From Deltaproteobacteria bacterium (GTDB lineage Bacteria; Bdellovibrionota; FAC87; UBA2466): a stretch of 35,514 nt of DNA. The first letter of the stretch is position 1. Each line of letters begins with the position of its first letter. The notes beneath the pieces were generated by a model. The model was not told where the DNA came from, did not search any database, and worked only from the letters and a program-made list of their open reading frames with translations. The position numbers and the translations under genes were made by a program. This document shows, in pieces, positions 1-35,514 of this stretch. The stretch spans positions 1-35,514 of the forward strand of contig OMIX01000036.1 in the NCBI GenBank assembly GCA_900299195.1, read 5' to 3'.

Positions 1-1
1 G

Positions 2-1102
2 ATTGCCGCTGCAGCTCCTATGGTGGCAGCAGCGATTCAAGCTGATGCTGATAAAAAGATTGCGCAAATTAATGCCAATACAGCGATTACTAACGCTAAT
101 ACTCAAGCAGAACTTCAGCGATACACCATGGATCAACAAACAGGCCTTGCACGAGCTCAAGCTGAAGCCACTGAAAAGATGGCTCAGGAGAAAAATCAAA
201 AAGAGATGACTCAACTTCAACTGCAATTGGCTGAGCTGCAAAAATCTCGAGAACAGCAGGCTGCTTTGGTACGAGAAGAGCGTCAACTGGCACAATTCAA
301 TTTAGATCGCGAAATTGCTCAACAACAACAATTGGCGGAACAAAGAATCCAACTCGCCCAGCAGGAGAGATTGAATAAATTGGCAACTGATGGATTAAAT
401 ACTGGACTTCAAAATGTAAGAGATCCCGGAAATCGACTAGAAATTTCAAGAGTTGCTAGCACGGGTGGATTTGCGGCCAACGGCAACAATTTAATGTCGA
501 ATAATGTGAACCGAAATCCAGCTAGCAGTAACGCCAACGGGCCTGTGATCAATTCAGTTAAGAATCAACCAGGATCAGCATCTGCAGGAGCTTCTTCTAA
601 TGTTCCGGCAGGCAGCAGCACTTCTGCGGCATCGTTAGGTTTAGCTTTAAAAAAGCCCACTTCTCAAGCTAGCTCGATATCAGCAAATTTGAATGGCAAA
701 TCAGGAAATGCCAAAACCGCTCAAACCTTATTGGTTTCGGCAACGGCTTCTACTGGCTCTTCCTCAAAGGCCTTTCAGGGTAGAGGATTAGTGTCTACTG
801 TGACAGCTAAAAATCTTCCGGCTCGAGGCTTTGCCAAAGTAGCGCAAGGTTCAACGAGAATGGCTAAGCTAAGATTAGAACCTCAAACCGAGGAGTTACA
901 ACAACTAGTCGGACAGCCATTGGTAGCTAAAAATAACAATCCAGTTTATTTAACCAGCGGAGACAGGGTGATAAAAGAATCGAATGTTCATAATCAATCT
1001 GGAACCGGGAATCATCAGATCAATACATCTGAAGAAGTCATTCAGCTTAAAACATTATCTCGTGGGGTGAGGTCTGGCGGACCCAGTTATGGCGGCGAGT
1101 AA
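2..1102 (+). CDS. Coiled-coil, Gln/Ala-rich protein of unknown function (5' end cut by window edge)
   Basis: The frame is open to the first bases of the window, so the true start probably lies upstream; the first in-window ATG is at 20. The N-terminal third (to about codon 130) is rich in Ala, Gln, Glu and Lys, with heptad-like spacing typical of a long coiled coil (for example RIQLAQQERLNKLA). The rest is Ser, Ala, Gly and Asn rich low-complexity sequence without Cys, ending in a Gly/Ser tail (RGVRSGGPSYGGE). I recognise no catalytic motif or named family. The Ala-rich first residues could be the end of a signal peptide, but this cannot be judged without the upstream sequence. A strong hairpin terminator follows 45 bases after the stop, so the gene ends its transcription unit. 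A structural or surface role is a guess from composition only. Confidence 0.7.
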   Translation: MAAAAPMVAAAIQADADKKIAQINANTAITNANTQAELQRYTMDQQTGLARAQAEATEKMAQEKNQKEMTQLQLQLAELQKSREQQAALVREERQLAQFNLDREIAQQQQLAEQRIQLAQQERLNKLATDGLNTGLQNVRDPGNRLEISRVASTGGFAANGNNLMSNNVNRNPASSNANGPVINSVKNQPGSASAGASSNVPAGSSTSAASLGLALKKPTSQASSISANLNGKSGNAKTAQTLLVSATASTGSSSKAFQGRGLVSTVTAKNLPARGFAKVAQGSTRMAKLRLEPQTEELQQLVGQPLVAKNNNPVYLTSGDRVIKESNVHNQSGTGNHQINTSEEVIQLKTLSRGVRSGGPSYGGE

Positions 1103-1146
1103 AAAAAGCCGGTAGTGAGATATAGAGTTTCTTTGGGGGAAAAATA

Positions 1147-1206
1147 AAAAGGTGTCAGCCCATTTTTCTCTGGGGGGAGAAAAAGATGGCTGGCGCCTTT
1201 TTACTT
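1147..1206 (+). terminator. Long intrinsic terminator hairpin
   Basis: An outer stem pairs 1147-1161 (AAAAGGTGTCAGCC side) with 1189-1202 (GGCTGGCGCCTTTT side), allowing G-U pairs. It encloses a second A/T-rich stem (TTTTTCTC against GAGAAAAA) and a G-rich loop. The 3' arm runs into a T tract. It ends the coiled-coil gene. Because the 5' flank is A-rich it could also work in the other direction. Confidence 0.75.
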
Positions 1207-1208
1207 AT

Positions 1209-1237
1209 TTGCAGCTCCCTAGCGCCCCTGATACCAT
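1209..1237 (+). promoter_or_regulatory. Possible sigma-70-type promoter for the 1285 gene
   Basis: TTGCAG (1209-1214) and TACCAT (1232-1237) are separated by 17 bases, with a TG one base before the -10. It lies just after the terminator and 48 bases before the next start codon. The -10 is weak; TATAAC at 1238 is an alternative. Confidence 0.35.
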
Positions 1238-1284
1238 TATAACAATCTAAAAATTTCAAAAATTCTGACTAGGGAAGTCAACCT

Positions 1285-2253
1285 ATGAAAAAACTACTGT
1301 TTCTTGCTTGGACTTTGGCTATTTCAATTTGGGCGGATGATTTGATGATTATTCGTGGCGGACGAGAAATTCGAGGTCGAATTTTAGAAGAAACTCCGAA
1401 TCACATCAGTTTTTACACCGATTACGGAAAAAAAATTCAGGTTCACAAAAGTAGAATTTCGGTCATTACCAGGAAAGGAGCTGTTCTAGCAGTTAATCCT
1501 GCTGTGGGAACTTTAGTAGGAATTAAAGCCGAGAGTGACATAGCCAAGGATTTGCCCAAATCGGGGAAGGGAAATCATAAAACTCCCCAAGCTTCCATTC
1601 CTGAAAACACCGCTCCTCAGACCCGAGCCGCTATTGAACCAGTTACGGAGAATTCTAAGACTGACGTGAATCCCTCGAGAGAAGTGGCGAGTACGGTGGT
1701 ATCGGAAAACATTCCTGGTTCTTTGATGGGGTTTAGAGTGGGACCGGTGTTGGGGATGACCCAAAGCAAAGCCTCCTCAGGAACTCCAACCTCAAATCGG
1801 ATAGGCGCAGAGGCGGGAGTTTCCGTTGAAATGCCTTTTTTAGCGGGGTTGTTTTTGCAGCCAGAATTGTTACTGAGCCAAGCAGGATATAAAACCGATT
1901 CCGCAACGGTCAAATTCAACTACATTAAAGTTCCAATTCTATTAAAATACCACCATCCTTTGAACGAGCAATTTTCAGTGGCTGGTTTTGTAGGCCCCTA
2001 TTTAGGTTTCCGTACTGAAGCTAAATCGGAAGAGATCACTGAAACAACGGATATCAAGTCCACCACCAAATCTACACTAATGGGTTTAGATTTCGGGTTG
2101 GGGTCTGAATATGCCCTGTCTCCAAAGTTGGGTATTTTTCTTAACTTAAGATATTCACTCCAAGTGAATAACTTAGATACTACGATTGGATCCACTACGG
2201 CCACACGACTTCGTCAGTTGAGCTTTTTGAGCGGGGTTTTGTTTAATCTCTAG
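1285..2253 (+). CDS. Outer-membrane beta-barrel protein (PorT/OMP_b-brl type)
   Basis: A signal peptide is clear (MKKLLFLAWTLAISIWADD). Residues about 20-65 form a small beta domain with the pattern RGGREIRGRILEETP then YGKKIQVHKSRISVI, seen as an N-terminal module in other exported proteins of delta-like bacteria. A Thr/Ser/Pro-rich linker follows (about 90-150). The C-terminal 170 residues show alternating hydrophobic and aromatic strands with GFRVGPVLGM, LQPELLLSQAGY, YIKVPILLKYHH and VGPYLGFRTEA, the usual look of an 8-stranded outer-membrane barrel, ending in hydrophobic FNL. GGGAAG about nine bases upstream supports the start. Likely location is the outer membrane; ligand and function are unknown. 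The barrel call rests on pattern, not on a database hit. Confidence 0.8.
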   Translation: MKKLLFLAWTLAISIWADDLMIIRGGREIRGRILEETPNHISFYTDYGKKIQVHKSRISVITRKGAVLAVNPAVGTLVGIKAESDIAKDLPKSGKGNHKTPQASIPENTAPQTRAAIEPVTENSKTDVNPSREVASTVVSENIPGSLMGFRVGPVLGMTQSKASSGTPTSNRIGAEAGVSVEMPFLAGLFLQPELLLSQAGYKTDSATVKFNYIKVPILLKYHHPLNEQFSVAGFVGPYLGFRTEAKSEEITETTDIKSTTKSTLMGLDFGLGSEYALSPKLGIFLNLRYSLQVNNLDTTIGSTTATRLRQLSFLSGVLFNL

Positions 2254-2275
2254 AGGTGTCTTTTTTCCTGTCAGT

Positions 2276-2614
2276 CTAAAGTTTTCGTTTAACCTGTTTG
2301 CTGATTTTAGCTTTTTTAAATTGAACCCACTTGGCCAACTTTCTTTTGGCCGTCTTTTTAAGAGCGAGGACCTTAACCTGTTTCGTGTCTACGATCTGAG
2401 GGTTGGACTTGACCTCCTCTTTGGGAACTGAGGCTTCGGCTAGAGCTTTTTCGAACTCTCGTTGTTCTTGTGCCTCTATCTCGACAATAGATTTAGGGGC
2501 CGAGTATCCGGGCGGTACTTCATAGTTAGAGGCGATTGAATCATTGCAAATCAAACGGAAAAGTAGAGCAACAGTCACAAAAATGGCAAGGCCCAGTTTA
2601 AGACGGTTGTCCAT
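2276..2614 (-). CDS. Small one-TM, Lys-rich hypothetical protein
   Basis: The 112-residue product starts with MDNRLK and a hydrophobic segment (LGLAIFVTVALLFRLIC, about 7-23), either a membrane anchor or an uncleaved signal. The middle is acidic (EIEAQEQREFEKALAEA) and the last 35 residues are strongly basic (KKTAKRKLAKWVQFKKAK). AGAGG eight bases before the ATG supports the start. It converges on the barrel gene with only 22 bases between the stops and no clear hairpin. No family was recognised. A membrane-anchored protein with a basic tail could contact nucleic acid or acidic polymers, but that is only a possibility. Confidence 0.65.
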   Translation of the reverse strand: MDNRLKLGLAIFVTVALLFRLICNDSIASNYEVPPGYSAPKSIVEIEAQEQREFEKALAEASVPKEEVKSNPQIVDTKQVKVLALKKTAKRKLAKWVQFKKAKISKQVKRKL

Positions 2615-3138
2615 AGCTCATTCCTCTTTTTTTGCTCTCTCAGCCAGTGTAAACAGCAAACCTAATGCCACCCCCTTTTAAGGCTGAGAGAAGAGGGGAC
2701 AAATTTCGATTAGGCTGCAAAATTGGGCCTTTCTTAAAAGTGCACGCCAAAATAAGTCATGATTGGGAATTTAAGCCTTTGGGTGCGGTCAGCCATTTTT
2801 TTGTGTTCCCCAAAATGGAACTCTAGCCAAACACTGAATTCTTGGTGTGAACGAATACTCAAAGAGGGCTGACCTTTTTTGTCGCTACACTATTTTAGAC
2901 CGCTGATTCCCATTTCGCGATGGTTAATCAGATACTTACCTGATTCGATGTGTAGGAAACGTGAAAACTGTCGAGCTATTAAACAAAAACTTGTGAAAAG
3001 TCCTGCCTCTTTTCTTTTGGAACAGTCCATGCACTTCCCTCCAACATCTAGTTGTGTGTTGGCTGTGTAGTACTCAAGTTTAATGTTTTTGGGCTCATGA
3101 TTTATTGAGCTCCAAGTGGATGTTGTGAGGAAGTTATT
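2615..3138. other. 524-base intergenic region without a credible gene
   Basis: No open frame here has both a ribosome-binding site and protein-like composition. It holds the start region of the minus-strand gene at 2614, a possible structured RNA ending in a T run (2787-2880), and the leader of the gene at 3139. The leader contains small hairpins at 3041-3062 (CCAACA/TGTTGG) and about 3091-3111 (GGCTCA/TGAGCT) and a ribosome-binding site GAGGAAG. I found no confident -35/-10 pair for the 3139 gene. Confidence 0.5.
2787..2880 (+). ncRNA. Candidate structured small RNA or attenuator ending in a T run
   Basis: GGTCAGCC at 2787-2794 is exactly complementary to GGCTGACC at 2867-2874, which is followed at once by TTTTTT. 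Between them lie two smaller potential stems: CCATTTT/AAAATGG (2793-2799 with 2812-2818, sharing two bases with the outer arm) and CCAA/TTGG around 2828-2844. A multibranch structure closed by a stem and ended by U residues is how many small RNAs look. It resembles no named RNA that I know. It could be only a long-range terminator. Confidence 0.3.
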
Positions 3139-4953
3139 ATGTTGAAGTCCCAGTTCAAAATGGTTGTTTTATTAGTGGTGGCCTCTTTGGTGAATCCATC
3201 CCATCTTCTTGCGGATGAGAAAAAGGACCATGACGAAAAAAAATCAGAAACTCAAACTACGGAGAGTGGGGGCGGTAATCGTCAAGTCAATCCCTTTTCA
3301 AAGTATGACACTTTAAAAGAAAGGCTAGAAGCGCTTTCTAAGAAGGCTCCAACGCAGGTGACTCAACCGAAGTTGGTAGAAGGTAAAGAGAACCTAGTAA
3401 AAATAACTCCTTCTCGACAACAATTTTCGGATGGAGCGGAAACTCTCAAACGAGTGAAGTGGTATAGGGAAAGAATGGCTGAGTCCTGCAAAGACTCAGA
3501 TAAAAGCTCTGAGTTGCTGGGCCAGTTTATGGATGGCTGTTTAACTGATTTTATTTTTAATATTGTTAAATCCGATGCTGAGAGTAATGAAGCTCAGAAT
3601 TCTCAAACCACTTTCGAGTTAGATGCTAAGAGAGTTCGTGAGTGCCGTGATGAGATGAACTCCTATTTTGATGCCAAGAAAACCAAAGTGGGAACCACTG
3701 AGTGGAGTAAATTTGCAGTGGACCAAGAAATTAAGGAAAAATTAGAAAAGTTTTTCAATTGGTATGGAGCTTCGGCCCAAGGGATAAAAGTTGACGATAA
3801 TAAACCACCCTCAAAAATGATTGAAGAGTTGAAAAAAGAACAAGCTAGTAACTTGTGTTTCATTGAGAATGAAAAAGCTAAGCAGGACAACAAGGTCAAA
3901 TTGCCAGAAGTCGATCCCAAAAAGTTGGCAGGCCCCAATCCAGGACAAAAACCTTACCAAGGTCCGGGACAGCCTTCGCAAGATTTTAAACCCCCTCAAG
4001 TTCAAACCCCAGGAGTGCAAACTCCTCCACCCCAGACTCCCGCTTATCAGCCTCCTCAGGGCGGTTATCAACCTCCCCAGGGTGGTTATCAAGGTGGTAA
4101 CTATGATCCGTCGGGTATTGGATATCGAGGAAAGTACGATCCTAGAGATCGACGCCGATATGATTACGATAACTTCCGAGATTACGGTGGAAGAGACAAT
4201 GACCCCTCATTGTATGTTCCTTTAATGAATTACCCCAAAGGGAGTAATTATATTCCGCCCAGCAATAATAACTTTCCAGCTCGAAGTGCTCCTCCTCCTC
4301 CAGTGAGTGGCCCAGCTCCTATTGCTCCGGCTCCATTCTTAGGAAGAGGATTAAATTTTGGATTTGGTTACAGTAACTACTCTGGCTATCCTTACGGGGG
4401 TTATTTCCCTCCCATGTACGGTGGATATGGGGGCGGTTATGGCGCAGTTCCTTACGGTGGAGTTGGAATTGGAATAGGCGGTGGTTATGTCCCGGTGACT
4501 CCGATTGTAGAACCTATCACTCCTTGTGGAGGAATGATCGGTGGCTGCGGTGGAGGAATCATGTCGGGATGTGGTGGAGGACTGATGACCCCTTGCGGAG
4601 GTGTTTGCGGAGGTGGATTAATCAATCCGCTCATGCCCTGTGGAAACAATCTTCTCTTTAGCCCGATAGGACAGTTCCCCAACAGAAATATGCTTCCGAG
4701 AGTTCCAGGAACCCAATATCCTTGGAACCCCTACTACAACTATGGGCAAATGCCTCCTAATCGGTTTAATATTCCCAGAAATCCGGGATCTCCATGGCAA
4801 CCCGTCATTCCTGGTAATCCCACTGTCCCTGGGACCCCAGGGAATCCAGGAACTCCTGGGAACCCAGGGAATCCCGTAACGCCCATTTATACTCCAGGAA
4901 CCAATCCCATTGGTACCAACCCGATTCGAATCACTATTCCGAGAAATCAGTAG
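3139..4953 (+). CDS. Secreted Pro/Gly/Tyr/Cys-rich low-complexity protein
   Basis: A signal peptide is followed by a charged stretch ([19 protein letters not shown]). Residues about 45-255 form a mostly helical, charged domain with four Cys (C in MAESCKD, DGCLTD, RECRDE and NLCFIE), probably disulfide-paired. From about 265 the protein is Pro/Gln rich with near-repeats of PPQGGYQ, then an Arg/Asp/Tyr patch, then Gly/Tyr rich ([18 protein letters not shown]). Residues 463-495 carry evenly spaced Cys in Gly ([12 protein letters not shown] and similar). The C-terminus has collagen-like [19 protein letters not shown] eight bases upstream supports the start and a very strong terminator follows. 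Such composition fits an extracellular or surface matrix or adhesive protein; the function is inferred from composition alone. Confidence 0.75.
4801..4890 (+). repeat. In-frame Gly-Asn-Pro / Gly-Thr-Pro repeats
   Basis: Within the end of the 3139 gene the DNA repeats units such as CCTGGGA(A/C)CCCAGGGA, coding for runs of PGNP and PGTP. This is a coding low-complexity repeat and a likely site of length variation by slippage. Confidence 0.6.
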
Positions 4954-4987
4954 TGACTTGAATAAGGTTTGAGAAGAGCCTGTTTTA

Positions 4988-5023
4988 GGGCTAGAGTTGA
5001 TTCAACTCTAGCCCTTTTTATTT
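4988..5023 (+). terminator. Strong intrinsic terminator
   Basis: A perfect 13-base inverted repeat (GGGCTAGAGTTGA, one base, TCAACTCTAGCCC; 4988-5014) is followed by TTTTTATTT. It sits 34 bases after the stop of the low-complexity protein and just before the next start codon at 5037. Confidence 0.92.
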
Positions 5024-5036
5024 AGGTGACGGAAAT

Positions 5037-6218
5037 ATGCCTTTAGTGACGGTTGCTTTATTTGTCTTGGCTGCAGGGCTTCTCACCTCCATTAGTTTGA
5101 TGAGTGGATTTCATCTTCTGATGGCTCCTGCGATTCTTTTTTATCTTCCTAAATACCGTTGGAAAAAATTTCCAAAAAGTGGCTGGGCTCTTCTCTTTTT
5201 CTCATTGAGTTTGGTGCTATCCGTTTTATTCAACGCTTCCGATTTCTCTATACCCATGAAAAGTATTCTAAAAACGAAATATTACTGGATAGGAGCTTTG
5301 TCGATCGTTCCATTTTCATTTTATTTTCAAGAATACTTATCTTCTGAGAGAAAAAATAAAATGCTCAAAGAGTTACTGTGGACTTTGTTGGTAAGCGCTT
5401 CGGTGGCGACAGTCTCTGGTTTGATAGGCTACTACACCGGGTATAACCCCTTAAGAATGGCTACCGTATCTTCGGCAAGAAATGGCGGCCTTTTTGGTAT
5501 GGTCATGACTTATGGTCACTCTATAGCTTGGTTGAGTTTAGGGGTAGCCGCTTTAGCTTTTCAATCTGAAAAAGTAAAACATCTGATCTCGTTAAGATGG
5601 CTCATCTTTTTTTTGTGCATTTTTCTTTTCGGATTGTTTACTAGCCACGTTCGAGGAGCCTGGATCGCATTTTTAGCGGGCTGCTTGGTCATCCATCGAA
5701 AGTTGACCGTGTTTGGGGTTCTTCTTTTGATGGTCTGTGTGGGAGGCTTGTCTATTTACCGATCCGATTTTATGGAGCAACAGATTATTCGCAGAGGCTC
5801 TAATGAAGAACGGCTTGGATGTTGGCTTGGGGCTATCAAGGCCTTTCAAGAGAAGCCTGTGTTGGGTTGGGGATATTTAAACTATGAGCCTCATAGTAAG
5901 TCCATCAAACAAAAATATGGGTTACCCCATCCTGAATTTGGTGGACATGCACACAATGATTTTTTGGAGATCTTAGCCACTTCTGGAGTTTTAGGCGGAA
6001 TTTCTTTTTTGGCTTGGATTTTTTTGTGGCTCCGAGAGATCAAAATGAGAAAAGATCTAGGCACTTCGTTAGTGACACCTCTCTGGGTAGCTTTTTTAGT
6101 CTCGGGGTTAACTCAAGTGACTTTTAATGATGGAGAAAACACCTTTTTTCTTATGTTGTTGTATTCACTGTCGATGGTTTTGGGCAGAGAGAGTGAGAAT
6201 GTTTCTCTGAAGGGTTAA
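5037..6218 (+). CDS. O-antigen ligase / polymerase family membrane protein
   Basis: The 393-residue product is strongly hydrophobic throughout, with roughly ten to eleven membrane segments. A larger soluble loop occurs around residues 245-315, as in the Wzy/WaaL (O-antigen ligase, PF04932) family. Within it are RLGCWLGAIKAFQEKPVLGW and GGHAHNDFLEILATSGVLGG, the two loop motifs I associate with this family; the His in HAHND is the usual conserved one. Members join or polymerise lipid-linked glycans at the outer face of the inner membrane. AGGTGA eleven bases upstream supports the ATG. It follows directly after a terminator and stands alone, so whether it acts on O-antigen, capsule or glycoprotein is open. 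Glycan genes at 9858 and gmhA at 33045 are in the same window but not in the same operon. Confidence 0.85.
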   Translation: MPLVTVALFVLAAGLLTSISLMSGFHLLMAPAILFYLPKYRWKKFPKSGWALLFFSLSLVLSVLFNASDFSIPMKSILKTKYYWIGALSIVPFSFYFQEYLSSERKNKMLKELLWTLLVSASVATVSGLIGYYTGYNPLRMATVSSARNGGLFGMVMTYGHSIAWLSLGVAALAFQSEKVKHLISLRWLIFFLCIFLFGLFTSHVRGAWIAFLAGCLVIHRKLTVFGVLLLMVCVGGLSIYRSDFMEQQIIRRGSNEERLGCWLGAIKAFQEKPVLGWGYLNYEPHSKSIKQKYGLPHPEFGGHAHNDFLEILATSGVLGGISFLAWIFLWLREIKMRKDLGTSLVTPLWVAFLVSGLTQVTFNDGENTFFLMLLYSLSMVLGRESENVSLKG

Positions 6219-6263
6219 CAACTCGCTCTAAAAGCTAAGTGGGCTCAGGAGTTTTATAACTTT

Positions 6264-6677
6264 TCACGAAGCACAGACGGCAGCGTAGCTAAATCCTATT
6301 TCGATAAGATGGGTCATGAATTGCTTAAGATTAGTGAGCCCGATAGGCTTTTTAAAATAAAAGCTGGCTCCGGCTTCATAGGCATCGCAAACATCGGCTT
6401 GAAAATCTCCATTTGAAAAAATACAAACCGGAATTCTTTTAAGAGCCGGATCAGATTTGAGCACTTTGAGTGTTTCAATCCCAGTTTTTCCCAAGAGTTT
6501 TAAATCCATCAAAATCAATCGGGGAAGATTAGGCAAAACGTCGTGTAGCTGTCGAATCGCTTCATCCCCATCACCTGCGGTGAGGATGGCAATGTCAGGA
6601 GCGATAGTTTTCATCAGCATTTGCATTAAGTAGATCTGATCTTTAGCGTCATCTACGATCATAAGGGAAGCATTCAT
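6264..6677 (-). CDS. Single-domain response regulator (CheY/Rcp1-like receiver)
   Basis: The 137 residues form one receiver domain with no output domain. The acidic pair is D9-D10 (MIVDDAKD), the phospho-acceptor is D58 (LILMDLKL), the switch Ser is S88 (CIFSNGD), and the conserved Lys precedes Pro in YFKKPIG (109-111). The longer loop after the acceptor (KLLGKTGIETLKVLKSDPAL) and SN in the switch position are like Rcp1-type regulators that accept phosphate from hybrid or bacteriophytochrome kinases. AGAGG about nine bases upstream supports the start. No kinase lies next to it, so the partner is unknown. It converges with the ligase gene, 45 bases apart. Confidence 0.9.
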   Translation of the reverse strand: MNASLMIVDDAKDQIYLMQMLMKTIAPDIAILTAGDGDEAIRQLHDVLPNLPRLILMDLKLLGKTGIETLKVLKSDPALKRIPVCIFSNGDFQADVCDAYEAGASFYFKKPIGLTNLKQFMTHLIEIGFSYAAVCAS

Positions 6678-6936
6678 GCGGTTTTCCTCTTTTGAGCTAA
6701 AAGGCAGAAGTCAATTTAGCTGCAAGACGTTGTTTGGCTGATAACTCATTTTCTGAAGGCTCAGCCCTTAATCGTTTGAGTGTCACAGGTCTCCTTGCTT
6801 TGAGAACTGCTCGGCTTATAACATTTCGTTGTCGAACTCGGAAAAGTAAGTTCCTGAAATTTTCGGCAGGTTTTGAGCTTGGTCTTCAAGTTGCAGCTTT
6901 ACGAGGTGAGTTTAACCTTAACTTGGGAGGCATTTT

Positions 6937-7281
6937 ATGATTCGAAAACTCAACTACCTCGTCCTAGTATTTTTGTTGGCTCATGGAGCAGTTCTCAACT
7001 CAGCTCTCCTCGCTGACGAAAAGGAAAAAAAGATCCCTGAGATGACTCAGGAGCAAAGAAGTCAGCACGCCGAGATGATGGAAAAGATGGCAGAGGCTCA
7101 CAAGAAAATGGCTGAGTGTTTGAAGTCGAGTAAAACGACAGCCGAGTGCCATGAGGAATGGCACAAAGAAATGAAAGAAAGTTGCCCTAGGGTCAAAGAG
7201 GGGCATTGTCCTGCAATGGAAGGAATGAAATGGCATCATTCCCACCCGAATTATCACGAAAAACAGAGCCCTAAAAAATAA
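6937..7281 (+). CDS. Small secreted Met/His/Cys-rich protein
   Basis: A signal peptide (LNYLVLVFLLAHGAVL, cut probably after ALLA) precedes a mature part of about 88 residues rich in Glu, Lys, Met, His and Cys. Repeated KMAE and EMMEKM helices occur, with CHEEWHKEM, ESCPRVKEGHCPAMEG and the tail KWHHSHPNYH. Four Cys and many Met and His suggest metal (copper-like) binding or a disulfide-stabilised helical hairpin in the periplasm. GGGAGG eight bases upstream gives a secure start. No known family is recognised, and metal binding is inferred from composition only. Confidence 0.78.
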   Translation: MIRKLNYLVLVFLLAHGAVLNSALLADEKEKKIPEMTQEQRSQHAEMMEKMAEAHKKMAECLKSSKTTAECHEEWHKEMKESCPRVKEGHCPAMEGMKWHHSHPNYHEKQSPKK

Positions 7282-7368
7282 GACACAAAAAGGGGCAGGC
7301 ATAGACCGAATTTCTTGGGAATTCTAAGCCATTCCTTGAAGATGGGTTCTGCTCTTGATCCTAACGGA

Positions 7369-7740
7369 TTAATTTAGTTTGCAGGCTGGATTTTTGCTCT
7401 GCTCAAATTCGCATTCTTGGGTAGTTCCAAAATCCCCTAGATAAACTTCTCGAATCTGGCTGTTGCTCATGACATAGACTTTTTGAAGTCGCTTCATGTA
7501 CTGGGCGCCAGGATTGATGCAAGTGCAATATTTTTCCAGCACAGTGACGGAAGGATCGAAAGAACAAGACACTGTGGTGGGTTGTTCCGAAGGGGGAACT
7601 ACAGTGGACGATCCCGGCATGAGATTGATGTTTTGACCCAAAACAACGCCAGCCTGAACCATTAGCCAAAGGGTTAACAAAGTAGCGAAGTTGAATTGGT
7701 GTTGAGTCTTACCCTGGGTTCTCGAATTGATAGTGACCAT
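7369..7740 (-). CDS. Small secreted cysteine-containing hypothetical protein
   Basis: I chose the ATG at 7740 because GGGGGT lies a few bases before it; the longer in-frame ATG at 7758 overlaps the last base of the tRNA-Ser CCA end. After a polar start comes a hydrophobic signal segment (FATLLTLWLMVQAGVVLGQ). The mature part of about 85 residues contains five Cys (SCSFDP, KYCTCINPG, QECEFE, NPACKLN). The middle (QKVYVMSNSQIREVYLGDFG) looks like beta strands. No family is recognised. It lies directly downstream of tRNA-Ser, so the two may share a transcript. Confidence 0.65.
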   Translation of the reverse strand: MVTINSRTQGKTQHQFNFATLLTLWLMVQAGVVLGQNINLMPGSSTVVPPSEQPTTVSCSFDPSVTVLEKYCTCINPGAQYMKRLQKVYVMSNSQIREVYLGDFGTTQECEFEQSKNPACKLN

Positions 7741-7757
7741 GATTACCCCCGATTTCA

Positions 7758-7848
7758 TGGCGGAGAGAGAGAGATTCGAACTCTCGATAGGCTATTAACC
7801 TATACACGCGTTCCAGGCGTGCGCCTTCAACCACTCGGCCATCTCTCC
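7758..7848 (-). tRNA. tRNA-Ser (anticodon GGA)
   Basis: Read on the minus strand, the 91-base gene has acceptor GGAGAGA paired with TCTCTCC, discriminator G and an encoded CCA. The anticodon stem CACGC/GCGTG has loop CTGGAAC, anticodon GGA. A long variable arm (TAGGTTAATAGCCTA) is present, as expected for class II tRNA-Ser. The T arm is GAGAG-TTCGAAT-CTCTC. It decodes UCC and UCU and sits between tadA and the small secreted protein on the same strand. Confidence 0.97.
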
Positions 7849-7907
7849 GCAGGTCGATTTGAGCTAAAAATACGGCCTCAAGTATTAGCATTGGGTCGGT
7901 GGGTTGT

Positions 7908-8387
7908 CTACTTTAGAGAGTTGGGGACTCTTTTAGCCTTAAAATAATCCTTCAAGAGCTGGGCACATTCCTTCTCTAAGACCCCTCCCAGAACTTTTTC
8001 GAAACGGTGATCGAAGACCCCCTGCTCAATCCAGGGGGAAATTCTCAAGATTCCAGCTTGTTTAGGGTCTGGGCATCCGAAAACCACATTTTGAGCTCGA
8101 GCCCAAAGAAGAGCCCCAGTGCACATCATGCAGGGCTCAGCAGTCACAAAGACCCAACTATTTTCGGGGAGTCTCCAGGTGTGGTTTTTTAAATTGAATT
8201 TTTCTAGGGCCACAATTTCCGCATGGTCTGTGGTTTTATGGGATTGTTCTCTCAAATTCATCCCGTCTGAAATTGCAGTGCCGTTGTGAACAATCACACA
8301 CCCAATAGGGATTTCATCCTGAGTGGCAGCTTGTTGAGCCAGCTTCACAGCGTGCCCCATCCAGTATTGGATTTTTTCCATTTCCAT
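7908..8387 (-). CDS. tadA: tRNA-specific adenosine deaminase TadA
   Basis: This cytidine/deoxycytidylate deaminase-fold enzyme converts A34 to inosine in tRNA-Arg(ACG). The zinc site is complete: HAE in TTDHAEIVAL with the catalytic Glu, and PCxxC in VTAEPCMMCTGALLWAR. The preceding IPIGCVIVHNG and the later NVVFGCPDPKQAG match the TadA pattern. From the ATG at 8387 (preceded by AGGAGAG) the product is 159 residues, usual for TadA; longer in-frame starts up to 8441 lack such a site. tRNA-Ser follows on the same strand about 60 bases downstream. TadA is usually essential, because inosine-34 is needed to read CGN codons. Confidence 0.95.
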   Translation of the reverse strand: MEMEKIQYWMGHAVKLAQQAATQDEIPIGCVIVHNGTAISDGMNLREQSHKTTDHAEIVALEKFNLKNHTWRLPENSWVFVTAEPCMMCTGALLWARAQNVVFGCPDPKQAGILRISPWIEQGVFDHRFEKVLGGVLEKECAQLLKDYFKAKRVPNSLK

Positions 8388-8468
8388 AATCTCTCCTACC
8401 CCTAAATGGGGGTAGAAACAACTCTCTTCGACGAGTCGCATCGCCTTTCATTAAGAAAAATAGGAAAG

Positions 8469-8498
8469 TTCTGATTTATTTCAAAGAGATGATACAAT
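8469..8498 (+). promoter_or_regulatory. Extended -10 promoter overlapping the annotated upstream ATG
   Basis: TGATACAAT (8490-8498) matches the extended -10 form TGn-TACAAT, with a weak TTCTGA 18 bases upstream. A transcript would begin near 8505, downstream of the ATG at 8489 and only about five bases before the ATG at 8510. Confidence 0.45.
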
Positions 8499-8509
8499 CA
8501 AAAAACGTT

Positions 8510-9907
8510 ATGGATTTTGAAAAATACGGGGAACTCCCGATTCTCTCAGAAATTCCACTCTCTATCCGAAATATTTTTTATCAGACCTTTAAATTCCAAC
8601 CTCTAAGACAACTCGGAGCCGGTTACTATACCTTGGCCTCTAAAAAAATAGCTTCAGTTTTTCAGAGCTCAGTGGCCAGCGGGAAAGTTTTTCTTTTGAA
8701 TCCACAAGAGAATGTAGAAAACCTTGGGGCGTTTGATTTAGAGTTTCTGATTTCTAAAGAAAGAGAATTTAAAGAAAAAGAAGTTTGGGATTTGAGAGCT
8801 GATTATTTTGAACTTAAAAGAAAATTTCCTGTTTTAGGGCGGGTCTCGTTAACTCAATCTTCCGTGTTTAAGGAATTTTTGGCTACTAGTTTTGCTTCAA
8901 CTCTTTATTTTAATCAGAGAAAAAAGTTTTCCGATGGAAAGTGGAAAATCCCCAAAAAGGTGAAGGAGCCTAACTTTGATTTACTCAGCCGTTTGGCGCT
9001 GGCCATCCGCTGCTACGGACTCGCACAGCACTACTTACTTCAAAGTCATTCAGAGAAACTGGGGGTTTTTCGAGCTAAATTTTACCAAGAGGCTCACCGA
9101 GCGCTTTATTTGGCTTCAGGAGAAAAAACGGAATCTTTTGAAGTTCAAAGTCCTGCCTTTTTATTGGCCCATGTATTTTTTCAAATCCATCATTTATCCG
9201 ATTTGTGTCTCAAACAGGGAGTACGTCGTAGTGATGAGTTTGAAGTACACTTTTTGTCAAAAAGTGGAAATCGATTCTCAGCTGAAATGCTCAACCGAAG
9301 TTGGATCGATAAACTTAAAAAAATCGATAACGGTTTTGCGGCGTTCCGAGCCACCTCAAGTGAAGGAGTGATCACACCCACCCATGAACTCAACTTAGTC
9401 ACTGTCGTGAATTTATTTTCGTCATTAGTCAATTATTTGCCCTCTCTCTTGGGGAATAAGGAAGAGCTTCCTTTATTATTACCTGCTAATGCCTTTGAAC
9501 TGATGGCCTTAGGTTGGCATTGGGATGAGTCTTTAATTCATTTGAGTTGGTCTTATCCCTCGCAAAACGAAGATTTAAAGTGGCTTACCGAATGTGGAAG
9601 TTCTACTTATTGGCAATTGAAAGAAAGAGTTTCCTTAGAAAGAAATTTGATTTTAGGAAGTCTGGTTTCGGAGTCGCCCCAAGCGGTGGAAAAGAGATTG
9701 AAAATATGGACTCGAAACCTTCTGCATTTAAAACTTAAATCTAACGACCTTGAGGATTTGAGTCAGTGTCCCCAGAGGGATTTAACCCAAACCAAGAAAG
9801 CCTGGACCGTTCTCAACCAGAAAAACCCTGTTTTAAATCTGAAAGACCTATTGGAGCTTACTTTGAATATTTTGAGAGAGGTTTCCCTAGAAGCTGATCT
9901 CGCATAG
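8510..9907 (+). CDS. Hypothetical protein, about 465 residues
   Basis: No family is recognised. From the ATG at 8510 the product is 465 residues; an in-frame ATG at 8489 would add seven. I prefer 8510 because the 8489 ATG has no spaced ribosome-binding site and overlaps a good extended -10 box. The protein has no signal peptide and no membrane segments, and is rich in Leu, Phe, Lys and Glu with long helical stretches (LLSRLALAIRCYGLAQHYLL, ANAFELMALGWHWDESL). It is probably a cytoplasmic, mainly helical protein. Its last 50 bases overlap the 3' end of the convergent glycosyltransferase gene, an unusually large tail-to-tail overlap. Nothing in the neighbourhood suggests a function. Confidence 0.75.
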   Translation: MDFEKYGELPILSEIPLSIRNIFYQTFKFQPLRQLGAGYYTLASKKIASVFQSSVASGKVFLLNPQENVENLGAFDLEFLISKEREFKEKEVWDLRADYFELKRKFPVLGRVSLTQSSVFKEFLATSFASTLYFNQRKKFSDGKWKIPKKVKEPNFDLLSRLALAIRCYGLAQHYLLQSHSEKLGVFRAKFYQEAHRALYLASGEKTESFEVQSPAFLLAHVFFQIHHLSDLCLKQGVRRSDEFEVHFLSKSGNRFSAEMLNRSWIDKLKKIDNGFAAFRATSSEGVITPTHELNLVTVVNLFSSLVNYLPSLLGNKEELPLLLPANAFELMALGWHWDESLIHLSWSYPSQNEDLKWLTECGSSTYWQLKERVSLERNLILGSLVSESPQAVEKRLKIWTRNLLHLKLKSNDLEDLSQCPQRDLTQTKKAWTVLNQKNPVLNLKDLLELTLNILREVSLEADLA

Positions 9908-10841
9908 CTCGCAAAGGGCGATAAAGCTCAGGAAACTTAATTTGAGCGACTACGCTAAACCATTGCCGTTTTGGGATAAGGCTTAAACCTTTCCAAGGAT
10001 GAATTTGTGCAAGGGTATCTTTGGCCAGTTCTATTTCTCCCAGTCCTAGGTATTCTTGAGCTAAACGGAATCTATGAATGACCAAGTTGTTCTCCCTAGC
10101 TGTTAACGCGTTTTGGGGAAGGTAAGGGCCCATTTTTTCTAAAAAATGAATGCCATGTTTGAGATGAAAAGTGGCTTGGCGGCCGCCCCAAAGTCCTTGA
10201 GAACGCATTCGCCAAACTCCCATGGTTTCAGGAAATATTTTGATGGGACCTTGAAATGAATTTAAAACACTTACGCACCAATCGTGACCGGTTAACTCAT
10301 GAAAAAAAGGGGGCAGTTCCGTAAAAAGACGATTTCGAAACAAAAGGCTGCAATTGTGGGGAAAACAGGCTTCAAGAAGATCTTCTGTAGTAAAATCGGT
10401 TTGCTCAGTTCGAGGAATAGGACCGTGATAAGAACCCTCATCCTCCGAAATAGCCCACATTTTATGGGAACAGCTTGAGTATTCGGGATGGGTCTGTAGA
10501 AAGTGGAGTTGTTTTGAAAGTTTTAAAGGATCGGTCCAATAGTCATCTCCATCACAATGAGCGATAAACTGACCTGAAGCACATTTCCAGGCGCGTTCGT
10601 AATTGTGAGTATGGCCCAAATTTTTTTCTGAAGGCAAAACCTGAAAAAGTTCAGGATGATTAGCTTGGTATCTTTTCGCTATTTCCAATGTCTTATCGCA
10701 GGAGTGATCGTCTGCGATGATAATTTCTAATTGAGCCTCAACTTTTTGATTCAGGATTCCTTCCAGGGCTTGTTCTAAATATTTTTCATGGTTGTAAGTG
10801 ATAACCAAAACGCTGATTTTGGGGAGATTCTGCAAATCCAT
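9858..10841 (-). CDS. Family 2 glycosyltransferase
   Basis: The N-terminus has the GT-A nucleotide-binding start (ISVLVITYNHEKYLEQALEG), then LEIIIADDHSCDKT and the metal-binding DxD-type motif HCDGDDYW at about residues 95-102, all typical of GT2 enzymes that use NDP-sugars. The acceptor half contains FPHNCSLLFRNR and GHDWCVSVLN, whose acidic residue may be the catalytic base, and ends in a helical region. At 327 residues it has the usual length for cytoplasmic GT2 enzymes of surface-glycan synthesis. The methyltransferase-like gene ends four bases upstream of its start, so the pair is one operon, perhaps modifying the same glycan. The 3' end overlaps the convergent gene by 50 bases. Confidence 0.9.
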   Translation of the reverse strand: MDLQNLPKISVLVITYNHEKYLEQALEGILNQKVEAQLEIIIADDHSCDKTLEIAKRYQANHPELFQVLPSEKNLGHTHNYERAWKCASGQFIAHCDGDDYWTDPLKLSKQLHFLQTHPEYSSCSHKMWAISEDEGSYHGPIPRTEQTDFTTEDLLEACFPHNCSLLFRNRLFTELPPFFHELTGHDWCVSVLNSFQGPIKIFPETMGVWRMRSQGLWGGRQATFHLKHGIHFLEKMGPYLPQNALTARENNLVIHRFRLAQEYLGLGEIELAKDTLAQIHPWKGLSLIPKRQWFSVVAQIKFPELYRPLRAMRDQLLGKPLSKYSK

Positions 10842-10845
10842 AGAG

Positions 10846-11697
10846 TCACTTAACTTTCAAATGAAAGATTAAAAGAGGGCTTTGAGAGTTGGGCACATTT
10901 TTCTTCCAATCCCCATAGCATTCTTCCACGATAAATCCAGCAACCTCAAAAAGTTTCATCCATTGGTCTAAATTGAAGAGATGAAGCGTAGAACGATAAA
11001 GCTCAAATTCATTGAGTTGCTGGGATACCGCATATTCAAATAGGGTTTGGCTTTCTTTGGGGCCGGGGTATGTTCGTTCCCACAATCTTCCTTGGAAGTT
11101 GGATGGGGAATCGGGGAGTGCGTATCTCCAAATGGAATCACGAAAGTCCCATTGGGTTTCAAAATAATCTAAGTTATGCACTTCAATAAAGCAGCTTCCT
11201 TCCGGGTTTAGGTGAGACAAACATTTGCGAAGCGTTCCTAGAATCATGAGCTCAGTCTCAGTTTGCTCCATAACCTGAGGGGCCACAAAGAGGGTAGAGA
11301 AAGATTCATCAATTTCAAATTTGGTGGTTTCAAAGGGATAAAGGCTAAAAAGTGATTGTGGGGCTTGCGCTAATTGAGATCTGAGTTTTCGAAGTTCAGT
11401 GATTTTCGACTGTGAATTTTCTATGACTGAAGTTGAGATCTGGTTTTGAACCAGGGATAAAGCGAGCCGTCCTTGGTTATTAGACAAATCTAAAACCGAG
11501 CCCTCTTGATGAGCGCACCAAGATAAAGCAAAGTCTATTTTTTCTTTTTCTTGGCCATACAACATTTGGAGGAACACATCGACACTTTCTTCTTGAGGGA
11601 TCACTTCACTTAAAAAGAAAGAATCTCTTGGGCAGAGAACCTGATTGAAAATAAAATTGCCCGCAAGCTTTTTGATTTGATCTAGAGGAGTCATCAA
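10846..11697 (-). CDS. Methyltransferase-like protein (class I fold, degenerate SAM motif)
   Basis: The 283-residue protein has a class I methyltransferase outline. GSVLDLSNNQGRLALSLV (about 67-84) is in the place of motif I, but the usual G-x-G is replaced by SNNQGR. STSVIENSQSKI follows as the acidic strand-2 region, then FSTLFVAPQVMEQT and LRKCLSHLNPEGSCFIEVHN, which resembles the late strand carrying the product. NLDQWMKLFEVAGFIVEECY near the end matches the common 'AGF' helix of glycan or lipid methyltransferases. The substrate is unknown. It is four bases upstream of the GT2 gene on the same strand. The start has two adjacent ATG codons and only a weak ribosome-binding site. Confidence 0.7.
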   Translation of the reverse strand: MMTPLDQIKKLAGNFIFNQVLCPRDSFFLSEVIPQEESVDVFLQMLYGQEKEKIDFALSWCAHQEGSVLDLSNNQGRLALSLVQNQISTSVIENSQSKITELRKLRSQLAQAPQSLFSLYPFETTKFEIDESFSTLFVAPQVMEQTETELMILGTLRKCLSHLNPEGSCFIEVHNLDYFETQWDFRDSIWRYALPDSPSNFQGRLWERTYPGPKESQTLFEYAVSQQLNEFELYRSTLHLFNLDQWMKLFEVAGFIVEECYGDWKKNVPNSQSPLLIFHLKVK

Positions 11698-11747
11698 TAG
11701 AACTTCACTATTCTACCATAACTCCATGTGAACTTAAAAAACTGCGG

Positions 11748-13814
11748 TCAGTCGTTTGGGAGCGATGTGACAAAATGATTCAGTTCGGAAATTTCCGTCA
11801 AGGGAGCTCTGCAAGTTTTGTTTTCACAAATGTAGAGAGTCGTTTTATTTCCAACGGCAGTTTTATTTTCAAATAAAACGGGTTTGTCCGAAGCTTTTGT
11901 TTTTACCGCCAAGATTTTATTGGGAATAAAGTGCTCGCGGATTGCTTGAATCCAATCTTCCGTTTGATTGTTTTCTCCTGGAATCAAAATAAACTCTTGA
12001 GACCGATTTTGAAGTAAATCCAAAGCAATCAGCATTTGGCTTGAGGCCTGGGGTAGAGTTCGAATTTGAGGCTCATACTGTAAAAGAGCTTGCTCAGCTA
12101 GGTTGGACCATTTGTCTTGATAAGTCAGTTTGCTCAGCCGAATCAATGCCGTCATTGCGACTCCCGCACTGGAAGGAACGGCCCCATCATAAGTGTCGGT
12201 GGGTCGAATCAATAAGTCCGCTTGTCGGTCTTCAGCAAAAAAGAACGTTCGTGTTCCCTTATCCCAAAAAAGGTCGACCATAGTTTGGGCGAGCTGTTCT
12301 GCTCTCTTGATCAGATCCCATTCAAAAGTGGATTCATACAAAGTTAAAATCGCATGGGTCAAATAGGCGTAGTCTTCTAAAAATCCATTTTGTTTGGCCA
12401 CCCCTTGAGCAAAGGTATGTTTCAAGTGTTTGCCATCCCAGAGCTGGTTTAAAATGAAGTTCACAGCTTTTTGGGCAGGCTCTAAATAAGAAGGCTCATT
12501 CAAAACTTGGTGAGCTAAAGCCAATGAGTGAATCATCATCGCATTCCAGGAAGTTAATGCTTTAGAGTCGATTCCCGGGCGAATCCTTTGACCTCTCAGA
12601 TGGAAAAGTTTGCGTTTAGCCACCGCAAGAACCTCTTCTAATTCCGCCTCTGTCATTTTGAGGCGGTGGCTTAAATCAATCCAGCTTTCGGTTCGATGTA
12701 AGATATTGTTTTCTTCCCAATTCCCAGTTTCGGTGACATTAAAAACTTCATTGAAAACTTGGGCCACCTCGGGAGTGAGATGCTTTTCAATGTCTTCTTT
12801 TGTCCAAACGTAAAATTTTCCTTCGACTCCCTCACTGTCGGCGTCCTCGGTGCTAAAAAAAAGACCTTCTGGCGACTTTAAGTCTCTAAGGGTGTAATCC
12901 AAAATCTCTCTGGCTGTTTTGGCGTAGGGCAAGTGCCGGGTGGCCTGAAAAGCCTCTAAATAAAGTTCTGCGAGTAGAGCATTGTCATAAAGCATTTTTT
13001 CAAAATGGGGAACTAACCAACGGTCATCCGTTGAGTAACGATGAAATCCACCGCCCAGCTGGTCGTAGATGCCCCCTCGAGACCATAGTTCTAAAGTGGT
13101 ATTGACGATGGCTAAGGCTTCTTCACTTTGAGTGGTTTTCCAGTGGCGCAGAGCCAGACGGAAATCGGTAGAGTGAAAAAATTTAGGTGCTTGACCTAGC
13201 CCACCGTAAACGGGATCGAAGGATTGTTTTGTCCTGTGAAAGGCGGCTTCAGTGAGTGCTCTTGCCGAAAGAGAGCCGGAGTTTTTTGCTTCAGTCTTAG
13301 ACATCTCTTTAAGAGCAGAGAGAAGTTCAGACGCCGATTTTTTAACTTCCGATTCTCGATTTTTCCAAGTAGTCGCCACACCTAGGAGGATTTTTTTGAA
13401 ACTGGGCATTCCCATTTTATCTTCAGGGGGAAAGTAGGTTCCCCCGTAAAAGGGCTCTAGCTGAGGGGTTAAAAATACGGTCATCGGCCATCCCCCTCGA
13501 TGGGTCATGATTTGTACGGCATTCATGTAAATGTGATCGAGGTCGGGGCGCTCCTCGCGGTCCACTTTGATACTGATAAAATGTTGGTTCAAAATTTGGG
13601 CAGTAGCTTCGTCTTCAAAGCTCTCCTTTTCCATCACATGGCACCAATGGCAAGCTGAGTAGCCGATAGAGAGAAAAATGGGCTTATTCTCTTTTTTAGC
13701 CTTTCTTAAGGCCTCTTCGCCCCAGGGGTACCAATCGACAGGATTGTGAGCATGCTGAAGTAGGTAGGGGCTGGTTTCTGAAGCCAAACGATTAGTAAAT
13801 TTGAGTGAGTTCAT
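11748..13814 (-). CDS. Thioredoxin-like DUF255 / SSP411 (YyaL) family protein
   Basis: The opening [20 protein letters not shown] is the hallmark of the DUF255 (Thioredox_DsbH/SSP411, spermatogenesis-associated protein 20-like) family. It is followed by [20 protein letters not shown] with C55 and C58 in a CxxC, then [25 protein letters not shown] and YGGTYFPP. The remaining 500 residues are an (alpha/alpha)6 toroid related to N-acylglucosamine epimerase-type folds ([33 protein letters not shown]). From the ATG at 13814 it is 688 residues, normal for the family; an in-frame ATG at 13922 would add a poorly conserved leader. No strong ribosome-binding site is seen. The biochemical role of this widespread family is not settled; a redox or sugar-related function is usually proposed. 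Confidence 0.92.
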
Positions 13815-13912
13815 AAGGGAAAAAAATGTACCCGTTCCCTCGGGATCTGTCACGATAGAGAGATAGCAAGTTCGAAATGAGCTTAATTTTACTCTGGGTA
13901 AAAGGGGAGATA

Positions 13913-14929
13913 TCAACGGCATCTAGGAACATAGGAAAGTCTGCACCCACTGAAGCCAGGAACTAATCGCGTTAGATAGGGCTGGATATGAGGGCTGCAA
14001 AGATTCATATAACTGCTGCTGTATCTAAATTTAGTTCCTTCTAATAAGTCTATTTTTACCATGGACAGAATCCCCACCGTTGACCAAGCTAAAGTTCCTC
14101 TTCTTTGCAGCAGGGGAGAACCACTGTCCCCCTTCCATGTAAACCCTTGGGGGTTCTCTGCATTGGTTACACCCGATAACCAGATGGTTTTTTTGGAATC
14201 ATTGATTTTAGCATTTAAAGTATCGGCTCCATATCGAAGGGCACAATTTGTATTTCTGAGGGGAGCAGGAAGTGCCTCATTGTCAGAATAGCCAGCTGTT
14301 AGAAACGGACTCATACCCCCATATAATGGGGTGTTGTGGCAGACCAAATCATCGTTGGGGTCCGATTGTCTCTCGGTATCAATCAAAATATTGGTAGCAG
14401 GTGGAAAAAAATTAGGAAGCCGGTTAAAAGGCGCTTTGGGTTTCACTATCATTAAAACAATACTATCCAATCTGTCCTCACTATGAATTTTTAATGAGGG
14501 GGGAAGAACATGGATTTTTCTTACTTCTAGGAACGAACTGCCGTTAGGAGCATCACAGCCCTTTCCGGTCTCATGAGGCCTTACGAAGTGAATGCGCCTT
14601 AGATTTCTGGGCTCAGTTCGTTCTTGATATCCTAGCGGACGCCCTTCTTGGTAGAGAAAGCTAAGACAATGAGCTGCTGTGGCCACTATTCCGTACTTAA
14701 AAACACCCCCCACCACAACATTTTTAAGTGCTACGGCCGTACAAAAACCTTCTATGTCTGTTGAAGTTGGGTTGTTTTCATCTATGCTTTTAAGAACCGC
14801 AAATTGATAAACTCCCATTTTCATGGCCTCAGGAGTTGGAAAAGGTCCAGCTGCCCTAACTTGGCTTGCCCCTAAAACTATGTACAGTAGCCAAACTAAC
14901 CATCTCCAGTAGCGACAGGAGTTGTTCAT
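13913..14929 (-). CDS. Secreted trypsin-like serine protease (S1 family)
   Basis: From the ATG at 14929 (AAGGAG six bases upstream) there is a signal peptide ([19 protein letters not shown]). A chymotrypsin-fold domain carries all three catalytic residues: H87 in IVATAAHC, D155 in [10 protein letters not shown] and S269 in [10 protein letters not shown]. Eleven Cys in all, nine of them in the mature part, allow several disulfides. At 338 residues it is longer than trypsin because of loops between strands. It is likely exported to the periplasm or outside the cell; no activation site or propeptide is obvious. Specificity is not clear, because the residue six before the catalytic Ser is not an evident Asp ([12 protein letters not shown]). 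It precedes the DUF255 gene on the same strand with a 98-base gap. Confidence 0.9.
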
Positions 14930-15068
14930 GTTTTCTCCTTTTACCCCCCAGTATAACAATCAAATATGTAGGAAAAATGAAGTCCTAATCACAAGGCTTG
15001 GAGAGGGTGGTAAGACATTGTTGTTTGTATTTAAGTATTTGAAATGGTTGATTAATAATGTTTCTATC

Positions 15069-15097
15069 TTGATTTGACGCGCCGCATATGGTATCTT
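15069..15097 (+). promoter_or_regulatory. Sigma-70-like promoter for the 15147 gene
   Basis: TTGATT (15069-15074) and TATCTT (15092-15097) are separated by 17 bases and lie 50 bases upstream of the start codon, in the divergent gap between the protease and barrel genes. Confidence 0.55.
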
Positions 15098-15146
15098 CTG
15101 CCCCGTTGCTGACTCTTCTCATTGAGTTGGCCATCAAGGGGGGGAA

Positions 15147-16106
15147 ATGAGATTAGGGTTTTTATCGTTTTTTGGGGCTTCGACTTTATTACTTTCCGGA
15201 CTACTCCAAGCAGAAACCAGTAAGACCAGTCCTTCGGTGGGTTCTCGTTCTGCCTCTCAGGGGCGAGCTTCAGTCTCTTCGAATTTGAGAAACAACGTAG
15301 TGAAATCTAAAAGCAGTGCCTCCACCAGTACTGGAGTTTTAAGTGCCACCGGAGTTGAAAATCTTTACGGTTATTTAGAATTTCGACCTTCTTATACGTC
15401 TTATCAAGGGGAGTTTCACACCGAAAACACGGCCGAAGTTGGGTATAAATTAAACAGCACGATGAAGACGGGGTACGTTCAATTTTTCTCTACCAATTTA
15501 ATGAACGGTTCTAATGCGACTCAGGGCATGAATCTCTTGGCTAATGACGGGTTTCTCTATTTTAAAGCCAAAGACATTTTTAAAAGTTCCGACAATCGTT
15601 TGGCTCTCGCTTACCAGTTAAGGCTCATCACTCCAACCGACAGTGGAAAATACAGTGCTGGCTTTAGAGGAGCAGTGAGAAATCAGTTTTTGCTTTCTTA
15701 TTCTTACAACGATTTCATCAAGTCTGAATTAAGTTACCACCCCATTTATCAAGGATATGTCAAATCGGGACGTTTTGACTCTACCGGAACTGCCTCTGCC
15801 AATTCATATTTTGATCACCAATTTATTTTCAATCAGGAAATTCATCCGGCTCCCAAGTTCACTCTCTATTTACCTGTGATCTACCAATTAACCAGCTACA
15901 GAGAATTTGCCGGAGCTGCTAATTCAGGTCGTTGGAGAAAGAAGGTAGTGTTTTGGCCCGAGCTAGATTACGAAATCAATCCTGTGCACATGATTGGGGT
16001 CTCTTTTTACTCAGGCAACTTGAGTTCGGAGTATGGATCTGGATTTGATTTCTCCGAAGGGTTTAAGAATGGCGTGACCCAGTTGGTGTGGGGCATCAAC
16101 CTGTAG
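15147..16106 (+). CDS. Probable outer-membrane beta-barrel protein
   Basis: A signal peptide is present (FFGASTLLLSGLLQAETS), followed by a Ser-rich linker of about 50 residues (SRSASQGRASVSSNL). The remaining 240 residues alternate polar and aromatic residues with turn-rich breaks: NLYGYLEFRPSYTSYQGEFH, AEVGYKLNSTMKTGYVQFFS, NRLALAYQLRLITP, RNQFLLSYSYNDF and PVHMIGVSFYSGN. It ends in TQLVWGINL, a plausible C-terminal barrel strand. The pattern fits a porin-like or channel barrel with perhaps 10 to 12 strands. The start follows a G-run (AAGGGGGGGAA) acting as ribosome-binding site. No specific family is recognised; transport substrate unknown. Confidence 0.8.
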   Translation: MRLGFLSFFGASTLLLSGLLQAETSKTSPSVGSRSASQGRASVSSNLRNNVVKSKSSASTSTGVLSATGVENLYGYLEFRPSYTSYQGEFHTENTAEVGYKLNSTMKTGYVQFFSTNLMNGSNATQGMNLLANDGFLYFKAKDIFKSSDNRLALAYQLRLITPTDSGKYSAGFRGAVRNQFLLSYSYNDFIKSELSYHPIYQGYVKSGRFDSTGTASANSYFDHQFIFNQEIHPAPKFTLYLPVIYQLTSYREFAGAANSGRWRKKVVFWPELDYEINPVHMIGVSFYSGNLSSEYGSGFDFSEGFKNGVTQLVWGINL

Positions 16107-16148
16107 AGTGCAAACTTACCCTTTAAACCTCAAAACTTTTTAAATTCT

Positions 16149-16183
16149 TGGTACAATAGTTTTACTATGAAAACTATTGTACC
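16149..16183 (+). promoter_or_regulatory. Extended -10 promoter inside a perfect hairpin that holds the start codon
   Basis: TGGTACAAT (16149-16157) is an extended -10 box; the ATG is at 16167, so the predicted transcript starts at about 16164. The same bases form one arm of a perfect 14-base inverted repeat: GGTACAATAGTTTT (16150-16163) and AAAACTATTGTACC (16170-16183). The ATG lies in the six-base centre. The dyad could be an operator for a dimeric repressor. It cannot act as an RNA hairpin if the mRNA is leaderless. Confidence 0.6.
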
Positions 16184-17345
16184 GATTCTTCTTTTGGCTC
16201 GATTGGTCCTGGCCGACAGCGATACTCTGCCTTTAAATAAAAAAACACCTGTGATCAAAGAGAGTGACTCAGCAGGAGTGACTCAGCAGTTACAAAAAGG
16301 AAGCGGTAAAGAAACTGAGCCTGCTTTGGGTTTGGAAGAAGCAGCCGTACCAAAGCCGAAATTAACTTCTATTGGGGTTTATGGCACCAAGAAACTCAAT
16401 GAGGTGATCCTAAAAGAACTTTTAGGTAAGGAATTTGAAGAGTGGATTAAAAAAGGGATGGCTGGAGACTCGTCGAGCTTAGAAATCGAAAAGAGACTCA
16501 TCGAGAAAATACAGAAGAAATATCATTTTCCCTTGGCCGAATTTAGTGTGGTTCAATTCTTCGAACCTGATAATTTGACAGTCCACATTGTTTTAGACGT
16601 AGTGGAGTCGGATGAATTTGAAACAAGAAATAAATTTCTTTCTCCGCCTACGGATCAATTTCCAGATCCTGATAAATTAATCCAAACTTGGATGGAGTAT
16701 GAAGACCAAGCCATGCAGTTGGTTGATTCCGGGCAAATTGTTCCTGATGGACAAAAATGCTCAGCTCTTCACTGCCCTTTCGGTCACGAGCATCCTAAAT
16801 TAAAAAAATATGGACCGCTATTTACCGAAGGGGTGAAGAAACATTTTGATAAATTGGTGGAGATATTATCAAAAGACAAACGTGAGGAGTATCGTGCGAG
16901 TGCCGCTTTTCTTTTGCCTTATCAATCGGATGGAAAAAAAGTCGTTCCGCCGTTGGTGGAAAGGATTCGAGATTCTGACCCTGTTGTGAGAAACAACGCT
17001 CTTAGGGTATTAGGAGAAATCGCTGAGTTTCATCCGGAATTTGTGATTCCAGTGAAACCCCTGATTGCAGCTCTCAATTTTCCGAGATCCACTGATCGTT
17101 CGAAATCGGCGTATGTTGTGTATATGCTGGCGCTCCATTCCAGCTCGGCTAGGGAAGAGCTTTTAAGAAGCGGGATTCCTAACTTACTTCTTTTACTCGA
17201 AACAAAAATTCCTGACCAAAAGGAATTTGCTCACAACACGCTGAAGAAAGTTTCCGGCAAGGAATATTCTATGTCCGATATCACCAGTTGGAAAAACTGG
17301 TATGCCAAACTAAAGAGGGATAAGGGACTTCCTGCAGCTCAATAA
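16167..17345 (+). CDS. Periplasmic HEAT-repeat protein with POTRA-like N-terminal domain
   Basis: A short signal peptide is seen (KTIVPILLLARLVLADS). Residues about 65-150 look like a POTRA-type alpha/beta unit (LTSIGVYGTKKLNEVILKEL, then LTVHIVLDVVES). Residues 198-210 form a Cys/His cluster CSALHCPFGHEHP that could bind a metal. Residues about 225-375 contain HEAT-like helices with RASAAFLLPY and DSDPVVRNNALRVLGEIAEF, typical of PBS-lyase/HEAT units. I have seen this CxxxHCxFGHxHPxL-plus-HEAT arrangement in other delta-like genomes as an unnamed family, but cannot confirm it here. The gene has no Shine-Dalgarno sequence; the -10 box and ATG are so close that leaderless translation is likely. 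A scaffold or binding role in the periplasm is inferred. Confidence 0.8.
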   Translation: MKTIVPILLLARLVLADSDTLPLNKKTPVIKESDSAGVTQQLQKGSGKETEPALGLEEAAVPKPKLTSIGVYGTKKLNEVILKELLGKEFEEWIKKGMAGDSSSLEIEKRLIEKIQKKYHFPLAEFSVVQFFEPDNLTVHIVLDVVESDEFETRNKFLSPPTDQFPDPDKLIQTWMEYEDQAMQLVDSGQIVPDGQKCSALHCPFGHEHPKLKKYGPLFTEGVKKHFDKLVEILSKDKREEYRASAAFLLPYQSDGKKVVPPLVERIRDSDPVVRNNALRVLGEIAEFHPEFVIPVKPLIAALNFPRSTDRSKSAYVVYMLALHSSSAREELLRSGIPNLLLLLETKIPDQKEFAHNTLKKVSGKEYSMSDITSWKNWYAKLKRDKGLPAAQ

Positions 17346-17407
17346 AACTTAAGTAGTTCGTTAGGTCATTTTGTAGAGTTTACGATTGTGTCTGCGTGGG
17401 ATTATTT

Positions 17408-18532
17408 TTAGAGAGACCATTTTTTGCTTGCTCGAGTAAGACGGTCTCGAATCGCAGGCCACAAAGCCTTATCCGATTGGGGAAGTTCACATAAAATCAG
17501 CGCAGATGGATTCGAATCAAGTTCTCTCAATTTTGAAAAAAGGGTATGAGCAGCCGTTAAACTGTCATTTTCATCTTCTGCAAGGTAGTGAAAATTGACT
17601 CGATTGAAATTTTTTAAAGCCCTTCGATGAATCTCAGCGCTTAGGGGAAAAGGAGAAAGTAGCGAGAGTTCTTCATTTTCAGCCTTAAGACCAGCGAAAT
17701 TTTCTTTGAGCCATTTGAAGTCGAACTCTTGGAACCGGGTTTCAAGGCGGAACATCTGTTTTTTGGGGGCATAGTGAGATTCTAAAAGTCCCGGCGCCAT
17801 GGGAGAGTGAGAAGCCACCGAGGGAAGTCCCAGTTCTGTATGAAGACCTCGGAACGATTTTTCTAAGCAGCTTTCAAGGGCTTCTAAAGAAACCCCTCCA
17901 GGCCTTAACACGGAGACTTCCCCCTGCAAGTTCACGGTGGCAATCGTCGATTCTAACCCGACAGAGCATTCTCCACCCTCTAAGCAGTAATTGAGAAACT
18001 CTCCCAATTCTTCGATCACATGTTGAGATTTAGTAGGACTGATTCTTCCGAATTGATTGGCACTCGGTGCCGCTAATGGAAGTCCGCTCAGTTTTAGAAC
18101 CTGTTGGGCTACCGGGTGAGAGGGGGATCTCAGCCCTACCGTGGGTAATGAACTGGTGACTAAATCGGAAATTCTTTCGTGTTTAGGAAAAATGAGAGTG
18201 AGAGGGCCCGGCCAAAAAAGTTGGATGAGTTTGTCGCATGTTGAAATTTGGGGTTGGCTCATGGCCATCAGGTTGATGATTTCGGCATCAGCAAGGGCCT
18301 GGCAAGAGGTGAGCGTTTCTGGAACGTGCACAATCAAAGGATCAAATGACGGACGGCTTTTAAACAGAAAAATCTTAGCAATAGATTCATCCCTGAGGGC
18401 GTTTCCGGCCAAACCATAAACGGTCTCGGTGGGCAAACCGACCACATCCCCTTGCTTTAAAGCTTCAACGACCGTTTTGATATTGTCGGTAGTGGCATTC
18501 AGCAATTTTGTTTTTAAAGGCTGTTTCGTCAC
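17408..18532 (-). CDS. L-threonylcarbamoyladenylate synthase, Sua5 type
   Basis: The enzyme makes threonylcarbamoyl-AMP from threonine, bicarbonate and ATP, the first step of t6A37 formation in tRNAs that read ANN codons. The YrdC domain covers about residues 10-215: GDVVGLPTETVYGLAGNA, KSRPSFDPLIVHV, FWPGPLTLIF, VGLRSPSHPVA, PLAAPSANQFGRISPT and SVGLESTIATV. The C-terminal Sua5 domain is present, with the linker SPMAPGLLESHYAPKKQ, making 374 residues, longer than YrdC-only enzymes. The start is a GTG at 18532; GGAG lies 14 bases upstream, rather far. A likely -10 (TAGAAT, minus strand, 18565-18560) is upstream. It converges with the HEAT gene. Confidence 0.94.
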   Translation of the reverse strand: MTKQPLKTKLLNATTDNIKTVVEALKQGDVVGLPTETVYGLAGNALRDESIAKIFLFKSRPSFDPLIVHVPETLTSCQALADAEIINLMAMSQPQISTCDKLIQLFWPGPLTLIFPKHERISDLVTSSLPTVGLRSPSHPVAQQVLKLSGLPLAAPSANQFGRISPTKSQHVIEELGEFLNYCLEGGECSVGLESTIATVNLQGEVSVLRPGGVSLEALESCLEKSFRGLHTELGLPSVASHSPMAPGLLESHYAPKKQMFRLETRFQEFDFKWLKENFAGLKAENEELSLLSPFPLSAEIHRRALKNFNRVNFHYLAEDENDSLTAAHTLFSKLRELDSNPSALILCELPQSDKALWPAIRDRLTRASKKWSL

Positions 18533-18573
18533 TGCGGTTTTGGTGACTCCGTAAAAAATATTCTATACGAAAT

Positions 18574-19086
18574 TTAAAACCTCTGAAGGGTTTCGACTTC
18601 AAGTTCGGAGAGAGCCGGCAATTCTTCAGAGCCATTCACACAGGGCCCTAAACCTGTTGAGTTGATTTTAGTAGAGTAGAAGCCCCAAGAGCTTCCTCCA
18701 TTTACAAAATAGGGAGTTCTTCCAGGAATAGAAACTTTGAAAACAAAATTTAAAGTGTCTCGAAAGTTAGCTTCGGTTCTTTCGTGAAGGACCTTGTGAA
18801 GTTTGATAGTCCAAAGATAAGGGGCAGTCGCCTGTGCCGCTGTTTCTTGTTTTTCCCGCCATTCATATCTTTTTTCGGGGAAACCTTCTCTTCCAGCCCA
18901 ACCTGAAACCAAGGTCACGCTCGAGCCCCAGGGGAGGGTGGTATCACGAAAAGACACTTCGAGGTCCGCTTGAACTGAAGTGAAATAGCCGCAAGATAAA
19001 GTGTAGTTTCTTCCTTGGACTGAAAGTTCAGCCGCCCAAGTGGAAACCGTCATCATCAGGAATACGAAAAGGCCCATTTTTTTCAT
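18574..19086 (-). CDS. Small exported hypothetical protein
   Basis: The ATG at 19086 is preceded at seven bases by GGGAG; a TTG two codons earlier is less likely. A signal peptide (MGLFVFLMMTVSTWAAEL) leads to about 150 residues rich in aromatic residues and beta-type patterns (VQGRNYTLSCGYFTSVQADL, WGSSVTLVSGWAG, NFVFKVSIPGRTPYFVNGGS). Two mature Cys (LSCGYF and LGPCVNG) could form one disulfide. It is probably a soluble periplasmic beta protein. No family is recognised. It is transcribed away from the heme operon and shares the 125-base divergent gap with hemA. Confidence 0.7.
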   Translation of the reverse strand: MKKMGLFVFLMMTVSTWAAELSVQGRNYTLSCGYFTSVQADLEVSFRDTTLPWGSSVTLVSGWAGREGFPEKRYEWREKQETAAQATAPYLWTIKLHKVLHERTEANFRDTLNFVFKVSIPGRTPYFVNGGSSWGFYSTKINSTGLGPCVNGSEELPALSELEVETLQRF

Positions 19087-19191
19087 GTTCAAACTCCCTA
19101 CAAAATTGTTTAAGGTTTGTACGTCATTAGCTTAAAAACATCCAGCAATTTTGATGACAGTCTTGTGACAATTTCAGATAAAGAAAGGCTA

Positions 19192-19197
19192 TACAAT
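19192..19197 (+). promoter_or_regulatory. Probable -10 box for the heme operon
   Basis: TACAAT lies 14 bases before the hemA ATG within CTATACAATAG. The best -35-like sequences (TTGTGACA at 19163-19170, GACAAT) are at poor spacing, suggesting an activator-dependent promoter. Predicted transcription start is near 19204, leaving a leader of about eight bases (TAGGTTGCT). Confidence 0.4.
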
Positions 19198-19211
19198 AGT
19201 CTTAGGTTGCT

Positions 19212-20432
19212 ATGAAAATTCACTTATGGGGAACAGATTTTAGGCGGAGTTCAGCTGAGTTACGGAAAAAGCTGGCTTTGAGCCCTGAGGAAAGAGCTCA
19301 AAAACTTAATGATCTCATTAGGTTGGGCTTTAAGGATGTAGTTTATCTTTGGACCTGTAATCGAGTTGAATTTTACACCACAGCTGAGGATTACTTTTGC
19401 GACACTCGGCCCTTGTGGCTTACCGTTTTAAAAAGCTTTGGGTTGGCGGAAGAGGATTACTACCGAGGGTACCATTTAGAAGGTAAGTCCGCTTTAAGGC
19501 ATCTCATGCGAGTGGCTTCCTCTTTGGAATCGATGGTGGTCGGTGAACCTCAAATTTTAGGGCAACTTAAAGGGGCTCTCACCTTTAACAAAGAGAACAA
19601 CCTACCGTTGGATAGGCATTTAGAGCAATGCTTTCACTTGAGTTTTGAAACCGCTAAGAAAGTGAGAAGTGAAACTGCGATTGCAGAAAAACCGGTATCG
19701 GTGGCTTCCTTGGGTTTAAAATACTTGGAGTCGATGGAATCTGATTATCCGCTCCAAAAAGCAGTGGTTGTGGGCAGAAGCCCAATCAGTTTGATGGTTC
19801 TTCAGTGGTTGAAAAAGAATCGCCCCCAATGTCCAGTCATTTGGGTTAATCGAAATATTGAAATTCTAAAAAGCTATCCTGAATTTCAAGGACTTGAGCT
19901 ACTCTCCCTATCCGATTTTCTCACCGGAAAAATTCAGTTTTCTCATCTTTTTACTTCTACAGCCAGCATTGAGCCTATTTTCAATAAAGGATTTTTTGAG
20001 AAGTTAGGAGACCAGAAAAAACTCGTTTTTGATTTTGCTGAACCGGCAGATGTGGAGCATTTTGTTTATAAACCGGTTAGAGTGATTCACATGGAAGATT
20101 TGATGGAAGAGGCGAGAAGCAACAGTAGGGAACGCGCTGAAAGTGTCTCAGTGGCAGAGAAAATGATCGAAGACGCCATGAAACTTTATTGTTTGGATCA
20201 AAAAGAAAAGCCCATCATTCGTGATTTCAACTCGATTGAACCTGAATTTTTGAAAGAGCTAGAAGCGGCCATGGCTCTCATTGAACAAGAAGTCCCCTTG
20301 GAGTATCAAGCGCGAGTGAAAAAGATGACCGAAAAGCTGGTCAAAAAGAATCTTCATTTGTCACGCGAACATCTTAGAGAGATCCTAAAAAAAGTCACTC
20401 ACTCGGAAACTGACCTTCTGAGAGTTGTATGA
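19212..20432 (+). CDS. hemA: Glutamyl-tRNA reductase HemA
   Basis: First enzyme of C5 heme synthesis: it reduces glutamyl-tRNA to glutamate-1-semialdehyde with NADPH. The catalytic Cys is C49 in YLWTCNRVEFY. The catalytic-domain signature HLMRVASSLESMVVGEPQIL is intact. FDFAEPADVEH is the normal post-Rossmann strand, and the C-terminal dimerisation helices are present (LEYQARVKKMTEKLVKKNLH). The length of 406 fits the family. Odd point: the Gly-rich NADPH loop, normally GAGxMG after VxVI, reads AVVVGRSPISLMV, with only G188 kept. It opens a ten-gene operon, and hemC begins on the last four bases (ATGA). In many bacteria this step is the control point of the pathway, which fits its place at the head of the operon. 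Confidence 0.95.
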   Translation: MKIHLWGTDFRRSSAELRKKLALSPEERAQKLNDLIRLGFKDVVYLWTCNRVEFYTTAEDYFCDTRPLWLTVLKSFGLAEEDYYRGYHLEGKSALRHLMRVASSLESMVVGEPQILGQLKGALTFNKENNLPLDRHLEQCFHLSFETAKKVRSETAIAEKPVSVASLGLKYLESMESDYPLQKAVVVGRSPISLMVLQWLKKNRPQCPVIWVNRNIEILKSYPEFQGLELLSLSDFLTGKIQFSHLFTSTASIEPIFNKGFFEKLGDQKKLVFDFAEPADVEHFVYKPVRVIHMEDLMEEARSNSRERAESVSVAEKMIEDAMKLYCLDQKEKPIIRDFNSIEPEFLKELEAAMALIEQEVPLEYQARVKKMTEKLVKKNLHLSREHLREILKKVTHSETDLLRVV

Positions 20433-21361
20433 AATATCGGTTGGGAACCCGAAAAAGCGATTTAGCCAGAACACAATCCACTCATGTCTTAGAAGATTTG
20501 AAAAAAATTGGGATTGATTGCGAATTAGTTTTCATTGAAAGCAGTGGAGATAAAAATTCTAAAGAAGCTCTTTATCAAATAGAAAACACGACTCCAGGAC
20601 TTTTTACTAAACAACTTGAAGATGCACTTTTGTGCGGACACATTGATCTTGCGGTTCACTCTCTTAAAGATTTGCCCACAATTCAACCGGCGGGCCTAGA
20701 AGTGGGGGCCATCACTCGTCGAGTTGCATCTGAAGATTGGTTGTTGGTGCATCCCGAGGCCTTCGATGGAGCTCAACCGTTATTTGTTAAGAAGGGGGCC
20801 CATGTGGGGACAAGCTCATTAAGACGGGAGGCCCAACTTTTAAGTTCCCGTTCCGATCTTCAGGTTTCTCCCATCAGGGGAAATGTCCCCACTCGTGTTA
20901 ATGCGGTTCGACAGAGAAAAGTGGATGCCACTATTTTAGCTGCAGCCGGACTAGAACGGTTACAGTTCAATTTGGAAGGTTTGGAGATCATTAAGTTGGC
21001 AGAGAGGGATTTTCCGCCAGCGCCGGGACAAGGGGCGCTCGCAGTAGAAATTCGAAGTGATGCTAGCGTGGAATTAAGAGAGGCTTTAAAGAAAATCCAT
21101 CATGAAGAGAGTGAAATTGAAACTCGAGTCGAAAGAAAAGTTCTAAAGGGATTATTCGGGGGCTGTACCTTGCCCTTGGGAATTCGATGCTATAAAGAAG
21201 GGGTCCTTCTACGGACTAAAGTTTTTATCGGTGTGCTTAAAGATCGAGATTCTAAGCTCAAAAATTGGACTGGATTTCATCACTTTGACATTTGCTGTCA
21301 GGACGAGGAAACTCTCGTCGATAGCGTTATCGAAAAGACAAGAGGGTTTTTAAATGGGTAA
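20429..21361 (+). CDS. hemC: Porphobilinogen deaminase (hydroxymethylbilane synthase) HemC
   Basis: It joins four porphobilinogens into hydroxymethylbilane in the cytoplasm. Seen: RLGTRKSDLARTQST at the start, AVHSLKDLPT, GTSSLRREAQLL, PIRGNVPTRV, APGQGALAVEIR and the dipyrromethane-attachment Cys in GLFGGCTLPLG near residue 247. Length 310 is usual. It overlaps hemA by ATGA and hemD by eight bases (ATGGGTAA), indicating translational coupling. Confidence 0.97.
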   Translation: MKYRLGTRKSDLARTQSTHVLEDLKKIGIDCELVFIESSGDKNSKEALYQIENTTPGLFTKQLEDALLCGHIDLAVHSLKDLPTIQPAGLEVGAITRRVASEDWLLVHPEAFDGAQPLFVKKGAHVGTSSLRREAQLLSSRSDLQVSPIRGNVPTRVNAVRQRKVDATILAAAGLERLQFNLEGLEIIKLAERDFPPAPGQGALAVEIRSDASVELREALKKIHHEESEIETRVERKVLKGLFGGCTLPLGIRCYKEGVLLRTKVFIGVLKDRDSKLKNWTGFHHFDICCQDEETLVDSVIEKTRGFLNG

Positions 21362-22091
21362 AAATATCAAAATAGTGGTGACTGGAGAAAATCGAGATCT
21401 TGAGGAGAACATTCCAAGTGGTCATTGGGATTCGGATGTTTCTTTTCAATGGGTGCAGTGGCCAGTTTTGGAATTTAAAAAGTTAACAGTTTCTCCAGAG
21501 GTGTTAGCCCGAGTGATCGAGAAACCTTATGAATGGATTATTTTTACCAGTCCCAGAGCCGTGAGATTTTGGACTGAAACGATGGTCGAGGCGGGTTTAG
21601 ATTTTCCGTTAGAAACTCAAGTGGCTTGCATTGGTGAGAGCACTTCAGAAGTGGCTGGCGGAGATGGTTATACTCCGGATTTCTATCCTACCGAACCGGG
21701 CAGTGAGAAGTTTCTGGAAGAGTTCGAAGACCTGATCAGCAATAACACTCAAAAGCCTACGGTTTTGATACCGATGGCTGAAGGAGGGCGCCTTAAAATT
21801 GCAGAGCGACTTTCTGAATTAGGATGTTCGGTGACGGTAGTTCCGCTTTATAAGACTCAAGCTAGAAACAATCTCTCCAGCACTTTACCGGGTGGAAGTT
21901 TAGTAGACGTTTCGGTGATTGTTTTTACCAGTCCCTCGTCGGTTGAAGCGGTGTTAAGTTCGTGTCCCCTTCCTCCAACGATGAAAGTGGTAGCCATAGG
22001 AAATTTTACTCAGGAATATCTTTCGAAAAAGGGAATTTCTAGCCACTTGTTACCTGGATCCAGTTTTGAAAGAATTGGAGAAGTTTTATGA
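21354..22091 (+). CDS. hemD: Uroporphyrinogen-III synthase HemD
   Basis: This family is poorly conserved; the call rests on WIIFTSPRAVRFW, the bilobal arrangement with VACIGESTSEVA and PTVLIPMAEGGRLKIAERL, the second lobe VIVFTSPSSVEAVL and VVAIGNFTQEYL, and its place between hemC and hemB. It closes hydroxymethylbilane with inversion of ring D. Length 245 is normal. The start overlaps the hemC end by eight bases and its stop overlaps hemB by ATGA. Confidence 0.93.
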   Translation: MGKNIKIVVTGENRDLEENIPSGHWDSDVSFQWVQWPVLEFKKLTVSPEVLARVIEKPYEWIIFTSPRAVRFWTETMVEAGLDFPLETQVACIGESTSEVAGGDGYTPDFYPTEPGSEKFLEEFEDLISNNTQKPTVLIPMAEGGRLKIAERLSELGCSVTVVPLYKTQARNNLSSTLPGGSLVDVSVIVFTSPSSVEAVLSSCPLPPTMKVVAIGNFTQEYLSKKGISSHLLPGSSFERIGEVL

Positions 22092-23071
22092 TAGGAAATA
22101 ATCAACGTCCCAGACGCTTAAGAAAAAATGGGCTAGTGAGAAATTTGATTCGGGAAACCGAACTGCATCTTAACCAATTGATTCAACCTTACTTTCTTAC
22201 GATAAACCCGGAGGCTCAGGAACCTATTCAAGGCTTTTCCGGGGTCTATCGTTGGGGGATTGATCAGTTATCTAAGAAAATTGAAAAGGACATCACTCAA
22301 GGGCTTAATTCCTTTTTACTTTTCGGAGCTGCCCAACCTTCGGAAAAAAATGAACAGGGAACGGCAGCTTACGAAGAAAAGGGAGTTCTTCCCTCGGCTA
22401 TCAGGACACTCAAAGAGAGGTTTTCTGATTCTATCGTTTTAGCTTCTGATGTTTGTTTGTGTCCGTATACTTCTCATGGTCATTGTGGCTTAGTCGAGGG
22501 AACCGAAATACAAAATGATCCTTCTCTCGTAGCTTTGGGCCAAATGGCTTTAGTTCATGCAAGATGTGGTGTGGACATAGTGGCGCCGTCGGACATGATG
22601 GATTTTAGGGTGGGCTACATTCGAAATCTGCTAGACGAGCAGGGATTTGATCAGACATTAATCATGGCTTATACAGCCAAATATTCTTCGAACTATTATG
22701 GTCCCTTTCGGGAGGCTTTGGGGTCGGCTCCCAAAGGAGATCGAGCGACTTATCAAATGGATTTTAGAAATAAAACAGAAGCTTTGCGCGAGCTCGAACT
22801 TGATTTAGCCGAAGGAGCCGACATGGTCATGGTGAAACCAGCTTTGGCTTATTTGGATATCATTCGGGCTTTCAAAGAGAGAAGTTCAGTCCCGGTCGCT
22901 GCTTACAGTGTGAGTGCCGAGTACCAAATGGTGAAATTGATGGCCAAAGAGGGGCTGGCTATTGAGCAAAAGTTGGCAATAGAAAACCTAACCGCCATTC
23001 GAAGAGCGGGTGCCGATATCATCATTACCTATTTTGCTGAATTGATAGCCTCGCAAGGATGGTTGAAATGA
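22088..23071 (+). CDS. hemB: Delta-aminolevulinic acid dehydratase (porphobilinogen synthase) HemB
   Basis: It condenses two ALA molecules into porphobilinogen. RPRRLRKN at the start is family-typical. The catalytic zinc-type Cys cluster is present (SDVCLCPYTSHGHCG), so this is the Zn-dependent form, not the Asp-rich Mg form. Schiff-base lysines are in IMAYTAKYSSNYYGPFRE and DMVMVKPALAYLD. Length 327 is usual. It overlaps hemD by ATGA and hemL by ATGA if hemL starts at 23068. Confidence 0.97.
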   Translation: MIGNNQRPRRLRKNGLVRNLIRETELHLNQLIQPYFLTINPEAQEPIQGFSGVYRWGIDQLSKKIEKDITQGLNSFLLFGAAQPSEKNEQGTAAYEEKGVLPSAIRTLKERFSDSIVLASDVCLCPYTSHGHCGLVEGTEIQNDPSLVALGQMALVHARCGVDIVAPSDMMDFRVGYIRNLLDEQGFDQTLIMAYTAKYSSNYYGPFREALGSAPKGDRATYQMDFRNKTEALRELELDLAEGADMVMVKPALAYLDIIRAFKERSSVPVAAYSVSAEYQMVKLMAKEGLAIEQKLAIENLTAIRRAGADIIITYFAELIASQGWLK

Positions 23072-24336
23072 AGACCGATAAATCACAGGAATTATTTTTG
23101 CGGGCCCAGAGCTTAATTCCAGGCGGGGTCAATTCGCCGGTTCGAGCCTTTAAGCATGTGGGAAGAAATCCTATTTATTTTGAAAGAGGCGAAGGCCCGT
23201 ATTTAATCGATGTAGATGGTAATAGGTATGTTGATTTTTGTTCCTCTTTTGGTCCTTTAATTTTAGGCCATTCCCACCCTAAGGTAGTCGAGGCCATCAT
23301 AGATCAGGCCTCAAAAGCGACCACTTTTGGAGCTTGTCACGCGAAAGAAGTGAAGTTGGCGGAACTTATTTTAAAGAACTATCCGTATTTAGATCAGGTG
23401 AGACTTCTCAACAGTGGAACTGAAGCCGTCATGACAGCGATTCGGGTCGCTCGAGGAGCCACCGGTCGTCCAAAAATTTTGAAATTCGAGGGCTGTTATC
23501 ATGGACATAGCGATGGATTGCTCGCAAAGTCGGGAAGCGGAGTTGCCGAATTAGCTGAGAGTAGTTCCCAAGGTGTGCCGGATAGCATTGTGAAAGAGAC
23601 GGTGGTGGCTAGATATGATTCCATCGAAACAGTAGAGAAAGCGTTTAAACAGTTTGGAAAAGAGATCGCTGCTGTCATTATTGAGCCGATTCCAGCTAAT
23701 GAAGGTTTATGGGTTCCACGACAAGCTCAGTTGGAAGAAATTTGTATGTTGGCTAAGCTTCATGGCGCACTTGTCATTTTTGATGAAGTAATTTCTGGAT
23801 TTAGATTTGGCCTTTCTGGGGCGTCGGGCTTTTACCAATTGAAGCCGGACTTAGTCACTCTGGGGAAAATCATAGGTGGGGGACTGCCCTTGGCTGCCTG
23901 TGTAGGAACTAAGCACTGTATGTCGTTTTTAGCTCCCATGGGACCTGTATATCAGGCTGGAACTCTCTCAGGAAATCCACTGGCTACAGCCGCTGGGATT
24001 GCCGTCTTAACTGAACTTATTTCTAAACCTCCTTATGAGGCTCTAGAAAAAAGAACGAAGAGATTTGTAGCAAGACTGAAAGAAGAGATTCTTCCCGAAT
24101 GGGATTTTGCGCAGTTAGGTTCCGTTTTCTGGATGAGTCGGTCTCCATTAACGGGAGTTTTTCCGCCTGAGATCACTTCAGAGGACAAAAAAGCCTATGC
24201 CAAGTTTTTCGGTTCGGCATTAGAGGCAGGGGTTTATTTTGCTCCATCACCTTTTGAGGTGGGATTTGTTTCAGAGGCTCATACTGAAAGTGTGTTGGAT
24301 GAGACGATAGAGAAACTAAAAGCATGTCGACAGTAG
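23068..24336 (+). CDS. hemL: Glutamate-1-semialdehyde 2,1-aminomutase HemL
   Basis: This class III aminotransferase-fold PLP enzyme converts glutamate-1-semialdehyde to ALA. Seen: SLIPGGVNSPVRAFK, LLNSGTEAVMTAIRVARG, EGCYHGHSDG, IFDEVISGFR, the PLP lysine K267 in TLGKIIGGGLP, and YQAGTLSGNPLA. I use the ATG at 23068, which overlaps the hemB stop as ATGA and has AAGGA eight bases before it, rather than the in-frame ATG at 23059. That gives 422 residues, normal for the family. Together with hemA it proves a C5 rather than Shemin pathway. The histidine kinase gene starts inside its last 13 bases. Confidence 0.97.
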   Translation: MKTDKSQELFLRAQSLIPGGVNSPVRAFKHVGRNPIYFERGEGPYLIDVDGNRYVDFCSSFGPLILGHSHPKVVEAIIDQASKATTFGACHAKEVKLAELILKNYPYLDQVRLLNSGTEAVMTAIRVARGATGRPKILKFEGCYHGHSDGLLAKSGSGVAELAESSSQGVPDSIVKETVVARYDSIETVEKAFKQFGKEIAAVIIEPIPANEGLWVPRQAQLEEICMLAKLHGALVIFDEVISGFRFGLSGASGFYQLKPDLVTLGKIIGGGLPLAACVGTKHCMSFLAPMGPVYQAGTLSGNPLATAAGIAVLTELISKPPYEALEKRTKRFVARLKEEILPEWDFAQLGSVFWMSRSPLTGVFPPEITSEDKKAYAKFFGSALEAGVYFAPSPFEVGFVSEAHTESVLDETIEKLKACRQ

Positions 24337-25307
24337 TACAAAAAAGATGGGTTAAGCTTTTTATCGCAGTTTCCTTTTTGATGCTGACCCAAGTGGCCTG
24401 GTGGCTAGACGTGTTTTCAAGAAGTGTGAATACCATTGCAGAACTGCGAAAAGAAAACGCAACCCTACGAGGCATGCTGAACGAGCCTGGGGTTTTGGAG
24501 GGAATTCACAAATCGGCTTATCACAAAAAACTGATGTTCTTCTCTGAAACATTCGCTTTCGCCATTTTAACGGCTCTGGGGCTTTACTTACTTTTTCGAG
24601 CTCTCAAACTTCAAGAAAAAGCGAGAAAGCTTCAAAAGCAGTTTATCGAAACCATGTCGCATGAGTCCAAAACGCCTCTCACTGCCCTAAAACTCAGATT
24701 AGAATCTATTTTAGAAAAAAACTCCTCTGAGCCTCAATTATCCAAAGAGTTGTCTCTTTCTTTGGAAGAGGTGAGGCGTCTAAGCTCTGTATTTGAAAAG
24801 GCCCTTAGTTTAAATCGAATGGAAAGTTATGCTTTCAAGTTCGAGGAGCTTTCAGTGGGAGAGGTGGTCAAAGAAGTTTTAAGGCGGATGGAGCCGCTGC
24901 TAAAACAAAAAAACGTTCAAGTGTATTTTTCACAAACGGGTGAGGGGTGGACGCAGGGAGATCTGTTTGGCTTGCAAAATACGGTACAGAGCCTTTTAGA
25001 AAATGCGGTGATGTACAACGACAAATCAGAGAAAGAGGTTCGAATCGAAGTGGTGGACGAAACCCAAAAAATCAAGCTTCGAGTGACTGACAATGGTCCT
25101 GGAATTGCGGATTCTGACCGTAAGAAAATTTTTGAAAAATTTTATCGAACTAAAAGCAGTCGGAAAATTCCTGGAACGGGCTTGGGGCTGTATTTGGCGA
25201 AGCACATTGTAGAATCTCACTCAGGAACTCTAGAGCTTGTTTCCACTCAAACCTCGGGAGCCCAATTTGAAGTGGTTCTTCCTAAGCGGGAGGACAAGCG
25301 TGGGTAA
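24324..25307 (+). CDS. Sensor histidine kinase embedded in the heme operon
   Basis: Two membrane segments (about 10-28 and 71-91) enclose a short periplasmic loop of about 42 residues (from DVFSRS to HKK) with a helical, zipper-like part (IAELRKENATLRGML). No PAS, HAMP or Cys is seen. A linker coiled coil leads to the HisKA domain with H113 in ETMSHESKTPLTALKLR; the usual HELRTPL reads HESKTPL. The ATPase domain has an N box (LLENAVMYND), G1 (TDNGPGIAD), F box (IFEKFYRTK) and G2 (GTGLGLYLAKHI), all complete. It overlaps hemL by 13 bases and the regulator by 8, so it is made together with heme enzymes. The signal may be membrane or envelope state, or a heme intermediate; this is inference. Confidence 0.93.
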   Translation: MSTVVQKRWVKLFIAVSFLMLTQVAWWLDVFSRSVNTIAELRKENATLRGMLNEPGVLEGIHKSAYHKKLMFFSETFAFAILTALGLYLLFRALKLQEKARKLQKQFIETMSHESKTPLTALKLRLESILEKNSSEPQLSKELSLSLEEVRRLSSVFEKALSLNRMESYAFKFEELSVGEVVKEVLRRMEPLLKQKNVQVYFSQTGEGWTQGDLFGLQNTVQSLLENAVMYNDKSEKEVRIEVVDETQKIKLRVTDNGPGIADSDRKKIFEKFYRTKSSRKIPGTGLGLYLAKHIVESHSGTLELVSTQTSGAQFEVVLPKREDKRG

Positions 25308-26001
25308 CCGAATTTGTCTAGTCGAAGATGATCCTACGATTAGAGAGTTAGTCTCTGAAAAACTCATCAAAAAAGGTTATTCCGTTGATTCTTTTGAACG
25401 TGCCGAAGACGTAAAAAACAACAAAGACCTAGGTTGGGAGCTTTATATTCTTGATGTCATGTTAGCTGGAGAGTCGAGCGGATTGGAATTGTGCGATTAT
25501 TTAAAAAAAATAGAGCCGACCTTGCCTATCTTGATTCTGTCAGCGCTTTCTGAACCGCACGATAGGATTGAAGGGCTTAAAGTAGGGGCCGATGATTATT
25601 TGACTAAGCCGTTTGAAATGGAAGAGCTGCTACTTCGAGTGGAAGGGATGCTCAAAAGGCGCTCTTGGTATTCTTCATTGCCTGCCAATCTTTCCATATT
25701 CGAATGGGATGACTGCTCAGTGGATTTTGTGAAGTTTGAAGGACGAAAAGGGAATGATGTTTTCTCCCTAAGCCAAAAAGAGTGCATGTTGATGAAGTTA
25801 TTGGTCGAAAAAGAAAATCAAGTAGTGACTCGTGATGAAATTCTAAATCAAGTTTGGGGTTACGATGTTTTTCCTTCTTCCCGCACGGTCGATAATTTTA
25901 TTGTTCGTTTAAGAAGATATTTCGATAACCCGGGAAACCCTAAATACTTTCACTCTATTCGAGGAGCTGGATATAAATTTACTAAAAGGGGAGTTTTATG
26001 A
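25300..26001 (+). CDS. OmpR-family response regulator embedded in the heme operon
   Basis: The start is GTG at 25300, with GGGAGGA five bases upstream and an eight-base overlap with the kinase stop (GTGGGTAA). An ATG at 25237 would add unrelated residues inside the kinase gene. The receiver domain has E9/D10/D11, phospho-acceptor D52 (LYILDVMLAG), S81 and K103 (DDYLTKPF). A winged-helix domain follows (about 140-233) with FSLSQKECMLMKLLVEKENQ, VVTRDEILNQVWGYDVFPSS, VDNFIVRLRRYF and the wing SIRGAGYKFT. It binds DNA as a dimer once phosphorylated, presumably by the adjacent kinase. The hemA promoter region is an obvious candidate target, unproven. 233 residues is typical. hemE starts on its stop (ATGA). 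Confidence 0.94.
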   Translation: MGNRICLVEDDPTIRELVSEKLIKKGYSVDSFERAEDVKNNKDLGWELYILDVMLAGESSGLELCDYLKKIEPTLPILILSALSEPHDRIEGLKVGADDYLTKPFEMEELLLRVEGMLKRRSWYSSLPANLSIFEWDDCSVDFVKFEGRKGNDVFSLSQKECMLMKLLVEKENQVVTRDEILNQVWGYDVFPSSRTVDNFIVRLRRYFDNPGNPKYFHSIRGAGYKFTKRGVL

Positions 26002-27041
26002 AACCCACGGCAAAACCTTTGCTTATAAAACAGACGGAAGGGGAATCCTTAGGAAGATTTCCGGTGTGGATGATGAGACAAGCTGGGAGATACCTTCCAA
26101 GCTATCGCGCCATTCGAGAAAAATATTCCTTCTGGGAAATGGCCACCCAACCTGAAGTCGCAGCTCAAGTCAGTCTTCTTCCAATGGCAGAAATTCCCGT
26201 GGATGCCATCATTTTTTTTTCCGATATTTTAACTTTGCCTTACGGACTAGGGCTTCCCATCACTATGAAAGAGTCGGTGGGACCTGTTACGGAAACTCCT
26301 TTAAGAACGCTTGAGGATTTTAAAGTATTTAAAAATTTTCAGCCTGAAACTCACACTTCATTTGTCGGACAAGCCCTAAACCTCATCAAAGAGAAAATCC
26401 CTCAGGAAATGGCTCTTTTGGGATTTGCGGGGGCGCCCTGGACGGTTGGAGCTTACTTAATTGAAGGCAAAGCGAATCGTAATTTTGAGGCGATCAAAGC
26501 TTGGATGTATCGAGAGCCTCAGGTTTTAGCTCAGAGTCTAGACCTTTTGGCAGAGGCTACTCTTCAGTATCTGGAATGGCAGTATCGCTGCGGAGCCCAT
26601 ATGGTGCAGCTCTTTGATACTTGGATTGCCCAAATGCCCAAAGCATTTTTTGATCAGTATTATTTAAAAATTTTAGTCAAAATATTTTCTAAGTTAAAGG
26701 CGAAAGGCATTCCAGCGATTTACTTCACCAAAAATTCTGCCCATTTGGCCCCTTCATTTTCGGAAATTCCAGCGAGTGGATTTAGTGTAGATGAAATTCT
26801 AACTTTGAGTGATTGGGACAAACTTCTCCCTCAAGGTCGATTTCTTCAGGGGAATTTAGATCCTATAATTTTGCTTAAAGGAACTGAAGGCGAGGTTCGT
26901 TTAAAAACACGGTTATTGGTTCAAGAAGCTCGAACCTTAAGTCGACCTGTTATTTTGAATTTAGGGCATGGTATTTTGCCAGGGACTCCCGTCGAGAATG
27001 CTCGGGCCTTTGTGGAGGAGGCTAGAAGTTTATGGATTTAA
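25998..27041 (+). CDS. hemE: Uroporphyrinogen decarboxylase HemE
   Basis: It removes four carboxyl groups from uroporphyrinogen III, giving coproporphyrinogen III. The N-terminal signature PVWMMRQAGRYLPSYRAIRE is exact. IIFFSDILTLPYGLGL carries the catalytic Asp, and GFAGAPWTVGAYLIEG and LNLGHGILPGTPVENARAFV match the second signature and the C-terminus. Length 347 is normal. ATGA overlap with the response regulator; ten-base overlap with hemN. Confidence 0.97.
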   Translation: MKPTAKPLLIKQTEGESLGRFPVWMMRQAGRYLPSYRAIREKYSFWEMATQPEVAAQVSLLPMAEIPVDAIIFFSDILTLPYGLGLPITMKESVGPVTETPLRTLEDFKVFKNFQPETHTSFVGQALNLIKEKIPQEMALLGFAGAPWTVGAYLIEGKANRNFEAIKAWMYREPQVLAQSLDLLAEATLQYLEWQYRCGAHMVQLFDTWIAQMPKAFFDQYYLKILVKIFSKLKAKGIPAIYFTKNSAHLAPSFSEIPASGFSVDEILTLSDWDKLLPQGRFLQGNLDPIILLKGTEGEVRLKTRLLVQEARTLSRPVILNLGHGILPGTPVENARAFVEEARSLWI

Positions 27042-28396
27042 ATGAGTTGATCAAGAAATATTCGACTTCGGGTCCAAGATACACTTCTTATCCAACTGCC
27101 CCTCAATGGACTGAAGATTTAAAAACGGCCTCCTATCGGGAGCAACTCCAAAAAAGTTTTTCTGGAAGAACAGAACCTATCGCGCTTTATGTTCATATCC
27201 CGTTTTGCGAGGCGCTTTGCTACTATTGCGGTTGCAATATTCAAATCACTAAAGATCACTCAAGAAGCCAGAGTTATTTACAAAGTTTGATCCAAGAGAT
27301 TCGCACTGTGGCTGAGATTATTGGCACACGGCAGACTCTTTCCCAGATCAGTTGGGGTGGCGGAACTCCAACTTTTTTTACCTGCCAGGAGATTGAGCAA
27401 CTTCACTTAGCCACTTTAAAATATTTTGATTTGGCAGGGGATGCTGAAGTGAGCATTGAAATTGATCCTCGGGTAACAACCTGGGATCAACTAGCCACCT
27501 TGAGAAGATTAGGATTCAACCGAGTGAGCTTAGGGGTTCAGGATTTTAATACCGAAGTTCAGAAAGTGATCAATCGGATACAGTCCGTTCAATTGACCGG
27601 GGACATGCTTAAGGAGTGCCGAAGGCTGGGTTTCAGTGGAATTAACTTTGATCTGATTTATGGTTTACCTCTGCAAACTCGGGAGACTTTTAGAAAGACT
27701 CTTGAAGAGGTGATTTCTCTTCGCCCCGATCGAATCGCTTTGTACAATTATGCTCATTTGCCCTCCTTGAGACCTCACCAAAAAATTATGGATAAATACG
27801 CTCGACCGAACTCGGAGGATCGTTTAGCTATTTTTTCAGAGGGTTATACTGATTTCACGAGTCAGGGATATCGTTCCATAGGAATGGATCATTTTGCACT
27901 TGAAACGGATGAGCTTTTTCTCGCAATAGAGAAAGAGACTTTGTACCGCAATTTTATGGGCTACACTGTGAAACGTGGTGCTGGAATGATTGGTATTGGG
28001 GCCTCTGCGATAGGTGAAATTGGCGGAAGTTACTTTCAAAATATTCGTGAAACTAAGCCTTATGAAGACAGTGTTAATTCGGAAGGAGTGGCGGCATTTC
28101 GCGGGTGTCTACTCACCCAAGACGATAAGGAAAGAAAGTGGATCATTCAGCAGCTCATGTGCAAGTTTGTCTTGAGGTTTCAGGAGTATCAAAAGTTGTT
28201 TCAGAAGGATTTTGCCCAACAATTCCAATCAGAAATTCTTAAGCTGAGCGATTTTTCCCAAGAGGGGATTTTGAAAGTCGACTCCGATAGTATTGTGATT
28301 ACCGATCTAGGTAGACTTTTTATTCGTAACGTAGCGATGATCTTTGATGCTTATTTAAATTTGCCGACCGGCGCCACTTACTCAAAAACCTTATGA
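27032..28396 (+). CDS. hemN: Oxygen-independent coproporphyrinogen III dehydrogenase HemN
   Basis: This radical-SAM enzyme decarboxylates coproporphyrinogen III to protoporphyrinogen IX without O2. The cluster motif is HIPFCEALCYYCGCN, with C59, C63 and C66 binding the 4Fe-4S and the extra C68 that marks true HemN rather than HemW. GGGTPTFF, IEIDPRVTTWDQL, NRVSLGVQDFNTEVQ, FDLIYGLPLQT and GMDHFALETDEL follow, and the C-terminal HemN domain is present. Length 454 is usual. The N-terminal YSTSGPRYTSYPTAPQW is also typical of HemN. No oxygen-dependent hemF is in the window. It overlaps its downstream gene by ATGA. Confidence 0.97.
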   Translation: MDLNELIKKYSTSGPRYTSYPTAPQWTEDLKTASYREQLQKSFSGRTEPIALYVHIPFCEALCYYCGCNIQITKDHSRSQSYLQSLIQEIRTVAEIIGTRQTLSQISWGGGTPTFFTCQEIEQLHLATLKYFDLAGDAEVSIEIDPRVTTWDQLATLRRLGFNRVSLGVQDFNTEVQKVINRIQSVQLTGDMLKECRRLGFSGINFDLIYGLPLQTRETFRKTLEEVISLRPDRIALYNYAHLPSLRPHQKIMDKYARPNSEDRLAIFSEGYTDFTSQGYRSIGMDHFALETDELFLAIEKETLYRNFMGYTVKRGAGMIGIGASAIGEIGGSYFQNIRETKPYEDSVNSEGVAAFRGCLLTQDDKERKWIIQQLMCKFVLRFQEYQKLFQKDFAQQFQSEILKLSDFSQEGILKVDSDSIVITDLGRLFIRNVAMIFDAYLNLPTGATYSKTL

Positions 28397-29181
28397 AGTT
28401 TTGGAACTTTTGGAAGTCATCGAATTCGGTCATTTTAGAATTTGATCATATTGATGACAAAAACATGGATGACTTTGTCCAGCAAATCGAGGAAGTGGAA
28501 AAATATTACGCTTTTGATCGCTTAGAAAACTTAGCTAGAAGAGTTTTCCAAAGAAAAAAACTGGGTTTGGCCTCGATATTTTTTAAAAACCCCAGGAAAA
28601 GTGTGCTTCTTAGGGCTGTTCCCTTTTTATTAGAAAAAAAAATCCCTTTCACGATAAGTTTGAGGGCTGACTGCATCGGTCTTAACCGATTACCGATAGA
28701 GGAAGAGCTTAATCTTTATTTAAGAAAGTACCCTGAGAAATTCTCAGCCGAAACCCAGGCTCAACTTTTCGATTGGGGATGGAGTCATCCGCAAAAAGCT
28801 GAGGCGTTTTTGTTGGGGCTTAGAAAAACGGTGGGGCCCTTGCCTCTGGAAGCTGTAGATCCCACCTTCTTTTTTGCCACATGGGGTAAACTTTTAGAGA
28901 TTCCCAACGAGTGGGTTTCCTGGGGAATCACATTGAATGTCTCACCCCAGCTGACTAGTTGGGTAGAAAACGAAATATTATTTATGCGACAACAGCTAGG
29001 GCAGCACCCCCAAGTGGCACGAGTGCATTATCCTTCTGAAAACCATCGAGTTTTTCCCTTCGAGTGGGATGAAGCCTCTTTAAAAAAGTTAGCTTTAGAA
29101 GCCTGTGTTGGGAGGTTGGATGGAGCTGTGACGCACTCGAGCGATTGGTGGAACCTTCCCGTTTGGCGTTTTTCGACTTGA
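28393..29181 (+). CDS. Hypothetical protein with degenerate polysaccharide-deacetylase (NodB-like) pattern
   Basis: Last gene of the heme operon, joined to hemN by ATGA. No signal peptide, no membrane segment. Residues about 57-97 (GLASIFFKNPRKSVLLRAVP, then FLLEKKIPFTISLRADCIGL) follow the NodB spacing 'TFDDG....AYPLLKKYGIPATFFL...IG', but the catalytic Asp pair is replaced by KN. The short FDHIDD near residue 17 is the only acidic cluster. The C-terminal half has tryptophan-rich patches (FDWGWSHPQ, SDWWNLPVWRF) and HPQVARVHYPSENHR. If the NodB relation is right the protein is catalytically dead or altered. The link to heme synthesis is only by position. It could equally be an unrelated helical/beta protein. 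Confidence 0.75.
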   Translation: MKFWNFWKSSNSVILEFDHIDDKNMDDFVQQIEEVEKYYAFDRLENLARRVFQRKKLGLASIFFKNPRKSVLLRAVPFLLEKKIPFTISLRADCIGLNRLPIEEELNLYLRKYPEKFSAETQAQLFDWGWSHPQKAEAFLLGLRKTVGPLPLEAVDPTFFFATWGKLLEIPNEWVSWGITLNVSPQLTSWVENEILFMRQQLGQHPQVARVHYPSENHRVFPFEWDEASLKKLALEACVGRLDGAVTHSSDWWNLPVWRFST

Positions 29182-29205
29182 AAAAAAAAGGTGACTAGAT
29201 AAAAT
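29178..29205 (+). promoter_or_regulatory. Promoter for the small repeat protein
   Basis: TTGAAA (29178-29183), which includes the stop codon of the preceding gene, is 16 bases from TAAAAT (29200-29205). It lies 55 bases before the ATG at 29260. Confidence 0.6.
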
Positions 29206-29259
29206 TTTATATTCCGTCGATAAAAAGACAAAAATTGGATGTAAAAAATCGGAGGCATC

Positions 29260-29505
29260 ATGGCAACGAAAGTGGCAAAAGTCGGAGTTAAGAAAGAAGA
29301 AGGTTGGCTGTATTACCTAGATAAAAAAGGTAATGTTTCTAGAGCCAAAATGGGGCGGGGAAGAAAACCTTCTAAGGTAAAACCTCAAATGGTAGCCAAA
29401 GTCGGGGTTAAAAGGGAAGAGGGCTTTCTGTATTTTATCGACAAGCAAGGGGATGTTTCAAAAGCCAAACTTTCTCGTCGTGGCAGGAAAAAGAAAAGAA
29501 AGTAA
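29260..29505 (+). CDS. Small basic protein made of two tandem repeats
   Basis: The 81-residue protein consists of two copies of a unit with a period of 40 residues: VAKVGVKKEEGWLYYLDKKG (from V5) and VAKVGVKREEGFLYFIDKQG (from V45), each followed by (N/D)VS(R/K)AK and an Arg/Gly/Lys-rich tail (GRGRK, SRRGRKKKRK). The basic tails suggest binding to nucleic acid or to acidic polymers; the aromatic LYY-D core suggests a small beta unit. I associate this VGVKxEEG-LYY-DKxGxVS motif with small unnamed proteins of Bdellovibrio-like bacteria, from memory only. GGAGG five bases before the ATG, its own promoter and a strong terminator indicate an independently and probably highly expressed gene. Confidence 0.85.
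   Translation: MATKVAKVGVKKEEGWLYYLDKKGNVSRAKMGRGRKPSKVKPQMVAKVGVKREEGFLYFIDKQGDVSKAKLSRRGRKKKRK
29272..29469 (+). repeat. Intragenic tandem duplication (120-base period)
   Basis: Bases 29272-29349 and 29392-29469 code for the two copies of the VAKVGVK...SxAK unit. Third-position differences are frequent while the protein is kept, so the duplication is old and under selection. Confidence 0.8.
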
Positions 29506-29535
29506 AAGTCGTAAAAGATTGCTTTTGTTTTAAGT

Positions 29536-29563
29536 GTGGGCCCCATGGGGCCCACGTTTTTTT
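29536..29563 (+). terminator. Strong GC-rich terminator
   Basis: A perfect 20-base palindrome (GTGGGCCCC, AT, GGGGCCCAC; 29536-29555) is followed by seven T. It ends the small repeat gene, and probably also any read-through from the heme operon, which has no terminator of its own. Confidence 0.93.
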
Positions 29564-29578
29564 CTACCTGTCCTTTAG

Positions 29579-29608
29579 TTGTCACCCCTTCTAAGACCAT
29601 GTTATGAG
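29579..29608 (+). promoter_or_regulatory. Promoter for the P5C dehydrogenase gene
   Basis: TTGTCA (29579-29584), 18 bases, then TATGAG (29603-29608). The -10 covers the in-frame ATG at 29604, which therefore cannot be the start; this supports the ATG at 29631. Confidence 0.5.
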
Positions 29609-29630
29609 TAAGGGAACTATCGGAGAATCT

Positions 29631-31256
29631 ATGAATAACTGTTTTTCTCAAATCCCTGCTCCCAAAAATGAAACTGTTCTCAATTATGCGCCCGAGGCTC
29701 CGGAGACTAAAGAGCTCAAAAACCATTTGGCAGCTATGGCCCGAATGGAAATTGAAGTGCCACTAGTGATCAATGGTAAAGAGGTTCGAACTGGAAAGAC
29801 GGAATCGATCATTCAACCGCACAAACATCAGCATAAGCTAGGCTATTTCCATAAAGCGGGTCCCGATGAGGTAAAATCTGCCATTCAGGGAGCTCTCTCT
29901 GTAGCTAAGGATTGGGCCGCCATGCCTTACTCTGCGCGTGCCGCCATTTTTCTAAAAGCCGCTGAGCTGTTAGCGACCAAGTATCGTCCTGTTTTAAATG
30001 CGGCCACCATGTTAGGGCAGGGAAAAACGTGTTACCAAGCTGAAATTGATTCTGCTTGTGAATTAATCGATTTTTTAAGATTCAATTGTCACTTTCAGGA
30101 ACAGATGTACTCGATGCAACCGATTTCTGCTCCTGGAATGTGGAACCGAATGGAATATCGGCCTCTTGAAGGTTTTATTTTCGCAGTGACCCCGTTTAAC
30201 TTTACGGCCATTGCCGGCAACTTGACGACTTCAGCGGCCCTTTTAGGCAATGTCGTGGTTTGGAAACCTGCTTCAACGGCGGTTTATTCCGGCCATTTCA
30301 TTATGAAGTTATTAGAAGAAGCCGGTCTACCTCCCGGAGTGATACAGTTTGTTCCCGGAAGTGGAGCTGCTGTGGGGGATATTTGTATTCGGGATAAAAA
30401 CTTAGCTGGAGTTCATTTCACGGGAAGCACCGGGGTTTTTCAAGATATGTGGAAGAACATCGGTGAAAACATACACCAGTACCGAAGTTATCCTCGAATA
30501 GTGGGAGAAACGGGAGGAAAAGATTTTGTCTTCGCTCATCCCTCTGCTGATGTCGATGGTTTGGTGGCTGCGATTGTGAGAGGTTCCTTTGAATATCAGG
30601 GACAAAAGTGCTCTGCCGCTTCCAGGGCTTACATTCCCAAGAGCCTTTGGAAAGAGGTGAAAGAGAAATTGGTGGCAGAAGTGAAAACCATCAAAATGGG
30701 GGATATTTCTGATTTTAAAAACTTTATGGGTGCTGTGATTGATAAAAAATCTTTCGATAACATCCGAGGTTATTTGGAGGGGGTAGCTCAGAGCAAAGAT
30801 TCTGAAATTATCGTGGGAGGAAAATGTCGAGATGAAGAAGGTTATTTTGTCGAACCCACAGTGATTGAAACTAAAAACCCTCATTATCGCACCATGTGTG
30901 AAGAGATTTTTGGGCCTGTCATGACCGTTTATGTTTATGAGGATTCTCAATTTGAAGAGACTCTAAAAATTTGTGATGAAACATCTCCTTATGCTTTGAC
31001 AGGATGTATTTGGGCGCAAGATCGTCGAGTGATCGAAACTGCAATGACCCGATTGTCTCAGAGTGCAGGTAATTTTTATATCAACAACAAACCCACTGGA
31101 GCCGTGGTAGGTCAGCAACCCTTTGGGGGAGCTCGAGGTTCGGGAACCAATGACAAAGCGGGCAGTTTATTGAATCTTTTAAGGTGGGTTTCTGTCCGAA
31201 CGGTCTCTGAAACTTTTTCACCACCTAAAAATTATCGTTATCCGTTCATGGCTTAA
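29631..31256 (+). CDS. pruA: L-glutamate gamma-semialdehyde (1-pyrroline-5-carboxylate) dehydrogenase
   Basis: This aldehyde dehydrogenase performs the second step of proline degradation, oxidising glutamate semialdehyde to glutamate with NAD+. Catalytic C327 is in YQGQKCSAASRAY, the Glu in RIVGETGGKDFVFAHP, the cofactor part in AVTPFNFTAIAGNL and WKPASTAVYSGHF, and the end RGSGTNDKAGS and LLRWVSVRTVSETF. That end, and the length of 541, match the stand-alone group-1 type related to eukaryotic ALDH4A1, not PutA. GGAGA before the ATG at 29631 fixes the start. No proline dehydrogenase gene is adjacent. The pathway yields glutamate, the feedstock of the C5 heme route upstream, but there is no operon link. 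Confidence 0.94.
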   Translation: MNNCFSQIPAPKNETVLNYAPEAPETKELKNHLAAMARMEIEVPLVINGKEVRTGKTESIIQPHKHQHKLGYFHKAGPDEVKSAIQGALSVAKDWAAMPYSARAAIFLKAAELLATKYRPVLNAATMLGQGKTCYQAEIDSACELIDFLRFNCHFQEQMYSMQPISAPGMWNRMEYRPLEGFIFAVTPFNFTAIAGNLTTSAALLGNVVVWKPASTAVYSGHFIMKLLEEAGLPPGVIQFVPGSGAAVGDICIRDKNLAGVHFTGSTGVFQDMWKNIGENIHQYRSYPRIVGETGGKDFVFAHPSADVDGLVAAIVRGSFEYQGQKCSAASRAYIPKSLWKEVKEKLVAEVKTIKMGDISDFKNFMGAVIDKKSFDNIRGYLEGVAQSKDSEIIVGGKCRDEEGYFVEPTVIETKNPHYRTMCEEIFGPVMTVYVYEDSQFEETLKICDETSPYALTGCIWAQDRRVIETAMTRLSQSAGNFYINNKPTGAVVGQQPFGGARGSGTNDKAGSLLNLLRWVSVRTVSETFSPPKNYRYPFMA

Positions 31257-31290
31257 ACCCATCGATCATTAAAAAAAGGGGAATACTTTG

Positions 31291-33045
31291 ATGAAGAGAT
31301 TCTTAGGGCTCTTAGTGTTGTGGGTGCTATGGGGATGTGCCTCTAAAGATGTCGACCTTTCTGAGAAACTCACGCCAGAAGAGTGGGATGCGGCTTATTG
31401 CGGAGGGTTTGAGAGTTTTCTTACGACGACGCTTGAGAAGTATCAAAATGAAGTGGATCAAATAAGTCGTGAGTATCAAATTGAGCAATGGAAGGTAGAG
31501 ACGGCAGATCCGGAAGCCTCACAGGAAAAACTGACTAGGCTTTTTGAGAAACTACAGGCAACGGTCTACAACGCGACCCTTTTAAATCATGCCAAAGGCA
31601 TTGATACGTCTGCCGAAGTCGTAAAATCAGAAAATTGTAAATTTAAAGGCAAAGTCAGAAGAGCGAGACAAATTTTAGAGACCTCCATTTTAACCGACCC
31701 TAAAGTGATTGAAAAAGAACGAAGTAATCAAGAGCTTCAAGATAAGCTCATGAATCAAAGTAATGCTTTTCGTATTGAGATGCCGGGAGAAAAGGAGCCT
31801 TTGTCTAAAGCTCTGTACGGTAAAAAATTAAGATCTTTAGAAGACCGAAAAGCTCGTCAGGAGTTGTACCAAAAATATAACTCGGCTAGAGCCAAAAAAT
31901 GGAATGAGTGGGGCCTTAAAGAATTATTTAAGGCGCGAAACGAAGAAGGTCGTCTGGCGGGATTTAAAAATTATTATGAGTATCGATTTTTTAGAAGCCA
32001 ATTAGATTATAAAAATTATCGCGCCCAAGTGGAGGAGGTTAAGACTAAATTGGCGCCCAAAGTAAGAAGAGTTCTTAGTCGTTTGGGCAAGCAAAATAAA
32101 ATAAGCAAAGTTGAGGCTTGGGATTTGGGTTACTTAAGAGAAAAAGCCTCTTCCGGAGAGATTAATGAATTTCTAAAAAATGTTCCTGAAACTGCAGTTT
32201 TAGAGATGGCTAGAAAGTTTTATTCAAGTTTAGGAATCGATATTGATAGCTATCAATTCACAATGGATCTTTTTCCAAGACCAGGAAAGAATACGCATGC
32301 TTTCGCGATGGGAGTTGTAGCTCCTCACGTCGATGTCCAGGGGAAACTGCTTTCAGAACCCAAAGCAGACATTCGATTTCTGGCGAATTTAAAACAGCCT
32401 GTCAAATGGGACGATACTTCGACAGTGATTCATGAGTTAGGGCATGCCATTCATTATGGTGAGATCCGCCAGCCATTGGGAATTTTCCGAGGGTTTGGAT
32501 CGGTTGAAACTGAAGCCATTGCGATGACTCTTGAACGCATGGCTGACTCTAAAGAGTTTATCGAAAACGTCATTCCTCAGTTTGCTTCAATACCGAAATC
32601 GAAATTACAGCCTTTGTTAAAAAAGCAGTTAAAAGCAGCTCAGGTGGAACAGGCGTTTGTTCTTTTAAGACAGATTTTCTTTAGTGACTTTGAACATGAA
32701 ATCTATGTGAATCCAGACCAAGATTACTCAGCGCTATGGTCAAAAATGCATCAGGAATATTGGGGAGTCGAAGTTCCAGTGGAAAATGCGGATTGGGATG
32801 TTGAGCATTTTCTCATGGCGCCGGTTTATGTTCAAAATTATGCCATTGGGATTTTGATGGTAGAGCAGTTCTACGAATCGATATTAAAAGATTTTAAAAC
32901 AAGTTATCAAAGCCCTAAAATTGGGGACAAACTGAGAAGTCACTACTTTGCACCTGGGCTTGAGCATGATTATTTGACGTTGACCTTGATATTTACTGGA
33001 AAGCCGTTGACGGCGGCTGCAGCCTTGGGGTTAATCAAAGACTAA
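31291..33045 (+). CDS. Zinc metallopeptidase lipoprotein (gluzincin, M2/M3-like)
   Basis: A lipoprotein signal ends in a lipobox (LLVLWVLWGCAS), so the mature protein should be anchored by C16. The body is long and helical, with LFKARNEEGRLAGFKNYYEY, the substrate-cleft helix pattern of M2 (ACE-like) and M3 peptidases. The zinc site is HELGH at 381-385 (STVIHELGHAIHYGE) with the third ligand probably E406 or E408 in GSVETEAIAM. At 584 residues it matches M2/M3 oligopeptidases. I start at ATG 31291 (AGGGG nine bases upstream), not the TTG just before. The stop and the gmhA start share a base (TAATG). Likely role is peptide trimming in the periplasm; exact family undecided. Confidence 0.85.
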   Translation: MKRFLGLLVLWVLWGCASKDVDLSEKLTPEEWDAAYCGGFESFLTTTLEKYQNEVDQISREYQIEQWKVETADPEASQEKLTRLFEKLQATVYNATLLNHAKGIDTSAEVVKSENCKFKGKVRRARQILETSILTDPKVIEKERSNQELQDKLMNQSNAFRIEMPGEKEPLSKALYGKKLRSLEDRKARQELYQKYNSARAKKWNEWGLKELFKARNEEGRLAGFKNYYEYRFFRSQLDYKNYRAQVEEVKTKLAPKVRRVLSRLGKQNKISKVEAWDLGYLREKASSGEINEFLKNVPETAVLEMARKFYSSLGIDIDSYQFTMDLFPRPGKNTHAFAMGVVAPHVDVQGKLLSEPKADIRFLANLKQPVKWDDTSTVIHELGHAIHYGEIRQPLGIFRGFGSVETEAIAMTLERMADSKEFIENVIPQFASIPKSKLQPLLKKQLKAAQVEQAFVLLRQIFFSDFEHEIYVNPDQDYSALWSKMHQEYWGVEVPVENADWDVEHFLMAPVYVQNYAIGILMVEQFYESILKDFKTSYQSPKIGDKLRSHYFAPGLEHDYLTLTLIFTGKPLTAAAALGLIKD

Positions 33046-33635
33046 TGGCTGATGTATTGGAAATTTGGAAGTCGTCTTTGGCAGAGGCTCAAAAGATTCT
33101 CAGCGAGTTTCTTTCGAACCCTGACCAGATGAGAAAGTGTGAGCTTTTTACTCAGAAAATAGTTGAGACGTATCGCAATAATGGAAATATTTTTATTTGC
33201 GGTAATGGCGGTTCTCATTGCGATGCCATGCATTTTGCTGAAGAACTCACGGGAAAATATCGTCTTGAGCGGCGCCCTTTGGGAGCTTTGGCCTTGGGAG
33301 ATCCTAGTCATGTGACCTGTGTCGGAAACGATTACGGGTTCGAACATGTTTTTTCTCGCCAGCTAGCGGCTTTGGCAAGGCGCGGAGATTTGTTGATTGG
33401 CCTCTCTACTAGCGGCAATTCTAAAAATGTGGGTTTAGCTTTTGAAGCGGCTAAAGAGAGAGGGATTAGAACAGTGGCCCTTTTGGGACGTGATGGGGGA
33501 TGGCTAAAAGAGAAAGCCGAACATGTGATTATTGTTCCAGCCAAAACCTCTGATCGAGTGCAAGAAATGCACATCAAGATATTGCACACGGTGATTGAAG
33601 CTGCTGAATGGGAACTTTTTCCGGCCTCTTTCTAA
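33045..33635 (+). CDS. gmhA: Sedoheptulose-7-phosphate isomerase GmhA
   Basis: This SIS-fold enzyme converts sedoheptulose 7-phosphate to D-glycero-D-manno-heptose 7-phosphate, the first step to ADP-heptose for the LPS inner core. Seen: IFICGNGGSHCDAMHFAEEL (the usual CGNGGSAADAQHFAAEL form, with A replaced by HC), LTGKYRLERRPLGALAL, NDYGFEHVFSRQL, LIGLSTSGNSKNV and QEMHIKILHTVIE with metal-site residues. Length 196 is normal. It is coupled to the lipoprotein peptidase by TAATG. The last four bases overlap the convergent rpoH end. Confidence 0.93.
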   Translation: MADVLEIWKSSLAEAQKILSEFLSNPDQMRKCELFTQKIVETYRNNGNIFICGNGGSHCDAMHFAEELTGKYRLERRPLGALALGDPSHVTCVGNDYGFEHVFSRQLAALARRGDLLIGLSTSGNSKNVGLAFEAAKERGIRTVALLGRDGGWLKEKAEHVIIVPAKTSDRVQEMHIKILHTVIEAAEWELFPASF

Positions 33636-34642
33636 GGCCCGGCAAGAATATCGAAATCGGGATAGTGCTCCTGCATGTATTTTTTCAATTTTTCTTTGAC
33701 CTGTTCTTCTATTTGACGGGCTCGCTCTTTGGTGAATTTGTATTTTTCACCAATTTCTTGAAGAGTTAGGGGATTTTCTGAAACCAAACGGTCATAGAAA
33801 ACGACCTTTTCTCTTCCCTCAAGAGTCTCTCCGAATTGCTTAAGAATTTTTTTAAAGAGAGTCTCTTGCTCAGCATCCCCTAATGAGACATCAGCTGCGG
33901 GTTGATCCGAAGCTAAGTGGTTGATACGTTCAGTTTTTTCATCATGATTAGTAGGGGCATTAAGAGAAACATCGTTTTGAGAAAGTCTTTGGCTCATTTC
34001 CTCAACTTCTTTTTCCTTAACATCCAATTTTTCAGCGAGCAATTTGACCCCTTGAGACGGAGAGATCCCCTCTTGTTCCAATTTTTTTTGCTCTTTTCTC
34101 AGTCGATAAAATAGCCTTTTTTGAGCTTGGGTCGTTCCTAATTTAACTAAAGAGTAATTTTTTAGAATGGCTTCTTGAATATAACTTCGAATCCACCAAA
34201 TGGCGTAAGTGGTTAGGCGGACATCTTTGTAAGGATCAAACTCTTGGACGGCCTTTACAAGCCCCATGTTTCCTTCTTGAATCAGATCCAGCAATTTCAC
34301 TCGGTAATGGATGTATTCAAAAGCAATTTTGACGACAAACCTCAAATTAGCGGTGACCAACTTTTGAAGAGTCTCTCGATCTTGAGTCTTTTTGAATTGA
34401 ATCGCTAATTCGTGTTCCTCTTCTTTTGAGAGGAGCGGATATTTTTGAATTTCTCTAAGATAGGTTTGAAGCAAAGGATCTGAAGGAAGAGGGGCAATTG
34501 CAGTAGATCTGGAGCTTCGCGTTATCGGCTTTTTCACCAAAGTAGAAGATTTTTGAGATTTTGAAGTGGCTCGGGATTTTGAGCTCTTCTTAGGGGAACC
34601 TTTAGGACTGTCGCTTTTGGTAACCATTAAGGGTCTAGTCAT
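33632..34642 (-). CDS. rpoH: RNA polymerase sigma factor RpoH (sigma-32 type)
   Basis: Regions in order: 1.2 (SDPLLQTYLREIQKYPLLSK), 2.1-2.2 (LVTANLRFVVKIAFEY, LLDLIQEGNMGLVKAVQEFD), 2.3-2.4 (VRLTTYAIWWIRSYIQEAIL), the RpoH-type segment SLVKLGTTQAQKRLFYRLRK, then region 3 and a region 4 helix-turn-helix (LTLQEIGEKYKFTKERARQI). The RpoH segment after 2.4 separates it from RpoD. It is 336 residues with an N-terminal extension of about 50 Ser/Lys/Arg-rich residues that usual RpoH (about 285) lacks. Whether translation starts at 34642 or at the Met five codons on is unclear; no good ribosome-binding site is seen. Divergent from dedA, with overlapping promoters. Confidence 0.9.
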   Translation of the reverse strand: MTRPLMVTKSDSPKGSPKKSSKSRATSKSQKSSTLVKKPITRSSRSTAIAPLPSDPLLQTYLREIQKYPLLSKEEEHELAIQFKKTQDRETLQKLVTANLRFVVKIAFEYIHYRVKLLDLIQEGNMGLVKAVQEFDPYKDVRLTTYAIWWIRSYIQEAILKNYSLVKLGTTQAQKRLFYRLRKEQKKLEQEGISPSQGVKLLAEKLDVKEKEVEEMSQRLSQNDVSLNAPTNHDEKTERINHLASDQPAADVSLGDAEQETLFKKILKQFGETLEGREKVVFYDRLVSENPLTLQEIGEKYKFTKERARQIEEQVKEKLKKYMQEHYPDFDILAGP

Positions 34643-34660
34643 ATCAAAAATAAACGAGCT

Positions 34661-34690
34661 TTGCTACGAAGGGTAAATAGTTCATTATAT
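34661..34690. promoter_or_regulatory. Overlapping divergent promoters for rpoH and the DedA gene
   Basis: Plus strand: TTGCTA (34661-34666), 18 bases, TTATAT (34685-34690), with the ATG at 34696, so a leaderless DedA mRNA is predicted. Minus strand: a perfect TATAAT at 34689-34684, with start near 34677 and a leader of about 35 bases for rpoH. The two -10 boxes share bases, so the polymerases cannot occupy both. Confidence 0.5.
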
Positions 34691-34695
34691 CGAGT

Positions 34696-35325
34696 ATGGA
34701 AAACCTCTTTATTTACCTGACCGACCTTTCTGGGGGAGTGGCGCACCTCATCATTTTCGGTATTTTGGTAGCTTGTGGTTTGGGGTTTCCTCTGCCCGAA
34801 GATATTCCTTTGATTGCTGCTGGCTACCTGGTTTGGGATGGCACCCTCACATGGGCACCAGCTCTTTTGGTGACTATGGGTGGGGTAGTGGTAGGGGATA
34901 CGATTTTGTTCTTTTTGGGGGCTAAGCTCGGAGTTAAGTTTCTGAAAAACCCTTGGGTTAGCCGTTTTTACTCCGAAACTAAAATCAAGCGCACACGGGC
35001 TTATTTTAGAAAGTATGGCGACAAAATTGTTTTTATTGCGAGGTTTTTTGCGGGGCTAAGAGCCGTTGCTTTTTTTATGGCAGGTTCGATGCACATGAAA
35101 TACCGCCGATTTATTGTTTTGGATTTTCTGGCTGCGTTGATCAGTGTTCCCATCTGGATCGGGATTGGTTTTGGGATGGGTAAATTATTTGGAGATCAAA
35201 TCGATCAAATCCTTAAAGGGGTAAAAGAGATCAAAACGGTCGTAACCATTATCCTAAGCCTCGTTCTGGTAGGCATAGTGGTGAAGTTGGTGACCAAATA
35301 TCGCCAGGCTAAAAAGGCTGGATAG
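34696..35325 (+). CDS. DedA family membrane protein
   Basis: This is an integral membrane protein of the DedA/VTT (SNARE-associated) superfamily, several members of which act as undecaprenyl-phosphate or phospholipid flippases/translocases. Seen: GLGFPLPEDIPLIAAGYLVW (re-entrant segment with acidic E), GDTILFFLGAKLG, the signature FIARFFAGLRAVAFFMAGSM with the two conserved Arg, YRRFIVLDFLAALISVPIWI, and a last TM helix with a basic tail (VTKYRQAKKAG). 209 residues is the normal length. The start has almost no leader. No nearby partner gene tells the substrate. Confidence 0.9.
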   Translation: MENLFIYLTDLSGGVAHLIIFGILVACGLGFPLPEDIPLIAAGYLVWDGTLTWAPALLVTMGGVVVGDTILFFLGAKLGVKFLKNPWVSRFYSETKIKRTRAYFRKYGDKIVFIARFFAGLRAVAFFMAGSMHMKYRRFIVLDFLAALISVPIWIGIGFGMGKLFGDQIDQILKGVKEIKTVVTIILSLVLVGIVVKLVTKYRQAKKAG

Positions 35326-35514
35326 GGTTCACTTCAAGAGGGCCTGTCGGAGTGGTTTTCTTTTTTTTTCAATCTTATTAGAGATACGGAGATATTCTTT
35401 GGGATAAAGAGTGATTGATTGGGCGATAGGGCAGAGCGACAAATGAGATAGACTCAGCTGTGCTAGCCTCCAGAAATTTGGAACTCAAAAGCTTTTTGTG
35501 GCCTGAATAAAACA

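Follow-up and report, generated by a model that had tools for sequence, protein, structure and literature searches.

A start-spanning inverted repeat at a HEAT-repeat gene in a relative of Bdellovibrio as a possible insulator hairpin against read-through

Why does a start codon lie in the loop of a long, perfect inverted repeat that joins a promoter element to the first codons of a gene? The question is raised by a HEAT-repeat gene in a window of 35,514 nt (the whole stretch of DNA that was analysed; contig OMIX01000036.1 of GCA_900299195.1). The source organism is a lake-dwelling relative of Bdellovibrio, and its close relatives are recorded as MAGs of Bdellovibrionaceae/Bdellovibrionales or 'Deltaproteobacteria', with Lake Baikal as the source of one. 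The features of the locus are listed in Table 1. The two arms (GGTACAATAGTTTT and AAAACTATTGTACC) are complementary over all of their 14 bp, as the first-pass annotation of this DNA had stated, and the stem extends from 16148 to 16185 when G-U pairs are counted. The start codon, which the same annotation had placed in the centre of the dyad, does lie within the 6-nt loop, but it occupies the right half of the loop and is displaced from the exact centre by about 1.5 bases. Codons 2 to 5 and two bases of codon 6 make up the right arm.

Table 1. Features at and around the start of the HEAT-repeat gene (positions in the window).
Feature	Position	Strand	Remarks
Upstream gene, 319 aa, signal-peptide-like N-terminus	15147..16106	+	possibly an outer-membrane beta-barrel
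Gap from upstream stop codon to dyad	16107..16149	+	without intrinsic terminator
Extended -10 element TGGTACAAT	16149..16157	+	hexamer 16152-16157; predicted +1 is A16164
Left arm of dyad	16150..16163	+	-14 to -1 of predicted promoter
Loop ACTATG	16164..16169	+	predicted transcription start 16164 (from canonical spacing) and start codon 16167-16169
HEAT-repeat gene, 392 aa, signal-peptide-like N-terminus	16167..17345	+	start position backed by orthologs
Right arm of dyad	16170..16183	+	codons 2-6 of HEAT-repeat gene
T-rich tract TTCTTCTTTT after stem	16186..16195	+	signal-peptide codons; makes hairpin terminator-like

Our background statistics rest on 941,613 bases of the 2.83-Mb genome (128 contigs). 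Within these, eight perfect dyads with arms of at least 14 bp and loops of at most 16 nt were found against an expectation of about 0.1, and those listed for the first 331 kb are two REP-like palindromes, a terminator-like hairpin, a second start-spanning dyad (L033) and the dyad of the HEAT-repeat gene. With a folding z-score of -7.6 relative to shuffled sequences, the start of the HEAT-repeat gene is the most extreme among 772 gene starts. An Rfam search of the dyad returned no family at gathering score, the sub-threshold matches being microRNA models only. Chance confined to one genome is ruled out because the dyad is conserved in relatives, as described below. Locus L036 carries spacerless perfect palindromes with arms of 24 and 21 bp (13770-13817 and 16323-16364; GGGGTCAGTC...TTTCAATATTGAAA...), which are REP-like or mobile-element-like.

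The orthologous start was compared in six genomes of the genus (G000 to G005), G000 being the source genome and G001 its sister. G001 carries a perfect 14-bp dyad (GATACAATAGTCTT/TATG/AAGACTATTGTATC), and G003 reads GGTACAATAGTTTT-ATG-AAAAAAAATATTGTACC, with 9 bp and 4 bp on either side of one mismatch. In G005 (TTTTGATACAATAGTTTCATTATGAAAACTATGGTATCAAAA) the arm is longer by four more A-T pairs and contains one mismatch. The dyad is degraded in G002, with one mismatch and one G-U pair, and lost in G004. Arm spacing varies among the relatives (6, 4, about 6 and 7-8 nt), and the pattern TACAATAN{8,20}TATTGTA occurs exactly once each in G000, G001 and G003, always at the HEAT-repeat gene. The first-pass annotation had named the joint lack of conservation in close relatives and of other genomic copies as grounds for giving up its reading. 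Comparison of the orthologous upstream regions answers the first point in favour of the dyad, which is maintained in G001, G003 and G005, but the search for further copies was negative: neither the dyad, with three mismatches allowed, nor the half-site TGRTACAATAG has a second copy in the 2.83-Mb genome.

Changes in the two arms are paired. G000 and G001 differ at two positions per arm, all of them compensated (a coincidence with a probability of about 0.001-0.003), and arm swaps between species lower the pairing, with 8 of 720 permutations as good as the species' own arms. No slid register comes near the true register in the covariation test. The formal covariation count is modest, with two pairs changed on both sides and a score that was reached by 27 of 500 shuffles. 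Codons 2-6 had been described as shaped to complete the palindrome, and this description holds well: they are complementary to the left arm across much of the genus, with the paired changes in the sister genome. Around the same start, from -50 to about +147, G005 and G002 share 72-84% identity within otherwise 92-100% identical DNA, a tract that may reflect recombination or clustered mutation round the dyad.

The left arm had also been said to contain an extended -10 element. This promoter is conserved, although the first T of TGGTACAAT lies just outside the arm. A TGnTAnAAT-like extended -10 is kept in nearly all of the 14 orthologs, across the order, and within the genus TGnTACAATAG does not vary, not even in members that have lost the right arm. 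The distance from the element to the ATG is 6-9 nt in 11 of the 14 orthologs, and in genus g6 it is 30-35 nt. No -35 consensus was found upstream of the -10 of the HEAT-repeat gene, and no Shine-Dalgarno (SD) sequence is obvious before its ATG. The canonical +1 is an A in five of the six genus members; in three of them this is the A of the ATG itself, and in G001 the ATG begins one base after the canonical +1. With a -10 about 6-9 nt before the start codon and no SD, the gene has the layout of a leaderless gene, and judging from the sequence its own mRNA is probably leaderless or nearly so. Because the +1 predicted from canonical spacing is the first base of the loop, this mRNA would lack the left arm.

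The product of the gene has a signal-peptide-like N-terminus (MKTIVPILLLARLVLADS) and matches Pfam HEAT_2 (1.9e-9). The gene is present in all 15 genomes of the order examined, and hardly elsewhere in the phylum sample. The upstream gene, whose product has no Pfam match, lies on the same strand and stops 60 nt before the ATG, and a same-strand gene with a related C-terminus precedes the HEAT-repeat gene in 12 of the 12 other orthologs for which the upstream flank could be read. In four other genera (G006, G007, G011 and G014) an intrinsic terminator lies between the two genes. None was found in the gap in this genus or in g6, both of which have promoter-to-start pairing.

Such pairing extends beyond the genus. 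The promoter segment pairs with the message start better than shuffled sequences do, with a combined p of 1.4e-9 over 14 orthologs and of 0.0095 outside the genus, values that treat related genomes as independent and are therefore optimistic. Three control segments further upstream had no excess pairing with the message start in the 14 orthologs. In g6 the promoter/+1 region pairs with the start via AGAGCCT/AGGCTCT-type stems, which cover an SD-like GAGG, and in G011 a 12-bp stem with one G-U pair joins promoter and start. The pairing sequences of the other genera are unrelated to the dyad of this genus. Among the g6 orthologs, L010, L011 and L013 form stems between the region after the -10 and the SD (GAGCCT/AGGCTC and GGCCTCT/AGGGGCC), in which the sequence has changed and the pairing is kept.

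We posit, with a probability of roughly one half, that the dyad is an insulator hairpin which would act in RNA and silence read-through, such that the HEAT-repeat gene would depend on its own promoter alone for expression. RNA entering from the upstream gene, the existence of which we infer, would contain both arms and fold into a hairpin of 14-16 bp with the AUG in its loop, and would in consequence stay untranslated. RNA from the gene's own promoter would have its 5' end in the loop, either at the AUG or 3 nt ahead of it, and could be translated as an mRNA that is leaderless or nearly so. The T-rich stretch of signal-peptide codons that follows the stem might in addition serve as a weak terminator for the read-through RNA. 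In G000 the computed cost of opening the start is 16.9 kcal/mol for the read-through RNA and 1.6 kcal/mol for the gene's own RNA; the corresponding values are 17.8 and 4.0 kcal/mol in G001 and 14.0 and 3.5 kcal/mol in G005. Insulation from upstream transcription is suggested because the hairpin raises this cost and because no terminator was found in this genus or in g6, the two that have the hairpin in its place. Since the arm spacing varies, G002 contains a G-U pair and other genera have unrelated pairing, the data argue for an RNA hairpin, which accommodates such variation well, rather than for the operator of a dimeric protein, whose fixed geometry would leave little room for it.

Several observations weigh against the insulator hairpin. 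Two of the six genus members (G002 and G004) retain the promoter and the gene order with a weak or lost hairpin and have gained no terminator, whereas G011 has both a terminator and promoter-to-start pairing. The covariation is modest, as noted above, and the genome-wide excess of start-spanning hairpins is found only in the extreme tail. Lacking an SD, an internal AUG might also go untranslated in read-through RNA if no hairpin were there. The more specific notion that the segment from -10 to -1 of a leaderless gene is kept complementary to the gene's own first codons, so that only RNA from outside folds shut, is put forward tentatively, at somewhat less than even odds.

Given six genomes, the strongest rival to the insulator hairpin is template-switch mutation. 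Under this explanation, a short chance complementarity of the fixed promoter element (TACAATAG) to codons 2-6 was made perfect, and maintained, through template switching during replication of a quasi-palindrome and has no function, which we regard as unlikely, if deserving of serious attention. In a single event, template switching can give rise to perfect stems and to compensatory changes of several bases (PMC8794818). The longer arm of G005 and the densely clustered differences that separate G005 from G002 around the dyad (72-76% identity, against 92-100% in most of the alignment) resemble such multi-base events, although the tract of differences reaches to about +147 and may be due to recombination. 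In two genus members the hairpin has largely disappeared with no evident harm. Against this, four of six species retain the dyad with altered sequence and another genus retains the pairing by a different sequence, the right arm is nearly identical between G000 and G001 where the next 30 nt of coding sequence have only 37% identity, and perfect dyads of this length are very rare elsewhere in the genome. Template-switch-derived hairpins share perfect arms and paired substitutions with our dyad, but have been described in RNA genes (PMC8794818), whereas the dyad of the HEAT-repeat gene consists of a promoter arm and a coding arm.

It appears improbable that the main role of the hairpin is to end transcription of the upstream gene, as an intrinsic terminator assembled from the promoter, the start codon and the T-rich signal-peptide codons of the downstream gene. 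A terminator scan does rate 16148-16185 together with TTCTTCTTTT as terminator-like in G000. Other genera carry a standard terminator in the same gap, and at other signal-peptide genes (L033, L085 and L059) the start lies within similar stems that are followed by T-tracts. The stem is however A/T-rich, with 4 G-C among its 16 pairs, and its tail interrupted, G001, G003 and G002 do not conserve the T-tract that directly follows it, and chance yields 0.5 terminator-like sites in the region.

A second gene of the genome, L033 (G000:C6, gene start 3631, minus strand), has the same design, with a perfect 15-bp dyad over its start (AATCAGGGATATGAG/CTCATATCCCTGATT), TATAAT 7 nt before the ATG and a T-tract (CTTTTTTGG) after the dyad. 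The gene is signal-peptide-like, and a same-strand reading frame ends just upstream. No orthologs of the L033 and L059 genes were found in the genus. A subtilase gene (L103-L107; G000:C49:3054 and its orthologs) has start-spanning hairpins of differing sequence in G000, G003, G001 and G004 (for example GGCCGATGA/TCATCGGCC and GCCGAAAAGA/TCTTTCGGC), followed by T-tracts in G000 and G003. Genome-wide, seven starts and two coding-control windows have a folding z-score below -4, with bulk distributions that are alike, and six of these seven starts are signal-peptide-like (Fisher p of 0.002). Compared with upstream-shuffled controls, the excess of start hairpins is small (5 vs 1.8 at -14 kcal/mol). 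We therefore treat the wider pattern as a lead only, and make no claim that start hairpins form a general class across the genome, the enrichment being limited to the extreme tail. Two further candidates were discarded, namely L041, where the start codon is uncertain and the hairpin not conserved, and the dyad of the epimerase-like gene L094, which is likewise not conserved. In G004 the ortholog of L094 is broken into two matched pieces that lie next to each other (L101/L102, G004:C76:8126-9471).

Operators of the lac and lambda type overlap -10 elements, and the dyad of the HEAT-repeat gene similarly covers the -10 region and the predicted transcription start. Its perfect symmetry and its maintenance in relatives would also fit the operator or self-regulation favoured by the first-pass annotation, with a dimeric repressor or activator on the dyad controlling the promoter. 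We nevertheless consider such an operator or self-repressor quite unlikely, because the dyad and its half-site are both single-copy in the genome and because the product consists of a signal-peptide-like N-terminus and HEAT repeats. A self-repressor was rejected since this product holds no DNA-binding domain, and no DNA-binding regulator is obvious among the neighbouring genes examined. Unlike lac and lambda operators, the dyad has neither a second site nor a candidate binding protein, its spacing is not fixed among relatives and one half of it is coding; in addition its inner pairs covary, G002 contains a G-U pair, and other genera pair promoter and start via unrelated sequences. A mirror promoter, in which a -10 on the other strand of the right arm would drive convergent antisense transcription and interfere with the sense promoter, is very improbable, for although CGGTACAAT-AGTTTT-C (G000) and CGATACAAT (G001) can be read on the bottom strand, relatives show decay of the mirrored hexamer (TACCAT in G005, CACCAT in G002), the TG extension is missing in most of them and transcription would start at C.

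In IS10, a start at the element's own promoter removes part of the inverted repeat. As cited in PMC2965389, RNA structures shield the transposase genes of Tn10/IS10 (Davis, Simons and Kleckner 1985) and IS200 (Beuzon et al. 1999) from read-through. The insulator hairpin posited here would resemble these systems in that a structure in RNA from outside would block translation of a gene with its own promoter, and its inverted repeat likewise includes the translation start. It differs from them in that the HEAT-repeat gene is an ordinary chromosomal signal-peptide gene without a mobile element, in that a leaderless start is predicted in place of a ribosome-binding site (RBS), and in that the -10 element itself is the left arm. 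An overlap of RBS-sequestering and terminator hairpins has been discussed as hypothetical (PMC2965389). The hairpin at our start could similarly hide the start and end transcription, but it would act only on RNA of the upstream gene, and would sequester a start codon without visible SD. In the literature searched, we found no description of leaderless starts in Bdellovibrio-type bacteria or of the -10 of a leaderless chromosomal gene serving as a hairpin arm.

If the insulator hairpin is real, a promoter that doubles as its arm would offer adjacent genes a compact substitute for a terminator, and compact bacterial genomes could insulate their gene borders without one. Codons 2-6 of the protein would then be constrained by the promoter in front of them, and promoter and signal-peptide codons would both be shaped, an arrangement that may recur at other signal-peptide genes of the lineage. 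It would also account for an apparent operator without a regulator. For lineages with leaderless genes, the insulator hairpin would provide a simple, searchable rule, namely a promoter complementary to the first codons, a leaderless start and no upstream terminator.

Two further observations concern the remainder of the window. A haem biosynthesis cluster is located at 19212-28396, comprising glutamyl-tRNA reductase, porphobilinogen deaminase, HemD, ALAD, an aminotransferase, URO-D and a HemN-like radical SAM protein, with a histidine kinase gene inside the cluster. At 4987-5015, a perfect hairpin with 14-bp arms and a 1-nt loop is followed by TTTTTATTT and represents an ordinary terminator between genes.
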